A stretch of DNA of 64,000 nt from Planctomycetota bacterium (lineage in GTDB: Bacteria; Planctomycetota; Phycisphaerae; Phycisphaerales; UBA1924). The stretch lies in the NCBI GenBank assembly GCA_024276195.1, contig JAJRXR010000054.1, positions 1 to 64,000 of the forward strand, given 5' to 3'. Under the pieces are notes generated by a model. It saw only the letters and a program-made list of their open reading frames with translations. It did no database searches and was not told the DNA's origin. The position numbers and the translations under genes were made by a program. Each line of letters opens with the position of its first letter. Positions within the stretch are counted from its first letter, which is position 1. Shown in pieces: positions 1 to 64,000 of this stretch.

Positions 1-496
1 CGTCGCTCCTCGGCGCCAGCTTGATGGCTGAGTATCCGAAGTAGTCCTGGATCGCGATCCGTCCGCCGGGCGCGAGCGCGTTGGCCATGCCCCGGATCAC
101 CGTCGCCGGGTCCTGGCTGAAGCAGAGCACCCAGCGCGCGTACGCGACATCAAACATCCCGCGTTCGTTGGCGAGCAGCGCATCGAGATCGTGGATATCG
201 CCCCGGATCGCGCTCGCGTGCGCGAGCCCGTTGGCGCGCATTCGTTCGCCGAACTGCTCGACGAACTCGGGCGAGCCCTCGACGCCGAGCACGCGACCGC
301 CCGGCCCGACGAGCTGGGCCAGATCGGCGCCGGCGAACCCGGGGCCGCACCCGATGTCAAGCACGCGCGAGCCCGGTCGGATCCGCGCCCGTTCCCAGAT
401 CGCCGCGGCGTACGACGCCCAGAGTCGGTGCTGCACACCGAGGCGGGCAGATTCAACGGTGTCGGTCCCGAGCAGATAATCCTCAGTCGTTGGCAT
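1..496 (-). CDS. class I SAM-dependent methyltransferase (3' end outside window)
   Basis: About 165 N-terminal residues are present; the frame is still open at base 1, so the C-terminus is missing. Motif I, VLDIGCGPGFAG (residues 45-56), is the glycine loop that binds S-adenosylmethionine. It is followed by an acidic strand-2 end (GVEGSPEFVEQF, 71-82), a D-box-like FDVAYARWVL (115-124) and the post-motif LAPGGRIAIQDYFG (141-154). This order is that of small-molecule (UbiE/BioC-like) methyltransferases, but the substrate cannot be told. The ATG at 494-496 is the first one in frame. The VOC gene lies 44 bp upstream on the same strand, so the two may be co-transcribed. Confidence 0.85.
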   Translation of the reverse strand, partial: MPTTEDYLLGTDTVESARLGVQHRLWASYAAAIWERARIRPGSRVLDIGCGPGFAGADLAQLVGPGGRVLGVEGSPEFVEQFGERMRANGLAHASAIRGDIHDLDALLANERGMFDVAYARWVLCFSQDPATVIRGMANALAPGGRIAIQDYFGYSAIKLAPRSD

Positions 497-540
497 GGGC
501 AATCGTACGCCGCCTTCCCCGCGCGGTTCATCGGGTGGAA

Positions 541-1041
541 CTACCCGTCCGAGCGGTGTTTCTGGTCTAGGCGCAGGGCTGCGAGGCGGGCGTCCTCGTC
601 TGTCACGGTGCTGTCGCAGCAGACGAGTTCGAGCATGTTCCCCTCGGGATCCTCGTAGAAAATTGCCTTTGCACACACATGCTCGAACCGGACCACCGAG
701 GTCGTCACCCCGAGCCCCGCGAGGCGTTCAAGCTCGCGCTCGTGGTCGTACTCTTCGATCTCGAAGGCCATGTGGTTCAGCGCGGACCGGCGTTGGTCGA
801 TGGTGTCGAACCGGTGGGCGCCCTTGCCGTGGCGGGCGGGGTCGATCAGCACCAGCAGTTGCGGGTGCGCCCGCCCCAGCGCCGAATCCAGCGCCGCGAC
901 TTCGAGGAACACGATCGTCGGGTCGTCGAACGGGAACCGGCTGTGCGGGCGCAGCCCGACGACGTCGGCATAGAACCGGACCATCGCGTCCATGTCCCGC
1001 ACGTTCAGGACAACCTCGGCAAACCCGCAGATCACGCTCAT
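541..1041 (-). CDS. VOC (glyoxalase/dioxygenase-fold) family protein
   Basis: This 166-residue protein has the paired beta-alpha-beta-beta-beta modules of the vicinal oxygen chelate superfamily. The first module opens with FAEVVLNVRDMDAMVRFYADVVGL (typical 'fYxdvLGl' start), the second with LNHMAFEIEEYDHERE and ends EDPEGNMLELV. The His of LNHMAFE and the Glu of NMLELV are at metal-ligand positions; the first-module ligand after VVLNV is not an obvious His. Members include glyoxalase I, ring-cleavage dioxygenases and antibiotic-resistance proteins; no specific reaction can be assigned. It probably leads a short transcript with the methyltransferase 44 bp downstream, and it ends with TAG. Confidence 0.88.
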   Translation of the reverse strand: MSVICGFAEVVLNVRDMDAMVRFYADVVGLRPHSRFPFDDPTIVFLEVAALDSALGRAHPQLLVLIDPARHGKGAHRFDTIDQRRSALNHMAFEIEEYDHERELERLAGLGVTTSVVRFEHVCAKAIFYEDPEGNMLELVCCDSTVTDEDARLAALRLDQKHRSDG

Positions 1042-1198
1042 CGCTTCTCCAATCCGGTTTCTTCAGCGCGCCCCGGGCAAGCCTTGCACGCCGGTCCAAT
1101 GATGCCCCGTGCCCCCCGACACCGACGAGTCTATCCCCCCCTCCCGAACTCCCGGCGCGCTCACCAGGCACGTCTTCGTCTCCTTCCTCCCCAGCTCG

Positions 1199-2494
1199 AT
1201 GCCCCTGCTCAGCCGCATGAACTACCGGCGTGAGCTGACTGCGGCCATTTTTTTCCCGCTCGTGCTGGCCGCGGTCGAGGGCGGCGTCTCGGGCGTGATC
1301 GTCAAGAACGTGTACGACGGGGTCGTGGGCGCCTCGACGCTGAACTACGTCGTCGCCGGTCTCGTCGCGGCGCCCGCGTTCGCCAACGTCGTCAGCTTCC
1401 TCTGGGCCAGGCTCGCCCACGGCGTCCACAAGATCCGCTTCATCAACGCCCTCCAGCTCGGGATGATCATCTCTGTCACGCTCCTGGCCCTCTCTCCCCG
1501 CACGCCCGCGGGCCTGGTCATGTTTCTTGGGCTGGTGCTGAGCACACGCATCTGCTACTCGGGCGTCATCACGCTCCGCTCAACGATCTGGGGCGTGAAC
1601 TACCCGCGCGGCGCCCGGGCGCGCATCGCTGGCAAGCTGACCACGGTCCAGGTTATCGTCGTCGCCCTCATCGGCTATGGGCTTGGCGAGGCCATGCAGC
1701 AGCGCTCCGACGCGTACCGCCTGCTCCTGCCGCTGGGCGCAGCTATTGCCCTCGTCGGGGTTTTGTCCTGGAGCCGCGTGCGCGTCCGCGGGCATCGGCG
1801 CCTGCTCCGCGTCGAGCGTGAGCACGAGCGAGGCGAGCGACCCAGCTTCAACCCCGCGTCCATGGTCCGCGTCCTGCGCGAGGACCGGCGCTACGACAAG
1901 TACATGACGGCTCAGATGCTCCTGGGCCTGGGGAACATGATGACCTGGGCGCCGGTGGTCATCATGGTCAAGGATGTGTTCGAGATCGAGTACCGCGCCG
2001 TTGCGTTGACGTACTCGATCCCGCTGCTGGCGATGCCGCTGTCGATCCCGATCTGGGCGCGTCTGCTCGACAAGCGCCACGTTGTGTACTTCCGGTCAGT
2101 CCATTCCTGGTTCTTCGTGCTCTCGACGGGGTTCGTCCTCGCGTCGGGTCTTCTGGTGTCGTTGCCGCTGCTCATTGTGGGTGTTGTCATCAAGGGCTTC
2201 GCCTTCGGCGGGGGCGCCCTGGCGTGGAACCTCGGGCACCACGACTTCGCCCCCGAGGACCGGGCCTCGCAGTACATGGCCGTCCATGTCACGCTGACCG
2301 GCCTGCGCGGGCTCATCGCCCCATTTCTGGGTGTCATGCTGTATCAGCTCTTTGAGTCCATCTCCCCCGGCGCCGGTCCGTGGGTTTTCGCTGTCGCCTG
2401 TGTCATTGTCATCTTCGCCGCCCTGGGCTTTGTCGCCCTGCAGCGCCAGATGGCGCGCGAGAGCGCCGTTGAGCGCACAGCCGGCGGGGCGTAA
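1199..2494 (+). CDS. major facilitator superfamily (MFS) transporter
   Basis: A membrane protein of about 431 residues with roughly 10-12 hydrophobic helices, for example LTAAIFFPLVLAAVEGGVSG, LNYVVAGLVAAPAFANVVSF and MMTWAPVVIMV. A charged central loop (RVRVRGHRRLLRVEREHERGE) splits it into two six-helix halves, as in MFS carriers. The substrate is unknown; the distant resemblance is to planctomycete and cyanobacterial MFS proteins of undefined role. The ATG at 1199 lies just before the first helix; an in-frame GTG at 1109 would add 30 polar residues with no membrane segment. The stop is only 9 bp before recQ, so the two genes are likely one transcript. Confidence 0.82.
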   Translation: MPLLSRMNYRRELTAAIFFPLVLAAVEGGVSGVIVKNVYDGVVGASTLNYVVAGLVAAPAFANVVSFLWARLAHGVHKIRFINALQLGMIISVTLLALSPRTPAGLVMFLGLVLSTRICYSGVITLRSTIWGVNYPRGARARIAGKLTTVQVIVVALIGYGLGEAMQQRSDAYRLLLPLGAAIALVGVLSWSRVRVRGHRRLLRVEREHERGERPSFNPASMVRVLREDRRYDKYMTAQMLLGLGNMMTWAPVVIMVKDVFEIEYRAVALTYSIPLLAMPLSIPIWARLLDKRHVVYFRSVHSWFFVLSTGFVLASGLLVSLPLLIVGVVIKGFAFGGGALAWNLGHHDFAPEDRASQYMAVHVTLTGLRGLIAPFLGVMLYQLFESISPGAGPWVFAVACVIVIFAALGFVALQRQMARESAVERTAGGA

Positions 2495-2503
2495 GCTCTT
2501 CCG

Positions 2504-4771
2504 ATGCCCACCGCCGAGCCCGATCTGTCTGTCGATTCCATCCGCTCGGTCCTGCGCGATGTCTGGGGGCACGAGCAGCTGCGCGACCTGCAAGAGCCGG
2601 CCATCCGCGCCGCGCTCGACGGGCGCGACTCGCTCGTCGTCCTGCCTACCGGCGGCGGCAAGAGCCTCTGCTACCAGCTCCCGCCGCTCTTGACCGGAAA
2701 GCCCACCCTCATCGTCAGCCCGCTGATCTCGCTGATGAACGACCAGGTCGCCTCGCTGACCGCCTCGGGCGTGCCAGCTGCGGCGCTGCACTCTGGCCTG
2801 GGCAACGCCGAGCTTCGCTCGATCGAAGGCGCGTTCGAGTCGGGGGAGCTGAAGCTGCTCTTCGTCGCGCCCGAGCGTCTGATGAACCCGGGCTTGCTCT
2901 CGATGGCCAAGCGCGCTGGCGTCGCGTGCGTCGCCATCGACGAGGCGCACTGCATCAGCGCCTGGGGGCACGACTTCCGCCCGGAGTACCGCCAGCTCGC
3001 CTCGATCCGCCAGCGCTTGCCCGATGTGACGCTCCAGGCCCTGACCGCGACGGCCACGCCGCGCGTCCGCGAGGACATCATCGCCCAGCTCGCGCTGCGC
3101 GACCCCGAGGTCCTCGTCGGCGTCTTCGACCGCCCGAACCTGACGTATCGGGTCCTGCCGCGCGTCAAGCTCGAAGAGCAGGTCGCCGAGATTGCTTCGC
3201 GCCACCGCGGCTCGGGCATGGGCGAGGGCGAGGAGGGCGTGATTGTGTATTGCCTCTCGCGCAAGGACACCGAGAGGCTCGCCGACGGGCTCACCAGTCG
3301 CGGCATCGACGCCCGCGCCTACCACGCAGGCCTCGCCTCCAAAAAGCGCTCCCGCGTCGAGCGCGACTTCACGACCGAGCGCGTCAACGTCGTCTGCGCC
3401 ACCGTCGCGTTCGGCATGGGCATCGACCGGTCCAACGTCCGGTGCGTCATCCACGCCTGCCTGCCGCGCTCGGTCGAGGCGTTCCAGCAGGAGACGGGGC
3501 GGGCCGGGCGCGACGGCTTGCCGGGTGAGTGCGTGCTGCTCCACTCACCCGCGGACATTGTGCGATGGAGCCGCCTGATCGAGATGCCGGGCGACTATGG
3601 CCCGCCCGATCCGGATTTCGTCAAGGCCCAGCTCGACCTGCTCAACCAGATGCGCGCCATCGCCACCGGCGGGGAGTGCCGACACAAGGCCTTGTCTGAG
3701 CACTTTGGTCAGACGTACACCCCGCCCGAGGGCGGCGAGGGGTGTGGCGCCTGCGACATCTGCCTGGGCGAGCTCAAAGAGGCCGACGATGCGGAGACCG
3801 TCGCCAAGAAAATCATCTCCTGCGTCGCCCGTTTCGCGCACCACGCCGAGGCGACCGGCAGCCCGGCAACGCAGTTCGGCGCCAAGCACCTCGTCGAGGT
3901 TCTCGCCGGCGCAAGGACCAAACGGATCGAACAGTTCGGGCACCACACGCTCTCGACCTACGCCCTGCTCAGCGAAACCCCCCGCGACATCATCGACGCC
4001 TTCGTCAACCAGCTCATCGACCAGGGCGCCCTCGCGCGCGCGCCGGGCGATCGTCCAGTCATCCATCTCACCGACGCCTCGCGCGAGTTCCTCGCGGGGC
4101 GGCGCTCGGTTCGCCTCATCGAGCCGGCAGTCGCGCCCAGAATCTCCAAGCGTGATACCGCTTCCTGGGAAGGTGTTGACCGTGATCTGTTCGATCGTCT
4201 CCGCGCCCTGCGCAGCCAGATCGCCGAGGATCGCGGTGTCCCGCCCTACATCATCTTCTCCGACAACACACTCCGCGACATGGCCCGGGCACGCCCGTCA
4301 AAGACCGGCCTCCTCCTGAACATCAGCGGCGTCGGCTCGCGCAAGCTCGAAGAGTTCGGCGACGCCTTCGTCGAGGCCATCGTCAGCCACTGCGAAGCTG
4401 GCGAGATCGAGATGGACACCGCGCTCGTGGACCCGAGGCCACGCCAGCGCCGACCCGCGCCCGCGAGAAGCTCCTCGTCACGGAACGAGGCCGCCTACCG
4501 CCTGCTGCTCGAGAGCGCTTCGCTTGATACGGTCGCCGAGCAGGCCGGATGCACAACCGGGACGGCGGCCAAACGTCTTGTCGAGCTGATCGAGGAGGGC
4601 AAGGTTTCTGATATCTCGCCCTGGGTCGATCAAGAAACCTTCACCCGGGCCGACGCCGCCTTTGCTGAGCTTGGCGACGAACGCCTCAAGCCGGTGCGCG
4701 ATCACCTCGACGAAGAGATCGACTATGACGCGTTGCACATCGTCCGGGCGATGCGCACGCGTCAGTTGTAG
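2504..4771 (+). CDS. recQ: ATP-dependent DNA helicase RecQ
   Basis: A 3'-5' superfamily 2 helicase acting in recombination and fork repair; at 755 residues it is longer than E. coli RecQ (~610). Motif I LPTGGGKSLCYQLP lies at ~46-59, the DEAH box with RecQ aromatic loop AIDEAHCISAWGHDFRPEY at ~143-161 and motif VI QQETGRAGRDG at ~328. The RQC zinc module has the ligands CRH...CGACDIC (~392-420). An HRDC domain follows (FDRLRALRSQIAEDRGVPPY, ~560), then an extra C-terminal helical domain (~660-755, EAAYRLLLESASLDTVAEQAGC) like the helix-turn-helix tail of longer RecQ proteins. It sits 9 bp after the MFS gene, ends with TAG, and is followed by a short palindrome. Confidence 0.97.
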   Translation: MPTAEPDLSVDSIRSVLRDVWGHEQLRDLQEPAIRAALDGRDSLVVLPTGGGKSLCYQLPPLLTGKPTLIVSPLISLMNDQVASLTASGVPAAALHSGLGNAELRSIEGAFESGELKLLFVAPERLMNPGLLSMAKRAGVACVAIDEAHCISAWGHDFRPEYRQLASIRQRLPDVTLQALTATATPRVREDIIAQLALRDPEVLVGVFDRPNLTYRVLPRVKLEEQVAEIASRHRGSGMGEGEEGVIVYCLSRKDTERLADGLTSRGIDARAYHAGLASKKRSRVERDFTTERVNVVCATVAFGMGIDRSNVRCVIHACLPRSVEAFQQETGRAGRDGLPGECVLLHSPADIVRWSRLIEMPGDYGPPDPDFVKAQLDLLNQMRAIATGGECRHKALSEHFGQTYTPPEGGEGCGACDICLGELKEADDAETVAKKIISCVARFAHHAEATGSPATQFGAKHLVEVLAGARTKRIEQFGHHTLSTYALLSETPRDIIDAFVNQLIDQGALARAPGDRPVIHLTDASREFLAGRRSVRLIEPAVAPRISKRDTASWEGVDRDLFDRLRALRSQIAEDRGVPPYIIFSDNTLRDMARARPSKTGLLLNISGVGSRKLEEFGDAFVEAIVSHCEAGEIEMDTALVDPRPRQRRPAPARSSSSRNEAAYRLLLESASLDTVAEQAGCTTGTAAKRLVELIEEGKVSDISPWVDQETFTRADAAFAELGDERLKPVRDHLDEEIDYDALHIVRAMRTRQL

Positions 4772-4787
4772 TCGGCGCCATCATCGG

Positions 4788-4813
4788 TGGGGCAGGCGTC
4801 CCGCCTGTCTGGG
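4788..4813. repeat. short palindromic repeat CAGGCG-TCC-CGCCTG after recQ
   Basis: The inverted repeat CAGGCG/CGCCTG with loop TCC (4793-4807) is preceded by GTGGGG. The same unit occurs at 6330-6346 and, on the other strand, at 29832-29846. It lies 17 bp after the recQ stop and in front of the convergent NTF2-like gene, so it could also act as a transcript end, but there is no U-run. Confidence 0.7.
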
Positions 4814-5329
4814 CTAGGGTTCGCCGCCCTGGTCGCCCGGCTCAGGCGCCAGGATCAGCTCGACCACCGACTTGGCCCTGTCATTGGGAACCGTGAATGA
4901 GTAGCTGTACTGGGCGATTTTCCAGGTGCCCTTGGTGAAGACCAGGACGCCCTGGCCCCGCAGCGTGCCGTACTTCTCGTTGTCGAGCAACTCGTCAAAC
5001 CAGGCTGTACGCTTCCCCATAATGGAGACGCGCCTTGCGCGCGGTTTGTACGCCCACCCCTTGCCCTGCTCAACCATGAACGGGCGGGCGTAGTCCATGA
5101 ACTCGGCCTTGGTCCAGCGTTCGCTAGCGTCGGTGCCGAGGAACGAGCCGCCCTCATCCATGAGCGCGAAGTATCCGTCGAAGTCCGCCTCGCTCGCAGC
5201 TCTGTGGAAGGCGTTTAAGACCTCGCGGACGTCGGCGACGCCTGCGGACGAACCCGAGCCACCGCGAAGCCCCAGCGAACTCGTCAGCACCATGGCGCCG
5301 AACACACCGATCCAAGTCCTACGTCGCAT
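4814..5329 (-). CDS. secreted NTF2-fold (SnoaL-like) protein
   Basis: A 171-residue protein with a basic N-terminus (MRRRTW) and a hydrophobic stretch (IGVFGAMVLTSSLGL) that looks like a signal peptide, followed by a Gly/Ser-rich linker. The rest reads as one SnoaL_3/DUF4440-type domain: VREVLNAFHRAASEADFDGYFALM starts the helical cone, FLGTDASERWTKAEF is the usual substrate-lip motif, and GVLVFTKGTWKIAQYSYSFTVPN forms the last strands. Such proteins are often described as SnoaL-like; many have no catalytic role. No partner is evident. It is transcribed 12 bp after the truncated haemoglobin gene, so both are probably in one operon. Confidence 0.75.
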   Translation of the reverse strand: MRRRTWIGVFGAMVLTSSLGLRGGSGSSAGVADVREVLNAFHRAASEADFDGYFALMDEGGSFLGTDASERWTKAEFMDYARPFMVEQGKGWAYKPRARRVSIMGKRTAWFDELLDNEKYGTLRGQGVLVFTKGTWKIAQYSYSFTVPNDRAKSVVELILAPEPGDQGGEP

Positions 5330-5341
5330 TTCGACTCTCCT

Positions 5342-5797
5342 CTACTCCGTGTTCACCATCCACGCGCTGAACTTCACCAGAAACTCGATGAACCCTTCCA
5401 GGTGCTCCGCTGGGAACCCGTACTTCTCGGTCGCGTCCTCGAGCACATCCCCGAAGCAGCGCAGCCACTCCTGACGCGCCGCCTCGTCGATCTCGACGAT
5501 CAGATGGCGCTGCCTCATCCGCGGCGCCCCGTACCGCTGCTGATACAGCGGAGGCCCGCCGAGAAGGAACACAAAGAACGCCCCCGACTTATCCGCCGCG
5601 GCCATGTGCTCTTCGGGGTCCGACGCGAACAGGTGGGCGACCGACGACTCCGCCAGCAGGACGTACAGATCCCGAATCATCCGGAAGATCGCCTCCTCGC
5701 CCATCGCGGGGAAGATCTCCGGGCTCACCGACCCGTTGGGCGGCGGGGTCACCAGCGGCGTGTGAATCGGCTTGGTCCGCTCTGTCATCGCCCCCAT
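5342..5797 (-). CDS. truncated haemoglobin (group II-like globin)
   Basis: The 151-residue protein carries a short 2-on-2 globin fold: IFRMIRDLYVLLAESSVAHLF forms helices A-E, and GGPPLYQQRYGAPRMRQRHLIVEI is the typical group II stretch with the proximal (F8) His in RQRH. A conserved Trp (G8) is in EARQEWLRCF-like text (EAARQEWLRCF). Group II globins bind haem and are linked to oxygen or NO chemistry. About 25 residues precede the globin core; a later Met near the core is possible. It lies 12 bp upstream of the NTF2-like gene in the same direction. Confidence 0.88.
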   Translation of the reverse strand: MGAMTERTKPIHTPLVTPPPNGSVSPEIFPAMGEEAIFRMIRDLYVLLAESSVAHLFASDPEEHMAAADKSGAFFVFLLGGPPLYQQRYGAPRMRQRHLIVEIDEAARQEWLRCFGDVLEDATEKYGFPAEHLEGFIEFLVKFSAWMVNTE

Positions 5798-5950
5798 CCT
5801 ATCGCACGGCGCCTCGAACTCCTCCCGGTGCGTCCGAGAACTCCCTTTCCAGTTGTGAAGTGGGGGGGCGCCAGCCCTAGGCGGACCCCCGGGGGCGAAT
5901 CAGCACTCAAACGACTGATCCGACACTTTCCCAACGCCGATACACACGGC

Positions 5951-6316
5951 ATGAGCCGATTTGAAGCACTCCGGAAACTCCAGAGCGGCGAGCTGGTCGA
6001 TTCGCTCGGCCTGCGATCCAAGCCCCGCTTCATCACCACCATGGTGACCTGCGGCGCCGGGGAAGTCCTCGACATCTGCGCCGGCGGCCTGCGCGTCGTG
6101 TCCAAAAAGCCCTCGGGCGGACCCTCGGACCAGATCCACACGCTCACCGTTCAGAGCCCCTGGGGTCACTGCAACCTCGAAGTCCGCATCGTGTGGACCA
6201 AAAAAGTCAGCTGGCGACGCTTCGAGACCGGCGTGGAGTTCGTCGATCCGAAGGAAGCCTCCGGGCTCCTGCGCATCTGCTGGGATCCCCTCAACGGCCC
6301 CGCCAAGGCCGCCTAA
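5951..6316 (+). CDS. small PilZ-like domain protein
   Basis: The 121-residue protein begins MSRFEALRKLQSGELVDS. The core has 'VTCGAGEVLDICAGGLRVVSKKP', then 'VRIVWTKKVSWRRFETGVEFVDPKEA'. The pattern 'D-x-S/C-x-x-G' followed by '...GVEFVD' is that of PilZ domains, which bind cyclic di-GMP or act as inactive relatives. The usual RxxxR motif ahead of the first strand is not clear, though LRSKPRF lies at the right place, so c-di-GMP binding is uncertain. The frame stays open far upstream, but the ATG at 5951 is the first start that gives a sensible domain; upstream sequence is antisense to the globin gene. Monocistronic, with a palindrome 13 bp after its stop. Confidence 0.62.
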   Translation: MSRFEALRKLQSGELVDSLGLRSKPRFITTMVTCGAGEVLDICAGGLRVVSKKPSGGPSDQIHTLTVQSPWGHCNLEVRIVWTKKVSWRRFETGVEFVDPKEASGLLRICWDPLNGPAKAA

Positions 6317-6323
6317 AAAACTC

Positions 6324-6352
6324 AGTGGAACAGGCGTCCCGCCTGTCCTCCT
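6324..6352. repeat. short palindromic repeat ACAGGCG-TCC-CGCCTGT
   Basis: A perfect 7-bp stem with a TCC loop (6330-6346), the same unit as at 4793-4807. It sits between two convergent genes (PilZ-like and dimethylargininase). Confidence 0.7.
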
Positions 6353-6365
6353 TTATCTGTCTTCA

Positions 6366-7139
6366 TCAATCTTCATCAAGCAGTACGCACAGGCACGTTG
6401 CGCTCCCCTCGGCCTTCTGCATCTCGCTCAGCTCAACCTCGTGAACATCGAGCCCCAGCCCGCGCAGCGTCGCACTGGTTTTGGGCGCGCCCGCCGGCAC
6501 GACGATCGACCCGCCCACCAGCACGCCGTTGGCCGACCAGGGTTCGTCCGGCGTGACCTCGACAAGCTCGAGCCCCTCGAACGCGCTGGTATCGACCCAC
6601 GCGCTGTTGACAAGCACCCGCCCATCGCCGATCGAGCACGCCCCGGTCTTGAGGTGCAGGCACCCGGTCACGGGCACGGGGATCACGGTGTAGCCCAGGG
6701 GGCCGATGTGGGCGCGGAGCTGGTTGACACCCTCGTCGTTGGTGCGTGTGCCGCGACCGACGTACAGGGTCTTGCCGATGTGGATGACGTCGCCGCCCTC
6801 GATCGTCGCGGGGGCGGTGATGTGGGCCAGCTCGCGGTAGGGTGTGAGGGCGGCTTCCATGCTCGGGCGTTCGGCGCGCCGTGAGTCCGTCGCCGGGCGT
6901 GCGATCACGCCCAGCTCATCGACGACCACGACCGGGTCTTCGACGAACACCGCGTCGGGAAACTCGTCGGTCGCGGGGATCTCGACCACCTCACACCCGA
7001 TGCGGGCCAGGGCGGCCCGGTAGGCCGCGTGCTGGCGCAGGGCCAGCTCGTGGTCGATCGGTTCGCGCTGCTTGTGGGTGAGCAGGCAATCACCCATGGT
7101 CTTGCTGGGCTTGCGTACAATCGCGATCGTCCTGGGCAT
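6366..7139 (-). CDS. dimethylarginine dimethylaminohydrolase / arginine deiminase-family amidinohydrolase
   Basis: This 257-residue protein matches the DDAH family (beta/alpha propeller guanidino hydrolases), which converts methylated arginines to citrulline. Visible landmarks are the substrate-side PDAVFVEDPVVV (~62-73), ATIEGGDVIHIG (~113), the His region PVTGCLHLKTGACSI (~157) and the C-terminal nucleophile region KAEGSATCLCVLL (~242-254). The length fits DDAH (~255) rather than arginine deiminase (~410). It could also act on other guanidino compounds, since bacterial DDAH-like enzymes vary. No operon partner is visible; the TM2 gene follows, ending 74 bp beyond its start on the same strand. 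Confidence 0.85.
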   Translation of the reverse strand: MPRTIAIVRKPSKTMGDCLLTHKQREPIDHELALRQHAAYRAALARIGCEVVEIPATDEFPDAVFVEDPVVVVDELGVIARPATDSRRAERPSMEAALTPYRELAHITAPATIEGGDVIHIGKTLYVGRGTRTNDEGVNQLRAHIGPLGYTVIPVPVTGCLHLKTGACSIGDGRVLVNSAWVDTSAFEGLELVEVTPDEPWSANGVLVGGSIVVPAGAPKTSATLRGLGLDVHEVELSEMQKAEGSATCLCVLLDED

Positions 7140-7213
7140 CCGCGTCTCTCCTCTGCTCGCCGGGCGGCGTCACCGCCTGCGAGACGCCATGATACGCGGG
7201 CTGTTGAGCGAAC

Positions 7214-7513
7214 CTAGGCGGCCTTGACCGCCTCGGGTCGGTTGGCGTCGCCCTGCTCGAAGGCCTCGGCGAGGTCAACGCTGGAGAAGGGGACGCCGTC
7301 GCCATCTTCGGTGACCGTGATCGCCTCGTACAGCGCCCAGAGCGCCGCCAGCAGCGGGGGGATGCCGATGAGCAACCAGCCGACGGTGCCCATCACGAGC
7401 TGGATGATAGCGGGTTTCTTGCGACCGGCAAGGAAGTTGTGGACGCCGAGCGAGCCGAGGAAGACGGCGGTGATGACGTACACGAGACGCGAGCAGCGGG
7501 GGGCGGCGGACAT
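7214..7513 (-). CDS. TM2-domain membrane protein
   Basis: The frame is open to 7972, but the first convincing start is the ATG at 7511-7513, giving 99 residues. They read LVYVITAVFLGSLGVHNFLAGR, then AIIQLVMGTVGWLLIGIPPLLAALWALYEAI: two transmembrane helices joined by the short turn characteristic of TM2 domains ('lG.fGvHrFYlG' and 'G..giWwliDli'). A polar tail of about 28 residues follows. The function of bacterial TM2 proteins is unknown. It ends with TAG and faces the dimethylargininase gene upstream of its own stop. Confidence 0.82.
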   Translation of the reverse strand: MSAAPRCSRLVYVITAVFLGSLGVHNFLAGRKKPAIIQLVMGTVGWLLIGIPPLLAALWALYEAITVTEDGDGVPFSSVDLAEAFEQGDANRPEAVKAA

Positions 7514-7872
7514 AGGCGGGCTCCGGGTGAGGGTGGTGCGTGAGTTCGCGTTGACACCCTGCCAACCGGGGAGCGGCGGAGCACACGGGTTTGAAGGCCA
7601 GAGGAGCAGCGGCGTGAAGCTGTGCGGCTGGTGCGAGCAGGTTGGGCTGGGGGACGGGGTTCTTGGGCGTTGGGGGCGGCGGGGCAATGGGCAATGGGAG
7701 GAGGGGGGGCGGGCGCCTTCTCCCCTGGGGCGGGGAAGGGGCAGACCCCACGACTCGAAGACTCGTCGTCGGCGTGGGCGGGATGGTCGAGCCGCTGGGT
7801 CAGCCGCATGAACCCAGTGTTGGCGGGCGGCGGGGGGGCGAGGGGGAGGGGGGGAGGTATGCGGAGATAGAA
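7514..7872. other. G-rich intergenic stretch without a recognised gene
   Basis: About 360 bp lie between the TM2 gene start and the first REP hairpin. The top strand is strongly G-rich with several runs of 5-7 G (7680-7860), and there is an imperfect inverted repeat around 7727-7745 (TTCTCCCC / GGGGAA). Frames here are open on both strands only because of composition; none looks like a protein. Confidence 0.5.
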
Positions 7873-7910
7873 GGGTGCCGTGGAGACGCCGTCCTCGGCT
7901 TCTCCACGAA
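7873..7910 (+). repeat. REP hairpin (copy A) upstream of the RAYT
   Basis: GGGTGCC tail (7873-7879), then a two-part hairpin: outer stem CGTGGAGA/TCTCCACG, a single C opposite T, inner stem GCCG/CGGC and loop TCCT. It ends 23 bp before the transposase start. Same family as 8494-8528, 8548-8581, 8609-8644, 9759-9859 and, more divergent, 59291-59375. Confidence 0.85.
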
Positions 7911-7931
7911 CAAGCGCGGTAGCATGGACCT

Positions 7932-8444
7932 GTGAAGCGGATCGAGCACCCGAACCACGCGCGATATCTCACTTTTTCGTGCTACCAGCGTCTACCGCTG
8001 TTTGTGAACGACGCGATCAAGGATGTGTTTGTGGAGCAGCTCCGCGCCACACGCCGGGAGCACGAGGTCCTGTTGCACGCATGGGTCGTGATGCCGGAGC
8101 ATGTGCACATGGTCGTTCGGGCGCACGCCGGTTCGAGCGTGCCCGACGTGCTGCGCACGCTCAAGACGGGCGTCGCCAAGCGTGTGATCGCGCGATGGCG
8201 TGAACTGGACGCCCCGGTGCTCGGCAAGATCGAAGACCCGAGGGGAGCCGTCCGGTTCTGGCAGCGCGGCGGCGGGTACGACCGCAACCTCGTCATGGGC
8301 GCCGAGCTGTTCGAGAAGATCCGGTACGTCCACGAGAACCCGGTGCGTCGGGGTTTGGTCAAACATACCGAGGACTGGGCGTGGTCGTCGGCGCGGTGGT
8401 GGTCGGGAGATCGGGAAGGACAGATCCCGTGTGATCCGGTCTGA
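7932..8444 (+). CDS. REP-associated tyrosine transposase (RAYT, Y1/HUH family)
   Basis: The 170-residue protein belongs to the IS200/IS605-like Y1 transposase family, RAYT branch, which nicks and joins single-stranded REP DNA. It starts MKRIEHPNHARYLTFSCYQRLPLF, the usual RAYT opening (strand 1, 'hvt.s.y.r.p.f'). The metal-binding HUH motif is in AWVVMPEHVHMVVRAH (~52-67). The candidate nucleophile Tyr is in RGGGYDRNLV (~113-122), followed by the family hallmark KIRYVHENPVRRGLV and a WAWSSARWW tail. Full length and without visible damage. It is flanked by hairpins of one REP family at 7873-7910 upstream and three copies downstream, the arrangement expected of an active or recently active RAYT. 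Confidence 0.93.
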   Translation: MKRIEHPNHARYLTFSCYQRLPLFVNDAIKDVFVEQLRATRREHEVLLHAWVVMPEHVHMVVRAHAGSSVPDVLRTLKTGVAKRVIARWRELDAPVLGKIEDPRGAVRFWQRGGGYDRNLVMGAELFEKIRYVHENPVRRGLVKHTEDWAWSSARWWSGDREGQIPCDPV

Positions 8445-8493
8445 CCACCAATCAGCCAAACCACCTATAGGGGCGCCGTGCAGATAGGGGTAG

Positions 8494-8528
8494 GGGTGCC
8501 GTGCAGACGCCGCCGCGGCTTCTGCACG
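8494..8528 (+). repeat. REP hairpin (copy B), GTGCAGA variant
   Basis: GGGTGCC tail then outer stem CGTGCAGA/TCTGCACG, inner stem GCCG/CGGC and loop CCG. Compared with copy A, the outer stem differs by G-to-C on one arm and C-to-G on the other, so pairing is kept. A truncated start of a further copy (GGGCGCCGTGCAGAT) lies at 8471-8485. Confidence 0.85.
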
Positions 8529-8547
8529 ACGAAGCGCAGGAGAGGTT

Positions 8548-8581
8548 GGGTGGCGTGCAGACGGCGTAAGCCTTCTGCACG
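8548..8581 (+). repeat. REP hairpin (copy C), diverged core
   Basis: Begins GGGTGGC, then outer stem CGTGCAGA/TCTGCACG, inner stem GGC/GCC and loop GTAA. The single C opposite T between the two stems is at the same place as in copies A and B, while the inner stem and loop have changed. Confidence 0.8.
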
Positions 8582-8608
8582 ATGGGCTACTGGGGGGTTG
8601 GACAGCCA

Positions 8609-8644
8609 CGTGGAGAAGCCGAAGACGGCGTCTCCACGGCACCC
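8609..8644 (-). repeat. REP hairpin (copy D), inverted orientation
   Basis: The reverse complement reads GGGTGCC tail, outer stem CGTGGAGA/TCTCCACG, inner stem GCCG/CGGC, loop TCTT. It points toward the transposase gene, so copies A and D bracket the RAYT in opposite orientation. Confidence 0.85.
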
Positions 8645-8685
8645 GGCAGCCAAATATTCGGACACTTCGCGTATCAGAACTCAGC

Positions 8686-9606
8686 CTAATCCATGGCGCG
8701 TTCATGCATTCCGCATGCAAAGACCAGCTTCACACCATAGAGCCCAGCGCGGACGTTTCCCTCGGGACCACCGATACGACTGTTATGAGGTGGCAACTGG
8801 CGTCGAACTACCCTGGCCGTCCCGCCGAGGCCGTCGACCATAGATTCCGAGGCTGGTATCCCGATGCTGTCAATCATTGTACCTCGTAAAGCCTTTCCCG
8901 AGTAATAGTCCCCTGTCCAAGCCCCGGTAATTGAATCATGCTCTCCCTCTGGGTTGAGCATGGCCTCCGCAATAATCCACTCCGACTCTGTCGGAATGCG
9001 AATCGGTAACCCGCTGTGTTCACGCACCCACTTGCAGAACCCCACGACTCCGCTCAAGGGCACGGAGTTTGCCGGGGCTTCGCTCATCGCAACGAACTCG
9101 CCTTGCGCAGCGTCATACTGGACAGATGAACCCGCGTATGTCCCTAGCTGATCTGACCCCTCCGTCTCCCCCACGCGATTGAGATACTCGGCATACAGCG
9201 CAGAGTCGATCAACTCTGGTGTCATATAGAATGCGTATGTTAGCTCAACCTGAACCATTTCCACCTCATCTGATCCTAGATCCGTTATTAATACCTGCTC
9301 AAGCGCACGGCCAATCGCCCTCCCACCTGGTCCACTCAGCTGGAGCGACCTCGGCGCAACTCGCACAAACTCGATCTCCTCACCTAGAATCTCCAGCACA
9401 AACTGATTCGAGTCGCACGCCTCTTCTGCCCGCATCAGCTCTGCCTCACTGGGCAAGTCCATCCCTTCGATGCCGACTGGCCAGACCAATGGCAGGGGCG
9501 TAGCAACGTCCTCTTCGGACGGCTGATTCCCTTCGGCCTTATGCCGACCTTGCTCGCATGAACAGGCAGCCGCGACAACGCTGACGGCAAACATGAACGC
9601 GACCAT
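8686..9606 (-). CDS. lipoprotein with FGE-sulfatase (SUMF1-like) domain, probably non-catalytic
   Basis: From the ATG at 9604-9606 (306 aa) the protein starts MVAFMFAVSVVAAACSCEQG, a lipoprotein signal with a plausible lipobox ending at Cys15. An in-frame ATG at 9711 would add 35 non-signal residues. The C-terminal part has the SUMF1/FGE signature order: ELTYAFYMTPELIDSALYAEYL, then GVVGFCKWVREHSGLPIRIPTESEW, and a closing RIGGPEGNVRAGLYGVKLVF ('fR.v.'). The usual GNVWEW is replaced by GGTARVV, and the paired catalytic cysteines of true FGE are not apparent, so it probably serves as a binding/structural version. Base composition is clearly less GC-rich than neighbours, and REP copies lie on both sides, suggesting acquisition. 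Confidence 0.72.
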   Translation of the reverse strand: MVAFMFAVSVVAAACSCEQGRHKAEGNQPSEEDVATPLPLVWPVGIEGMDLPSEAELMRAEEACDSNQFVLEILGEEIEFVRVAPRSLQLSGPGGRAIGRALEQVLITDLGSDEVEMVQVELTYAFYMTPELIDSALYAEYLNRVGETEGSDQLGTYAGSSVQYDAAQGEFVAMSEAPANSVPLSGVVGFCKWVREHSGLPIRIPTESEWIIAEAMLNPEGEHDSITGAWTGDYYSGKALRGTMIDSIGIPASESMVDGLGGTARVVRRQLPPHNSRIGGPEGNVRAGLYGVKLVFACGMHERAMD

Positions 9607-9758
9607 GCGCCTCACCACTAATCGGTTCAGTAGTCTTTCAACGGACCGTAGGGACGGGACGTGCCCGGGCCATCCTGTTCCGCAGGTCCAATTCCGAAGG
9701 AAGTGCAACATGCAACACAGTCTCCATTAAATTTATCTTGGCATTCATCTGATCCGCC
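9607..9758. other. AT-richer intergenic stretch, nothing recognised
   Basis: Upstream region of the lipoprotein gene, with compositional bias like that gene (for example around 9710-9745). It should hold the lipoprotein promoter, but I see no convincing -35/-10 pair. Confidence 0.4.
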
Positions 9759-9859
9759 GGGTGCCGTGGAGACGCCGTCCGCGGCTTCTCCACGACATTG
9801 GACGTGCGTCGGCGCCACATCATCGTGGAGAAGCCGAGGACGGCGTCTCCACGGCACCC
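9759..9859. repeat. complete REPIN: two inverted REP hairpins
   Basis: The left REP (9759-9795) is GGGTGCC plus outer stem CGTGGAGA/TCTCCACG. Its core is close to GCCG-TCC-GCGGC. The right REP (9824-9859) is the same unit inverted, with loop TCCT on its own sense strand, and ends GGCACCC. The spacer is 28 bp. It sits 15 bp after the sucC stop. Confidence 0.88.
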
Positions 9860-9874
9860 AATCTCTTCTGGGAA

Positions 9875-11095
9875 TTACCCCACCGCCGCGACAACCTTCT
9901 CCGCCGCATCGCCCAGGTCGGTCGCGGCTTGCAGCGTCGGCAGATCGCCCGCCGCGTCCTGGAGCAGCTTCCGCCCGGCGTCCACGTTCGTGCCTTCCAA
10001 TCTCACGACAAGTGGGACTTTGAAGCCGGTGGAGCCGTCGTCGTTTTTGTAGCCGCGGGCGGCGTTGATGATGCCGCTGGCGATGATGTCGCACTGCATG
10101 ATGCCGCCGAAGATGTTGACCATGATGCCCTTGACGGCGTGGTCGGAGAGGATGATCTTGAAGGCTTCGGTGACGGACTCTTCGGTGGCCGAGCCGCCGA
10201 CATCGAGGAAGTTGGCGGGCTCGCCGCCGTAGAGCTTGATGGTGTCCATGGTGGCCATGGCGAGGCCGGCGCCGTTGACGAGGCAGCCGATGTTGCCGTC
10301 GAGTGCGATGTACGACAAGCCGAACTTCTGGGCCTTGAGCTCGGCGGGGTTTTCCTCGGCGGGGTCGAAGAGGGCCTGGATGTCTTTGTGCTTGAAGAGG
10401 GCGTTGTCATCGAAGTTGAACTTGGCATCGATGGCGATGACCTGACCATCGGGGTCGCTGCCTGTTGCTGGTGTAAGGATCAGCGGGTTGATCTCGGCGA
10501 TGGTGCAGTCCTTGGCGAGGAAGAGCTTGGAGAGGTTCATCATGACCTTGACCGCCTGAGAGACCTGCTTGCCCCGGAAGCCGAGTCGGAAGGCGATCTC
10601 GCGGGCCTGGTAGGGCTGGAGCCCGAGGAGGGGGTGGAGCTGGGCCTTGATAATGGCGTCGGGGTTTTCAGCGGCGACGCGCTCGATCTCGACGCCGCCC
10701 TCGGCCGAGGCGATGAGCGTGTGGCGGCGCGAGGCGCGGTCGGTGGTGATGGCGAGGTAGTACTCGTGCGCAATCTCGACGCCCGCGGCGACGAGGAGCT
10801 TGGTCACTTCCAAGCCCTCGGGGCCGGTCTGGACGGAGACCATCTTGTTCGAGAGCATGAAGCGGGCGGCGTCCTCGGCTTCTTGAGGGCTGCGGACGAG
10901 CTTGACGAAGCCGGCCTTGCCGCGCCCGCCGGCGTGGACTTGGGCCTTGACGACGGCGAGGGTGACGCCGGCCTCCTTCGTCACTTGCTTGTAGGTGGTG
11001 GCGGCGTCGTCGATGGACTCGATGACGGAGGCGGCGGGAACGGGGATGCCGAAGGAGGCGAGCAGGTCGCGCCCCTGGTACTCGTGGATCTTCAT
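9875..11095 (-). CDS. sucC: succinyl-CoA synthetase beta subunit (ADP-forming)
   Basis: The 406-residue protein is the nucleotide-binding ATP-grasp subunit of succinate-CoA ligase in the TCA cycle. Landmarks are [20 protein letters not shown] (1-20), the ATP-grasp lysine region [20 protein letters not shown] (~48-67), the metal site AEINPLI (~201) and the succinate/CoA-side [20 protein letters not shown] (~322-341). Length is slightly above the usual 388-400. The alpha subunit gene sucD, normally directly downstream, is not here: a REPIN lies 15 bp after the stop and the next gene is an unrelated lipoprotein. sucD must lie elsewhere. Confidence 0.96.
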
Positions 11096-11199
11096 GGCGT
11101 GGTCCTTCCGTGGTGGAGAGGGGCATGGTAGGGGATTGGGGGGAAGGCATCAGGGATCAGGCATTGGGCAAGGAATGAAGAGGGAGGAAAAGCGGAGAC

Positions 11200-11236
11200 C
11201 CCTCACCCCGGCCCTCTCCCCAGGGGGGAGAGGGAG
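11200..11236. repeat. CCCTCTCCCC / GGGGAGAGGG palindrome
   Basis: A perfect 10-bp inverted repeat with loop AGG (11212-11234), preceded by CCCTCACCCCGG. This 'ctcaccccggccctctccc' type of repeat is a common dispersed element in many GC-rich bacteria (from memory). It lies in the 267-bp gap between sucC and the dockerin-like gene. The remainder of the gap is G-rich and has no recognisable gene. Confidence 0.65.
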
Positions 11237-11362
11237 GAAGGCAAGAAAAGGAGAGTGAGATTGGCGGACCCCCGGAAGAGAGGGGTCGGATTGGGCCGGG
11301 GCGGCGGTAGGCTTGGATCATCGCAGGGGTGATCCTTGCGGCGAAGACTTTGGAGACTCGAC

Positions 11363-12103
11363 ATGATGAGCACGACTCGGCGGGGCGGGATGATCGGGCT
11401 GGCGGCGGTCGCGGGCTTTGCGATGGCGGCGCCTGCCGGCGTTGACACGATCACGTTCGATGAACTGGCTGTGGGGACTGAGATCCACGGGCAGACGCTG
11501 CTGGGGTACGCGACGTTCAGCACGCAGGTGCAGACGACGGCGTCGCCGACGGTGGAGGTGGAGGGTGTGCCGGTCCCGGGTGAGTACGGGTCGGGGGCGT
11601 TCCTGGTCGGGGCGTTCGATGATTTTATAGTCATTGATCTTGCGACGCCGGTCACGCGGGTGTCGGTTGGGTTTACGATCGACGACACGATCCACTCGTC
11701 GGTGCAGATGCACCTGCAGGGGCACGCGGCGGACGGGTCGATCCTCGTGTTCGAGCAGGGATTCCCGACGGTCTCGGGGACGTGGCCCGCGGTCCTGGGC
11801 GACAGCGCCTCGGGGACGATGGTGATTGAGTCCGCCGAGCCGATCTATCAGGTCGGGATGTCGTTCGCGCTGGATGTGTTCGCGACATCGTTCGCGATCG
11901 ACAACATCGAGTTTGTGCGCGCCTCGTGCAACGCTGCCGACCTCGCCGAGCCGTTCGGGGCGGTTGATTTCAGCGATGTGGTCGCGTTCCTCGGGGCGTT
12001 CGGCGAGCAGAGCCCGCTGGCGGACCTGGCGGCGCCGTTCGGGACGTGGGACTTCAACGATGTGATCGAGTTCCTGAACGCGTTCGGGGCGGGCTGCCCG
12101 TAG
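11363..12103 (+). CDS. secreted protein with C-terminal GC-type dockerin-like domain
   Basis: The ATG at 11363 has GGAG at suitable spacing; 246 residues follow. A signal peptide (MMSTTRRGGMIGLAAVAGFAMAAPAG) precedes a beta-rich domain (DTITFDELAVGTEIHGQTLLGYATFST...), which resembles the PEP-CTERM-like 'tidFe.l..gt.v...y.g.tFs' jelly-roll family of secreted proteins. The C-terminus has two duplicated segments, NAADLAEPFGAVDFSDVVAF and SPLADLAAPFGTWDFNDVIEF, each with Asp-rich loops like EF-hand/dockerin calcium sites. This duplicated tail is the anchor module typical of Phycisphaerales surface proteins and is good evidence for the lineage. Monocistronic; a strong terminator follows. Confidence 0.85.
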   Translation: MMSTTRRGGMIGLAAVAGFAMAAPAGVDTITFDELAVGTEIHGQTLLGYATFSTQVQTTASPTVEVEGVPVPGEYGSGAFLVGAFDDFIVIDLATPVTRVSVGFTIDDTIHSSVQMHLQGHAADGSILVFEQGFPTVSGTWPAVLGDSASGTMVIESAEPIYQVGMSFALDVFATSFAIDNIEFVRASCNAADLAEPFGAVDFSDVVAFLGAFGEQSPLADLAAPFGTWDFNDVIEFLNAFGAGCP

Positions 12104-12131
12104 TCAGGAAGAACATTCAGAGATAGAGAGG

Positions 12132-12160
12132 CCCGGTGCGGTGGCGCCGGGTCTTTTTTT
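12132..12160 (+). terminator. rho-independent terminator
   Basis: The 8-bp stem CCCGGTGC/GCGCCGGG (one G-U pair), loop GGTG, is followed by seven T at 12154-12160. It is 29 bp after the stop of the dockerin-like gene and ends that transcript. Confidence 0.88.
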
Positions 12161-12245
12161 GCGCTCTGAGAAAAGAGACTTGCCGGTTGGAAACTGGGGC
12201 TGCCGGGATGGGGAGAGGCCCCCTCCGTCGTCGCTGCGCTCGACA

Positions 12246-12269
12246 CCTCCCCCGCTGGGGCGGGGGAGG
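12246..12269. repeat. CCTCCCCCGC / GCGGGGGAGG palindrome
   Basis: A perfect 10-bp inverted repeat with loop TGGG, preceded by CTCCGTCGTCGCTGCGCTCGA. This motif is a frequent dispersed repeat in GC-rich genomes (from memory). It sits directly before the stop of the convergent gene at 12276. Confidence 0.6.
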
Positions 12270-12275
12270 AGGAGG

Positions 12276-13610
12276 TCAGTCGTCGGCGGCGGGTTGAGCG
12301 TCGAGACCGGGGAGACGGTTGAAGATGCGCCGGTCGATGAGGTCGAGGGTTTTTTTGTCTTGGGCGACGATGACGACGACGTACCCAGACTCTGGGTAGC
12401 AGCGGAGGAGGACGTGCTGGGAGGCGTCGCCGGCGCGGGCGGAGAAGGAGCGGATGTCGCCTTGGTCGGTGTGGTCGATGCGTTCCTCGAAGCCGAGGGC
12501 TTTGCGCCGGGTGACATCGGGGCGGGGGTCGAGGTCGGGGCCGACGCCAGTGGTGAAGAGCTTCACGGTGCCCCAGTGGAGATAGCGATCATCGAGGAGA
12601 GCTTCTCCGAACCTGACGAGTCCTTCTGGCGCTATCAAGCGATCGGAAGCCGACGACCGGATCCAGGCATGGGCCGGCATTAATACACGCCTGGAGATCA
12701 GGCCCTGTAGGAATCCTCCCGCACGCTCGGCCTTGATCGCGAATATCGCGTCGGTGAGCTGGGTGTGCTGACGCTGCCACTTTCGGATCGCGGCGTCACG
12801 AGTATCACGGAGGTCCGCGAAGTACAGCAGCTTCGAGTGCGGGTGAGGCGTCGATCCGTGCACCATCTTCGGGTAGACGCCATTCTCTCGCCTCGGCCGT
12901 TTCCACTCTCCGCGCAACGGCACGATGATCTGGAGCGATCGCTCGAGTGGCCCCCACGGGACGGCGAATGAGCTTGATTCGTCGGGCCACTCGTGCATCG
13001 GCGCGGATGGCGCAAGGAATGACACGGAGAGAAGTTCTTGATCGTCGATGAGGCCTTGATCGTCTTGGCGCTGGCGTCTGCTGATCACAACTCCATTGAA
13101 CCGATCGGATTCGTGTAGGGCTCTGAGAAACTCGGTTGTCTCGTTCTGGAATGCCTCGACGGTTGCGGGTCGCCCCTGCTCCTCTGGCGGCCCTGCGGAA
13201 GGCTTGACGCCCACATTCATAATCCCGTGCGGCGGTTCTGGGCTGACCTGGATGACCAGCTCGCCCCAGACGCCGCCGTCGCGGAGGTAGACGACGATCT
13301 CGTGGTTGGTTTCGCGGGCGATCGAGTGCGGGGCGTTGATGCCGGCGTTGGCCAGGCGGGTGTGCATGGACAGGTGCTGCTCGACGCCGACGCGGTCGCG
13401 GAAGTCGGCGTCGAAGTGGTTCTCAATCAGGTTGCGGATCGTGTTGGCGTCGCTCGAGCGGACCGCCTCGAACCACGCTTTCGCGGCGTGCCCCGCCGGG
13501 GTGTCGGGGTACGACACGCCCTGAGCGCGCGCCGGGGGGCAGAGCAGGGCGAGGAAGGCGATTACGAAAGATGCACGCAGGATCTGCGCCGAGCGGGTGG
13601 TGTGGGGCAT
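12276..13610 (-). CDS. secreted beta-lactamase/serine-hydrolase-fold-like protein, apparently degenerate
   Basis: The frame continues far upstream as an antisense artefact; the real start is the ATG at 13608-13610, giving 444 residues with signal peptide MPHTTRSAQILRASFVIAFL...PARAQG. Residues ~27-140 (DTPAGHAAKAWFEAVRSSDANTIRNLIENHFD ... ELVIQVSPEPPHGIMNVGVKPS) match the NTF2-like N-domain commonly placed before class C beta-lactamase-like serine hydrolases ('TPAGr...aWldAfnsgD'). The following part has weak traces of that fold (FNGVVISRR; LVRFGEALLDDRYLHW; ESGYVVVIVAQDKKTL near the end), but no SxxK or YxN motif can be found. It is probably a non-catalytic relative. Codon use in the middle (12,600-13,100) is less GC-biased than neighbours. 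Confidence 0.58.
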   Translation of the reverse strand: MPHTTRSAQILRASFVIAFLALLCPPARAQGVSYPDTPAGHAAKAWFEAVRSSDANTIRNLIENHFDADFRDRVGVEQHLSMHTRLANAGINAPHSIARETNHEIVVYLRDGGVWGELVIQVSPEPPHGIMNVGVKPSAGPPEEQGRPATVEAFQNETTEFLRALHESDRFNGVVISRRQRQDDQGLIDDQELLSVSFLAPSAPMHEWPDESSSFAVPWGPLERSLQIIVPLRGEWKRPRRENGVYPKMVHGSTPHPHSKLLYFADLRDTRDAAIRKWQRQHTQLTDAIFAIKAERAGGFLQGLISRRVLMPAHAWIRSSASDRLIAPEGLVRFGEALLDDRYLHWGTVKLFTTGVGPDLDPRPDVTRRKALGFEERIDHTDQGDIRSFSARAGDASQHVLLRCYPESGYVVVIVAQDKKTLDLIDRRIFNRLPGLDAQPAADD

Positions 13611-13715
13611 GGCGTCAGTATCGGCGATCGAGGATGCGGGGGCAATGGTGATTTGTGCGCACGGTTTGGGCGAGGGCGGCGCCGGGGTTCGGTCTGGGCG
13701 TGATACAGTCTGGGC

Positions 13716-16211
13716 ATGGGCGTGAAGGTTGAGACGAAGGATGGAGAGCGGCGGGTGTCGCTGCCGGTGATCGACTGCGCGTCGGGGCAGAGGCCCGAGA
13801 AGGTCAAAAAGTCGAGGGCATCGCGGTACCGGGCGGCGGTGCTTATCGCGGTGCACGTCGCCATCTTTGCGCACGTGGCCCACTGGCTGGTGACGGGGCG
13901 GACGGTATCGCCGATCGAGCCGAGCGAGACGATGGAGACGCTCGAGCGCGGGAGCATCAACGCGGGGTTCGTGGTGTTCGTGGGGGCGATCCTGGCGACG
14001 CTGGTGTTCGGTCGGTTTTTCTGCGGGTGGGCGTGCCACGTGATTGCGCTGCAGGACGTGTGCGGCTGGATGATGAAGAAGCTCGGGGTGCGCCCGAAGG
14101 CGTTCCGGTCGAGGCTGCTGGTGTACGGGCCTCTGGCGTTGGCGCTGTACATGTTTGTGTGGCCGACGTTCAAGCGGGTGGCGCTGGCGCCCGGGCTCGA
14201 GGCGATGGAGATCGCGTGGCCCGCGTGGCTGCGCCGGGTCGAGCCGATCCGCGAGATCTCGAGCGGGATGTTTGTCGAGGATTACTGGGAGACGTTCCCG
14301 ACGTGGTTTGTGGCGATCCCGTTCTTGCTGGTGATCGGGTTCGCGACGGTCTACTTCCTGGGGGCGAAGGGGTTTTGCACCTATGCGTGCCCGTACGGGG
14401 GGTTCTTTGCGCCGGCGGACAAGGTGGCTCCTCTGCGCATCCGGGTGACGGATGCGTGCGCCCATTGTGGGCACTGCACGGCCGCGTGTACCTCGAACGT
14501 GCGCGTCCACGAGGAGGTGCGCGACTATGGCATGGTGATCGACCCGGGGTGCATGAAGTGCATGGACTGCGTGAGCGTGTGCCCGAACGACGCGCTGTAC
14601 TTCGGGCTCGGGCGCCCGTCGCTCGGGAGCGGGCCTCGGTCTGAGGAGGCGAAGGCCACGGCCAAGAAGGCGAAGGCGGCCCGCCAGCGCCGGTACGACC
14701 TGACGTGGGCGGGCGAGTTTGTGATGGTCGGTGTGGTGCTGGCGGTGTTTATTTCGACGCGGGGGATGCTGGATCAGATCCCGATGCTGATGGCCGGGGC
14801 GCTGGCGGGGATCGGGGTGTTTTTGGCGCTGACGGCGTGGCGCATCTTGCGGGGCGACAACGCGCGGATCTACGGGTTCCAGCTCAAGCTCAAGGGCAAG
14901 ATCCGCCCGCTGGGGTGGGTGTATCTGCTGGTGATGGTGGTGCTGGCCGGGGTGATCGGGTGGGGGCTCGAGGCGAGGCACTCGCGCTGGCGCGGGGACA
15001 TGCTGTACACGCCGATGGACGTGCAGTTCATCACAACGCTCCGCCCGGAGTTCCAGGCCTCGGCGAAGCAAGAGGACGAGGCGAGGCGGGCGCTGGCGTG
15101 GTACGACCGGGGCGATAGCCCGCAAAGCGGGGGGTGGGGCTGGAGGCTCGACCCGGAACGCCGGGTGCGCGAGGCGTACCTGCACGCGCTGCTCGGCGAA
15201 AAGGGCGAAGCACGCAATCAGCTCGAACTGGTCCTCGAGCACGGGCGCCCGACCGATTCGCTCGTCAACCAGATGGGGCAGGTCATCCGGGCTGCGGGCG
15301 GCGGACGCGAGCAGCTCATCGAACTCGATCGCGAAGCGCTGGCGGCCCACCCGGAGCTGCACGCGGTGCGCGGGCGATTGGCCCAACTGGCGGTCAGCGA
15401 GGGTCGGGCGTCGGACGCCGAGGCGCTGTGGGACGAGGCGCGCGAGCGGTTCGGCGATGAGCCGGCGCTGCTGATGAGCGAGGCCCGGTTCCGCATGGCC
15501 ACGGGCGACACGGATCGGGCGGCGGCGCTGGCGCAGAACGCGGCCCGGATGGCGCTGGAAGAGCACGCCCCAGAGCCAAGTTTCGCGCTGCAGGCGGCGA
15601 CGCTGCTGGCGCAGATCCCGCGTGTCGATGAGGCGGTCGAGCTGGCGCAGGAGGCGGGCAAGCACCCGAGGGCAGCGCCCGAGACGAAGCTGGGCGCCGC
15701 AGGGCTGCTCACGCCCATGGGTCGGATGGACGAGGCACGCCAGATCATCGAGGACGTGCTTGCTGGCCCGGCGGGCGAGGAGCCCGGGGTGCTGTCGCAG
15801 GCGGGCTTGCTGCTCGCTGGCCTGCGAGACTTCGACCGGGCGGGCGAGCTGATCTCTGACGCGGCCCGGTCCGTCGCCGACAAACCCTGGGAGGCGTCGG
15901 CGCTCGGGCGGACGCTTGTTGACCTGGGGATGCAGATTCAGCGTGAGGATGTGGTCGAGCGCGGGCTCGGGGTGCTGCGCAGCGCGAGCGAGGCGAGGCC
16001 CGATTCGGGGACCCTGCGCCACGATTACGCGGCGGTTCTGGCTGGGGTCGGGCGGGCGGAGGAGGCGGCGGATGCCATGGTCCTGGCGGCGGAGGCGGCG
16101 GACCGCAATGTCCTGATCGCCGAGCGGGCCGCGAGCCTGCTGGCCGGGCTGGGACGCTACGACGAGGCCAAGGCCTGGCAGGCGGAGGCCGCCCGGCGTC
16201 GGGGGCCTTGA
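13716..16211 (+). CDS. polyferredoxin (NapH/CcoG-like 4Fe-4S membrane protein) fused to C-terminal TPR domain
   Basis: The 831-residue protein has three parts. Residues ~40-240 hold four membrane helices with the motifs FFCGWACHVIALQD (~105) and YACPYGGFFAP (~226), the CxxxC(P) pairs of NapH/NosR/CcoG-type electron-transfer proteins. Residues ~245-300 hold two classic 4Fe-4S clusters: CAHCGHCTAACTS and CMKCMDCVSVCPND. Three more helices follow (~335-430), then ~400 residues of degenerate TPR repeats (for example ALAWYDRGDSP, YLHALLGEKGEARNQLELVL, EARQIIEDVLAG, GRAEEAADAMVLAAEAADRN). The fold predicts a membrane-bound iron-sulfur electron conduit with a protein-docking tail. Partner and donor are unknown; no Nap, Nos or Cco genes are adjacent. 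The next gene, atpD, follows after 183 bp. Confidence 0.85.
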   Translation: MGVKVETKDGERRVSLPVIDCASGQRPEKVKKSRASRYRAAVLIAVHVAIFAHVAHWLVTGRTVSPIEPSETMETLERGSINAGFVVFVGAILATLVFGRFFCGWACHVIALQDVCGWMMKKLGVRPKAFRSRLLVYGPLALALYMFVWPTFKRVALAPGLEAMEIAWPAWLRRVEPIREISSGMFVEDYWETFPTWFVAIPFLLVIGFATVYFLGAKGFCTYACPYGGFFAPADKVAPLRIRVTDACAHCGHCTAACTSNVRVHEEVRDYGMVIDPGCMKCMDCVSVCPNDALYFGLGRPSLGSGPRSEEAKATAKKAKAARQRRYDLTWAGEFVMVGVVLAVFISTRGMLDQIPMLMAGALAGIGVFLALTAWRILRGDNARIYGFQLKLKGKIRPLGWVYLLVMVVLAGVIGWGLEARHSRWRGDMLYTPMDVQFITTLRPEFQASAKQEDEARRALAWYDRGDSPQSGGWGWRLDPERRVREAYLHALLGEKGEARNQLELVLEHGRPTDSLVNQMGQVIRAAGGGREQLIELDREALAAHPELHAVRGRLAQLAVSEGRASDAEALWDEARERFGDEPALLMSEARFRMATGDTDRAAALAQNAARMALEEHAPEPSFALQAATLLAQIPRVDEAVELAQEAGKHPRAAPETKLGAAGLLTPMGRMDEARQIIEDVLAGPAGEEPGVLSQAGLLLAGLRDFDRAGELISDAARSVADKPWEASALGRTLVDLGMQIQREDVVERGLGVLRSASEARPDSGTLRHDYAAVLAGVGRAEEAADAMVLAAEAADRNVLIAERAASLLAGLGRYDEAKAWQAEAARRRGP

Positions 16212-17846
<1,635 letters not shown>

Positions 17847-17886
17847 TTCGTATCGCCACCCGAGATCGATGATCCGGTATTCTCAG

Positions 17887-17917
17887 AGACCCGTCCCGCG
17901 TGGGTCGGGTCTTTTTT
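17887..17917 (+). terminator. rho-independent terminator after atpD
   Basis: Outer stem AGACCCG/CGGGTCT, a T-T mismatch, inner stem CCC/GGG with loop GCGT, then six T at 17912-17917. It closes atpD and leaves only 19 bp to the next start, so the following gene must be transcribed through it or from an internal promoter. Confidence 0.85.
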
Positions 17918-17936
17918 GACGAAAGGTTCCCCACAC

Positions 17937-18428
17937 ATGACGGTCAATACCAAGCAGGCTCCGAGGCGGACACTCAAGCTCGGCTCGCTCGGGGACATCA
18001 GCGCCGACCTGGACACGATCCAAGCGGCCCACGACGCGGGCACGCTCTCGCACACGGGCAACTGGACCCCGGGGCAGATCTTCGAGCATGTGGCAACTCT
18101 GATGGAGTGCGCGATCGACGGGTTCCCGAGCAAGCCCCCCCCGCCGGTGCGATGGATGATTACGCTGCTGTTCAAGAAAAAGGCGCTCTCGGGCGAGGCG
18201 TCGCCGGCGGGGTTCAAGCTGCCGAAGAAGGCCGAGTTCTTGCTGCCCGGCGATTCAACGAGCTTCGACGAGGGCATGGCGCGCCTGCGAACAGTGCTCG
18301 GGCGGATCGAATCGGGCGAGCGGTTCACGCACGACAGCCCGGTGTTCGGCAAGCTCACGCACGAGCAATGGATCACGCTGCAGTCCGGGCACGCGATCCT
18401 GCACCTGAGCTTTCTTGCGCTCGGATGA
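17937..18428 (+). CDS. DUF1569 (DinB-superfamily-like) protein
   Basis: 163 residues from the ATG at 17937; an in-frame TTG at 17916 is inside the terminator and unlikely. The order LGSLGDISADLDTIQAAHDAGTLSHTGNWTPGQIFEHVATLMECAIDGFP is that of DUF1569, a four-helix bundle related to DinB/YfiT metalloenzymes; the C-terminal HEQWITLQSGHAILHLSFL supplies further His residues that could make up the metal site. Function is unknown. The terminator directly upstream argues for its own promoter. Confidence 0.8.
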   Translation: MTVNTKQAPRRTLKLGSLGDISADLDTIQAAHDAGTLSHTGNWTPGQIFEHVATLMECAIDGFPSKPPPPVRWMITLLFKKKALSGEASPAGFKLPKKAEFLLPGDSTSFDEGMARLRTVLGRIESGERFTHDSPVFGKLTHEQWITLQSGHAILHLSFLALG

Positions 18429-18494
18429 GCGAGACTTTGTGGCGGGGGGCGAGGCGGAGGGATACCGAACAGGTTGCGATTATTCCTTCGGGCT

Positions 18495-18522
18495 TTCAAA
18501 TCGGCGCCATTTGCGGTACAGT
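18495..18522 (+). promoter_or_regulatory. candidate sigma-70 promoter for a small RNA
   Basis: TTCAAA (18495-18500), 16-bp spacer, TACAGT (18517-18522). Initiation would be near 18529, just before the structured segment that ends in a U-run at 18651. Match is moderate (4/6 and 4/6 to consensus). Confidence 0.35.
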
Positions 18523-18528
18523 GGGCCG

Positions 18529-18651
18529 GTCCGAGACAGCTCGCCGAGTTTCGTGGGGAAACCTCGTCGCACTCATCGGATACTTATGGCGATTGCCCTC
18601 GTTGAGCCCCGGTCTTCGGACCGGGCTTCAGCGGGGGCAATCGCCGTTTTT
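18529..18651 (+). ncRNA. candidate structured small RNA with 27-bp UUCG-capped hairpin
   Basis: In the 305-bp gap between the DUF1569 gene and the convergent fabG lies a compact structured segment. A first hairpin at 18545-18566 has stem CGAG-TTTC/GAAA-CTCG with one bulged C and loop GTGGG. A second, very long hairpin at 18588-18645 pairs 27 positions on each side with a single C-C mismatch, capped by the extra-stable TTCG tetraloop at 18615-18618. It is followed by G then TTTTT (18647-18651). That end looks like an intrinsic terminator, but the stem is far longer than usual. Together with a possible promoter at 18495-18522 this suggests a ~120-nt RNA. It is not recognisable as 6S, SRP or tmRNA. 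It could alternatively be just a large transcription-end structure for the upstream gene. Confidence 0.5.
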
Positions 18652-18685
18652 GGGTGATGGCGGGGTGATGGAGGCGGAAGGGATG

Positions 18686-18703
18686 CGCGAGCTTACGCTC
18701 GCG
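18686..18703. repeat. REP-type palindrome CGCGAGC-TTAC-GCTCGCG
   Basis: Seven-bp stem with loop TTAC. The same stem with loop GTGA (or TCAC on the other strand) forms both arms of the element at 57490-57545, so it is a second dispersed family. It lies 31 bp from the fabG stop. Confidence 0.75.
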
Positions 18704-18733
18704 TCTCGGATCCGAGAGGGGGCGGCGCTGGGC

Positions 18734-19483
18734 TCAGCACATGGTCATGCCGCCATCGACAGCGATGGTCTGGCCTGTGAGGAATCCGGCGTCGTCGGAG
18801 GTGACATACGCGACCGCTGCGGCGATGTCCTCTGGCTCGCCCAGGCGCTTGGTCGAGACGAGGCCTTTGACGTGCTCGATGACCTGCTCGGGCAGGTTCT
18901 TGGTCATGTCGGTGTTGATGAAGCCCGGGGCGATGACGTTGGCGGTGATGTTTTTCGAGCCGAGCTCGCGGGCGACGGACTTGGTAAAGCCGGTCAGGGC
19001 GCTCTTGGCGGCGGCGTAGTTGGCCTGACCCGTGTTGCCCACCAGGCCCGAGGTGCTGGCGATATTCACGATGCGCCCGAAGCGCCCCTTCATCATGGGT
19101 CGGGCCGCAGCGCGGCAGGCGACGAAGACGGAACGCAGGTTCGTGTTGATCACGTCGTCCCACTCCTCGTCGGACATGCGCAGCAGCAGGTTGTCGCGGG
19201 TGATGCCGGCGTTGTTGACGAGAATGTCGAGGCGCCCGAACTCGGAGAAGGTGTCCTCGATCGCCTTGGCGAAGGAGGCGCTGTCCGAGATGTCGCAGGC
19301 GCGAACGCTGGCGCTGCCCCCGTTGGCCTCGATCTCGGCTTTGAGGTCGTTCAGCGGCGCCTCGGAGCGGGAGCAGAGGACGACGCAGCGCCCGTCAGCC
19401 GCGAGGCGGGTGGCGATGGCGCGACCGATGCCGCGTGAGGCGCCGGTGATGAAGGCGATGCGTTGGTCGGTGGTGTCGGGCAT
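18734..19483 (-). CDS. fabG: 3-oxoacyl-[acyl-carrier-protein] reductase
   Basis: The 249-residue short-chain dehydrogenase carries out the NADPH-dependent ketoreduction step of type II fatty-acid synthesis. The Rossmann motif TGASRGIGRA (~13-22), NNAG (~92), the catalytic Ser in NIASTSGLVG (~142) and the YxxxK in GQANYAAAKSAL (~155-159) are present; the C-terminus DDAGFLTGQTIAVDGGMTMC is that of FabG. It is the last gene of the rpmF-plsX-fabH-x-fabD-fabG cluster. A 198-bp gap holding a repeat element separates it from fabD. acpP, usually next, is absent. Confidence 0.95.
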   Translation of the reverse strand: MPDTTDQRIAFITGASRGIGRAIATRLAADGRCVVLCSRSEAPLNDLKAEIEANGGSASVRACDISDSASFAKAIEDTFSEFGRLDILVNNAGITRDNLLLRMSDEEWDDVINTNLRSVFVACRAAARPMMKGRFGRIVNIASTSGLVGNTGQANYAAAKSALTGFTKSVARELGSKNITANVIAPGFINTDMTKNLPEQVIEHVKGLVSTKRLGEPEDIAAAVAYVTSDDAGFLTGQTIAVDGGMTMC

Positions 19484-19502
19484 TGGGCGGGCCTTTCAGA
19501 GG

Positions 19503-19677
19503 TTCAACGCGGAGGGCCGCTGAGGAAGAGGAGTGGGGAAATTGTAGGATCCACGCCTGACCCCGGAGGGCAGGCGTGCTCTGCGGTCGCAACGCCCATC
19601 GCACGGCTGCCCTTGCGGGTCAGCCGTGCCACCATTCTTGATCTTCTCTGCGGCCCTCCGCGGCCCTCCGCGTTGAA
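19503..19677. repeat. 175-bp element with 18-bp perfect terminal inverted repeats
   Basis: The ends TTCAACGCGGAGGGCCGC (19503-19520) and its exact complement (19660-19677) bracket an interior with two more palindromes: ACGCCTG...CAGGCGT (19552-19576) and CACGGCTG...CAGCCGTG (19600-19627). No protein frame lies inside. It sits between fabD and fabG in the operon, so it is either a small non-autonomous mobile element or a processing/attenuation site. The GCGGAGGGCCGC end resembles a repeat seen in many planctomycetes and verrucomicrobia (from memory). Confidence 0.65.
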
Positions 19678-19681
19678 TCTC

Positions 19682-20617
19682 TCACGGCGCATCGTGGCTG
19701 ATGACCTTGGTTCCTCGGCTGATGCGGCGCATCATGCCGGCGAGGGTTTTGCCGGGGGCGAGCTCGTGGAACTCGGCGTGGGGCTGGTCGTTGATCATAA
19801 ACTCGCAGCAGGCGCTCCAGCGGACGGGGCTGGTGAGCTGGTCGAAGAGGCCGCGCCGGATGCCGTCGGGGTTTTTGTGGGGTTCGGCGGTGACGTTGGA
19901 CATCACCGGTCCCATCGTCATGCGGATGGGTGTGTCGGCCAGCGCATCGCCCAGGCGGTCAGCAGCGGGCTGCATGAGCGGCGAATGGAACGCGCCCGCG
20001 ACCGGGAGCTTGGCGGTGCGCATGCCCAGCTCCTGCGCGACGGCCATCGCCCGGTCGCACGCGGACATGCTGCCCGAGATCACAACCTGGCCGGGTGCGT
20101 TGAAGTTGGCCGGGACGAGGACCTCGCCGGCGCCGCGGGCGCGGTCGCAGACCTCGACAGCTTTCTCTTCGTCGGCGCCGATGAGCGCGACCATGCCCGA
20201 GGGGGTCGCCTCGGCCGCGTCCTGCATCGCCCGCCCGCGCAGGGCCACGAGCTTGAGCGCGTGCTCGAAGTCGAACGCGCCGGCGATGTGCAGGGCGGTG
20301 TACTCGCCCAGCGACAGACCCGCGGCGGCCTCAACACTCGGGTCGCCCGGGCCGAAGCCCGTCAGCTCGATCCAGCCGCGGAAGCTGGCGACCGAGGCGG
20401 CGAAGATGGCGGGCTGGGAGATGTCGGTCCGGCTCAGGGCGTCTTCGGGGCCTTCAAAGCAGAGCTGGGAGAGCGGGGCGCCGAGCGAATCGCCCAGAAT
20501 GGCGTCGGCCTCGGTGAAAACGCGCCGGGCCTCGGGCGAGGCCTCGCTCCAGGCCTTGCCCATGCCGATGGCCTGAGCGCCCTGACCCGGGCAGATGATG
20601 ATGAGTGTGTCTGGCAT
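19682..20617 (-). CDS. fabD: malonyl-CoA:ACP transacylase
   Basis: The 311-residue enzyme loads malonyl groups on acyl carrier protein. The N-terminal CPGQGAQAIGMG (9-20), the nucleophile elbow GLSLGEYTAL with Ser102, and the active-site His in PVAGAFHSPLM (~200-208) are intact, as is the QVVISG motif (~185) and GKTLAGMMRRIS near the end. Length is typical (~310). It lies in the fatty-acid cluster, 33 bp downstream of the zinc-ribbon membrane protein gene. Confidence 0.95.
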   Translation of the reverse strand: MPDTLIIICPGQGAQAIGMGKAWSEASPEARRVFTEADAILGDSLGAPLSQLCFEGPEDALSRTDISQPAIFAASVASFRGWIELTGFGPGDPSVEAAAGLSLGEYTALHIAGAFDFEHALKLVALRGRAMQDAAEATPSGMVALIGADEEKAVEVCDRARGAGEVLVPANFNAPGQVVISGSMSACDRAMAVAQELGMRTAKLPVAGAFHSPLMQPAADRLGDALADTPIRMTMGPVMSNVTAEPHKNPDGIRRGLFDQLTSPVRWSACCEFMINDQPHAEFHELAPGKTLAGMMRRISRGTKVISHDAP

Positions 20618-20650
20618 GGAGGTATCTTACGCGGAGAGTCGAGCGCGTGA

Positions 20651-21247
20651 TCAACGTCGGTTCACGACGAGGATCATGATTGGCGTCGAAATGATGAGAG
20701 CAGCAGAAGCTGCGGCCCACCCAAAGTATGCGGCGGCGATCAACGCCAGTCCTGATAGGTCATCGTGGCGGAGGAGAAGGACAGTAAAGGTCGAACCAAA
20801 GAACAAAAAAACGGTTCCGTAGACTGCTAAGAGGGCAACGTGCTCTGTTGGTCTGAGGTAACGACGCAGCGACGCGTACACGATACAGGTCGATATCACA
20901 ACCGCAGTTGGAACGATCACGACTCCGATGATGAGGATCGGCAATGTGACGAGCGCAAGTAGTACGAAAGCGATCGGTGGGATCAGCACAACCCAGTACC
21001 GACGGACTGGGGGGGATGGTTGGAGCCGCGTCAGAGCTTTCCTGCGAGAGAGGCCGCATTCGGGGCACGGGTTGGCATCGGGAATGCTTTCTCTGTTGTA
21101 ATCACAGTACGGACAATGGCGGGGTGAAGAGACACGCGGGGCAATACGAACGTGAAGCAGCACGAGAGCCATCAGTCCAAATACGGGCAGAGAGAGGAGG
21201 AGCAGGGTGCCGATGGCGCTTAGAGCTGCCACAAGCTCGAACCCCAC
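20651..21247 (-). CDS. four-helix membrane protein with zinc ribbon (planctomycete type)
   Basis: A 198-residue protein: first helix (AALSAIGTLLLLSLPVFGLMALVLL, ~8-32), then a zinc ribbon HCPYCDYNRESIPDANPCPEC (Cys pairs CxxC ~44-47 and ~60-63) and three or four further helices (WVVLIPPIAFVLLALVTLPILIIGVVIV; HVALLAVYGTVFLFFG; ALIAAAYFGWAAASAALIIS). The 'C-x2-C...CPECG' ribbon beside membrane helices is common in planctomycetes, with no known role. Its chosen start at 21247 overlaps the fabH 3' end by 28 bp, which suggests coupled translation; a Met at 21172 would avoid this. GC content is lower than in the fab genes around it, so it was probably inserted into the cluster. Confidence 0.75.
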   Translation of the reverse strand: MGFELVAALSAIGTLLLLSLPVFGLMALVLLHVRIAPRVSSPRHCPYCDYNRESIPDANPCPECGLSRRKALTRLQPSPPVRRYWVVLIPPIAFVLLALVTLPILIIGVVIVPTAVVISTCIVYASLRRYLRPTEHVALLAVYGTVFLFFGSTFTVLLLRHDDLSGLALIAAAYFGWAAASAALIISTPIMILVVNRR

Positions 21248-22263
21248 GTCAATCCCGCGCCGAAGGCGAGGAACATGATCTTCTGGCCTTCTTTGACGCG
21301 TCCGCTCTGGGTGAGTTCGTCGAGGATGAGCGGGATCGAGGCGGCGACGGTGTTGCCGCGCGAGCCGATGTTGATGTGGAAGCGGTCTTCGGGGAGGCCG
21401 AAGCGGTCACGCGCGGCGGTGAGGATGCGGGCGTTGGACTGGTGGCAGATGTAGTGGTCCACGTCGCCCGCCTGGACACCGGCGCTTTCGAGTGTCTGCT
21501 CGATGAGCTTGGGGAAGGTGGTGACGGCGAAGCGGAAGACGGCCTGCCCGTTCATCTGGACGGAGTTGACGCGCCGCTCGTCGTACTCGACATCGAAGAA
21601 GTCGCGCTCGCAGCAGGGGATGAACAGGTGCTTGGCGCGGGAGGCGTCCGAGTGCATGGCCTGGGCGAGCAGACCCTTGGAGGTGTCGTCGCAGGCCTGG
21701 AGGATGCAGGCGCCGGCCGCGTCGCCGAAGAGAATCGCGGCGGCCCGCCCGAACGTGGAGTAGTCCACAAAGCGGGTGATGAGGTCGGCGCCGATGACAC
21801 CGATGGTGGTCTGCGAGCCGATCCGGATGAAATCGTGGGCGCAGTTCATGGCGTAGACGAAGCCCGAGCAGGCGCCGTTGAGGTCGATCGCGGCGATCTG
21901 GCCCGCGCCGATCCGGTCTGCGACGAGGCACGAGACCGAGGGCGTGGGCATGTCGGGCGTCATGGTGGCGCAGAGGACCAGATCGAGATCGGAGCCGACC
22001 ATCCCCGCGCGGTCGAGGGCTTTCTGGAGAGCCTCGGTGGCCAGGTCGGTGGTGCTCGGGCCGGTCTTGGGGTCGTGGATGCGACGCTCGCGGATGCCGG
22101 TGCGCTGGACGATCCACTCGTCGGAGGTGTCCATGATCTTCTCAAGGTCGGCGTTGGAGAGGATTCGCTCGGGCAGTGCGGAGCCGACGCCGGCGATGCG
22201 GACGCCGCGTGTGAAGGTTGGCTGTGCTGGAGGGGGCGTAGATGGGGTCGGGGCTGGGGTCAT
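21220..22263 (-). CDS. fabH: 3-oxoacyl-[acyl-carrier-protein] synthase III
   Basis: The 347-residue initiating condensing enzyme. The nucleophile Cys132 is in IDLNGACSGFVYAMN, the His in VDHYICHQSNARI (~258) and the Asn in NIGSRGNTVAASIP (~289), giving the Cys-His-Asn triad. The closing GAGLTWGSSLWQL is typical. A Pro/Thr-rich N-terminal extension of ~18 residues (MTPAPTPSTPPPAQPTFTRG) is unusual, and a later start is possible. It overlaps plsX by 4 bp (22260-22263), so translation is coupled. Confidence 0.95.
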   Translation of the reverse strand: MTPAPTPSTPPPAQPTFTRGVRIAGVGSALPERILSNADLEKIMDTSDEWIVQRTGIRERRIHDPKTGPSTTDLATEALQKALDRAGMVGSDLDLVLCATMTPDMPTPSVSCLVADRIGAGQIAAIDLNGACSGFVYAMNCAHDFIRIGSQTTIGVIGADLITRFVDYSTFGRAAAILFGDAAGACILQACDDTSKGLLAQAMHSDASRAKHLFIPCCERDFFDVEYDERRVNSVQMNGQAVFRFAVTTFPKLIEQTLESAGVQAGDVDHYICHQSNARILTAARDRFGLPEDRFHINIGSRGNTVAASIPLILDELTQSGRVKEGQKIMFLAFGAGLTWGSSLWQL

Positions 22264-23291
22264 GCGTGCTCCCGTTGCTTCTCGACGTGGGCGACCTCGG
22301 CCAGGCGCCGGGCGATGGCGTCGTTGACGCCGTGGGCGACGAAGTCGCGGGTGTTGCGGATGGCGGCGCGGAATGAGCGCGGCTTGGACGAGCCGTGGGC
22401 GATGACCATGACGCCGTTGACACCGAGCAGCGGCGCCCCGCCGTGCTCGTGGTAGTCGTTCTTGGCGTAGATGCTCTTGACGATGGGCTCGAACTGGACG
22501 GCCAGGCCCGGGTCGTGCTCAAAGATCTCGGTGGCCAGGGCCTGGAAAAGGTTTTTGGCCAGGCCCTCGGCGGTCTTGAGGATGGTGTTGCCCGTGAACC
22601 CATCGGTGATGACGACGTCGGCCACGCCCGCAAAGAAATCACGCCCCTCGACGAAGCCGATGTAGTTGATGCCCGGGGTGGCCTTGATGAGTTCGGCGGC
22701 GCTCTTGACGAGTTCGGAGCCCTTGGATTCTTCGGCGCCGATATTCATCAGGGCGACACGGGGGGCGTCGATCCCGAGCGTGTGCTTGGCCACGACATCG
22801 GCCATGACCGCGTACTGCCAGAGGTGGTTGGGCCTGGGCTCGGGGTTGGCGCCCGCGTCGCACAGGATGATCGGGCCGTGGAAGGCGGGGATCGTGACGG
22901 CGATGCCCGGGCGGTGGACGCCCGGGAGGCGCTTCATGTGCATGATGCCCGCCGAGACGCAGGCGCCCGTGTTGCCCGCGCTCAGCACCGCGTCGCACGG
23001 GTTCTCGCTCTTGCGCGAGCCGAGCTTGGCCATGCGCACGATTGAGGAGTTGCGCATCGAACGGACGCTCGCGGCGGGCGCGGCGTTCATCGCGATCACG
23101 TCGGGCGCGTGCTCGATCTCGATCTTGGATGACGGGGCCGACAGCTCAGCGAGGTGATCGTTGATCAGCCCCTCGGGACCGACGAGGACTAGTCGGTCAT
23201 CGTCGGCGAGCAGTTCGAGCGCTTCGACGCAGCCCTTGAGCACCGCGCCTGGGGCGTCGTCGCCGCCCATGACATCGATGGCCAGGCGCAT
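22260..23291 (-). CDS. plsX: phosphate acyltransferase PlsX
   Basis: The 343-residue enzyme makes acyl-phosphate from acyl-ACP for phosphatidic acid synthesis. It opens MRLAIDVMGGDDAPGAVLKG, the PlsX signature, and contains NPEPRPNHLWQYAVM, a variant of the usual 'aN.d.kp.hL.qfA.MG' and VITDGFTGNTILKTAEG (~243). Length is normal. It sits 20 bp after rpmF and overlaps fabH by 4 bp, the classic rpmF-plsX-fabH order. Confidence 0.95.
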   Translation of the reverse strand: MRLAIDVMGGDDAPGAVLKGCVEALELLADDDRLVLVGPEGLINDHLAELSAPSSKIEIEHAPDVIAMNAAPAASVRSMRNSSIVRMAKLGSRKSENPCDAVLSAGNTGACVSAGIMHMKRLPGVHRPGIAVTIPAFHGPIILCDAGANPEPRPNHLWQYAVMADVVAKHTLGIDAPRVALMNIGAEESKGSELVKSAAELIKATPGINYIGFVEGRDFFAGVADVVITDGFTGNTILKTAEGLAKNLFQALATEIFEHDPGLAVQFEPIVKSIYAKNDYHEHGGAPLLGVNGVMVIAHGSSKPRSFRAAIRNTRDFVAHGVNDAIARRLAEVAHVEKQREHA

Positions 23292-23311
23292 CTGTCAGAG
23301 TTCCTCGCAGA

Positions 23312-23512
23312 TCAGTCGTTGGCGACGCCGATGCCGAGCTTGGGCACGCTGATGCGCAGCCCCGGTCGGACGTAGCCGGATTCCTTGCAGACGCGGTGGT
23401 GCTGCTTGGGCATGCCCGAGAGCGGGCAGATGGTGGGCTTGACGCCCTCGATTGAGTCGTGCGAGCGTCGGCGTCGGGTTCGCCCGTGGCTCTGGCGTTG
23501 CGCGGGAAGCAT
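23312..23512 (-). CDS. rpmF: 50S ribosomal protein bL32
   Basis: 66 residues from the ATG at 23510-23512: MLPAQRQSHGRTRRRRSHDS matches the basic N-terminus of bL32, and ICPLSGMPKQHHRVCKESGYVRPG is the former zinc-ribbon part. In zinc-binding L32 both pairs are CxxC; here each pair has lost its second Cys (CPLS and CKES), so zinc is probably not bound (the 'C-minus' form known for several ribosomal proteins). The frame continues upstream to 23797 but without homology. It heads the rpmF-plsX-fabH-fabD-fabG cluster; the yceD (DUF177) gene that often precedes it is not seen. Confidence 0.9.
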   Translation of the reverse strand: MLPAQRQSHGRTRRRRSHDSIEGVKPTICPLSGMPKQHHRVCKESGYVRPGLRISVPKLGIGVAND

Positions 23513-23655
23513 GCGAATCTCCGTCGGTGTCGCCCCGGCTCGGGACGCTCGCGTCAGGTCGGACGTGCCAACCCCCAGGGCGGGGCAGGCGGGACAGCAA
23601 CGGTAGGGGTGAACGGGCGCCTCGTCAACGAGGCCGATCTCAAGGCGGCACGATC

Positions 23656-25206
23656 TCAGGGAGCGGGGTACAGGCCCAGGCGGGTCGGGGCCGCGCGAGA
23701 TTGCCCGGTTGACCGGAGGCGGAGCAACTCCTCGGACTCCAGAATCGGAACCGGGGCGGACGGATTGGGTTCGGGCGGGATGGGGCGGATGATCCACGCT
23801 GCGGCTCGGACCTGCTCGGGCGTGGGCTCGCCCAGGCGGGCTCGCCCCATCATCATCGGCACGGGGTTGTGGAGGGTGCCTGAGAACACCACAGCATCGT
23901 CACCCGTGATCGCCCGGGCCTCTCGGGCGAAGGCCCAGGCCCGGTCGCCGGCGTGGGTCCGGGCGGCGCGGCTGAAAAACGCCTCCCGTCCGACAATCAG
24001 GGATGTCACAACAACCGCGCTCAGCGCCAGCGGGAGCGGCGGGAGCGGGGATCTTCGGTGGAGCAGCACGCTCAGGGCCAGCACAGCCCCGGCGGGGTAG
24101 GCGGGCATCAGGTACGAGCCCCCGCGATTGCGGATGAGCATGGTTGAAAGAAAGACGAGCAGCAGCCACAGCGCCGCGGGCGCCAGCGGGTTGGACCGCC
24201 AACGCCAAGGGGGGCAGAGCGCGAGCGAGAACAGGGCAAAGGGCGCCCAGACGAGGAAGCGCTCGACAAACCACGCCGGGATCTGGATGGAGTGTTGGAT
24301 GACGTCCAGGAGGTAGGGTGGGGCGTCGGCGCGGATCTCGGTGCCGGCGGGGACGAGCGAGGAGTCGCCCGCGAAGCCGATGCGGCTGAGCAGCTCGAAG
24401 CCGATGAGCGTGTCCTCCACAAACTCCCGGTCCGAGAGCCACGCGGGGACGAGCCAGAGCGCGAGCATCGCGAGCATGATGGGCGGACCCCAGAGCACCC
24501 CGGCGCGACCGAGCAGCCTCGGGCGACGCTCGATCAGCAGCGGCGCAAGCACGGCGTAGGCCGGGATGAGCAGCGCCAGCGGCCCCTTGGTCAGCAGCGC
24601 CAAGCCCGTGCAGATCCACATCAACGCCGCCCAACGCCGGGAGTTGGACTCTGGGTCGTGAATCGTGCGCACAGCCGCGTACCAGCCCCAGGTGAGGAAG
24701 GCCGTAAAGAGCATGTCGGGGCGGTTGAAATAGAGGTGCTTGATGGCGCTGGGCGAGGCGAGCCAGAGCATGGCGCCGATGATCGCGATCGACCCGGGGG
24801 CGAGCCTCTGCGCACGAGGCGAGAGGTTGACCCCCGGGCGCGACAGGAGGAACCGCCCGGCGGCGAAGGTCGCGCCGAATGTCGCCAGAGCGCCCAGCAC
24901 CGATGGCAGCTTGAAGGCCCACTCCGTCCAGAACCCCAGCCCCACCGGGATGGCGCCGATCCAGTTCACGAGTGGGGGTTTGTGTGTGATATCGCCCTCG
25001 GCGTCGCGCGGCAACGCCCAGCGGGCGTTGACCACCATGTCCGCGGTCAAGGCCATGGTCTTGGCCTGGTCGGTGTTCTGGAGCAGGTCGCTCGGGGCCA
25101 GAACCCGACCGCCGAAGGCGATCACCAGCGAGAGCAGAGCCATCGCGATGAGCCAGACAGGGGCGCGGATGGGCGTGCGGGGTGGTGTTGGCGTGGTTTG
25201 GCGCAC
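23656..25206 (-). CDS. glycosyltransferase family 39-like (ArnT/PMT type) membrane protein
   Basis: A large membrane protein (~517 aa) of the dolichyl-/polyprenyl-phosphate sugar transferase fold. Near the N-terminus, LLQNTDQAKTMALTADMVVN and GDITHKPPLVNWIGAI correspond to the 'd.DE...a..M...g.w......kPPl..wl' catalytic loop; here the usual DE is TD, so the first acid is shifted. About 10 helices follow (for example ICTGLALLTKGPLALLIPAYAVL, which is the family's 'G.l.KGP' motif). Such enzymes transfer sugars from polyprenyl-phosphate to lipids or proteins. The frame is open to 25332; a GTG at 25206 or ATG at 25143 fits better with the first helix. It is divergent from tRNA-Lys. Confidence 0.78.
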   Translation of the reverse strand: MRQTTPTPPRTPIRAPVWLIAMALLSLVIAFGGRVLAPSDLLQNTDQAKTMALTADMVVNARWALPRDAEGDITHKPPLVNWIGAIPVGLGFWTEWAFKLPSVLGALATFGATFAAGRFLLSRPGVNLSPRAQRLAPGSIAIIGAMLWLASPSAIKHLYFNRPDMLFTAFLTWGWYAAVRTIHDPESNSRRWAALMWICTGLALLTKGPLALLIPAYAVLAPLLIERRPRLLGRAGVLWGPPIMLAMLALWLVPAWLSDREFVEDTLIGFELLSRIGFAGDSSLVPAGTEIRADAPPYLLDVIQHSIQIPAWFVERFLVWAPFALFSLALCPPWRWRSNPLAPAALWLLLVFLSTMLIRNRGGSYLMPAYPAGAVLALSVLLHRRSPLPPLPLALSAVVVTSLIVGREAFFSRAARTHAGDRAWAFAREARAITGDDAVVFSGTLHNPVPMMMGRARLGEPTPEQVRAAAWIIRPIPPEPNPSAPVPILESEELLRLRSTGQSRAAPTRLGLYPAP

Positions 25207-25300
25207 GGCGCAGGCTAGCAGGGGCTGGCGTGGGTGGGCGCGGGTGGGCGCGGGGGGAGGGGGGACGCCCCGGCGTGTGGCCCGGGCGAACGCGGGCGCG

Positions 25301-25306
25301 TATACT
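25301..25306 (+). promoter_or_regulatory. -10 box of the tRNA-Lys gene
   Basis: TATACT at 25301-25306 is a good -10 hexamer 27 bp before the tRNA 5' end. The -35 region (around 25278) is poor. Confidence 0.45.
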
Positions 25307-25332
25307 CGCCCTGCGGCGCCCACTGGGCGCAT

Positions 25333-25405
<73 letters not shown>

Positions 25406-25558
25406 TTTTTACGCGCGCACGCGACTCGGGCGCCGACAACCAGTCATGCGGGTTGCGCCGGTTGTACGGGTGGGGCAAAGCCTCGGGCCTGCTGGGATTG
25501 ATCTCGGATGGATCGCACAATGAACGCTGGGGCCTGGCGCCCCGGAGGGCGTTGATTG

Positions 25559-27142
25559 ATGCGATGGTTGGTCTGTGTGTTGTGCTGGGCAGTGATGGCG
25601 TTCGGGGCGTGCGCGCGCGCCCAGACGGTTGATGAGCGGGGTTGGACGGAGCTGAGCCCGGGCCAGGACACGCGGCGCGTGTACGTCTCGAGCTCGGACG
25701 GCAGTGACACCAACTCGGGCCTGTTCCCGGACCGGGCCAAGCGGACGCTCGCGGGCGGGCGGGCGCTGGTGCGTGACGGGATGGCGGACCAGCTTTTGCT
25801 GCGGCGCGGAGATGTGTGGGAGGAGGCGCTGCGGGGGTGGAGCAAGAGCGGGTCAGGCCCGGGCGAGGCGATGGTGATATCGAGTTATGGGCGCTCGGAC
25901 GAGCGCCCGGTTGTGCGCTCGGTCGATGGGCACGCGTTCTCGCGGGATGAGAGCGCCGGCGGCGATGTCTCGCACCTGGCGATCATCGGGATCCGGTTCC
26001 AGACGCGCTCGGGCGAGGGCGGGGCGAGCGGGTTCTGGTGGCTCGGGGCGGGGTCGGATCTGCTGATCGAGGACTGCGTGTTCGAGGGGGGCGCCAACGG
26101 GATTGTGCTGCAGAAGCGGGGCGGGCGCTTGCGCGATGTGCGCGTGCGCCGGTCGGTGGTTGTTGATATCGGGGCGCGGTTCGGGCACTCGCAGGGGCTG
26201 TACGCGTGGGGGGTGGACGGGCTGCTGATCGAGGGGTGTGTGTTTGACGGCGGGTCGGCGCCCGCGGACCCGCTGCGCCGCCAGATCCATGTCGGGTCTG
26301 ACAACTCGGGCGTAATGATCCGGGGGAACCTGATTGCGCGTTCGCCGGGCGATGGGGTGCTGCTGGCGAGCGGCGGGGTGATCGAGGGCAACGTGTTTGT
26401 GCGCTGCCCCCGGGCGGTGACGCTCGGCGGCGGGGCGTATGACCCGCTGACGCACACACGCGGCATCACGGGCGAAGTCCGCAGGAATGTTGTGCTCGAC
26501 TGCGACGAGGGGATTGTGGTTTCGAACATCGGCCAGCGCGGCGCTGTGATCGAGGGCAACACGCTTGTGCGCACGGGCGGCGTCGCCCTGAGCCTGGGCG
26601 CGGCGGTGGGAATCGCACAGCCGGCGCCCCCGGGCGTTGGGGTCCAGAGCGTGCTTGTCCGGCGGAACGTTGTGTACTCCTTCGGGGTCGGGGTGCGGAT
26701 CACCCCGCCCCGACCCGGGGGGGTGGCGCTCGGGCACCGGGTCGAGGCGAACCAGCTTGTGGGCGCAGGTGTTGAAGACTCGGCGTTGATCGAGCTGGGC
26801 AGCGGGGCTCGCGGGCAGGTCGTGTTCAGCGCCAACGTCTACAGCGCCGCACCGGGCGGGCTCATGCTGATCGATGGCGAGCGGGTCGGGCTGCGCGCCT
26901 GGTCGCGCTGGAGCGGGGAGGCGGACGCGCTCGGCGCTGTGCCCACGTACGTCGAGCCCGGGCGGAGCCTGGCGACATACAACGCGAGCCTGGGCGGGGG
27001 GGGAACGGTCGAGGCGTTGTTGAGCGCCGCCCGGAGCCAGTCACGCCTGCGCTGGGACGAGGGGTACACCGGTGCGGCGGTCGGCGCCTACATCCGCGAG
27101 GGATTTCGGATCGCGCCCGAGGGGAGCGCTTACGCGCCCTAA
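25559..27142 (+). CDS. secreted right-handed parallel beta-helix protein
   Basis: 527 residues from the ATG at 25559, with a signal peptide (MRWLVCVLCWAVMAFGACARAQ). Then RRVYVSSSDGSDTNSGLFPDRAKRTLAGG is the entry strand seen in secreted beta-helix/polysaccharide-lyase-like proteins, followed by many PbH1 turns (DLLIEDCVFEGGANGIVL, GLLIEGCVFDGG, GVMIRGNLIARSPGDGVLL, GVIEGNVFVRC, AVIEGNTLVRTGGVAL, SVLVRRNVVYSFGVGVRI). The fold is used by carbohydrate lyases, epimerases and surface adhesins; no catalytic residues can be picked. Its stop overlaps the convergent rfbB stop by 2 bp. Confidence 0.82.
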   Translation: MRWLVCVLCWAVMAFGACARAQTVDERGWTELSPGQDTRRVYVSSSDGSDTNSGLFPDRAKRTLAGGRALVRDGMADQLLLRRGDVWEEALRGWSKSGSGPGEAMVISSYGRSDERPVVRSVDGHAFSRDESAGGDVSHLAIIGIRFQTRSGEGGASGFWWLGAGSDLLIEDCVFEGGANGIVLQKRGGRLRDVRVRRSVVVDIGARFGHSQGLYAWGVDGLLIEGCVFDGGSAPADPLRRQIHVGSDNSGVMIRGNLIARSPGDGVLLASGGVIEGNVFVRCPRAVTLGGGAYDPLTHTRGITGEVRRNVVLDCDEGIVVSNIGQRGAVIEGNTLVRTGGVALSLGAAVGIAQPAPPGVGVQSVLVRRNVVYSFGVGVRITPPRPGGVALGHRVEANQLVGAGVEDSALIELGSGARGQVVFSANVYSAAPGGLMLIDGERVGLRAWSRWSGEADALGAVPTYVEPGRSLATYNASLGGGGTVEALLSAARSQSRLRWDEGYTGAAVGAYIREGFRIAPEGSAYAP

Positions 27143-28137
27143 GACGGGGCGGCGGCGCGCTCGAGCCAGCCGGGGTTGGCGAGGTACCACTCAACGGTAT
27201 GCTCGAGGGCGCCGGGCCAGTCCGAGCGCGTCGGCTCCCAGGCGCACTCGCGGCGGAGCTTGCTCGCGTTGACGGCGTAGCGCCGGTCGTGCCCCGGGCG
27301 CTCGGCGACGTGCTCGATGAGTGATTCGCCCTTGCCCAGAGCTTGCAGCAGCGCGTGCGTCAGGTCCAGGTTGGAGATTTCGTTGGAGGCCGAGACGTTG
27401 TAGACCCCGCCCGGGGGGGCGCGGTCGATCAGGGCGAGCAGGGCGGAGCAGGTGTCGTCAACGTGGATCCAGTCGCGGACGTGGAGGCCGTCGCCGTAGA
27501 GGGGGACGGGCTTGTTCCGAAGAAGATTGGCGATAAAGCGGGGGATGAGTTTTTCGGGGTGCTGGCGCGGGCCGAGGTTGTTGGCGCACCGGGCGATGAC
27601 GACGTCTTGCCCGAAGGTTTCGTGCGAGGCTTGGGCGAGCAGGTCGGCGCTCGCCTTGCTCGCGGCGTAGGGCGAACGCGGGCGGAGGGGGTCGGTCTCG
27701 GCGAAGCTCAGCTCGGGGCGGTCGAGGGGGAGATGGCCGTAGACCTCGTCGGTGGAGACATAGACGAAGCGGCGCTGGCCCGGGCAGAGGCGGGCGAGGT
27801 CGAGCAGGATCTGCGTGCCGAGGATGTTGGTGCTGATGAAGGGCTGCGGGTCGGCGATGGAGCGGTCCACGCAGCTCTCGGCGGCGAGGTGCAGCACGAC
27901 GCTGGCGCGTTCCATGTGCGGGTGGACCGCCTGCGCGTCGCGGATGTCGGCGTGGACGAACTGGTAGCGTGGGTTGGCGGCGAGGCCAGCGATGTTGTCG
28001 GGGTTGCCGGCGTAGGTCAGCGCGTCGAGGTTGATGACGCTCACGTCCGGGCGGGTCGCGAGTATGTGGCGGATGAGGTTGGAGGCGATGAAGCCGGCCC
28101 CGCCGGTGACAAGCCAGGTGTGGGTTGCGTCGCTCAT
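27139..28137 (-). CDS. rfbB: dTDP-glucose 4,6-dehydratase-like SDR
   Basis: 332 residues from the ATG at 28135-28137 (the frame is open further but only as an artefact). An extended short-chain dehydratase: WLVTGGAGFIASNLIRHIL (8-26; Ala replaces the usual Gly in GFIGSN), ADIRDAQAV, LHLAAESCVDRSI, the catalytic TDEVYG (~124-129) and YAASKASAD (~153), then CANNLGPRQHPEKLIP. The order matches RmlB, which makes dTDP-4-keto-6-deoxyglucose; other NDP-sugar dehydratases or epimerases cannot be excluded. It overlaps the nucleotidyltransferase gene by 4 bp (ATGA) and ends with TAG. Confidence 0.9.
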   Translation of the reverse strand: MSDATHTWLVTGGAGFIASNLIRHILATRPDVSVINLDALTYAGNPDNIAGLAANPRYQFVHADIRDAQAVHPHMERASVVLHLAAESCVDRSIADPQPFISTNILGTQILLDLARLCPGQRRFVYVSTDEVYGHLPLDRPELSFAETDPLRPRSPYAASKASADLLAQASHETFGQDVVIARCANNLGPRQHPEKLIPRFIANLLRNKPVPLYGDGLHVRDWIHVDDTCSALLALIDRAPPGGVYNVSASNEISNLDLTHALLQALGKGESLIEHVAERPGHDRRYAVNASKLRRECAWEPTRSDWPGALEHTVEWYLANPGWLERAAAPS

Positions 28138-28871
28138 GGGCGGCGATCCGCGCCCGTGAGGAGGCGGTGGGCTTGTTCGAGGCTCTCGGGTGTGCCCGCG
28201 TCGATCCACCAGCCTTCGAGCAGCTCGTGGCGCAGGCTCCCCCGGCGGAGGTACTCGCGGTTGACGCCGGTGATCTCGAGTTCGCCCCGACCAGACGGGC
28301 GAAGATCGTGGCAGATGTCGAAGACCTGGTTGTCGTAGAAGTAGACGCCGATGACGCACATGCGGCTGGGCGGGTTGGTTGGTTTTTCGATGATGTCGGT
28401 GAGTGCGCCGGCGGGATCGTCGCCGCGAAAGCGGGTGACGGCGAAGCGCTCGGGCTCGTCGGTCTCGGTGAGCAGGATCGCGGCGCCGGTCGGGTCGGCG
28501 CGGAAGCGGTCGGCGATCGGGAGGATCGAACGCTCGAGGAGGTTGTCGCCCAGGATGACACACAGCGGACCGCCCGCGGCGAAGGACTCGGCGCACGCGA
28601 GGGCGTCGGCGATGCCGGCGGGATTCGCCTGCTCAGCGAGGGAGAGCGCAGCACGCTGGGCGAGGGGGGTTGCGCGGAGGTAATCGCGCATGGCGTCGGC
28701 GTGGGCGCCGGCGGTGACGACGAGGATGTCGGTGATCCCGGCGTCGATGAGCGTGCTGATCGGGTGGTCGATCATGGGACGCCCGCCGATGGGCAGCAGG
28801 TGCTTGTTGGCGCCGTGCGTGAGGGCGCGGAGGCGCTGGGCGCGCCCGCCGGCGAGGACGACGCCCTTCAC
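28134..28871 (-). CDS. rfbA: glucose-1-phosphate thymidylyltransferase-like nucleotidyltransferase
   Basis: The 245-residue protein starts MKGVVLAGGRAQRLRALTHGANKHLLPIGGRPMIDHPI, the signature of RmlA-type sugar nucleotidyltransferases (GxGxRL variant plus PxxxKxxLPxxxxP-like). Other features are LVVTAGAHAD, CVILGDNLLE (metal-binding Asp), DIIEKPTNPPSRMCVIGVYFYDN and WWIDAGTPESLEQAH. It would make dTDP-glucose for the adjacent dehydratase. It overlaps both neighbours by 4 bp, so the three genes form a coupled GT2-rfbA-rfbB cassette. Confidence 0.9.
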   Translation of the reverse strand: MKGVVLAGGRAQRLRALTHGANKHLLPIGGRPMIDHPISTLIDAGITDILVVTAGAHADAMRDYLRATPLAQRAALSLAEQANPAGIADALACAESFAAGGPLCVILGDNLLERSILPIADRFRADPTGAAILLTETDEPERFAVTRFRGDDPAGALTDIIEKPTNPPSRMCVIGVYFYDNQVFDICHDLRPSGRGELEITGVNREYLRRGSLRHELLEGWWIDAGTPESLEQAHRLLTGADRRP

Positions 28872-29764
28872 GCGGTCACCGGGTGTTGATCTGGAACGGG
28901 GGGCGTGGGGGCGAGGTCGATGACGCGCGGCTCGGGCTGGGCGGCGGGGTGGTCCAGACCCAGGATGGCGCGCAAGGTGCAGGGCTCTTCCAGACGGGCG
29001 GCGTTGGGTGAGGCGTTCCAGGCGTTCGGGGCGCGGGTGTCGTGGTGCTGATGGAAGGCGAGGATGGTGCGCACAGCAACGACGGGTCTGACGCCGACCA
29101 TGTAGAGGCGGCGTCCGAGGTCGTCGTCCTCCTGGCCCCAGCCCTCGAAGGACTCGTCGAAGCCGTTGACGGTGACGAAGTCACGCAAGCGGACGCTGAA
29201 GTTGGCGCTGACGAGCTTGGGCTTGTGGAGCTTCATGAGGCCCACGCGTCGGAGCAGGGCGTGGCGCCGGTAGCGCGCGTGCCGGCGGTTGATCGAGGCG
29301 AGCTGGTCGGGCGCCGGGGCGACCGGGTAGCGCCCGGCGCGGAGGGCGCTCTCGTCGAAGGCGAGGGTCTGTTGCTCGGTGAGGTTGATGCGTCCGGCGT
29401 GGACGAGGGCGCGCCCCGTGCCCATCGACAGGTGTCGGGCGACGAGGTCGGGCGCGGGGACGCAGTCGCCGTCGAGAAATATGAGGCGCGCGTCGTCGCC
29501 CGGGGCGCGGTCGAGCAGCGCACGGACGGCGTTGTTGCGGGCTTGGCCCGAGCGGGAGCGCCTCTGGCTCGGTCGCATGACCAGACGGATCGGCAGGGCG
29601 AACTCGTCGCACGCGGCGCTCGCCTCGCGCTCGATGTCGGGGTCGTCGCTGTCGCAGCTGAGCGTGACCGAATCCGGAGCGCGGGTCTGGCAGGAGAGCG
29701 CCAGGAACGTGCGCCTGAGGCGCTCGGGGGTGTGCGTGATGACGACGGCGTGGGCCTCGGGCAT
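28868..29764 (-). CDS. glycosyltransferase family 2 (galactosyltransferase-like)
   Basis: 298 residues from the ATG at 29762-29764. GT-A fold: VVITHTPERLRRTFLALSCQT (1-25), the metal-binding DxD in LIFLDGDCVPAPDLV (~98), and the C-terminal galactosyltransferase-like FVTVNGFDESFEGWGQEDDDLGRRLYMVG (~215-243), whose ED pair is the presumed base region. It most likely adds a sugar to a surface glycan, using dTDP-sugars from the two downstream genes. It is the first gene in the coupled cassette (4-bp overlap with rfbA). Confidence 0.85.
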   Translation of the reverse strand: MPEAHAVVITHTPERLRRTFLALSCQTRAPDSVTLSCDSDDPDIEREASAACDEFALPIRLVMRPSQRRSRSGQARNNAVRALLDRAPGDDARLIFLDGDCVPAPDLVARHLSMGTGRALVHAGRINLTEQQTLAFDESALRAGRYPVAPAPDQLASINRRHARYRRHALLRRVGLMKLHKPKLVSANFSVRLRDFVTVNGFDESFEGWGQEDDDLGRRLYMVGVRPVVAVRTILAFHQHHDTRAPNAWNASPNAARLEEPCTLRAILGLDHPAAQPEPRVIDLAPTPPVPDQHPVTA

Positions 29765-29788
29765 ACGACGGGATTGTATGGCGGGGCG

Positions 29789-29855
29789 ATGGGAAGACGG
29801 GCTGGAAGCCCGTGCCACCGGGAGTTTGAGACAGGCGGGACGCCTGCCCCACCGG
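29789..29855. repeat. pair of short palindromes (GFQPV/GTPVPR-type dispersed repeat)
   Basis: ACGGGCT-GGA-AGCCCGT (29797-29813) followed by GCCACCGGGAG, then CAGGCG-GGA-CGCCTG (29832-29846). The first is of the same class as the palindromes inside the DinG-like gene (44525-44551 and 45771-45799) and at 50332-50360. It fills the 97-bp gap between the GT2 and FkbM genes. Confidence 0.75.
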
Positions 29856-29861
29856 ATTCAG

Positions 29862-30755
29862 CTAGCCGGCGGTGGTCGGGGTGGCGGTGTGCTGGCTGAT
29901 CTGGTGGGCTCGGGCGATGAGGTCGGTGTCGTCCTTGTGGATCAGGAGGCGGTTGTAGGAGAGCCAGCAGACGTGGACGTAGGCGCGGGCGGTGAGGTGG
30001 TTGAGGATGTCGGTGTTCGAGCCCAGGGTATGGTCTTCGATGAGGATGGCGCGGGGTTTGAAGCGTTCGAGGTCGAAGCCATCAAGCAATGCCAGCTCGC
30101 CGCCCTCGACGTCGATGACGACAACATCGATGTTCCCGGTGTGCTCGGCCAGGAGGTCGTCCATGGTGGTGATGGGGACCTCGACGTGTTCGACGTTGGT
30201 CTTGGGGGGGCGTTTGGAGAAGCCTCGGGCGCCGGGGTCTTCGAGATAGCTCGATGCGTCGTACCCGTCGGAGCCGTCGCCGAGGATGTGGGTGAACCTG
30301 GCGACGCCGGTGGAGCCCTTGCGCGAGAGGGCGAAGTTGACGACGCGCGAGCCGGGTCTGCAGGCCTGGGCCTTGGCGTGTAGAGAGGGGACGGGCTCGA
30401 TGAGCAGGCCCGACCAGCCCTGGGATTCGAGGGCGTAGGTGACGGCGAAGGTGGAGCCGTCGTAGGCGCCGACCTCGATGAAAAAGCCCTCGGGCTGACC
30501 ATCAAAGAGCGCATCGAGGAGGATGTCCTCGCCGAACTGCGAGCGGAACTCGACGGGCATGCGCGGCTCGGTGTTTCGCTCAGCGAGGCGGCGCTGGGCG
30601 CTGGCGACGTACAGCGGCTTGATCGCGTGGAGCAGCTCCATCTCGCGGCGCTCGCTCCGGGCGAGGCGTCGGCGCAGGCGTTTGTGGCGTTTGTCGGTCG
30701 CGAGGTACAACGCCACGAGGGCGCCTGCCAGAAGGATCACGAGGGTCAGCGTCAT
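29862..30755 (-). CDS. membrane-anchored FkbM-family methyltransferase
   Basis: 297 residues from the ATG at 30753-30755. One N-terminal helix (MTLTLVILLAGALVALYLATD) is followed by a basic coiled segment. The catalytic domain has FRSQFGEDILLDALF, the SAM motif FFIEVGAYDGSTFAVTYALE (~90-110), LLIEPVPSLH, and VPITTMDDLLAEH...IDVVVIDVEGGELALLDG (~195-225), the FkbM signature. These enzymes O-methylate sugars or polyketides; in this setting modification of a surface polysaccharide is likely. Confidence 0.88.
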   Translation of the reverse strand: MTLTLVILLAGALVALYLATDKRHKRLRRRLARSERREMELLHAIKPLYVASAQRRLAERNTEPRMPVEFRSQFGEDILLDALFDGQPEGFFIEVGAYDGSTFAVTYALESQGWSGLLIEPVPSLHAKAQACRPGSRVVNFALSRKGSTGVARFTHILGDGSDGYDASSYLEDPGARGFSKRPPKTNVEHVEVPITTMDDLLAEHTGNIDVVVIDVEGGELALLDGFDLERFKPRAILIEDHTLGSNTDILNHLTARAYVHVCWLSYNRLLIHKDDTDLIARAHQISQHTATPTTAG

Positions 30756-30877
30756 GCCTGCTCCGGGTGGAGCCCGCGGCCCAAAGGCGGGCGGGGCGGG
30801 TGGTGGGGTGGTGGGGGGGTGGGGGGGGCAGGATACGCCGATGGGTTCATCGGCGCCCCACGTGGAAGATTCGGTTT

Positions 30878-31261
30878 TTACGGGGCTTCGCTGAGGTAGC
30901 GCGAGGCGCGCCCGACGCGGGCGCTGAGATCCTCGATCGCGCGGCCAACCATCCGGCGGACCGCGTCGTCGGTCTTGCCCATCTCGCTCGCGATCTTCGC
31001 GATGGGCTCGCCCCGGAGGTGGACGCGCACGACCAGCTCGCGGTACTCGGGCGGCATCCCGGCGATGCACCCCATCACGGCGCCGACGGCGTCCTGGCGG
31101 CGGAGCGTTTGGCTGGCCGTCGCGCCCCCGGGCAGGCACCGGGCCAGGACGGAGTCGTACCTGGACGCGTTGGCTCTGCCCGCGATCTCGCGGAAGGAGC
31201 GGTGGGCGATCCCAGATATGTCGAACAGTCTCTCACGCCGCCGCCGGGCGGCGTTCGTCAT
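30878..31261 (-). CDS. sigma-70 region 4 (ECF-like) protein, N-terminus missing or unrecognisable
   Basis: 127 residues from the ATG at 31259-31261. The C-terminal half (QDAVGAVMGCIAGMPPEYRELVVRVHLRGEPIAKIASEMGKTDDAVRRMVGRAIEDLSARVG) is a clear sigma region 4 helix-turn-helix of the planctomycete ECF type ('LP.eyRevi.lrhleg.s..EIA..mg.s.gaVr...'). Region 2, needed for core binding and -10 recognition, cannot be found. The frame runs upstream to 31378, but that part lies inside the insertion sequence starting at 31321. The gene may therefore have lost its 5' end, or the remainder acts as an HTH protein. Confidence 0.55.
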   Translation of the reverse strand: MTNAARRRRERLFDISGIAHRSFREIAGRANASRYDSVLARCLPGGATASQTLRRQDAVGAVMGCIAGMPPEYRELVVRVHLRGEPIAKIASEMGKTDDAVRRMVGRAIEDLSARVGRASRYLSEAP

Positions 31262-31320
31262 TCGCGGTAGTGGGGGTCTGTCAGCGGATCGGCCCGGGCG
31301 CCCTCCGATCTCCCCCTCTC

Positions 31321-32291
31321 TGGGGTGGGCCAGGAGTTTGTACGCCCCATTCCCGGTGTCCGATGTGTCCAGAGACACGCGGCATCGAATCGCAATAAAG
31401 TGCGTAGGGCAAAGTGGTTATCGATGTCCGACCTGCGATGACCGGACATCTGTCCAGGGAGGACATCGTCATGACCCCAGAGCGGTCGGTGTGGGCGGTG
31501 GCGGATGGCGTCGCGACCCTGTTCATGTGCGCAGCGACAACGGCACGGAGCCGGATGCTCGAGCACGCCTCGCCGCTGATCCGGCTGCTGGCCCAGCGGG
31601 ACGCCATCTACCACGATGCCTCGCTGCTCGAGCGAGAGCTCTCGATCTTCCAAGCTCAACGCCGTCGCAAGCCGGCCCATCAGCGGCCGCACTACTCGCC
31701 CGCCGAGCGGGCGCAGATCTTGGCGGTGATGACGCTCCGCGGCTGGTCGGCAAAAGAAGCCGGCGCCCGATTCGTCGTGCATCCCAACACGATCCGGAAC
31801 TGGGAGAAGGCGATCGAGGACAAGCTCCGATCCGAGCGTCTGCTCGGCGCCCCGCCGTGGAACCGCTTGCACGATGGGGTCCGGCGCTTGGTGCACGAGA
31901 TCCGGGAGGTATTCCCGGAGCCCGAGTTTGGCACGAGGACGATCGCCAGGCGCCTCCTGCGCGCCGGCGTCGTGATCAGCCGGGCCTCGGTCAGACGCGT
32001 GCTGCAGGAAGAACCGCCAAATCCATCGAAGCAGCACCCGCGCGTGCGCATGTGGCACAATCGATTCCGCCCACATTCGGCCCATGGTACATTGACGCCT
32101 GTAGAAGCGGAACGGGGCGGATCGGCTCTGGAGCGCGTGAACTACCGACACAGAGGAGGTGTTGAGCCGAGAATCAGGCTGCATCGGCGGTGCGTCCGGG
32201 GTGATCCGCAGCTGGCCTATCCGGTCATTCGGGTCTCGGAATGCCGCCTAGATGCCGCCTAGGGCAGCGCACAAACTCTTGGCCCACCCCA
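31321..32291. mobile_element. insertion sequence with 25-bp terminal inverted repeats, internally deleted
   Basis: The left end 31321-31345 begins TGGGGTGGGCCAGGAG, and the right end 32267-32291 is its complement with two mismatches in the 24 bp compared. The ~970-bp unit holds one transposase frame whose DDE core is mostly missing, so the element should not be able to move by itself. No clear target-site duplication is visible. It abuts the sigma region-4 gene on the left and a 288-bp spacer before tRNA-Ser on the right. Confidence 0.8.
31414..32262 (+). pseudogene. DDE (IS3/IS481-like) transposase with internal deletion
   Basis: 282 residues remain in frame. The N-part is intact: a helix-turn-helix (YSPAERAQILAVMTLRGWSAKEAGARFVVHPNTIRNWEKAIEDK) and the HTH_21-like linker VHEIREVFPEPEFGTRTIARRLLRAGVVISRASVRRVLQEEPP. 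The text then jumps from SKQHPRVR directly to MWHNRFRPHSAHGTLTPVEAERG, which in full-length members is near the end ('yN..RPH..lg..tP.e.'). The integrase core with its DDE triad, well over 100 residues, is gone without breaking the frame. The protein should be catalytically dead but could still bind the ends. Confidence 0.8.
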
Positions 32292-32578
32292 AAGGAGGTG
32301 CTGGGAGCGAGTGGCAATCGACCGAGGCGGTGACATCCGATTGAGTGCTGTGGCAACGGCGGGGCTGCGAGCCTTGCTGTTATCTTGCTACCCATCGAGC
32401 TCGCCCGCTACTCTGCTCAAAATGCCACGAGAGACACTCGCCCATTTCGGGCCAGTCTCGGCGCGAATCGCGGTTCAACTCTGATGCCGGAGACTCCGCG
32501 GAATCGCGGAAATCCCCAAGAAACACGGCGGATGCGCCCAGTGTCAGTGGACATCCGCCGGCATACGTCGTCAGAAAG
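32292..32578. other. 288-bp gap between IS and tRNA-Ser, no gene recognised
   Basis: Frames here are short. One (plus strand, 32385-32684) reads into the antisense of the tRNA and yields the peptide 'GEGGIRTPEG', a well-known spurious product. I searched the minus strand for the missing sigma region 2 and did not find it. Confidence 0.5.
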
Positions 32579-32665
32579 CGGAGAGGGGGGGATTCGAACC
32601 CCCGAGGGGCGTAAACCCCCACACGAATTCCAATCGTGCGCCTTCAGCCGCTCAGCCACCTCTCC
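32579..32665 (-). tRNA. tRNA-Ser (anticodon GGA)
   Basis: An 87-nt class II tRNA read on the minus strand: acceptor GGAGAGG/CCTCTCC, D-arm with GGCTGAGCGGCTGAA, anticodon stem CACGA/TCGTG with loop TTGGAAT (GGA), a long variable arm (GGGGGTTTACGCCCCTC region) and T-arm GGGGG-TTCGAAT-CCCCC. The discriminator is G, as expected for serine. No CCA is encoded. Confidence 0.95.
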
Positions 32666-32718
32666 GGCAAGGGCGGGAGTTTAGCCCCGCATCCGTGCTC
32701 AGGATGATCCAAGATGGC

Positions 32719-33459
32719 TCATGGATCATCGCCCGCCCAGGCCGGCTCCGCGTTCTTGTCGATCAGGCGGACCCAGAGCCAGTCCAGCAGGCGCACGCCC
32801 CTCGATGATCGGACGACCCAGGACGCAACGAGCAGCCCGACCCCGCCCCCGATGAGCACGTCCGACGGGTAGTGCGCCCCGAACAACACGCGGCACCCCC
32901 CGACCAGCAACGCCAGACCCACCGCGATCGGGCGGATCTTCGGGTACAGAACGCTGAGAAACACACTCATCACCACGGCGTACGCCGTGTGACTCGACGG
33001 CATCGACCAGAGATCGCTCGAAATCCCCGAGCCGACCTCCCAGGCATGGCGGAGCCCGACCTCGTCGTTGATGGGATACACGCCCAGGGGGCCGAGGATT
33101 TCGCCCGGGTCGTCGAACTTGGGTCTGGGGCGTCCGATGAGCAGCTTCATCGGCATGACAACCAGAGCGGTCGCGCCCAGGGCCAGGGCGTAGTCGAGCA
33201 GGCGCCGTCGCCTGGGCGGGTCGAGCGTCCAGATCAGCAGGATGACAAGGAGGATGGCCCCGCCCTGCCCGTACTGCTGGAAGGCCTCGAGCTCACGCCG
33301 GAGGTCGCCGCCAAGGTTGATTGAGCGGGCCGCGTCGCTGATGGGTCCGTCCCAGACAAAGACGCCGACGCCGAGCGCGATGAAGGCGACGCCCCACCAG
33401 GGCGCCCTGCTTGGGCGGGGGGTAGAGTCGATCCGTGATGACGATGCGGGATCGGGCAT
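32719..33459 (-). CDS. PAP2-family phosphatase (membrane)
   Basis: 246 residues, about six helices. The three phosphatase motifs are present: KLLIGRPRP (KxxxxxxRP, ~104-112), MPSSHTAYAV (PSGH-type with Ser-Ser-His, ~153-162) and RVLFGAHYPSDVLIGG (SRxxxxxHxxxD-like, ~190-205). Such enzymes remove phosphate from undecaprenyl pyrophosphate, phosphatidic acid or phosphatidylglycerophosphate. The start codon (33457-33459) overlaps the divergent start of the next gene (33458-33460), so at least one true start may lie further in. Confidence 0.9.
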   Translation of the reverse strand: MPDPASSSRIDSTPRPSRAPWWGVAFIALGVGVFVWDGPISDAARSINLGGDLRRELEAFQQYGQGGAILLVILLIWTLDPPRRRRLLDYALALGATALVVMPMKLLIGRPRPKFDDPGEILGPLGVYPINDEVGLRHAWEVGSGISSDLWSMPSSHTAYAVVMSVFLSVLYPKIRPIAVGLALLVGGCRVLFGAHYPSDVLIGGGVGLLVASWVVRSSRGVRLLDWLWVRLIDKNAEPAWAGDDP

Positions 33460-35311
33460 GAGCGGGTCGGGGGGTCAGGGCCGGTGGTCCGGGCTTGGTC
33501 CGGTGCGCGGGGCGAAGGGGGAGCGCTGGTGTCGCGGGGCGCCCGCCGGGGCGCTGCTGCTGGTTCTGTGCCTGGCAGTGTACCTGCCCGGGCTGGCGAG
33601 CATCCCGGTGGTGGACCGCGACGAGGCCCGGTTTGCGCAGGCGAGCCGTCAGATGTTCGAGTCGCTCGCCCTGCCCGAGGGCGAGCGCGACACCGCGCCG
33701 ATCGTGCGCACGGACAGCGGGCATGTCCTGGGCGGAGCGCACGCGGGGGGGGTGGTTGTGCCGATGGTGCAGGACCGCCCGCGTCTGAAGAAGCCGCCGA
33801 TGATTTACTGGCTCCAGGGCGCGTCGGCGTACGTTTTTACCCGGGGCGATCCCCTGCGCGACGCGATCTGGATGTACCGCGTGCCGTCGCTGATCGGGGC
33901 AGTCATCGCGTGCCTCGCGACGTGGCGCCTCGGGCTCTTGCTCGTCGATCCCCGGGCGGCGCTCTTGGGCGCGGCGCTGCTGGCGGTCTGCCCGATCGTG
34001 GTCTGGGAGGCGAACCAGGCGCGCTCAGACCTGGCGCTGCTGGCGATGACGACGCTGGCGATGTGGGCGCTGACATCCATCTGGGTCCGGCGCGAGCGAG
34101 CACCGGCGTGGGCGCCGGCGCTCGGGCTGTGGCTGGCGATCGCCGCCGGCGTGCTTGTCAAGGGGCCGCTGACGCCGATGGTCGTCGGGCTGAGCGTGCT
34201 GGGGCTGTGCCTGATCTCGGGTCGGGGGCGCTGGCTGGCGCGCACAAAGCCGGTGCTCGGGATCGTGGTGCTGAGCGTGGTTGTGGCGCCGTGGGTGATG
34301 GCTGTCGGGCAGCGCGTCGGGTGGGAGACGCTCGGCGCGGTCGCGTTTGATGAGACGCTCGGTCGATCGGCGGCGCCCAAAGAGGGGCACTGGGGGCCAC
34401 CGGGGTACCACGTTGTCTTGCTCGCGGCGTTGTTCTGGCCCGGGTCGATGCTGACACTGGTCGCGTTTGTGCGCACGTGGCGCCTCGCGGTGCGCCTGCC
34501 CGAGGGCGACGGCGGGCGCCTGGCGCGGGTGCGCCAGCTCCCGGCGCGGTGGCGCGGGCGCGTGGTCGGGCGAGATTCGGAGGTGCTGCTGCTGGCGTGG
34601 GTCGTGCCGAGCTGGATTGTGTTTGAGCTGATCTCGACGAAGCTGCCTCACTACACGCTGCCGATCTACCCGGCGCTGGCGCTGATGAGCGCCGCAGCGG
34701 TGATCGACGCGGCCCGGGGCGCGATGGACAGCGCCTCGATCCAGCGGCTGCGCCTGGGGCTGCGGGTCTGGGCGGTGATCGGGCTGGCGATCTGCGTGGG
34801 GGCGCCGGTCGCGGTCTCGTTGCTCGGGGGCGGGTGGATCGCGCTGGGCGCTGCGGTGCTCGGCGGGGGGATCTGCGCGGGGCTGATCTGGAAGAGCGTC
34901 GGCGCGGTCGATGATGGGTTTGTGCTCAAGGCGCAGGCGATGGGGGTGCTCGCGGCGGCGGTGTTTGCGCTGGTGTTTCTGGGCGTGGCGCTGCCGCGCG
35001 CCAGCAGGCTGTGGATCACCGAGCGCCTCGTCGAGGCGGTCAAGGAGCAAGGATTCGCCGAGGCGCCGATCGCGAGCGTCGGCTATCACGAGGACAGCCT
35101 GATCTTCGCGACGCGCGGGCGCTCGCAGCGCCTCGAGCCCGGGGGGATCCCCGCGTGGACCCGGGCCAACCCGGGGGGCGTGCTGATCGCCCCCGCAGGG
35201 ACGGGCGTTGAGCTGATGGGCGCGGGCTGGGCGGTTCTGGATCGGGTTCGCGGGATCAACTACGCGGGCGGGCGCCTGGAAAATCTCGAGATCCTGGGGC
35301 GCGAGCGATGA
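33458..35311 (+). CDS. glycosyltransferase family 39-like (ArnT-type) membrane protein
   Basis: 617 residues from the ATG at 33458; the frame is open to 33242 but that part is antisense to the PAP2 gene. The catalytic loop is clear: PVVDRDEARFAQASRQMFE (~50-68, with the DE of ArnT-type enzymes) and RPRLKKPPMIYWLQGASAYVF (~108, 'KPPl.yWl'). About 12 helices follow, including AIAAGVLVKGPLTPMVVGLSVLG (the 'G.l.KGP' loop) and ELISTKLPHYTLPIYPALAL ('s.sk.p.Y.lP..p..'). It should transfer a sugar from polyprenyl phosphate to a lipid or protein. It overlaps truB by 4 bp (35308-35311). Confidence 0.88.
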   Translation: MSGSGGQGRWSGLGPVRGAKGERWCRGAPAGALLLVLCLAVYLPGLASIPVVDRDEARFAQASRQMFESLALPEGERDTAPIVRTDSGHVLGGAHAGGVVVPMVQDRPRLKKPPMIYWLQGASAYVFTRGDPLRDAIWMYRVPSLIGAVIACLATWRLGLLLVDPRAALLGAALLAVCPIVVWEANQARSDLALLAMTTLAMWALTSIWVRRERAPAWAPALGLWLAIAAGVLVKGPLTPMVVGLSVLGLCLISGRGRWLARTKPVLGIVVLSVVVAPWVMAVGQRVGWETLGAVAFDETLGRSAAPKEGHWGPPGYHVVLLAALFWPGSMLTLVAFVRTWRLAVRLPEGDGGRLARVRQLPARWRGRVVGRDSEVLLLAWVVPSWIVFELISTKLPHYTLPIYPALALMSAAAVIDAARGAMDSASIQRLRLGLRVWAVIGLAICVGAPVAVSLLGGGWIALGAAVLGGGICAGLIWKSVGAVDDGFVLKAQAMGVLAAAVFALVFLGVALPRASRLWITERLVEAVKEQGFAEAPIASVGYHEDSLIFATRGRSQRLEPGGIPAWTRANPGGVLIAPAGTGVELMGAGWAVLDRVRGINYAGGRLENLEILGRER

Positions 35312-36072
35312 CCGACCCGAACCAGAGCAATGGCCCGAGCCCGACCGGCCTGCTCGTGATCAACAAGGCGTACAGGCGCACCTCGACGGGCGTGTGCACG
35401 GTCGTCAAGGCGCGTCTGCGGGCCGGGGGCGCGCCCAAGCGTGTCAAGGTCGGGCACGGCGGCACGCTCGATCCGCTCGCCACGGGCGTGCTCGTGATCC
35501 TCGTCGGCAAGGCGACCAAGCTCTGCGACGAGGTGATGGCGGGCGAGAAGGGATACCTGGCCCAGGTTGACCTGGGCGTGACATCGCCCACGGACGACCT
35601 CGAGAGCGAGGCGATCCCGGCGCTGGGCGCGTAGGCGCCGACGATGGACGAGCTGGTGCGCGCGTGCGAGGGGTTTGTAGGAAAGATCGAGCAGCGCCCG
35701 CCGGCGCACTCGGCCGTCAAGATCGGCGGCAGGCGGGCCTACCACCTGGCGCGCGCGGGCGAGAAGCCCGTGCCCGAAGCGCGGACCGTTGAGATCCACG
35801 AGATCGCGGTTGAATCGTACGAGTACCCGCGCGTGACGCTGCGCGTGCGCTGCGGCAAGGGCGTGTACATCCGGTCGCTGGCGCGCGACCTGGGCGCGAC
35901 GCTGGGCGTCGGCGGGATGCTCGCGGGGCTCGTGCGTACGCGCGTCGGGCGGTTCACCATCGAGGATGCGATCGCGCTCGATGATCTGGCGGACCCGCTG
36001 ATGCAGGAGCATTTGTTGATGACACCCGAGGTCGAGCGGTTGCTCAGACCCGGCTCGTCGCCTCAAGTCTGA
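35308..36072 (+). pseudogene. truB: tRNA pseudouridine(55) synthase, interrupted by one in-frame TAG
   Basis: Both halves are in the same frame. Residues 1-108 give GLLVINKAYRRTSTGVCTVVKARL and the catalytic motif GHGGTLDPLATGVLVILVGKATK (Asp of GGTLDP). A TAG at 35632-35634 follows IPALGA. The frame then continues APTMDELVRACEGFVGKIEQRPPAHSAVKIGGRRAYHLAR, KGVYIRSLARDLGATLGVGGMLAGLVRTRVGRF, the rest of TruB. Total length (255 codons) and all motifs are normal, and no frameshift exists. A CAG-to-TAG change would explain it. It could be a base-call error, a recent nonsense mutation, or readthrough. The first half keeps the nucleophile but could not fold by itself. Confidence 0.88.
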
Positions 36073-37316
36073 TCCGGCGCTGGCGTCCAGAGTTCGGCGG
36101 TGTCCTGCCCGTCGCAGATGCGGCGCATGAGCAGGTAGAGCAGGGTCGAGGCGGTGAAGTAGAAGCTCGTGAGCAGGGCGCCGAGCAACAGCTCGAGCGC
36201 TCCGGTCCAGAACGAGACGATGCGGCGTGACCACCCGTGGGTGATGATCGGGCCAGACGGTTTGGTGTCCGCGGCTTCGGGCGCTTCGGCTTCGGGCGCT
36301 TCGGCGTCGGCGCCGTCCTGGGCGAAGGAGGCGAGGGTGATCTGGGGCGATGGGGTCGGGTCGAGTTGGATCGAGACGGACTCGCCCGGGGCGATGGGGC
36401 TCAGGATTTCGCGCGGTGTGTCGGAGATGAAAGCGCCGGCGGAGGAGGCGGTGAAGCTGGTGACGCCCCCGATGAACCCGGCGGCGAGCCCGTAGACGAT
36501 GGCGCCCTGGATGATCAGGATCGCGCTGTAGAGCACGAACCGGGCTGGGCGTGTCAGGACGTAGGCGAAGGTGCGCTGGATGGAGTCGAGCGCGTCGGCT
36601 CCCTCGCAGGCGACGCCCGGGACCAGCATCGGGTGCCCGATGATCCAGAGGATCGAGATGATGACCGAGACAGCGCCGAGGAGCAGGAAGACCGGGTAGA
36701 TAAGGCTCGGCAGCAGGTGGACCGCCGGGATGGCGAAGAAGAAGCCGCCGATGGCGAGCAGGAGCGCGAGGGCCGCGACGACGGCCAGCGGCGCCAGCAC
36801 CGCGCCCAGCAGTGCGGGCCATGTACGCAGCGAGAACCGCATCGCGTCGTTCCAGGGCAGCACGCGCCCGAGGCTGAACTCCTCGGCGGCGGAGCGCGAG
36901 ATGGCGCCGCCCACGCGCACCCAGACCGCGATGATCGGGATGCCCAGCACAAACGTCGAGACGGGGTACTGCTCGACGAGGACGCGGGGGATGCTGCCGA
37001 GCTCGATGGCGCTGGCGACAAAGCCCGCAGCGTCGAGCGAGAAGACGCTGGCGCCGAGGCGCCCGAGCGAGCGTTGGGCCAGCTCGAAGAAGGCGTCGAT
37101 GAAGGCGGGTTTGTCGGACCAGAAGGTGTTGAGATTGCCCAACAGCAGGATGAGGATCCAGGCGCCCAGGGCGAGCATGAGGCGCCCGGTGCGCAGCGAG
37201 AGCGGGGCGGCCCGGAGCAGCGAGGGCCAGAGCAGCCCGCTGGTCAGGTCGCCCAGGAGGACTCGCGCCTCACGCGCGACCGGCTCGGGGGTGGTTTCGG
37301 ATGCGTGCTCGCCCAT
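36063..37316 (-). CDS. multi-pass membrane protein of unknown function
   Basis: 417 residues from the ATG at 37314-37316; the frame is open far upstream only as an artefact. Five or six helices (GRLMLALGAWILILLLGNLN; VSTFVLGIPIIAVWVRVGGA; LLGAVLAPLAVVAALALLLAIGGFFF; LIYPVFLLLGAVSVIISILWIIG; FVLYSAILIIQGAIVYGLAAGF; ALELLLGALLTSFYFTASTLLYLLM). An acidic Glu/Ala-rich low-complexity loop (DGADAEAPEAEAPEAADTKP) sits before the last helix. The segment HPMLVPGVACEGADALDSIQRTFAYVLTRP resembles a motif in uncharacterised planctomycete membrane proteins. It overlaps the truB end by 10 bp (convergent). Confidence 0.7.
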   Translation of the reverse strand: MGEHASETTPEPVAREARVLLGDLTSGLLWPSLLRAAPLSLRTGRLMLALGAWILILLLGNLNTFWSDKPAFIDAFFELAQRSLGRLGASVFSLDAAGFVASAIELGSIPRVLVEQYPVSTFVLGIPIIAVWVRVGGAISRSAAEEFSLGRVLPWNDAMRFSLRTWPALLGAVLAPLAVVAALALLLAIGGFFFAIPAVHLLPSLIYPVFLLLGAVSVIISILWIIGHPMLVPGVACEGADALDSIQRTFAYVLTRPARFVLYSAILIIQGAIVYGLAAGFIGGVTSFTASSAGAFISDTPREILSPIAPGESVSIQLDPTPSPQITLASFAQDGADAEAPEAEAPEAADTKPSGPIITHGWSRRIVSFWTGALELLLGALLTSFYFTASTLLYLLMRRICDGQDTAELWTPAPDQT

Positions 37317-37436
37317 GGCTGGTCTCCCCGGTCTGTGCGGACGATGAGGCTGGATGCTACCGCGCCGGGGCGCCCGGCGGGCGAACGCACGAATCCCCGG
37401 CTTGCCCTCGGGCCTCGGCGCCCCGATGATCTGAGT

Positions 37437-38315
37437 ATGACCAAAGCGATTCTTCGTTGGGCGACGCCGTTGCTGGCTTTGTTTGTGCTCGGGCCTGCGG
37501 CCAGCCGCCTCGTCGGGCTGCTCCGCGCGAGCGACGGGAGCGAGGATGTCACGCTGCTGGTCAACACCACGCCAGCGCTGGGCGCGGCGGTCGCGCTGGG
37601 GATTGTTGGGCTGGCGCTCGTCGCGGCTCTGCCGGCGTCGCGGGCGCTCGGGGCGCGGGTGGGGCTGACGATCGCGGGCCTGACATTGGCATGGGCGGCG
37701 TGGTACACGGCTCCGATCAGCATTCTGGCCCGCTCGCACGACGGCGCGGGGTTGCTGATCGCCCTGGCGATCGAGGGCGTGCTGATGCTGGTCGTCGGGC
37801 TGGCGATGGTGCTGGCGATTGTGCGCGTTGGCGCGACGATCGAGGGCGACCCGCTGTGCGCACCGGTGGGTGAGCAGCTTCGCAAGACGTTCAAGACGGG
37901 CGCGGGGCTGGCGGCGATGGGCGGCGCGATCGGGGCGACGGTGGTGATCGCGTGGTTCGTGGCGCGCGAGCCGCTGAGCGGGCAGCTGGTGTTCGCGGGG
38001 TTCCTCGCGGGGATCGGGGCGGGATCGGTGGGGATCTGGTGCGGCTCGTTTGTGGGCGGGGATGTGCCGCCGCTGGCGACGATCGTGGGCGTGTTGTTGG
38101 TCGCGGTGCTGGCGCCGGTGCTCGGGATGTTCTGGCCCGGGGGCGATGCGCTGCGTGCGGCGGTGGTGTCGGACGCGATTCCGGGACCTGTGCGTCTGCA
38201 ATCGCTGGATGTGCTGGTGGGTGCGACGCTGGGGGCGCCGATCGGGCTGGGGTGGGTCGGGTCGATGCTCGACGGGGCGGAACGCGCGACGGGGCGGAAC
38301 ACGTCGAGCGCCTAA
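37437..38315 (+). CDS. hydrophobic multi-pass membrane protein of unknown function
   Basis: 292 residues with seven or eight helices (ILRWATPLLALFVLGPAASRL; ALGAAVALGIVGLALVAAL; VGLTIAGLTLAWAAWYTAPI; LLIALAIEGVLMLVVGLAMVLAIV; GLAAMGGAIGATVVIAWFVA; LVFAGFLAGIGAGSVGIWCGSF; LATIVGVLLVAVLAPVLGMFW). No family is recognised. It is divergent from the previous membrane protein gene with a 120-bp shared upstream region, so the pair may be co-regulated. Confidence 0.68.
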   Translation: MTKAILRWATPLLALFVLGPAASRLVGLLRASDGSEDVTLLVNTTPALGAAVALGIVGLALVAALPASRALGARVGLTIAGLTLAWAAWYTAPISILARSHDGAGLLIALAIEGVLMLVVGLAMVLAIVRVGATIEGDPLCAPVGEQLRKTFKTGAGLAAMGGAIGATVVIAWFVAREPLSGQLVFAGFLAGIGAGSVGIWCGSFVGGDVPPLATIVGVLLVAVLAPVLGMFWPGGDALRAAVVSDAIPGPVRLQSLDVLVGATLGAPIGLGWVGSMLDGAERATGRNTSSA

Positions 38316-38428
38316 AGTCTGGTATTCCGGGGACAAACGGCGCCGGGGTGTGGATAGCGCCCGGCGAATCGGGCGTTGGTGTGTTGCACGCCGCGATGGT
38401 CAAAGGCCCGGGCCAGGAGAAGGACGAC

Positions 38429-39226
38429 ATGAGCGAGACGCGACCGATGCCCGACGTGCAGGCGTCTTCTGACAGCCGCCAGGTTGCGATCGAGCGTGTG
38501 GGTGTCAAGGACGTGGTGTACCCGATGTGTCTGCGCACGCCCTCGGGCGGGACGCAGCAGACGACGGCGACGATCAACATGTATGTGTCGCTGTCGCACA
38601 CGCAGAAGGGCACGCACATGAGCCGGTTCCTGGAGGTGCTCAACGAGCGCAAGTGCTCTCCGATCACGCCCGAGCAGATCCCGGAGATCGCGCGCGAGAT
38701 CCGGGATCGTCTGGAGGCGGAGGAGGCGCACTTCGAGGCGACGTTCACATACTTCATCGAGAAGAAGGCGCCCGTCACGGGGATGCCCGGGCTGATGAAC
38801 TACGAGGTGACGTTCGAGTGCACGAGCAACGCGGAGGATGACTTCGTGATGGGCGTGTCGGCTCCCGCGACGAGCCTGTGCCCGTGCTCGAAGGAGATCA
38901 GCGAGTACGGGGCGCACAACCAGCGTTGCCGGGTGGAGGCGCGGGTGCGGACGGACGGGGCCATGTGGATCGAGGAGCTCGTCGAGCTGCTCGAGGCGGC
39001 GGCGAGCCACCCGGTGTACGCGGTGCTCAAGCGTCCCGACGAGAAGTTTGTCACCGAGAAGGCCTTCGATAACCCGAAGTTTGTCGAGGACATCGTCCGG
39101 GATCTGGCCATGGCGCTCGACGCCCAGGACCGGATCACGTGGTACCAGATCAACTCGGAGAACTTCGAGTCGATCCACTCGCACAACGCCTACGCCCAGA
39201 TCACGCGGGACAAGAGCGAGGCGTAG
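38429..39226 (+). CDS. folE2: GTP cyclohydrolase FolE2 (type IB)
   Basis: 265 residues from the ATG at 38429, with GGAGAAGG as ribosome-binding site; the open frame upstream belongs to another gene's antisense. The order VAIERVGVKDVVYPM, GTHMSRFLEVLNE and the conserved SLCPCSKEISEYGAHNQRC (the metal-binding Cys ~154 and nearby residues) is that of FolE2, a metal-flexible enzyme that turns GTP into dihydroneopterin triphosphate for folate or tRNA (queuosine) synthesis. Presence of FolE2 rather than FolE often indicates zinc-limited conditions; I see no zinc-responsive operator here. Confidence 0.95.
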   Translation: MSETRPMPDVQASSDSRQVAIERVGVKDVVYPMCLRTPSGGTQQTTATINMYVSLSHTQKGTHMSRFLEVLNERKCSPITPEQIPEIAREIRDRLEAEEAHFEATFTYFIEKKAPVTGMPGLMNYEVTFECTSNAEDDFVMGVSAPATSLCPCSKEISEYGAHNQRCRVEARVRTDGAMWIEELVELLEAAASHPVYAVLKRPDEKFVTEKAFDNPKFVEDIVRDLAMALDAQDRITWYQINSENFESIHSHNAYAQITRDKSEA

Positions 39227-39227
39227 C

Positions 39228-39243
39228 GCCCGCAGGCGGGCGG
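39228..39243. terminator. GC-rich hairpin after folE2
   Basis: CGCCCG/CGGGCG with loop CAGG immediately after the folE2 stop; no U-run, so termination is uncertain. Confidence 0.4.
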
Positions 39244-39357
39244 GGTGCGCCCGGGTCGCGGTATCGCGTATGATTGTGGATCATGGCTGCTGATGGCTCT
39301 GACGCCCCGGGACGGACCCCGCCGGCGAGATCGGCGCCTCTGCCTCCTGCGTGAGCC

Positions 39358-41775
39358 ATGCACGCGAGGGCGCGCTGCCGGGCGAAGATGGACCTGTCCC
39401 GATTGATCCCGAGCATGTTCCACAGGCGACTGGCGCTGCTGATGGCGGCGATGGTCGGTGTCTCGCTCGCGCTGACGGGCAAGCTGGCGCTGCTGACGTT
39501 GGTGCGGGGCGAGGAGCTGCGGGCGGAGGCCGAGGCGCGCCTGATCCGGCGCGCCTGGACGCCGACGTACCGCGGGCGGATCTTTGACCGCACGGGGCGG
39601 GTGCTGGCGCAGGACCGGGCCAGCTACGACGTCGCGGTGGACTACCGGGTGATGACGGGTCAGTGGGCCGAGGGCGAATCGCGCCGTCTGGCCCGGGCGG
39701 CGCATCGCGAGGCCTGGGCGGGGCTGAGCGAGGACGAGCGGGCGGGGCTCGTGAAGATTTACCGAGAGAGGCTCGACCGGCACATCGACGAGATGTGGGT
39801 GCGCCTGAGCGAGGCGACCGGGATCGAGCCCGGTCTGCTCGTGGCCCGGGCGCGGACGATTGTGGACCGGATCGAGTCGATGCACGCGAGCATCGCGGCG
39901 TCCCGGGTCGAGTCGCTCAAGGCTGAGCGGGCGGCCCGGGGGCTGGACACGGACGAGCAGGACCTGCGCCGCCTGTACGCGCGGGCGAACCAGCTCATCG
40001 CCGAGCAGAAGATGGCGCATGTGCTCATCGAGGGTGTGGACGACGAGGTCGGGTTCGAGCTCGAGCGTCTGGTGGGCCAGCAATCGACGCTGCGCAGCGG
40101 CGACGCGGCGTCGGCCCAGCGTCTGGACCTGATGCCCGGGCTCGAGATCCGGAACACCACGCGCCGGGCGTACCCGTGGGACGTGGTGGCGATCGACGTG
40201 GATCTGTCGCGCCTGCCGGGGCCGCTGCGCCGGGAGGGGTTCGCGAGCATCCGCTCGGAGGGCGTGGCGTGGCACCTGCTTGGGCGAATGCGCGGGCGTG
40301 TGTACGCGGAGGACATCAAACGCCGGGAGCGTGCGATCGAGCAGGACGCGGCTCTGGCGGCGCGCGCGACGGACGCGCGCGGGTTTGATCTCGGCGCCTA
40401 CCGCGAGGGTGATTCGGTGGGCAGCGCCGGGCTGGAGTATTTCTATGAGGACACGCTCCGCGGGATCCGCGGCGCCCGGAGCGAGAACCTGCTGACCGGT
40501 GAGGTTGATCTGCGCGAGCCGGCGCCCGGGTTGGATGTCGAGCTGACCATCGACATCATGCTCCAGGCGCGGATCCGAGCGCTGATGGACCCGCGCCTCG
40601 GGCTGGCGATCGTCCAGAACTGGCACAACAACGACAAGGTGGCCCTCGGGACGCCGCTCAACGGGGCGGCGGTCGTGCTGGACGTGCAGACGGGCGAGAT
40701 TCTGGCGCTGGTCTCGACGCCGGGCGTCCCGCGCGGGGCGGACTGGCGCGAGCAGGGCTACGCCTCGGAGGCGGCGTACGAGCGGGCGCTGGCGATCGAC
40801 GCGCCGTACACCAACCGGGCCATCGCCAAGCCCTACCCGCCCGGGTCGATCGTCAAGCCGCTGATTCTGGGCGCCGCAGCGGAGGCGGGCGTGCTGGACC
40901 CGAGCGTCGGGATCGTCTGCAACGGGCATCTGCTGCCAAACAACCCGACATCGTTCCGGTGCTGGATTTACAAGCAGTACGGGCTGACGCACTCGCCCGA
41001 TGGGCTGGCGCTGACCGGGGCGGAGGCGGTGAAGCACTCGTGCAATATTTTCTTCTATGAATCGGGTCGGCGCCTGGGCGCCCGGGGCATCGCCAAGGCC
41101 TACCGCGACTACGGGCTGGGCGAGGGCTTTGCCCTGGGCGTCGGGGCGGAGTTTCCCGGGGCGATCGGGGCGTTTGATGGGGACAACTCGGGCGCCGGGC
41201 TCCAGGTGTGGGACACGATCTTGATGGGGATCGGGCAGGGGCCGGTGGCGTGGACACCCCTGCACGCGGCCGACGCGTTCGCAACGCTTGCGCGCGGGGG
41301 CGAGCGCCTGGCGGCGCACCTGACCAAGGGGACGCCTGTTCGTGAGCTGTCGCCGGTGCTGATCGGGCGCGAGGCGCGCCGCCAGGCGCTCGCGGGGCTG
41401 CGCGGCTCGGTCAATGACAGCGACGGCACGGGGCACGCGATCCGGTACGACGGGGTGACCGGCGTGCCGATCTTTGATGTGCCCGGCGTGGATGTCTGGG
41501 GGAAGACGGGCACGGCGACGGCGCCCGACCTGAGCTACGACCCGGACGGCGACGGGCCATTGCCCAGCACGGTCGAGCGCGAGGGCGACCACTCGTGGTT
41601 CGTGGTGCTCGTCGCGCCCGAGGGCGAGGCGCCGCGGTACGCGATCGCGGTGGTGATGGAGTACGCCGGCTCGGGCGGGCGGGTGTCGGGGCCGATCGTG
41701 AACCAGATCATCCGGGCGATGGTGCTCGAGGGGTATCTGCCCGAGGTCGCAGCGCCGGTCGGGGACGGGTCATGA
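39358..41775 (+). CDS. mrdA: penicillin-binding protein 2 (peptidoglycan transpeptidase of the elongasome)
   Basis: The 805-residue protein has one N-terminal membrane anchor (RLALLMAAMVGVSLALTGKLALLTLV), a dimerisation region with RRAWTPTYRGRIFDRTGRVLAQD (the class B PBP 'RG.I.DRnG..La' motif) and the transpeptidase domain with SIVK (~496-499), SCN (~560) and KTG (~713). It is longer than E. coli PBP2 (633) because of ~150 extra residues in the pedestal (coiled-coil-like AERAARGLDTDEQDLRRLYARANQ). It is followed by rodA with a 4-bp ATGA overlap, the usual elongasome pair. mreC and mreD, normally upstream, are absent. Confidence 0.93.
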   Translation: MHARARCRAKMDLSRLIPSMFHRRLALLMAAMVGVSLALTGKLALLTLVRGEELRAEAEARLIRRAWTPTYRGRIFDRTGRVLAQDRASYDVAVDYRVMTGQWAEGESRRLARAAHREAWAGLSEDERAGLVKIYRERLDRHIDEMWVRLSEATGIEPGLLVARARTIVDRIESMHASIAASRVESLKAERAARGLDTDEQDLRRLYARANQLIAEQKMAHVLIEGVDDEVGFELERLVGQQSTLRSGDAASAQRLDLMPGLEIRNTTRRAYPWDVVAIDVDLSRLPGPLRREGFASIRSEGVAWHLLGRMRGRVYAEDIKRRERAIEQDAALAARATDARGFDLGAYREGDSVGSAGLEYFYEDTLRGIRGARSENLLTGEVDLREPAPGLDVELTIDIMLQARIRALMDPRLGLAIVQNWHNNDKVALGTPLNGAAVVLDVQTGEILALVSTPGVPRGADWREQGYASEAAYERALAIDAPYTNRAIAKPYPPGSIVKPLILGAAAEAGVLDPSVGIVCNGHLLPNNPTSFRCWIYKQYGLTHSPDGLALTGAEAVKHSCNIFFYESGRRLGARGIAKAYRDYGLGEGFALGVGAEFPGAIGAFDGDNSGAGLQVWDTILMGIGQGPVAWTPLHAADAFATLARGGERLAAHLTKGTPVRELSPVLIGREARRQALAGLRGSVNDSDGTGHAIRYDGVTGVPIFDVPGVDVWGKTGTATAPDLSYDPDGDGPLPSTVEREGDHSWFVVLVAPEGEAPRYAIAVVMEYAGSGGRVSGPIVNQIIRAMVLEGYLPEVAAPVGDGS

Positions 41776-43085
41776 GCGCCCGCGCGGGACGGTCGGGGCT
41801 GCTCGGGCGCATGATCCGCGGCCCGAGCGCTGGCGAGCGAGGCGATGTGCGCTCGTCGCTGCGCCTGATCAACGCGTCGTGGCTGACGGTTATTGCGTCG
41901 GTGGGGTTGTCGCTGGTGGGGGTGTACGCGATCGATATCGCCGAGACGCTGCACCCGGTGAGCGCGGGCGATCTGGCGCCGACGGCGTGGAAGCAGGTGG
42001 TATTCGCCATCATCGGGATGCTCGCGGCGACGCTGATCGCGCTGCCGCATTACCGAATCCTGGCGCTCATCGCGTGGCCCATCATCGCGGGGTTGCTGCT
42101 GGCGTTGGTGTTGCTGCTGATCCCGGTGCTGCCCGAGTCGATCGCGCCGGTGCGGTCCGGGGCGCGGAGCTGGTACGATCTTGGCCCGGCGAGCTTCCAA
42201 CCCTCGGAGTTCGCCAAGCTCGCGTTCGTGCTCGTGGTGGCGCAGTACCTGCGGTACCGGACCAAGCACCGGACGTTCACGGGCTTGATCGTGCCCGGGC
42301 TCATCGCGGCGGCGCCCGTGGCGCTGATTACCTTGCAGCCGGACCTGGGCACGGCGTCGCTGTACGTTCCGGCGCTGTTCGCGATGCTCATCGCAGCGGG
42401 CGCGAGGCTGCGGCACCTGAGCATCATCGTGCTGTGCGCGGCGCTGGCGGCGCCCGCGGCGTACCCGTTCCTCAAGCCCCACCAGAAAACTCGCATCGTC
42501 GGCCTCATCAAGGCCATCGAGGGCGACGAGGCCACGGCCCACGACATCAACTACCAGGCGTTCACCGCCCAACGCCTCATCGGCGCCGGGCAGGCGACGG
42601 GCACGCCAGCGCCCGCAGCCCGCGCGCTCGTGCATTACAACAGCCTGCCCGAGCGACACAACGACATGGTTTTCGCGGTCATTGTGACGCGCTTCGGGTT
42701 CTGGGGCGGGGCGGGGGTGATCGGGCTGTTCCTGGTCTGGATCGGGGGGTGTTTGTTGGTTGCCGGCTCGTGCAAGGAACCGATGGGCAGGCTCATCGCG
42801 GTGGGCCTACCCGCGTTTATCGCGGCCCAGATGGTGATCAACATCGGGATGAACCTGGGGGTGGTCCCGATCATCGGGATCACGCTGCCGTTTGTGAGCT
42901 ACGGGGGGTCGAGCATGCTCGCGTCGTGGATGATGGTGGGGCTGGTGGTGAATGTGGCGCTCCACAGGCCCAGGCCGCCTTTCCGTCAATCGTTTGAATA
43001 CCCTGATGATGATGAACGAACACCACTCGGCTCAGGCAAGTTCGGTAGGCCCGTCGGATTCTCAGGGCGAGCCGTCTCCCGCTGA
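41772..43085 (+). CDS. rodA: RodA/FtsW-family peptidoglycan polymerase
   Basis: 437 residues from the ATG at 41772, which overlaps the mrdA stop. Ten or so helices; SEDS landmarks are RSWYDLGPASFQPSEFAKLAFVLVVAQYL, LITLQPDLGTASLYVPALFAMLIAAG (with the catalytic Asp in QPDLGTA), ERHNDMVFAVIVTRFGFWGG, and NIGMNLGVVPIIGITLPFVSYGGSSMLASW. Paired with PBP2, it polymerises glycan strands during cell elongation. A polar C-terminal tail (~35 residues) overlaps the next gene's 5' end. Confidence 0.94.
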   Translation: MSARAGRSGLLGRMIRGPSAGERGDVRSSLRLINASWLTVIASVGLSLVGVYAIDIAETLHPVSAGDLAPTAWKQVVFAIIGMLAATLIALPHYRILALIAWPIIAGLLLALVLLLIPVLPESIAPVRSGARSWYDLGPASFQPSEFAKLAFVLVVAQYLRYRTKHRTFTGLIVPGLIAAAPVALITLQPDLGTASLYVPALFAMLIAAGARLRHLSIIVLCAALAAPAAYPFLKPHQKTRIVGLIKAIEGDEATAHDINYQAFTAQRLIGAGQATGTPAPAARALVHYNSLPERHNDMVFAVIVTRFGFWGGAGVIGLFLVWIGGCLLVAGSCKEPMGRLIAVGLPAFIAAQMVINIGMNLGVVPIIGITLPFVSYGGSSMLASWMMVGLVVNVALHRPRPPFRQSFEYPDDDERTPLGSGKFGRPVGFSGRAVSR

Positions 43086-43875
43086 GCGTCCCAGCTATCT
43101 CGATGCTGGCCCCTCGGTCCCTCCAGATGGTTTCAAGGGCGCCTGCGAGGAGGCGGGCGTCTCGCTGACGCCCGACGAGACCGGGCGCCTCGGGCGGTAC
43201 CTGGGGATGCTGCTCGAAGCGAATAAAGCCTTCAACCTGACGGCGATCCGAGACCCGGATGAGGCGTGGTCACGCCATATTCTCGATTCGCTGACGCTGC
43301 TGGGCGTGCTGGCGGAGATCAAGGCGCCCGAGGGTGAGGGGGGCGCCTCGGTTCGGATCATCGACGTCGGCACGGGCGGGGGGCTGCCCGGGATCCCGCT
43401 GGCGATCGTCCGCCCGGACGTGAGCGTGACGCTGCTCGACGCGACGGCCAAGAAGTGCGCCTTTCTTGAGCATGTCACCCGGGAGATGGGGCTGACGAAT
43501 GTAGAGGTCGTGTGCGCCCGGGCCGAGGTTGCCGGGCAGGACCGGGGCGAGCGGACCGCTACGGGGCGCGTCGGCGGGCATCGCGATGCGTACGACCTGG
43601 TTGCAGCGCGCGCGGTGGGTCGGGTGGCGACGCTGAGCGAGCTGACGGCGGGCTTGGCGCGCGTCGGCGGGCTGATCGCGCTCATCAAGGGCGAGAAGGC
43701 GGCAGAGGAGTTGGAGGAGGCGAGGGGGGCGCTGCACCTGCTGCATCTGGCCCACGCCGGGACTGTGCAGACGGGCACGGGGCGGATCGTGGTGCTCGAG
43801 AAGCTGCGTGCAACGCCGAAGAGTTATCCGAGGCGGGATGGGGAGGCGAAGCGGGCGCCGTTAGGGAAAGCCTGA
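43006..43875 (+). CDS. rsmG: 16S rRNA (guanine527-N7)-methyltransferase
   Basis: 289 residues from the ATG at 43006. A polar N-terminal extension (~40 aa, MMMNEHHSAQASS) precedes the GidB/RsmG domain: LGMLLEANKAFNLTAIRDPDEAWSRHILDSLTLLGVL, SAM motif VRIIDVGTGGGLPGIPLAIVRPDVSVTLLDATAKK, YDLVAARAVGRVATLSEL, LIALIKGEKAAEEL. It overlaps rodA by 80 bp in another frame, so the start may be somewhat later, but no better in-frame Met was found. In a cell-shape operon this is not the usual mnm-rsmG-parA setting. Confidence 0.9.
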   Translation: MMMNEHHSAQASSVGPSDSQGEPSPAERPSYLDAGPSVPPDGFKGACEEAGVSLTPDETGRLGRYLGMLLEANKAFNLTAIRDPDEAWSRHILDSLTLLGVLAEIKAPEGEGGASVRIIDVGTGGGLPGIPLAIVRPDVSVTLLDATAKKCAFLEHVTREMGLTNVEVVCARAEVAGQDRGERTATGRVGGHRDAYDLVAARAVGRVATLSELTAGLARVGGLIALIKGEKAAEELEEARGALHLLHLAHAGTVQTGTGRIVVLEKLRATPKSYPRRDGEAKRAPLGKA

Positions 43876-44181
43876 TTCGTAAAGGGTGTTCCAGTCGGGC
43901 TCGTCGGTCCAGGTCCAGTCCCAGGGCTGAATGCCAAGCAGATCAAACTGCTCATGTAGTGCCGCCCTGAGGGAATCGTTGACCCATTCCACGTAGATCA
44001 TCTCGCCGGCTTCGGTCTGCCAGTAGGTGAAGAACATGTCCCCAGAGGCGTAGATCTCGAACGAATACGGCGGTTCATAACCGCCGTACCAGCGATCTCG
44101 GGAAAGTATGGCGCGGTGTTCCTTCGTGAGAACAACTCCCGCAATGAGGCGCATGTCCGACATCTCTACCGATTGTACCAT
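43861..44181 (-). CDS. small hypothetical protein
   Basis: 106 residues from a Met at 44179-44181 (other possible Mets at 44163 and 44154). It is aromatic-rich: RWYGGYEPPYSFEIYASGDMFFTYWQTEAGEMIYVEW, ending PWDWTWTDEPDWNTLYESGFP. No family recognised. GC content is lower than its neighbours, and it lies in opposite direction between rsmG and the helicase, overlapping the rsmG 3' end by 15 bp. It may be a recently gained gene. Confidence 0.6.
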   Translation of the reverse strand: MVQSVEMSDMRLIAGVVLTKEHRAILSRDRWYGGYEPPYSFEIYASGDMFFTYWQTEAGEMIYVEWVNDSLRAALHEQFDLLGIQPWDWTWTDEPDWNTLYESGFP

Positions 44182-44186
44182 CCATC

Positions 44187-46394
44187 GTGCCCAACTCCGA
44201 TGACATCCAGGTGAGGGGTCTGCTCGCGGACGACGGTCCAATCGCTAGCGCCCTCGGCGACGCCTACGAGCCCCGCCCCGAGCAGATCGAGATGGCGGTC
44301 GCGGTTGAGAAGGCCCTCGAAGCCAAGTCTCACCTGCTTGTCGAGGCGGGGACGGGGGTAGGCAAGAGCTTCGCCTACCTGATCCCGGCGGCCATGCGCT
44401 GCATCGAGCGGGGCGAGCGGGTGGTGATCGCGACCAACACGATCTCATTGCAGGAACAACTGGTTGAGAAGGATGTGCCGTTGATTGAGGCGGCGCTGGG
44501 GGGGGGAGGAGGAGAGAAAGAAGAGACGGGCGGGACGCCCGTGCCACGGGAGGGAGAGGAGAAGGAGAAGCCGGCGCTGCGGGCGGTGCTGGTGAAGGGG
44601 CGCGGGAACTATGTCAGCATCCGGCGCCTGAAGCTGGCGAGCGCGCGACAGAGCAAACTGTTTGCCGACGCGGGCGCCAGGCGGTCGCTACACGTCATCG
44701 AGGACTGGGCGTACGCCACGAAGGACGGCACGCTCGCGACCCTGCCGACGCTCGAGCGCCCGGGCGTGTGGGACCGGGCGCAGTCGGACTCGGGCAACTG
44801 TATGGGGCGCAAGTGCCCGCACAACAGCGAGTGCTTCTATCAGAACGCCCGGCGCGAGATGGAGAGCGCGAACCTGCTGATCTGCAACCATGCGCTGTTT
44901 TTCAGCGACCTGGCGCTGCGCGCGCGTGATTCGGGGTTCTTGCCCAAGTACGACCATGTGATTCTCGATGAGGCGCACAACGTCGAGGATGTGGCGTCGG
45001 AACACTTCGGGCTGTCGCTGACGGAGGGGAAGGTCAGCCACTTGCTCTCGGCGCTGTACCACGAGCGGACGGGGCGGGGGTACCTGAGCCAGCTCGAGCT
45101 GGCCGAGGCGGACATCGAGCCGATCGAGCGGGCGGTCAGGCTCGTTCGGGCCAGCGAACGGGCGGCCCGGGCGTTCTTTGAGGATCTGGAACGGGTGCTC
45201 GACTCAGACCGGGCGCCCGGCGGGCGGATCCGCATGCCCGGGATCATCGAGAACCCGCTCACGCCCGCGATGAACGACCTGGCGGTGCGTTTGCGAGCGC
45301 TCAAGGACCTGGCCCGGACGGACGCGGACCGGTTCGAGCTCAACGCGTACCAGATCCGGGCGAAAGAGATCGCGGACGTGTGCGAGTCGCTGATCGATCA
45401 GTCGGCGCCCGGGTTCTGCTACTGGGTCGAGGCGAGCGGAGGGGGCGGGGGGAGTGGGGGGCGCGAGCGGGGGCGGCGGCGTGTGCGATTTGCGTGCTCG
45501 CCGATCGAGGTGGCGCCGCTGCTCAAAGAGCGTTTGTTTGACGCGGAGCACTCGGTGATCCTGACGAGCGCGACGCTGGCGACCCGGACGATCCGGGAGG
45601 ACGAGCCGAGCGAGCGGGGCGAGGCGGCGTTTGCGCACATGCTCGAACGACTTGGGTGCGAGGGGGCGCAGACGCTGCAGCTGGGGAGCCCGTTTGATTA
45701 TGCGACTCAGGTGGAGGTGTTTGTGGATCGGTCGATGCCGAGCCCGGTGTGGTCGCCCGTGCAGGGGAATCACGGGCGGGACGCCCGTGCCACGGGAGGT
45801 GGAAAGGACACGTTTACACGGGAGCTGACGGCGCGGATTCTGGATCATCTTGCAGCGACCGATGGCGGGGCGTTTGTGCTGTTTACGAGCTTCAGCCAGC
45901 TCGGCAAGACCGCCGACGCGCTGCGCGGGCCGCTGGAATCGCTGGGGATGCCGATGTTTGTGCAGGGGCGCAACGGGTCGCGGGGTCAGATTCTTGAGGC
46001 GTTCCGGGGGACGACCAACGGGGTGCTGCTGGGGGCGGCGAGCTTCTGGCAGGGGGTGGATGTGCGGGGCGAGACGCTTCGGAACGTGATCATCACGAGG
46101 CTGCCGTTCGACCCGCCCGGGCGCCCGCTGACGGAGGCGAGGCTTGAGCGGATCCGGGATCGTGGGGGTGATCCGTTCCGGGAGGACTCGCTGCCCCGGG
46201 CGGTGATCCGGTTCAAGCAGGGGTTCGGGCGGCTGATCCGGTCGCGGACGGACCGGGGGCGGGTGGTGGTGCTGGACCCGCGGGTGGTGACGAAGGGGTA
46301 CGGGCGGATGTTTCTGGCGTCGATGCCGGCGGGGGTGGAGGTGAGGATGTTGCCGGAGGTTGAGCAGGAGGCGTGGGATGATGCGGACTTTTGA
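44187..46394 (+). CDS. DinG/XPD-type iron-sulfur DNA helicase
   Basis: 735 residues. Superfamily 2 motifs: AGTGVGKSFAYLIPAA (~53-68), ATNTISLQEQL, the four iron-sulfur cysteines in GNCMGRKCPHNSECFYQN (~204-221), VILDEAHNVEDVA (~254), SVILTSATLATR (~451), VLLGAASFWQGVDVRGE (~617) and RFKQGFGRLIRS (~672). It belongs with DinG-like 5'-3' helicases (YoaA/XPD). Two short repeats are inserted in frame: residues ~113-122 (TGGTPVPREG) and ~528-538 (HGRDARATGGG); a Gly-rich GGGGGSGGRERGRRR loop is at ~413. Both lie outside the motifs and probably in loops, so the protein may still work. Confidence 0.9.
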   Translation: MPNSDDIQVRGLLADDGPIASALGDAYEPRPEQIEMAVAVEKALEAKSHLLVEAGTGVGKSFAYLIPAAMRCIERGERVVIATNTISLQEQLVEKDVPLIEAALGGGGGEKEETGGTPVPREGEEKEKPALRAVLVKGRGNYVSIRRLKLASARQSKLFADAGARRSLHVIEDWAYATKDGTLATLPTLERPGVWDRAQSDSGNCMGRKCPHNSECFYQNARREMESANLLICNHALFFSDLALRARDSGFLPKYDHVILDEAHNVEDVASEHFGLSLTEGKVSHLLSALYHERTGRGYLSQLELAEADIEPIERAVRLVRASERAARAFFEDLERVLDSDRAPGGRIRMPGIIENPLTPAMNDLAVRLRALKDLARTDADRFELNAYQIRAKEIADVCESLIDQSAPGFCYWVEASGGGGGSGGRERGRRRVRFACSPIEVAPLLKERLFDAEHSVILTSATLATRTIREDEPSERGEAAFAHMLERLGCEGAQTLQLGSPFDYATQVEVFVDRSMPSPVWSPVQGNHGRDARATGGGKDTFTRELTARILDHLAATDGGAFVLFTSFSQLGKTADALRGPLESLGMPMFVQGRNGSRGQILEAFRGTTNGVLLGAASFWQGVDVRGETLRNVIITRLPFDPPGRPLTEARLERIRDRGGDPFREDSLPRAVIRFKQGFGRLIRSRTDRGRVVVLDPRVVTKGYGRMFLASMPAGVEVRMLPEVEQEAWDDADF
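44525..44551. repeat. palindromic repeat inserted in frame in the helicase gene (copy 1)
   Basis: ACGGGCG-GGA-CGCCCGT followed by GCCACGGGA. In the gene's frame it encodes ETGGTPVPRE. The same DNA unit appears 1.25 kb downstream in the same gene but in another frame. Confidence 0.88.
45771..45799. repeat. palindromic repeat inserted in frame in the helicase gene (copy 2)
   Basis: ACGGGCG-GGA-CGCCCGT then GCCACGGGAGG, here read as HGRDARATGG. Same DNA orientation as copy 1 but shifted by one reading frame relative to it. Confidence 0.88.
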
Positions 46395-46462
46395 CGGCGC
46401 GACGGCTACCCTGTGATTCGGCACGAAACAGGGTGATAACCTAACAAAGACCGGAGATCGGT

Positions 46463-47872
46463 ATGCTTGGGCGCGTCTTCAAGGCCTACGACGTGCGGGG
46501 GACCTACCCCGATTTGCTGACGGACACCATGGCGTTTCAGATCGGCTCGGGAGCCGCGCGGTATCTGTTGCAGGACGCGGCCGAGGCGGGCGAGACGACG
46601 CCGATGATGCGGAACCTGGTGGTCGGGCGTGACATGCGCAAGAGCAGCCCGAAGCTCAGCGCCGAGCTGATCCGGGGGATCCGCGCGGGCGGGGCGAGCG
46701 TGATCGACGTGGGGCTGGTGGATACGTCGTTCGTGTACTTCGCGATCAACCATCTGGACTGCGCTGGCGGGGTGATGGTGACGGCGAGCCACAACCCGCC
46801 TCAGTACAACGGGTTCAAGACGTCCAAGCGTCACGCCAAGCCTGTGGGGGAGACGACGGGGCTTGCGGATGTGCGCAAGTACGCGGCGATGAGCGACACG
46901 AACAAGCAGCCGCAAGAGGGCACGTTCGTTGATAAGCGAGATCTGTGGGACGCGTACACCGAGCATGTGCGCGCGTTCCTGGATATGCGTGGCAGGAAGA
47001 TCAAGGTTGTGGTGGACGCGAGCAACGGGATGGCGGGGACGATGTGCCCCAAGATTTTCGGCGAAAACGGCTCCGCGATCGAGGGGCTCGAGATCGTCGA
47101 GATGAACTACGAGAACACCAAGGGGGTGTTCGTTCACGAGCCGAACCCGCTGGTGGCGTCGAACGTCGAGGATCTGTGCAAGGCGGTGGTGAGCGAGGGC
47201 GCGGACCTGGGGGTGTGCTTCGACGGGGATGCGGACCGGTGCGTGGCTGTGGATGAGAAGGGCAAGATCATCGGGTGCGACGCGCTGACGGGGCTGCTGG
47301 CGCAGTACTTTTTGAGCAAAAATCCGGGGGCGTCGGTCGTGTACGACCTGCGATCGACCAAGGCGGTCGCCGAGGAGATCGAGAAGGCGGGGGGGACTGC
47401 GATCCGCTCGCGCGTGGGGCACGTGTTCATGAAGCAGGTGATGAGCGAGGAGGACTGCGTGTTCGGCGGGGAGCTGAGCGGGCATTTCTACTTTGCGGAT
47501 AACTTCGGGACGGACTCGGGCGCGATCGCGATGGCGACGGTGCTGAGCCTGATGGCGGAGAAGAAGCGGAAGCTGAGCAACATGATCCGCCCGATCGCGC
47601 GGTACAAGCAGTCCGGAGAGATCAACTTCGAGAACGAGGAGAAGGACGAGGCGATGGAGCTGATCCTCGAGGAGTATGGGGATCGGGGCGAGATCGACGA
47701 GCTCGACGGGGTGACGGTGGATTGCTTCGAGAGCGAGGGGTGGTGGTGCAACATCCGCAAGAGCAATACGGAGCCGCTGCTGCGCCTCAACGCGGAGGCG
47801 AAGGACCAGTCAACGCTCAACCGGATGGTGGCGGAGATCGCGCCGAAGCTCGGCACGCGGGTGGACCACTGA
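46463..47872 (+). CDS. phosphomannomutase/phosphoglucomutase
   Basis: 469 residues of the alpha-D-phosphohexomutase family, which makes mannose-1-P or glucose-1-P for polysaccharides. It opens FKAYDVRGTYPDLLTDTMAF. The phosphoserine loop is VMVTASHNPPQYNGFKTS (~111), the metal loop LGVCFDGDADRCVAVDEKG (~254), the sugar-recognition loop FGGELSGHFYFAD (~335) and the phosphate-binding RKSNTEPLLRLN (~434). AlgC/ManB-type enzymes have this order. It may feed the glycan genes of the window, although they are 17 kb away. Confidence 0.92.
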   Translation: MLGRVFKAYDVRGTYPDLLTDTMAFQIGSGAARYLLQDAAEAGETTPMMRNLVVGRDMRKSSPKLSAELIRGIRAGGASVIDVGLVDTSFVYFAINHLDCAGGVMVTASHNPPQYNGFKTSKRHAKPVGETTGLADVRKYAAMSDTNKQPQEGTFVDKRDLWDAYTEHVRAFLDMRGRKIKVVVDASNGMAGTMCPKIFGENGSAIEGLEIVEMNYENTKGVFVHEPNPLVASNVEDLCKAVVSEGADLGVCFDGDADRCVAVDEKGKIIGCDALTGLLAQYFLSKNPGASVVYDLRSTKAVAEEIEKAGGTAIRSRVGHVFMKQVMSEEDCVFGGELSGHFYFADNFGTDSGAIAMATVLSLMAEKKRKLSNMIRPIARYKQSGEINFENEEKDEAMELILEEYGDRGEIDELDGVTVDCFESEGWWCNIRKSNTEPLLRLNAEAKDQSTLNRMVAEIAPKLGTRVDH

Positions 47873-47891
47873 TACCTGCGGGGGGCTCGCG

Positions 47892-49457
47892 ATGAATCTC
47901 TCTCAGTTCTTTGAGCACTGGTCGATCAGCGAGAACCCGTTCCGGGGCGAGGAGGCGCGCCACGACGCGGTGTTTGCGCGCATGGGGATCCTGGGCGATG
48001 AGGCGGGGGCGCCTGAGCGCGCGATGAGCGCGCACTCGGACTTCGAGAAGATCCTGGGCGAGCTGACGAGGCCCTCGACGTCGATCGTGTTCGGGGAGAA
48101 GGGGTCGGGCAAGACGGCGATTCGGATGCAGATTGCCGACCGGATCGGGGCGCACAACCGGGCGAAGCCCGATGCGAAGATTCTGCTCTTGCCGTACGAC
48201 GATCTGAACACGTTTCTGGATCAGTTGCACGACCGGGCCAGCGCGGGGGGCAAGGGCAAGGACCCGGGCAAGACGCTCGAGCGGCTCCGTCTGGTGGACC
48301 ACATCGACGCGGTGCTCTCGATCGGGGTGGGGCGGGTGGTCAACGCGCTGCTGCGCGACGGGCGCGACCCGCCCCCGGCGAACCTGGGCGAGGACGCGAT
48401 CAGGCGGGCGCGCCGGATGAGCCCGGCGCTCAAGCGTGATCTGATGCTGCTGACGGCGGTGTATGACCAGAGCGACCTGCGGGGCGAGCGCACGGGGCGA
48501 TTACGAAGGCTCTTGCGCCTGCGGGCGCCGACGAGCAACCGGGTCTGGCTTGGGCTGATGGGGGTGGGGTGGACGATCCCGGTGGCGCTCGGGGCGTGGT
48601 GGCTGCTGGCGCCCCCGGCGGGCGCGATGCAGCACCAGAGCGTGCTGATCGGCGCGGGGGTCGCGGCGCTGCTGTACGCGGTGGTCGTTGGGAAGTGGTT
48701 CTTGTGGGATCGGTTTGTGCTCGGACGCCTCGGGGCGCGCCTGCACAAGCAGCTTCGGATGCTGCCGCGGGAGGCGTCGGCGTACAGCGCGGCGCTGCGG
48801 AAGATCGATCCCGTGATGCGTCGTGCGAGGGCGCTGCCGCTGGGTGGATCGGACGAGCAGCGGTACGCGATGCTGGCGCGCCTGCGCCGGGTGAGCGAGC
48901 AGTTCGGGTTTGCGGGGATGCTGATCGTGATCGACCGGGTGGACGAGCCGACGCTGGTTCGGGGCGACAGCGAGCGGATGCGCTCGATCATCTGGCCGAT
49001 TCTGAATAACAAGTTTTTGCAGCTCGAGGGGATGGGGCTGAAGATGCTGCTGCCGGTGGAGCTGCGCCACGCGCTGTTCAAGGAGTCGAGCTCGTTCTTT
49101 CAGGAGGCGCGACTGGACAAGCAGAACCTGGTCGAGCGGCTGACGTGGACGGGGCCGATGCTGTACGACCTGTGCAACGCGCGGGTGGCGGCGTGCCGGG
49201 CTGAGGGGGCGGAGACGGTGACGCTGCTGGACCTGTTCGCAGAGGATGTGACGCGCCAGGACGTGGTGGACGCGCTCGAGCAGATGCGTCAGCCGCGCGA
49301 CGCGTTCAAGTTTGTGTACCGGTGTCTGAGCGAGCACTGCTCAAACGTGACGGCGGACCAGAACGAGTGGCGCATCCCCCGCCTCGTGCTCGACTCGATC
49401 AAGCGCCAGGAGTCCGACCGGGTGCAGCAGCTCGCCCGGGGCATCCGCCCGGCCTGA
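47892..49457 (+). CDS. P-loop ATPase with central membrane segments (KAP-like)
   Basis: 521 residues. FGEKGSGKTAIRMQIADRI (~67-85) is the Walker A and FAGMLIVIDRVDEPTLV (~342-358) the Walker B. Between them are two hydrophobic segments (RVWLGLMGVGWTIPVALGAWWLLA and SVLIGAGVAALLYAVVVGKWFLW, ~215-275). Insertion of membrane helices inside an NTPase domain is the hallmark of KAP-family NTPases, and the start FFEHWSISENPFRGEEARHDAVF resembles the 'NPF' start of AAA+ TniB/ExeA-like ATPases. The role is unknown; KAP proteins are linked to membrane complexes and some to phage defence. It begins 19 bp after the phosphomannomutase stop, so they are probably co-transcribed. Confidence 0.68.
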   Translation: MNLSQFFEHWSISENPFRGEEARHDAVFARMGILGDEAGAPERAMSAHSDFEKILGELTRPSTSIVFGEKGSGKTAIRMQIADRIGAHNRAKPDAKILLLPYDDLNTFLDQLHDRASAGGKGKDPGKTLERLRLVDHIDAVLSIGVGRVVNALLRDGRDPPPANLGEDAIRRARRMSPALKRDLMLLTAVYDQSDLRGERTGRLRRLLRLRAPTSNRVWLGLMGVGWTIPVALGAWWLLAPPAGAMQHQSVLIGAGVAALLYAVVVGKWFLWDRFVLGRLGARLHKQLRMLPREASAYSAALRKIDPVMRRARALPLGGSDEQRYAMLARLRRVSEQFGFAGMLIVIDRVDEPTLVRGDSERMRSIIWPILNNKFLQLEGMGLKMLLPVELRHALFKESSSFFQEARLDKQNLVERLTWTGPMLYDLCNARVAACRAEGAETVTLLDLFAEDVTRQDVVDALEQMRQPRDAFKFVYRCLSEHCSNVTADQNEWRIPRLVLDSIKRQESDRVQQLARGIRPA

Positions 49458-49544
49458 GACGGGCGGGTCCGGGAAAATCGGGGCGGACAGGGGCGCTGCG
49501 GGGCGCTCCCAAAGCGGGGCTCGCGAGGCGCCGATGCACAGTTT

Positions 49545-50291
49545 GTGAGCACTCGACGGCTGATCTCGGGGGCGGGGGCACGCGCCTTTGTGCGTCTGGT
49601 CGTTGTGCACGCGCTGGTGGGGAGCGCCGGGGCTGTCGGGCTGGCGATGGTGCTGGCAGTTCGTCCGGACATGCTCGGCGGGGACCGCGTCGAGGTCATC
49701 GGGCCGAAGTATGACCCGCAGCGCCTGGGGATCTGGATTCAGGAGCGTTCGCCCGGGCGCAGCTCGGTGCGGTTTATGCTCGGGCGCAGCCGCGTGTACA
49801 AGAGCGTCGATGGGCAGCCCGTGCCGATCTACCCGAGGCCCGAGCAGGTCGGCCCGGCGTGGATGGAGGACTGGTCGAGGAAGATCTCGCGGATGCACGC
49901 GGCGGGGATCATGGTCTCGACCGATGAGATCCGCGAGCACGCGTTCGGCTGGCCCAGGCTCTGCCTCAAGACCGCCGAGCTGAGCGAGATCAAGGCGGCG
50001 GGCGGGTGGCGCGTGTACACCGAGGGGCTGGCGACGTTCGGGGACTTTGGTGTGCCGGTGACGCCAATGGCGTCGGGGCTGGCGTTCAACACGCTGGTGC
50101 TCGGGATCCCGGGGAGCGGGACGGTGCTGGTGTTCGGGTTCATGCGGACGGTGTCGCGCCGGCGCGCGGGGCGGTGCATCGGGTGCGCGTACTCGCTCGA
50201 TGGGGGCGTGATGATCTGCCCGGAGTGCGGGAGGGCGACGGGGGTTTCGCGCGGTGAGGGTGAGGCGGGTGAGGTTCGGCGCGCGGCTTGA
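49545..50291 (+). CDS. membrane protein with C-terminal zinc ribbon, unknown function
   Basis: 248 residues from a GTG at 49545. An N-terminal helix (FVRLVVVHALVGSAGAVGLAMVLAV), a soluble region (~45-185) without recognised domain, a second hydrophobic stretch (ASGLAFNTLVLGIPGSGTVLVFGF) and a zinc ribbon RCIGCAYSLDGGVMICPECG (~208-227). The arrangement 'two membrane segments plus C-x2-C...CPECG' is a common planctomycete design, also seen at 20651-21247 with the ribbon in another place. It follows the P-loop ATPase gene by 87 bp in the same direction. Confidence 0.68.
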   Translation: MSTRRLISGAGARAFVRLVVVHALVGSAGAVGLAMVLAVRPDMLGGDRVEVIGPKYDPQRLGIWIQERSPGRSSVRFMLGRSRVYKSVDGQPVPIYPRPEQVGPAWMEDWSRKISRMHAAGIMVSTDEIREHAFGWPRLCLKTAELSEIKAAGGWRVYTEGLATFGDFGVPVTPMASGLAFNTLVLGIPGSGTVLVFGFMRTVSRRRAGRCIGCAYSLDGGVMICPECGRATGVSRGEGEAGEVRRAA

Positions 50292-50331
50292 ATCGCTCAG
50301 CGATCCGCTTTGCACGAGCAGGAGGGGATGC

Positions 50332-50360
50332 GTACGGGCGAGACGCCCGTACCACGGGAG
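50332..50360. repeat. palindromic repeat GTACGGGCG-AGA-CGCCCGTAC
   Basis: A 9-bp perfect stem (50332-50352) followed by CACGGGAGG, related to the units inside the helicase gene. It separates two convergent genes. Confidence 0.75.
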
Positions 50361-50363
50361 GCG

Positions 50364-52793
50364 TTAGACGCGCCGGAGGCGGGCGTACTCGAGGACGAGC
50401 GTTTTCTCACCGACGTGACGGAAGTTGACCCGGGCGCGGGCGTTCTGCCCCCCGGTGATGCTGAGGACTTTGCCCTCGCCGAACTGGGGGTGACTCACGA
50501 TGCACCCGGGGGGGAACTCGGCCTTGTAGCGGTCGGAGGCGGCGCTGATCACGGCCCGCTGCTCGCGGATTTTGTCCAGATCGCCCATCATCATGGCGCC
50601 GGTGTCATAGCTCGACTCGCCCCGTTCGATCTCGTCGGACTGGTCAGAGCGGGCGACGTGCTCGCGCCCGAGCTCGTCGAGGAAGCGCGAGGGGATCATG
50701 CGGTCCGTCACGCCACGGATGGTGCGGTACTTGGCGCAGGTGATGTGCAGGTGACGCATGGCGCGCGTCACGCCGACGAAGCAGAGGCGGCGCTCTTCTT
50801 CGAGGTCGTCGTCGGAATCGAAGGCGCGTGAGTGGGGCAGGGCGCCCTCTTCGAGCGCGATCATCGCGACCGCCGGGAACTCGAGGCCCTTGGCGGCGTG
50901 GAGGGTCATCAGCGTGACGCTGCCCTTGGCCGGGTCGATCTGGTCCGCATCGGCGACGAGCGAGACGGATTCGAGGTACGCCCGGAGCATTACGAGCAGC
51001 GGGGGATCGGGAGCGTCGCGCCCCGCCTGCATCGCCTCGGCGCCTGGGAACTCGGCGGGATCATCGGTCGGGTCGTACTCGTTCTCGAACGCGCGGGCGG
51101 AGCTGACGAGCTCGTCGAGGTTTTCCAGTCGCTCGGCGTCGGATTCGAGGCCGCTTGTCATGGATTTTTTCTTGTAGTAGGCCTCGAGCCCGGACTCTTT
51201 GATGACGCGCTCGACGAGCTCGTGCAGCGACGACGCGACGGCGGCGCCCATGAACGAGCCGGCGCCGGTCCAGGCGTTGATGGTGCTGACAAACGCGCCG
51301 ATGGCTTTGCGCGAGCGATCGGTCAGGCCCGTCAGCTCATCGGCGCGGGCGAGCCCGTCCCAGACGGGGATGCCCGCGCGCGCGGCGGCGGACGTGACAG
51401 TGTCGAGCGAGGTCTTGCCGATGCCACGGGCGGGGGTGTTGATGATGCGCGCCAGCGAGACATCGTCGCCCTGGTTGGCGACGACGCGGAGATAGGCGAG
51501 GGCTGTTTTCACTTCTTCGCGCTGGTAGAAGGCGGTGCCGCGGGCGATGACGTAGGGGATCGAGGCCTGGCGGAGCGCCTCTTCGAGCACGCGCGAGAGG
51601 GCGTTGGTGCGGTAGAAGACGGCCATGTCCTTCCAGGCCATGTCGTCTTCCTCGCCGAGCAGGCTGAAGAAGTCGGCGACCATCTCGGCCTCGTGGCGTT
51701 CGTCGCGGCAGGTGACGACGCGGGCGGGCTCGCCTGGGTCAGCACTGGTGAAGAGGTCTTTGTGCTTGCGCCGGGAGTTGTTGCGGATGAGGGTGTCGGC
51801 GATGGAGATGATGGCGCCGGTGGAGCGGAAGTTCTCGCCGAGGGTGATGACCTCGGCGCCCGGGTACTGCTCTTCAAAGTCAAGGATGTTGGAGATGTCG
51901 GCGCCGCGCCAGGCGTAGATGGATTGGTCCGGATCGCCCACGACGCAGATGTTGGGGCCGAGTCTGTCCCCTTCCATGCCCGGCAGGGTCGGTCCATCGC
52001 CGGCGAGCAGCGACGCGATCTTGAACTGCGCGGCGTTGGTGTCCTGGTACTCGTCGATGAGCAGGTACTGCCAGCGGTGCTGCAGCTCGGCGCGGATGGG
52101 CTCGTGTTTTTCAAGGATGTGGGCGGTGTGCAGGAGCAGGTCGTCGAAGTCGATCGCGCCCGCCAGGCGGAGGGCGGCGCTGTAGCGGGTGTAGATTGTG
52201 GCGAGCTGGGTCGCGTAATAGTCCGTCGCCCGGGCGGCGAAGGCCTCGGCGTCGATGAGATCATTTTTGGCGTTGGAGATGGCCGCCAGGACGGAGCGCG
52301 GGGGCCAGTTGCTCGTCGAGAGATCCATCTCTTTGAGGACTTTTTTCATCGCCGAAGCTTGGTCGGCGCTGTCGTAGATCGTGTAGTCGGGCTTGAGCCC
52401 GGGGATCTGGGCCTGCTCGGCGAACCGGCGCAGCAGGCGGGCGCACAGCGAGTGGAACGTCGTGACGGTCAGCCCGCGAGTTCGCCGGTCGGCGCGGGCC
52501 TCCTCGTCGGAGACGTCGGCGCCGAGGATCTGCTTGAGGACGCGGGAGCGCATCTCGGCGGCGGCTTTATTCGTGAACGTTAGCGCAAGGATGGACCACG
52601 GGGGGACGCCCATCGAGATCAGATGGGCGATGCGCATCGTGATGACGCGCGTCTTGCCCGAGCCCGGCCCAGCGAGGACGAGCAGGGGGCCTTCGGTGTG
52701 TGTGACGGCGCTGCGCTGGGGCTTGGTGAGCGCATCGAGAGCGGGGTCTGACACAGTTGACGCCTCCGCGTCGGTGAGCGTGGGTCCATCCAT
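50364..52793 (-). CDS. pcrA: UvrD/PcrA-family DNA helicase
   Basis: 809 residues, superfamily 1. Motifs: LTKPQRSAVTHTEGPLLVLAGPGSGKTRV (~22-50), TFTNKAAAEMRSRV, LLIDEYQDTNAAQF (~232), VVGDPDQSIYAWRGADISNI (~272), VTLMTLHAAKGLEFPAVAMIALE (~612) and EEERRLCFVGVTRAM (~660). The C-terminus has the Tudor-like GCIVSHPQFGEGKVLSITG (~760) that binds RNA polymerase in PcrA/UvrD. It acts in nucleotide-excision repair and removal of blocking complexes. Ten bp upstream on the same strand is the APC permease stop, so the two may share a transcript. Confidence 0.95.
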   Translation of the reverse strand: MDGPTLTDAEASTVSDPALDALTKPQRSAVTHTEGPLLVLAGPGSGKTRVITMRIAHLISMGVPPWSILALTFTNKAAAEMRSRVLKQILGADVSDEEARADRRTRGLTVTTFHSLCARLLRRFAEQAQIPGLKPDYTIYDSADQASAMKKVLKEMDLSTSNWPPRSVLAAISNAKNDLIDAEAFAARATDYYATQLATIYTRYSAALRLAGAIDFDDLLLHTAHILEKHEPIRAELQHRWQYLLIDEYQDTNAAQFKIASLLAGDGPTLPGMEGDRLGPNICVVGDPDQSIYAWRGADISNILDFEEQYPGAEVITLGENFRSTGAIISIADTLIRNNSRRKHKDLFTSADPGEPARVVTCRDERHEAEMVADFFSLLGEEDDMAWKDMAVFYRTNALSRVLEEALRQASIPYVIARGTAFYQREEVKTALAYLRVVANQGDDVSLARIINTPARGIGKTSLDTVTSAAARAGIPVWDGLARADELTGLTDRSRKAIGAFVSTINAWTGAGSFMGAAVASSLHELVERVIKESGLEAYYKKKSMTSGLESDAERLENLDELVSSARAFENEYDPTDDPAEFPGAEAMQAGRDAPDPPLLVMLRAYLESVSLVADADQIDPAKGSVTLMTLHAAKGLEFPAVAMIALEEGALPHSRAFDSDDDLEEERRLCFVGVTRAMRHLHITCAKYRTIRGVTDRMIPSRFLDELGREHVARSDQSDEIERGESSYDTGAMMMGDLDKIREQRAVISAASDRYKAEFPPGCIVSHPQFGEGKVLSITGGQNARARVNFRHVGEKTLVLEYARLRRV

Positions 52794-52802
52794 TGGCAGA
52801 GC

Positions 52803-54779
52803 TTAGTCGTCTTCGGTCGATCCGTTCTCGCTCTGGCCGAGTTCTGGTCCGCTCTGGGCGCTGGGGCCTGGTTCGGGCGTGGACTCGGTCTGTTGGGTGG
52901 GTACTTCGAAGGTCTTGCCCAGGTGGGGGGTGGTGCTTGAGCGGGTGATGAGCGCGACCTCGTCGGGGAGAGATTCGGCGACCTGGACGACGACATCGCC
53001 CTCAAGCTTGCGGGCGAAGAGCGAGCGCCGCGACTTGCCCATGATGAGCGTGTCGCACCCGTAGGTGACGGTGTAGTCGAGGATCTCGCCGACGATATCG
53101 GCGCTGGTGACGTAGATCGGGACGAAGGGCACGCCGGCGGATTTAGCGATGAGCGCGGTCGTGCCGAGCGCTTTCTGGGCGTCCGGGTCGTCCTCGATGC
53201 GTGGCGCCTTGCCGGGCTGGATGTCCATCAGGCGCAGCGTGCGCACATAGATGGCGAAAAGGGTCGCCTTGCGCCGACGCGCAAGGTCCACGGCGAACTC
53301 GGACTGATACCGACCACGAGCGGCCAGCATGATCTTGGGCTTGTTCGGGTCGATCGCGAGCGGGGCCATCTCCTTGACCTCGCCCAGCCAGCCCTGGATG
53401 GGCTCGGGAATGGGCTCGGGGGCGCCCGCGGTGATAAAGCGCCGGCTGGCGCGGAACGCGAGCACGGCGCCGACCACGCCGCCGGCGAAGATGGTCGCGT
53501 TGGGGCGCGTTACAACAATGGTCAGCGTGATGGCGAGCAGGAACAGGCCCAAGGCCCACATGGCGATGCGGGACTTGCGCCCGATGTCGAGCTTCCGGTT
53601 GAGGGCGCAGGACATGACGGTGGAGGTGATGGCGCCGCAGACACCGATGATGTACAGCTCGGCGAGCTTCTCGGGCCTTCGTTCGATAAGGACGATGGCG
53701 ATGGAAAGCACGACCGAGACAACGAGGGCGATCCAGGGGACGCCCGAGTAGTTGAGCTTGGTGAGCGGGCGGGGCAGCTCGCGGTCCTGGGCCATGGCGA
53801 ACAGGACAGAGACCATGGCCATGACGGCGGTGTTGGTGGCGCTGAGCAGGAGCAGCCCGAAGACAATGGCGGCGGTCTTGCCGAAGATGATCCCACCCAT
53901 TTCGCCCAGGGCTCTCTCGCCGGCGGTCCGGGCGATGAGCTCCATCGCGGTGTTCTTGATCTCGTTGGAGATGCTCGCGGCTTCGGGCGTGAGGTCGGTC
54001 GCGGAGGCGAGGGGGGCGGCGGCTTCCTTGATGGCGGGGATGGTGAGGAACATGGCGACCATGACGACGCCGAAGATCATGTTCAGGCCCACGACCTCGA
54101 TGAACACGGGCCAGATGGTGCGTTTGGCCTCACGATCGACGGGCTGCTTCATGAGTCCGGTCATGTTGGCGACGGCCTCGACGCCGGCCAGGGCGAGGAC
54201 GATATGTGTGAAGTCGGTCCAGTGTGACCAGAAGGAGCGGTCGAAGTCGAAGTGGATTTTGGAGAAGCCCTCGGGGAGGTAGGGGAGGGACATGAGGGCC
54301 ATGATGCCGGAGATAGCGAGGGCGGCGAAGGCGATGATGAGGGCGAAGGTTCCGGCGCTTTTGGCGCCGAGCCAGTTGACGCCCCCGACGAAGGTGATGA
54401 TGAGAATGGCGAAGAGGACAAGGAGTGGGCCGTCTTTGACGCCGAAGTAGTGGAGGGCTTCGACGACGGAGATGGCGACGGTGATGAGGTAGCCGCAGAG
54501 CAGGAGCGTGGCTCCGATGACGGCGAAGGTGGGGCTGAGCTGGCGCGCTGCGGTGTAGACGCCCCCGCCATCGGGAAAGGAGCGGCAGACGATGGTGTAG
54601 GCCCAGGCGACGGCTCCCATGAGCAGGGCGATGGCGAGGAGATAGAAGGGGGTCTCGGCGGAGGTGTAAAAGAAGGCGAGACCCAGGACGTAGAGGCGGC
54701 TGGTGCCCCAGTCGCCGTAGAGCAGTGGCCCGGCGTGGAACCACTTGAGCGTACGCGGTCTGCTTTGGGTGACGAGCAT
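52803..54779 (-). CDS. APC-superfamily permease fused to a UspA-like domain
   Basis: 658 residues. The first ~440 hold about 12 membrane helices: LLYGDWGTSRLYVLGLAFFY (the APC helix-1 'G...s'), FPDGGGVYTAARQLSPTFAVIGATLLLCGYLITVAIS, FTHIVLALAGVEAVANMTGLM, ATNTAVMAMVSVLFAMAQDRELPRPLTKLN. The substrate is likely an amino acid or polyamine. The cytosolic tail (~465-610) has a universal-stress-protein-like fold: PKIMLAARGRYQSEFAVDLARRRKATLFAIYV...YGCDTLIMGKSRRSLFARKLEGDVVVQVAESLPDEVALI, with the 'G.s.......l.gs....v......p' nucleotide-binding pattern. A charged linker ends the protein. The tail probably senses ATP or cyclic nucleotide. Confidence 0.85.
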   Translation of the reverse strand: MLVTQSRPRTLKWFHAGPLLYGDWGTSRLYVLGLAFFYTSAETPFYLLAIALLMGAVAWAYTIVCRSFPDGGGVYTAARQLSPTFAVIGATLLLCGYLITVAISVVEALHYFGVKDGPLLVLFAILIITFVGGVNWLGAKSAGTFALIIAFAALAISGIMALMSLPYLPEGFSKIHFDFDRSFWSHWTDFTHIVLALAGVEAVANMTGLMKQPVDREAKRTIWPVFIEVVGLNMIFGVVMVAMFLTIPAIKEAAAPLASATDLTPEAASISNEIKNTAMELIARTAGERALGEMGGIIFGKTAAIVFGLLLLSATNTAVMAMVSVLFAMAQDRELPRPLTKLNYSGVPWIALVVSVVLSIAIVLIERRPEKLAELYIIGVCGAITSTVMSCALNRKLDIGRKSRIAMWALGLFLLAITLTIVVTRPNATIFAGGVVGAVLAFRASRRFITAGAPEPIPEPIQGWLGEVKEMAPLAIDPNKPKIMLAARGRYQSEFAVDLARRRKATLFAIYVRTLRLMDIQPGKAPRIEDDPDAQKALGTTALIAKSAGVPFVPIYVTSADIVGEILDYTVTYGCDTLIMGKSRRSLFARKLEGDVVVQVAESLPDEVALITRSSTTPHLGKTFEVPTQQTESTPEPGPSAQSGPELGQSENGSTEDD

Positions 54780-54923
54780 CTCGGGCCTCGGCGCCCCGGC
54801 CAGCTCGGGGCGAACCGAAAGGGTATCCAGGTTTGGGAGTGGATCGAGTGTGCTTAGGGAGGGTTCTCGGTCCAGGGGCGAGCGGACGGGGGTGACATGG
54901 GGGGCGGTGGAGTGTGAATCGGT

Positions 54924-54952
54924 TTGACAGGGGGGCGGGGCGGATCTAGCTT
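54924..54952 (+). promoter_or_regulatory. near-consensus sigma-70 promoter of the protein kinase gene
   Basis: TTGACA (54924-54929), 17-bp spacer, TAGCTT (54947-54952); initiation expected near 54959, 26 bp before the kinase ATG. This is the best promoter match I found in the window. Confidence 0.65.
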
Positions 54953-54984
54953 GCCCGGAGACTCGTACCTTTATTCAGAGCGCG

Positions 54985-56382
54985 ATGAGCGAAGACGCAC
55001 GCGAGAACGACCCGAGCAAGACCACCCCGATCGTTCCCCAGGATCAGGGGGCCGATGGCGCCAGCGCGCCCCCGGAGGGGCCGGTGAGCGTTGAGGAGAC
55101 GGAGAAGCGCCTCCAGGACGCGACCAAGGGCGGGACGAACATCGACACGCTGGTGGGGCGTCTGGTCATTGAGCAGGGGCTGGCGACGCAGGAAGAGGTC
55201 AAGCACTGCCTCGAGATCCGTCGCTCGGGCGAGGAGGAGGACGAGTCGAACCAGTCGCTGATGCACCTGCTTGTGGCGCGCGAGTATGTGACCAACCGCC
55301 AGCTTGCGAGGCTGCGTGAGATCCTTGAGGCTGAGCGCGAGGGGCAGAAGATCCCGGGGTACAAGATCCTCGGCGAGCTGGGCGCGGGGGCGATGGCGAA
55401 GGTCTACAAGGCCAAGCAGCTGCGCCTGAACCGCGAGGTCGCGATCAAGGTTCTGCCCAAGAAGTACTCGCAGAACGTGCAGTTTATCGAGCGGTTCTAC
55501 GCGGAGGGGCGGGCGGCGGCGCAGCTGAACCACCCGAACATCGTGCAGGCGTTTGATGTGGACAGCACGGGCGAGACGTACTTTCTGGTGATGGAGTATG
55601 TCGCCGGGCGGACGGTGCACGATGATATTCAGGAGCACAAGCGGTACCCCGAGGCGGAGGCGATCGACATCGTGATCCAGGTGGCCGAGGCGCTCGAGCA
55701 CGCGCACGCCAAGGGGCTGATCCACCGCGACGTGAAGCCGAAGAACATCATGATCTCGCGCGAGGGCGTGGTGAAGCTGGCGGACATGGGTCTGGCGCGT
55801 GCGGTCTCGGACAAGGAGGCGGCCGAGGCGGAGAAGGGCAAGGCGTTCGGGACGCCCTACTACATCAGCCCGGAGCAGATCCGGGGCGAGGTGGACATCG
55901 GGCCGCCGGCGGATATTTACTCGCTCGGGGCGACGCTGTACCACATGGTGACCGGGTCGGTGCCGTACGAGGGGAAGAACCCGTCGGCGGTGATGCACAA
56001 GCACCTCAAGGGCGAGCTGGCGGCTCCGGACCATGTGAACCCGAAGCTCAGCGCCGGGATCAGCGAGGTCATCGAGATGATGATGGCGCGGAGCGCCCGC
56101 AAGCGGTACCGGGGGTGTACGGACCTGCTGGTGGACCTGCGGGCGATCAAGAAGGGGGAGCTGCCCCCGATCGCGCACACGGAGGTGATGCCGGAGGCGG
56201 ATCTGGCGTCGCTGGCGGCGGCGGAGGCGGGCGCCGGGGGTGTGGGAGAGATCCCGACGGACGCGAGCTCGGGCGGGGAGCGGTCGATCTCGGATATTCT
56301 GCTGAGCCCTCTGTTTTTGGTGCTGCTGGCGGCGCTGGCGGCGAGCCTGATCTGGAATATTGTGACGCTGATACTCAGGTAG
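54985..56382 (+). CDS. membrane-anchored serine/threonine protein kinase (PknB type)
   Basis: 465 residues. An N-terminal regulatory region (~30-110: LVGRLVIEQGLATQEEVKHCLEIRR... YVTNRQLARLREILEAE) resembles the helical GspE/PilB N-domain or 'response-to-kinase' linker of planctomycete kinases. The kinase domain has GELGAGAMAKVYKAKQ (~131), the invariant Lys in EVAIKVLPKK, catalytic IHRDVKPKNIMI (~247), LADMGLA (DMG instead of DFG, ~265) and YYISPEQIRGE. One C-terminal helix (FLVLLAALAASLIWNIVTLIL) lacks an extracellular sensor, so it would sense from the cytosol or via partners. TAG stop. Driven by the promoter at 54924. Confidence 0.93.
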   Translation: MSEDARENDPSKTTPIVPQDQGADGASAPPEGPVSVEETEKRLQDATKGGTNIDTLVGRLVIEQGLATQEEVKHCLEIRRSGEEEDESNQSLMHLLVAREYVTNRQLARLREILEAEREGQKIPGYKILGELGAGAMAKVYKAKQLRLNREVAIKVLPKKYSQNVQFIERFYAEGRAAAQLNHPNIVQAFDVDSTGETYFLVMEYVAGRTVHDDIQEHKRYPEAEAIDIVIQVAEALEHAHAKGLIHRDVKPKNIMISREGVVKLADMGLARAVSDKEAAEAEKGKAFGTPYYISPEQIRGEVDIGPPADIYSLGATLYHMVTGSVPYEGKNPSAVMHKHLKGELAAPDHVNPKLSAGISEVIEMMMARSARKRYRGCTDLLVDLRAIKKGELPPIAHTEVMPEADLASLAAAEAGAGGVGEIPTDASSGGERSISDILLSPLFLVLLAALAASLIWNIVTLILR

Positions 56383-56682
56383 CAGGCGGGGCGGGCAGGC
56401 GGGGGGCGGGAGTCCTTGGGCGGGGGGCTTGCCTTGGGGGATCTGGTGCGGTTGAATAGAGTTCGACAGGCGCCGGGGTGTTCCGGGGTCTGGTCGGTCG
56501 GAGGCTCGATGCGGTTCAATCGAACGCACAACCCGGAGCGGTCCCGAGGCGCAGCAGGCGCCGACGGCGATCGCTCGGCCTCATGACCCTGACCACAACT
56601 CAAGTTCGATCAGACGCCCGGATCCTCGACGTGAGGCCTGCGGCGCACTGGCACACATCCATCAGGATCAGGAGCTGACACC
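56383..56682. promoter_or_regulatory. infC upstream region
   Basis: A 300-bp gap with no gene. It should hold the infC promoter and leader. I see no L20-type leader structure I can assign with confidence. Confidence 0.35.
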
Positions 56683-56685
56683 ATC
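56670..56685 (+). promoter_or_regulatory. ribosome-binding site and ATC start codon of infC
   Basis: AGGAG at 56670-56674, 8-bp spacer, ATC at 56683-56685. The spacing is ideal, and the first residues encoded match the conserved N-terminus of IF-3. A non-AUG start of this type is the known autoregulation device of infC. Confidence 0.75.
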
Positions 56686-57468
56686 GCACGCAGAAGGTTT
56701 TTTCGTCCCCAGGGGCCAGTCCGGCGCACCCGCGTCAACCACATGATCCGGATCTCGCCGATCCGCCTGATCGACGAGAACGACGAGCAGGCCGGCCTGG
56801 TCGAGACGCACGAGGCGATCCGCCGGGCGCAGGAGGCGGGGCTTGATCTGGTCGAGGTGGTCGCCGATGCGCGTCCTCCGGTCTGCAAGATCATGGACTA
56901 CGGGAAGTACAAGTACGACCTGTCCAAGAAAGAGCAGAAGACGCGGGCGTCGCGGAAGCAGGCGGAGCTGAAAGAGATCCGCCTGGGGCGGTCGATCAAG
57001 ATCGACCCGCACGACGTGGGCATCCGTGTGGACCAGGCGCGCCGGTTCTTGATGGCGGGGCACAAGGTGCAGCTCACGCAGCGCTTCCGCGGGCGAGAGA
57101 TGGCGCACAAGCAGCTCGGGCTCGAGCGCCTGGCGCAGATCTGCGAGGATCTGAGCGACATCGCGAAGGTGGAGATGGCGCCGCGGTGGATGGGGCGCCA
57201 GGCGAGCATTCTGCTTGGCCCGGACAAGCCCCGGATCGAATCGCTCAAGGCCCGTCTCGCGCAGGAGGGCAAGGCGCACGCGGAGGAGGATCTGGCCAAG
57301 CTGGAGGCGGAGGTCGCCAAGCAGAACCTGGCCGAGGAGGCCGAGGATCAGGCCGACGAGGGCGACGAGGCCAAGACCGGCGTCGGCACCAAACGCGGCA
57401 AAGGCCCGGCCGACCAGCGCGCGACCAACCCTGTTGATGATGAGATCAACGAGTTGCTCGGGGGGTAG
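56683..57468 (+). CDS. infC: translation initiation factor IF-3
   Basis: Read from ATC at 56683 the protein is 261 residues. The first part RRRFFRPQGPVRRTRVNHMIRISPIRLIDENDEQAGLV is the normal IF-3 start ('...r.N..Ir...vrlId..Geq.G'); beginning at the ATG at 56743 would cut off the first conserved strand. Then EAIRRAQEAGLDLVEVVADARPPVCKIMDYGKYKYDLSKK and the C-domain KEIRLGRSIKIDPHDVGIRVDQARRFLMAGHKVQLTQRFRGREMAH follow. A ~60-residue acidic/Lys-rich tail is an extra. IF-3 discriminates against non-AUG starts, so ATC gives feedback control. rpmI and rplT, usual partners, are absent; a palindrome follows 21 bp later. TAG stop. Confidence 0.93.
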   Translation: MARRRFFRPQGPVRRTRVNHMIRISPIRLIDENDEQAGLVETHEAIRRAQEAGLDLVEVVADARPPVCKIMDYGKYKYDLSKKEQKTRASRKQAELKEIRLGRSIKIDPHDVGIRVDQARRFLMAGHKVQLTQRFRGREMAHKQLGLERLAQICEDLSDIAKVEMAPRWMGRQASILLGPDKPRIESLKARLAQEGKAHAEEDLAKLEAEVAKQNLAEEAEDQADEGDEAKTGVGTKRGKGPADQRATNPVDDEINELLGG

Positions 57469-57489
57469 GGCGGTCGAGTTCCGGCTGAG

Positions 57490-57545
57490 CCGCGAGCGTG
57501 AGCTCGCGCTCTTATTGCCACACACTCGCGAGCTCACGCTCGCGG
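57490..57545. repeat. inverted pair of CGCGAGC-loop-GCTCGCG palindromes
   Basis: Each arm is a small hairpin (7-bp stem CGCGAGC/GCTCGCG, loop GTGA or TCAC). The two arms (57490-57508 and 57527-57545) are also exact 19-bp inverted repeats of each other, with an 18-bp spacer. It lies 21 bp after infC and just before the convergent permease stop. A single copy of the same hairpin is at 18686. Confidence 0.85.
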
Positions 57546-57554
57546 TTCGGACGA

Positions 57555-58886
57555 TCAATCGTGCCTGAGCGCCACGATAGGATCCTGGGCGGCGGCTTTG
57601 CGCGCCGGGTAGATGCCGAAGATAAGCCCCGTCGCTGCGGCGACGAGGAACGCCACGATCACCGACCAGGGCGAGACGAGCGTTGGCAGCGAGGCGTCGG
57701 CGGGGAAGAACTTGCCGATCATCGGCGCCCGGGGGAGCCAGGGGACGAGGACGTTGAGCCCGAAGCTGAGCCCGAGGCCGAGGGCGACGCCGATGAGCCC
57801 GCCGATCGAGCTGAGCACGCCGGTCTCGACGAGGAACTGAGACACGATGTGCTTGCGGGTGGCGCCGAGGGCGCGCCGGATGCCGATCTCTCGGGTGCGC
57901 TCGGTGACGGAGGCCAGCATGATGTTCATAATGCCGATGCCCCCGACAAGCAGTGAGATGGCGGCGATAGCGCCCGAGATCCACTGCCCGGTGAGGGCCT
58001 CTTTGCGCGCGGTTTCGAGCAGCTCGTAGGGGACGATCATGCCCAGGTCGTCCATGCCGTCGTGCCGGTATGACATGAGGCGGCGCAGGCGGGCGGCGTC
58101 GGAGACGACACGGTCGCGCGAGGGCGCGACGAGGTAGACCTCGGAGATCTCGACCTCGCTTGCCTGGAACGAGCCGCTGGTGCGCCGGACGACGGTGTCG
58201 CCGAAGACGGTGCGGGCGGTGGTGATGGGGATGTGGATGTCGAGGTTGATGTCGCGCCCGACCCGGGTGGCGCCGGCGCCGCCCGAGAGCCCGACGGGAC
58301 CGAGCACGCCGACGACGAGCAGGGGCGTCTGGTCGATGCGGATGGTCGAGCCGATGGGGTCTTCGAGGCGGAACATTTCTTTGGCGACCTCGTGCCCGAT
58401 GACGCAGACGAGAGCGCTCTCGTCCATGTCCTGCTCGGTGAGGTAGCGCCCGCGGGCGATGGTGAGCTTGGCGGCGTCGAGCAGCGCGGGGGTGGTGCCG
58501 ATGCCCTGCTAGGTCTGGCGTTTCTCGCCTCGGAGGACCTGGGCGCCGACCTCTTTGAGCGGGACGATCGCCTCGGCGTCCGGGAAGGTGTGCTCGATGC
58601 TGCGGACGTCTTCGCGCGTCAGGCCAAACTTGGAGACGAACGAGCGGCGCTGGGCGTTCTGCTGGGACTGGTTTTCGGGCGGCTTCTGGGAGCGGATGAT
58701 GATGTTTTTGGCGCCGAGGCGTTCGATCTGGGCGAGGGCCTCGGCGGTAGAGCCCTCGCCGATGGAAACCATGGTGATGACGGCGGCGACGCCGAAGATG
58801 ATGCCCAGGGCCGTGAGGATGCTGCGGAGCATCTGCAGGCGGAGGTTGGCCAGGCCCAGCTTGATGGTTTCGAGAAGGAACGTCAC
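57555..58886 (-). pseudogene. MacB/FtsX-type ABC transporter permease, interrupted by one in-frame TAG
   Basis: Both halves are in one frame. Residues 1-125 give the first helix (LANLRLQMLRSILTALGIIFGVAAVITMVSIGEG) and part of the periplasmic MacB-PCD domain, ending GAQVLRGEKRQT. A TAG lies at 58509-58511. The frame then continues QGIGTTPALLDAAKLTIARGRYLTEQDMDESALVCVIGHEVA and the three C-terminal helices (WISGAIAAISLLVGGIGIMNIMLASVTERTREIGIRRALGATRKHI, GLIGVALGLGLSF and SPWSVIVAFLVAAATGLIFGIYPARKAA), the FtsX domain. Full length (443 codons) and motifs are normal. No ATPase or membrane-fusion partner is adjacent. As with truB, one CAG-to-TAG change would explain the stop. Confidence 0.88.
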
Positions 58887-58965
58887 GCGGGTGGGCCTCG
58901 GGTATCGTCGATGGGGCGGAGAAATGGCGATCGGGACGCGTCAAGGCGCCGATAGAGTTGTCGGC

Positions 58966-59283
58966 ATGGGATCCTACCGACCCCAACACGACGAGGTGGC
59001 ACGCATCACGCTCGGCAGCGAGACCGAGACGGACGCCGGATGGGTGTATGGCGCCCGCATCGCCTGGCCGGAGGGCGTCGAGACGGAGCACACGGCCACG
59101 CTGAGCTGGAGCGACCACGACCATATCTCGGGCGGGAGCGTGCCGCCGAGCCAGGTGGCCGAGGCCATGCTGGCGGTGCTGGTGCGCGAGCTCGACAGCG
59201 AGCAGATCCCGGAGAAACTGGATCTCTCGATAATGCGCCGGGTTGTTGGGGATCTGGATGAGCGGGTGAGGGCGAGGCTGTAG
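58966..59283 (+). CDS. small hypothetical protein
   Basis: 105 residues from the ATG at 58966: MGSYRPQHDEVARITLGSE, then ETEHTATLSWSDHDHISGGSVPPSQVAEAMLAVLVRELDSEQIPEKLDLSIMRRVVGDL. Acidic, no signal or membrane segment, no family recognised. The upstream open frame belongs to the opposite gene. A REPIN follows 7 bp after its stop. Confidence 0.65.
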   Translation: MGSYRPQHDEVARITLGSETETDAGWVYGARIAWPEGVETEHTATLSWSDHDHISGGSVPPSQVAEAMLAVLVRELDSEQIPEKLDLSIMRRVVGDLDERVRARL

Positions 59284-59290
59284 AGCCGAC

Positions 59291-59375
59291 GGGTGGCACG
59301 ACTCGCGGTCCTCCGCGCAGTCGTGCGGCCAAACTCCAATCACGACTGCGCCGAAGACGGCGAGTCGTGGCACCC
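59291..59375. repeat. REPIN with CACGACT stems, related to the RAYT-linked family
   Basis: An 85-bp element: left arm begins GGGTGGC, right arm ends GGCACCC. Each arm is a hairpin with outer stem CACGACT/AGTCGTG and inner stem GCGG/CCGC (loop TCCT) or GCCG/CGGC (loop TCTT when read on the complementary strand). Outer stems differ from the copies at 7.9-9.9 kb, but tail, loop and inner core are the same. Confidence 0.85.
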
Positions 59376-59384
59376 GATAGTAGT

Positions 59385-60134
59385 TCAATCTCTGAAATAC
59401 ACCCTCGGATCCACAATCTCGATGTCATCGCGCTTGCGGAGCTGATCCAGAAACCAGTGTTTGTGCCAGGCGCCGAAGGTGATGAGCACGGTCGCGCCCT
59501 CGCCTGTGTGTTCGTCGAGCGCCGCAGCGATGAGGTCGTAGTGGGCTTGGTTGATGGTGTCCCAGCCGCCGGCGCCGAGGTCGTCGTTGAAGAGGCGGTT
59601 GTACGGCTCGAGCGCCCGGCGCACGAGCTCGTCGTAGCGGGGCGTGTGGATGAACAGCGGGTCTTCGGGGTCGCCCTCGCGGGCCATGGCCGCCTCGGCG
59701 TTCGCCTGCGCCTCGTTGACCTCGCTGGTTTCGTCGGCGCGGGTTGTCTCCCACCGCTTGAGCTTGGCCCGCCGATCGTCGGCCATCGCCTGCGTCCACC
59801 CGGCGCACGCGATGATCTCGAAGTCCATCTCGCGCGTCAGCGGGAAGAGCACATCGACGTACTCCGGAAAGCGCTTGACGCGGGCCTCGGTGATCTCGCC
59901 GCTCGCCTGGAACTGGGCCGTCGCGTCCGCAAAACGGTCCGGCGGGATCTCGGTGAGCACATAATCCGGCTCAATCTCGCGGATGGCCCCGCGGAGCACG
60001 TCGAGCGAGTAGACCTCGCTGGTCGTGTGCCCCGAGTGGATCATGCCAAGGACAACGACGCGGTTTCGCTCGGGGGCGCAGGCGGTGGAGAGGCAGACGA
60101 GGATGGCGAGGGAGAGGGTGAGGAGGGGTCGCAT
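59385..60134 (-). CDS. lipoprotein of unknown function (possibly TraB/ChaN-like)
   Basis: 249 residues from the ATG at 60132-60134. A lipoprotein signal (MRPLLTLSLAILVCLSTAC, lipobox LSTAC) is followed by RVVVLGMIHSGHTTSEVYSLDVLRGAIREIEPDYVLTEIPPDRF. The 'lG..H.......L..ai.e..PD.v..E.p..r' pattern is like the TraB/ChaN/GumN haem- or metal-binding superfamily. The C-terminal GATVLITFGAWHKHWFLDQLRKRDDIEIVDPRVYF adds His residues of the kind seen in these proteins. Assignment is tentative. An ATG at 60194 would add 20 residues without a signal. Confidence 0.62.
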   Translation of the reverse strand: MRPLLTLSLAILVCLSTACAPERNRVVVLGMIHSGHTTSEVYSLDVLRGAIREIEPDYVLTEIPPDRFADATAQFQASGEITEARVKRFPEYVDVLFPLTREMDFEIIACAGWTQAMADDRRAKLKRWETTRADETSEVNEAQANAEAAMAREGDPEDPLFIHTPRYDELVRRALEPYNRLFNDDLGAGGWDTINQAHYDLIAAALDEHTGEGATVLITFGAWHKHWFLDQLRKRDDIEIVDPRVYFRD

Positions 60135-60165
60135 GAGGGGGAGTGTACGAGAACTCACCGAATGA

Positions 60166-60501
60166 TCACCAGAGAATGACAACCGCCAATCCAACCAGCA
60201 TCAGAGCGACAATCACCATCGCCAGAACCACGCCTCCGAGCGATCGGCTGAGCAACCGCTCAACCCACGCCTGCGGTCCAAAAAGCGATTGAAGCCCGAC
60301 CAAAATGAACAGCTCGCCGACGAGTGAATAGAGCACGGCGCCAGCGAGTACGCCGGCTGCGTGCCATGGATCTTTGGGTTGGAGTTGGCCGAGCAGCGTG
60401 AGCCCGCCCAAAATTGCGAGTCCGAACACGATACACGAGAGACCCACAAACACGTCTCCGATCTGAGATGCGGTCGAGGTATTCCGTGTTGGATCGCTCA
60501 T
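60166..60501 (-). CDS. small three-helix membrane protein
   Basis: 111 residues with helices FVGLSCIVFGLAILGGLTLLG, AAGVLAGAVLYSLVGELFILVGLQSLFG and LGGVVLAMVIVALMLVGLAVVILW. No family recognised. GC is lower than in uvrA next to it. Its start is 3 bp from the uvrA stop, so it would be translated from the uvrA transcript or an internal promoter. Confidence 0.62.
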   Translation of the reverse strand: MSDPTRNTSTASQIGDVFVGLSCIVFGLAILGGLTLLGQLQPKDPWHAAGVLAGAVLYSLVGELFILVGLQSLFGPQAWVERLLSRSLGGVVLAMVIVALMLVGLAVVILW

Positions 60502-60504
60502 GCT

Positions 60505-63500
60505 CTACAGCATCCCCCGCAGATACCCCCCCGTGTGACTCCCCTTCACCTTCGCCACATCCTCCGGCGTCCCTTTCGCGATGATCTCGCCGCCGCCGTC
60601 GCCGCCCTCGGGGCCAAGATCAAGAATCCAGTCGGCGCCCTTGATCACGTCGAGGTTGTGCTCGATGACGACCAGCGTCGCGCCCGCGTCGGCGAGTTTG
60701 TTGAGCACTTCCATGAGCTTGCGGATGTCCTCGAAGTGCAGGCCCGTGGTGGGTTCGTCGAGGATGTAGAGGGTGCGTTCGCCGGTGGGGGTGCCGTCGT
60801 GCCTGACGGCCTTGCCGAGCTCGGTGGCGAGCTTGACGCGCTGGGCCTCGCCGCCGGAGAGGGTGGTTGAGGGCTGACCGAGCGTGATGTAATCGAGGCC
60901 GACGTCGTGGAGGCATTGGACGAAGCGGAGGATCTTGGGGTGGTTCTCGAAGAAGACGCAGGCGTCCTCGATGGTCATGGCGAGGATGTCGGCGATGGTC
61001 TTGCCGCGGTAGACGATCTCGAGCGTCTCGCGGTTGTAGCGTTTGCCGCGGCAGACCTCGCACTCGACGTAGACATCGGGCAGGAAGTGCATCTCGATCT
61101 TTTTCAGGCCCTGCCCCTGGCAGGCCTCGCAGCGCCCGCCGCCGTTCTTGGCGGAGACGTTGAAGCTGAAGCGTCCGGGTTTGTAGCCGCGGATCTTGGA
61201 TTCGCGTGTCTGGGTGAAGACCTGGCGAATCCCGTCGAAGACGTTGGTGTAGGTCGCGGGGGTGGAGCGTGGGGTGCGCCCGATGGGGGACTGATCGACC
61301 TCGATCACGCGATCGATCTGGGCGAGGCCGGTGATGCGGGAGTGGGCGCCGGGCTTGTCGCGCGAGGCGAGCAGGTTCTGGCGAACGGCCTTGAGGAGGA
61401 TGTCGTTGACGAGGGTGCTCTTGCCCGAGCCGGAGACGCCCGTGACGCAGACGAGCCCGCCGAGGGGGAAGGCGGCGTTAACATTTTTCAGGTTGTGCTC
61501 GCGGGCGCCCTTGACGGAGATCGCTTTTTTCTCGGTGAGCGGGCGGCGTTTCTTCGGGACATGGAGCTTGCGCCGCCCGCTGAGATAATCACCAGTCAGG
61601 CTGTCGGGTGCGCTTTGGATGTCGGTGATGGAGCCCTGGGCGACGATGCGCCCGCCATGGACACCGGGGCCGGGTCCGATGTCGACGATGTGGTCGGCGG
61701 CCCCGATCATCTCCTCGTCGTGCTCGACGACGATGACGGTGTTGCCGATGTCGGTCAGGTGGCGGAGGGTGCCGATGAGGCGCGCGTTGTCGCGCTGGTG
61801 GAGGCCGATGGTGGGCTCGTCGAGGACGTAGCAGGCGCCGACGAGCCCCGAGCCGACCTGGGTTGCCAGGCGGATACGCTGGGCTTCGCCCCCGGAGAGC
61901 GTCGCGGTGCGCCGGTCGAGCGAGAGGTATTCGAGCCCGACGGAGGCGAGGAAGCGGAGCCGATTGCCGACCTCGCGCAGGATCGGCTCGGCGATCTGCG
62001 TTTGTTCTTCGGTGAGCTTGAGCCCATCAATGAACGCGATGGCGTCGGTGATGTTGAGTCTGGAGAGTTCGGAGATGTTCAGGATCGTGCCGTCGGTTTT
62101 TTTGCGCCCGATGACATTGGTCGAGAAGGCGCGGGCGGTGTCGCTCTTGTGCTTGCTTATGAGCAGGACGTGCAGGGCCTCGATGCGCAGGCGGTCGCCC
62201 ATGCAGCTCGGGCAGAGCTGCTCGGTCTGGAACTGGTGGAGGTGGTCCTTGGCCCATGTGCTCTCGGTTTTTTTGAACCAGCGAGCGAGCATGGGCAGGA
62301 CGCCGTCCCAGGATGCGCCGTGTTTCTTTTTCTGTTCGGGCGTCGTGCCGTGGAGAAGGATGGTGTAGAGCTCGTCGGAGAGCGAGCCGACGGGTGTGGA
62401 CATGGCGACGCCGAAGGCGCGCCCGAAGCGCCGGAGGTACTTGGGATAGATCATGCCGCCCGGCCCGTTCTTCTTGAACGGGGCGATGCCGCCCGAGGCG
62501 AGCGTGCGCTCGGGATCGGGGACGACAAGATCCTCGTCGAACTCGAGGATGGCGCCGAGGCCGTGGCATGTGGGGCAAGCGCCGAAGGGTGAGTTGAAGG
62601 AGAACAGCCTGGGGCTGAGCTCTTCGAGGGCGCACTCGGGGTGGTCCGGGTCGGCGAACTTGGCGCTGTAGGTGTGGTCGGTCCAGGCGTCGCGATCGTC
62701 CGCGTCGTTTACCGCGACCACGACCGACCCGTCGGCCATGCGCAGGGCGGCCTCGATCGACTCGGCCAGACGCTGGCGCCCCTCGGGCTTGATGACGAGC
62801 CGATCGACGACGGCCTCGATCGTGTGCTTCTTATAGCGGTGCAGGTCGAGCGGGTTGTCGCCGCCCTCCTTGAGCGCATCGCGGAGTTCGACGATGACGC
62901 CGTTGACGCGGGCGCGCCCCCAGCCCTGGGCGAAGAGCTCTTCAAGAACGTCCTTGTGGAAGCCCTTCTTGGCGCGGACAACAGGCGCCAGCACCATGAT
63001 CCTCTGCGTAGATCGGCTCTCCGAGCCGATCGTGTCTTTGTCTTTCTTCTTGCGTTTCGGTTCGTTTGGTTGGTCGGGTTGGGATGCGGGCCCTGGCGTA
63101 TCGGCTCGGAGAGCCGATCTACCCGGAGCCGATCTACCCAGTCGCATCACGCTCTCGACGATCTGGGTGGCGCTGGTCGCCTCGATCAGGCGACCGGAGC
63201 GCTCAAGCACGGTCCCGTCCTTCTTCGTCTTTGTCGCGGCCCAGGAGTGCGGCGTGGCGCACCGGGTGTAGAGCAGACGGAGGTAATCATAAATCTCGGT
63301 CGTGGTGGCGACGGTCGAGCGCGGGTTGTGCGAGCTGGAGCGCTGCTCGATGGCGATGGTGGGGGGGATGCCTTCGATCTCCTCGACGTCGGGCTTCTTG
63401 AGCTGGTCGAGGAACTGGCGGGCGTAGGCCGAGAGCGACTCCATGTACTTGCGCTGTCCCTCGGCAAAGATCGTGTCGAACGCGAGCGAGCTCTTGCCCG

Positions 63501-63765
63501 AGCCCGAGAGGCCCGTCATGACGACGAGGCGGTCGCGCGGGATCTCGACGTCGATGTTCTTGAGGTTGTGCTCTTTGGCGCCGCGCACGCGGATGGCGCG
63601 CTCGAGCGGGGCGGGCTTCGCGGGCGCCTTGCGTTTGGGCTTGGGCTTGGGCTCGACGGAGCGCCCGTTGGCGCGCGCGCCGGGCGTGCTTGCGCCGGGT
63701 TTCTTCCCGGGCTTCTTCCCGGGTTCTTTCTTGGTTGTCGAGGTTTCGCTCGCCTTGCCCGCCAT
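60505..63765 (-). CDS. uvrA: excinuclease ABC subunit A
   Basis: 1086 residues, against ~940-960 usual. Two ABC modules: [16 protein letters not shown] (85-100) and [18 protein letters not shown] (~735), with signatures [19 protein letters not shown] and [19 protein letters not shown]. Zinc modules [15 protein letters not shown] and CEACQGQG...CEVCRGK are intact. The extra length comes from a Lys/Pro-rich N-terminus (~50 aa, [20 protein letters not shown]) and an insertion at ~208-255 ([16 protein letters not shown] ... [11 protein letters not shown]) produced by a palindromic repeat. The insertion lies in the first ATPase module before the UvrB-binding region but not in a conserved motif. 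Recognises bulky DNA damage with UvrB. Confidence 0.96.
63008..63140. repeat. palindromic repeat pair inserted in frame in uvrA
   Basis: Two 23-bp exact inverted repeats (63008-63030 and 63100-63122), each itself a hairpin ATCGGCTC-TCC-GAGCCGAT, spaced by 69 bp. A partial third copy (GGAGCCGATCTACCC) is at 63125-63139. The unit is in frame and adds about 40 residues to UvrA. Confidence 0.88.
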
Positions 63766-63799
63766 GGACCGTCCTCCGTGAACGGTGATGGTACGCGGG

Positions 63800-64000
63800 T
63801 TATCCGCCCTGTTCGTCGGACGGTCGGGTGGGCGAGGCGGAGGGGGGGGCGTCGATTGGCTGGGCGGCGTTGGTGGGGGCGCTGGCGGCGGCTCGCTTTC
63901 GCGCCTGGTGCATGAGCCCGAGCATGACGAGCCCGATGGTGATGCCGACGAGGTAGTACGAGAGGCGTTTGAGAAAGCCGGGGGCGATGCCGGCGGGCGA
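63800..64000 (-). CDS. hypothetical single-helix membrane protein, 3' part only
   Basis: The frame is open to base 64000; 66 C-terminal residues are seen, ending at TAA (63800-63802). They read GFLKRLSYYLVGITIGLVMLGLMHQARKR, one membrane helix with a basic cytosolic flank, then a polar Ala/Pro-rich tail to the end. Not identifiable. It would be upstream of uvrA on the same strand (34 bp gap). Confidence 0.6.
   Translation of the reverse strand, partial: SPAGIAPGFLKRLSYYLVGITIGLVMLGLMHQARKRAAASAPTNAAQPIDAPPSASPTRPSDEQGG

Follow-up and report, generated by a model that had tools for sequence, protein, structure and literature searches.

A gene for a REP-associated tyrosine transposase (RAYT), set among hairpins in a bacterium of the order Phycisphaerales, raises the question of whether gene and hairpins form one system in which the enzyme serves its own REP family, and what in such a system would be new. 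The window analyzed here (64,000 nucleotides of contig JAJRXR010000054.1) comes from a draft genome of 3.04 Mb (88 contigs, 91% complete), and an initial annotation had proposed such a system. In our assessment the locus is very probably a REPtron, that is, a single-copy RAYT of the HUH/Y1 type, related to IS200/IS605 transposases, together with a population of REPs and REPINs most likely made by this enzyme.

The gene was found to be full length, as annotated. Its product scored 99.5 bits against the NF047646 model 'REP-associated tyrosine transposase' (cut-off 80) and 33.6 bits against PF01797; its AF2 model had a pLDDT of 95.4, and the top PDB match to the fold was TnpAREP (4er8), with 19% identity across the aligned fold. 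Residues H57, H59 and Y132, which represent the HUH motif and the single catalytic tyrosine of the IS200/Y1 fold, were invariant in 76 aligned RAYTs (alignment A3, from which five of 80 RAYTs were excluded), and the protein carries the motifs PEHVH, FWQxGGGYDR and YVHENP. Its named relatives, among the best 80 kept of at least 462 confirmed loci, were mostly from Phycisphaerae and other Planctomycetota MAGs. The gene is neighbored on one side by a dimethylargininase-like (DDAH) gene and on the other by a 341-aa ORF without assigned family, followed by the succinate-CoA ligase beta gene. As expected of a TnpAREP gene, it is present in one full-length copy and lies between inverted REPs, A (+) and D (-), in the positions and on the strands initially proposed (Table 1).

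Table 1. Features of the RAYT locus (window coordinates).
Feature	Position	Strand	Basis
REP A, type 1, foot GTGC, 24 nt upstream of RAYT	7873..7908	+	ssDNA fold
RAYT gene (HUH/Y1 REP-associated tyrosine transposase, 170 aa, GTG start)	7932..8444	+	NF047646, PF01797, AF2 model, 4er8
Truncated half-REP (GGGCGCCGTGCAGATA)	8471..8486	+	
REP B, hybrid: foot GTGC, type-2 outer stem, type-1 inner stem and tail	8494..8528	+	ssDNA fold
REP C, type 2, foot GTGG; left arm of heterotypic REPIN C-D	8548..8581	+	ssDNA fold
REP D, type 1, foot GTGC; right arm of REPIN C-D and right bracket of RAYT	8609..8644	-	ssDNA fold
Heterotypic REPIN C-D, 97 bp, adjoining RAYT	8548..8644	.	
REP E, type 1; left arm of homotypic REPIN E-F	9759..9794	+	ssDNA fold
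REP F, type 1; right arm of homotypic REPIN E-F	9824..9859	-	ssDNA fold
Homotypic REPIN E-F, 101 bp, predicted single long hairpin (-55.2 kcal/mol)	9759..9859	.	

An ordinary IS200/IS605 element with subterminal hairpins and MITE-like derivatives would have the same HUH/Y1 fold and could also have hairpins on either side of its gene. We find this scarcely credible, as there is one full gene copy against 64 hairpins in the genome, the IS200 model NF033573, with a cut-off of 55 bits, gave 30.5, whereas the REP model passed, and the tyrosine motif is YVHENP and not the Y---Q of subclass 1.1 (PMC6006769). A plain mobile unit with several near-identical tnpA copies was discarded on the same gene count.

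Folded as single-stranded DNA, all six REPs of the window showed the common design that had been claimed for them, at the positions given: a free 6-nt foot (GGGTGC or GGGTGG) flush with an 8-bp outer stem, and above it one C.T mismatch, an inner stem of 3-4 bp and a loop of 3-4 nt. For each hairpin, none or one of 200 dinucleotide shuffles folded as well. The downstream elements E and F were likewise verified as an inverted pair. The C.T mismatch, described as fixed, was present in all six window copies and in 52 of 54 filtered copies genome-wide, while a constant GGGTGCC tail had to be abandoned: copy C reads GGGTGGC, and across the genome the foot ends in either C or G, with some GCGC feet.

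As the initial annotation had anticipated, the hairpins belong to a family (F1) dispersed through the genome. A 19-nt pattern of tail and stem, allowing up to three mismatches, matched 71 times (37 + 34) against once for the reversed pattern, and a covariance model built from 53 own-genome copies (filtering had dropped 10 of 64 candidate copies for a wrong mismatch or tail, and C66:34715 was dropped before alignment A1) gave 71 matches, which correspond to 64 non-overlapping sites. Many type-1 copies, as defined below, are identical in stem and foot, and several lower-scoring REPs are degenerate. Twelve of 61 genomes had any match to the model: 19 were found in G002, nine each in G001 and G020, seven in G012 (belonging to that genome's own REP family, stem CGTGGCAAGC) and six in G024, with none in G003 (60% complete) and at most two in each of the other 54 genomes. 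F1 elements thus have the general features of REPs, being short imperfect palindromes, intergenic, repeated at 64 sites and adjoining RAYTs in three genera.

Hairpins of this kind might instead be terminators or RNA-stability elements kept by selection, adjacent to the RAYT by chance. The location of 63 of the 64 sites outside coding-like ORFs (by a crude test) agrees with such a role, and published REPs do act in termination and RNA stability (PMC3733652, PMC2817692). However, a T-rich tract (at least five T in 9 nt) adjoined the hairpin on either strand at only two of the 64 sites, on which count the terminator reading was rejected; moreover, the foot is as strongly conserved as the stem, the head-to-head pairs have unlike arms and favor a length of 82 bp, and the same REP family stands on either side of homologous RAYTs in other genera, all of which makes this explanation highly improbable.

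Two REP types were distinguished within F1 by the fourth stem base, which left one of the 64 sites unclassed. Type 1 usually has the foot GTGC and the stem CGTGGAGA (GTGGAGA/TCTCCAC), and type 2 usually has the foot GTGG and the stem CGTGCAGA (GTGCAGA/TCTGCAC). Over all sites the feet were GTGG (27), GTGC (27), GCGC (9) and other (1); those of type 1 were GTGC 25, GCGC 8 and GTGG 7, and those of type 2 GTGG 20, GTGC 2 and GCGC 1, an association of foot with type (Fisher p 9e-8, own genome) that is inflated, like every within-genome count, by the shared ancestry of the copies. The annotation had grouped A and D against B and C by stem; the two stems proved real, with B emerging as a hybrid (type-2 outer stem, type-1 inner stem).

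The types are paired in a preferred manner. The genome contains 23 REPINs, i.e. inverted, head-to-head REPs separated by a short spacer, with lengths of 77-101 bp (10 of them exactly 82 bp). Nineteen combine type 1 with type 2, three are type 1/type 1, none is type 2/type 2 and one has a degenerate arm; the observed number of unlike pairs was reached in 22 of 20,000 label shuffles. Fifteen of the 23 REPINs have one foot ending in C and the partner foot ending in G. Pairs from the same-genus genomes G001 and G002 were heterotypic by stem in eight of nine cases, and in the single pair seen in G024 the stems were alike and the feet unlike. Since G020 contains only type-2-like stems, with GTGC feet (including CATGCAGA/TCTGCATG, a further paired change), and G024 mainly type-1 stems, the two types that are joined in one REPIN in the genus of the window occur apart in these two other genera.

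The proposal that the stem had changed on both arms together was sustained insofar as paired changes exceeded those in all 500 shuffles (changed cells 20 vs. 6.4, covariation score 0.187 vs. 0.060). Stem pairs with both sides changed numbered three, a value equalled by 33 of the 500 shuffles, and the pattern consists mostly of the two types plus hybrids; independent compensatory evolution of the stem was therefore not retained. Because the stem change separates two types located at opposite ends of the same REPINs, with a few hybrids, it is explained mostly by two lineages and less by repeated, independent compensation.

Among the 19 heterotypic REPINs, the predicted fold was two hairpins in 11, one long hairpin in six and another structure in two, while all three homotypic REPINs were predicted to form one long hairpin. 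This is suggestive of heterotypic arms serving to avoid a single long hairpin, and the argument from SbcCD has already been made (PMC3733652). A clean empty site for a REPIN was not obtained from the same-genus genomes, although copy numbers differ.

A second REP family, F2 (GTGC-CACTGACCCG), had 37 matches in the own genome and was found within 70 nt of the type-2 side in 13 of the 23 F1 REPINs; it occurred on both sides in five, and on the type-1 side alone in none. Pairs of F2 without an F1 insert also occur (e.g. C39:12779-12844), so that the arrangement could have arisen by insertion of F1 REPINs into F2 REPINs or by the copying of an F1-F2 composite. The F2 pattern was present in 10 of 61 genomes, and a pattern search of these 61 genomes found no F2-flanked RAYT.

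The association of the family with its enzyme extends beyond this genome. RAYTs of two other genera, in G024 (C69) and G020 (C9), are 60-68% identical to that of the window and have inverted flanking REPs of the F1 family, so that the proposed RAYT with a REP/REPIN family of its own was borne out at 64 genomic sites and beside related RAYTs elsewhere. Points against the REPtron interpretation are a second RAYT of G024 (62% identical), which had no such hairpin pair adjoining it, and the case of G002, where F1 REPs persist although other stems lie beside both of its detected RAYTs; one F1 REP is located about 180 bp from one of the two. Across 41 RAYT loci, stem distance increased with RAYT distance (Mantel rho 0.15, p 0.004), a weak correlation, and foot distance was unrelated to it (rho -0.02, p 0.57); these tree rows, like the loci of the flank tests, included only loci with GTG in both feet, and the invariance of its feet is thus partly a matter of choice.

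The interval between the DDAH and sucC genes of G002 contains an F1 REPIN and lacks the RAYT. One base before its type-2 F1 REP ends an open frame reading REGELECDPV-stop, which resembles the REGQIPCDPV-stop of the window RAYT C-terminus (21 residues, E 0.03), weakly and tentatively suggesting that the locus once held a RAYT, since lost. The corresponding locus of G001 has neither RAYT nor F1 REP. This possible remnant, through which vertical inheritance and loss could be envisaged, bears on another explanation, namely that the RAYT has been taken over for a function of the host and the REPINs are the remains of an earlier burst and no longer active, as would also fit the single-copy gene and the degenerate state of several lower-scoring REPs. 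Opposed to it are the many type-1 copies identical in stem and foot and the strong variation of F1 copy number among same-genus genomes; we hold it to be a serious possibility, to which we nevertheless do not incline.

Under the REPtron interpretation, and by homology with characterized enzymes, REP hairpins would be bound by the RAYT where DNA is single-stranded, such as at the replication fork, with the 5' foot GTG[C/G], the C.T mismatch and the stem as the recognized features, and the catalytic tyrosine of the enzyme would make the cut close to the foot. One RAYT would serve both REP types, and would move or copy REPINs, mostly of about 82 bp, into intergenic DNA. Enzymes from E. coli, Stenotrophomonas and Marinomonas bind the folded REP strand and not its complement, and the foot helps to select the cut dinucleotide (PMC8266576).

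The foot was then compared over the RAYT clade. After merging seven duplicates, 114 RAYT loci gave 107 distinct ones, of which 44 had no inverted hairpin pair by the method used, a further point against the REPtron interpretation, and 63 had one; the REP strand, set without regard to motif by conservation of the 6-nt flank between left and right copies, was undecided for 19 of the latter and decided for 44. These strand-decided loci (32 from planctomycetes, seven from the order of the window, the window itself, one from Myxococcales and three of unstated phylum) provide the unbiased foot count, the 41-locus set having been pre-selected on GTG. Their 88 feet comprised 67 GTGC, 10 GTGG, 11 others and no GTAG, and the left-copy stem started with C in all 44. 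Counting overlapping hairpins and both strands, GTGC or GTGG was found on 154 of 424 hairpins within 350 nt of a RAYT and on 28 of 232 lying beyond 700 nt, where GTAG occurred six times. A distant RAYT of the same order (L073, 26% identical) has REPs on both sides whose foot is the canonical GTAG, in contrast to the GTGC of the clade, indicating that the foot tracks the RAYT clade rather than the host group. A predictor restricted to GTAG or GTGG, as required in PMC6006769, would consequently miss most of the clade.

The F1 family does not follow the canonical rule of a GTAG or GTGG foot 0-2 nt from the stem (PMC6006769), and represents a REP-like class with a shifted foot, outside the GTAG/GTGG class as defined. 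The string GTGC was absent from the main texts of PMC6006769, PMC8266576 and PMC3733652, and began no word in PMC2817692 and PMC3686654; a search of freely accessible literature retrieved no paper on planctomycete RAYTs with a GTGC foot. Priority for this foot is nevertheless uncertain. RAYTs, REPs and REPINs have all been published, as have heterodimers and REPs from planctomycetes, and the initial view of the tail and the stem variants in such a genome as undescribed applies to the GTGC foot, which was not found in print, and not to REPs from Planctomycetes or heterotypic dimers from several bacteria (both in PMC3733652). What may be new is the GTGC foot and its RAYT clade; the overall anatomy is ordinary.

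In the 24-nt 5' flank, G-C at positions -3,-2 before GGGTGC was the most enriched dinucleotide in the own genome (17 of 33 type-1 feet vs. 3.0 expected) and likewise at the feet of other clade RAYTs (18 of 64 vs. 5.2 expected; approximately 8e-4 after correction). By analogy with the ends of IS608, the clade foot could be a guide read as a code, and the REPINs would be polar, with GTGC and GTGG ends specifying different cleavage dinucleotides; we consider this doubtful. The Marinomonas guide rule (PMC8266576), extrapolated, predicts a cut between G and C or G and A for GTGC, and between C and C or C and A for GTGG. Stated beforehand and tested on other genomes, the rule was only partly borne out: the prediction for GTGG failed in the families of G019 and G048, which showed T-C at -3,-2 (12 of 25 and 11 of 34, respectively) and not C-C or C-A, and the GTGC families of G012 and G047 were weak (GC in 3 of 15 and 5 of 26). 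In the own genome, C-A occupied these positions in seven of 20 type-2 sites (which share descent with the F2 composite), and G-G, contrary to the prediction, in five of the seven type-1 sites with a GTGG foot. A cruder, clade-wide junction test (a cut following GC or GCC at the foot) gave 13 of 64 against 3-10 at other offsets, a weak signal. Separately, TCTT, which contains the C-T dinucleotide cut by published enzymes, was present at 13 of 38 RAYT loci no more than 8 nt 3' of the hairpin on the right, compared with three of 38 for the left-hand hairpin and 0-2 of 38 for control positions; it is absent at REP D of the window.

Were GTGC the working guide of the whole planctomycete RAYT clade, catalogues based on GTAG/GTGG would have overlooked a large body of natural RAYT-REP systems, with many independent pairs varying in foot, stem and protein, so that the choice of cleavage site could be tested by comparison beyond the three pairs of PMC8266576. 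The polar, unlike-armed REPINs, common to the same-genus genomes, bear on the frequent heterotypic REP dimers, for which there was no obvious explanation (PMC3733652).

Compared with known systems, the locus resembles the E. coli REPtron (TnpAREP with y and z REPs and BIMEs; group 2; 4er8), with which it shares the HUH/Y1 fold, the single gene copy, and REPs built as hairpins in which a 4-nt foot directly adjoins the stem and the stem is interrupted by a mismatch, the C.T mismatch here occupying the position of the E. coli REP bulge. As in E. coli y-z pairs, unlike REP types stand head-to-head, and an unpaired stem position matters in the E. coli system (PMC8266576). The foot is GTGC or GTGG here and GTAG in E. 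coli, where no substitution is tolerated (PMC8266576), and the E. coli group has DHLH, WE and YIHYNP (Table 1 of PMC6006769) in place of the three protein motifs given above. TnpAY1 subclasses 2.4, 2.6 and 2.7 have in common with our RAYT the WQ motif, a tyrosine motif of YIxxNP type and long REPs; PEHVH, compared by eye, is not among the HUH motifs printed in Table 1 (PMC6006769). Head-to-head dimers are also shared with the GTAG REP superfamily (Di Nocera 2013, PMC3733652), members of which were reported from Planctomycetes and R. baltica. Its tag is GTAG, degenerate at positions 2-3 in some families and GTGG in one Verrucomicrobium, with C at foot position 4 unmentioned in the main text; its heterodimers differ in stems (P. 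aeruginosa GTAG-24) or loops, and dimers of P. putida and P. entomophila are mostly homodimers (PMC3733652).

In our system the two arms of a REPIN mostly differ from each other in stem, inner stem and foot. The REPINs of Pseudomonas fluorescens, reportedly described by Bertels and Rainey in 2011, are said to consist of two head-to-head REPs with a spacer, in many copies and beside a RAYT, and the RAYT groups were reportedly surveyed by Bertels in 2017. The layout of the P. fluorescens REPINs is the same as here, the unlike arms being the difference.

Besides F1, the REP family of the RAYT (REP-associated tyrosine transposase) in the window, a second family, F2, was detected in the same draft genome, with the form GTGC-CACTGACCCG and 37 matches (e.g., at loci L086, L039 and L023), among which paired stem variants were also present. 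F2 adjoined the type-2 side (usually with the 4-nt foot GTGG) of 13 of the 23 F1 REPINs, or head-to-head REP pairs, and in five of these 13 it was found on the other side as well. Matches to F2 were obtained in 10 of the 61 genomes searched, with many in G002 and G004; no RAYT flanked by F2 REPs was found.

Within the window, a truncated half-REP and an ORF were identified near the RAYT (see table). No family match was obtained for the ORF in Pfam and NCBIfam searches at E 0.001; by eye, its end may resemble formylglycine-generating-enzyme-like proteins.

Features near the window RAYT and a related RAYT locus
Feature	Location	Strand	Remarks
Truncated half-REP	window 8471-8486		Foot and outer 5' stem only; shortly upstream of copy B (REP at 8494-8528)
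341-aa ORF	window 8686-9711	-	Between the two window REPINs
RAYT L187	G020:C9:30869-31374		~66% identical to window RAYT; two matching pieces in different frames

The split of the L187 RAYT over two frames reflects either a broken gene or an assembly error, and F1-like REPs were found on both of its sides. A distant RAYT of the same order (L073 in G057, 26% identical) was bracketed by REPs with a canonical GTAG foot. Across RAYT loci, the motif TCTT occurred within 8 nt 3' of the right-end hairpin in 13 of 38 cases (3/38 at the left end, 0-2/38 at control places), and is a candidate cleavage site.

REP arrays at locus L055 and in genome G047, in which GTGG-CATCGATCG alternates with GTGC-CACTGCACG, constitute a further polar two-foot family, with 268 pattern matches in G047 vs. 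6 in the control. Genome G019 holds two sister RAYTs (L122 and L123), one with GTGG-CCGGGAACTGC REPs and the other with GTGC-CCGGGTACTGC REPs, a natural pair in which foot specificity could be tested.
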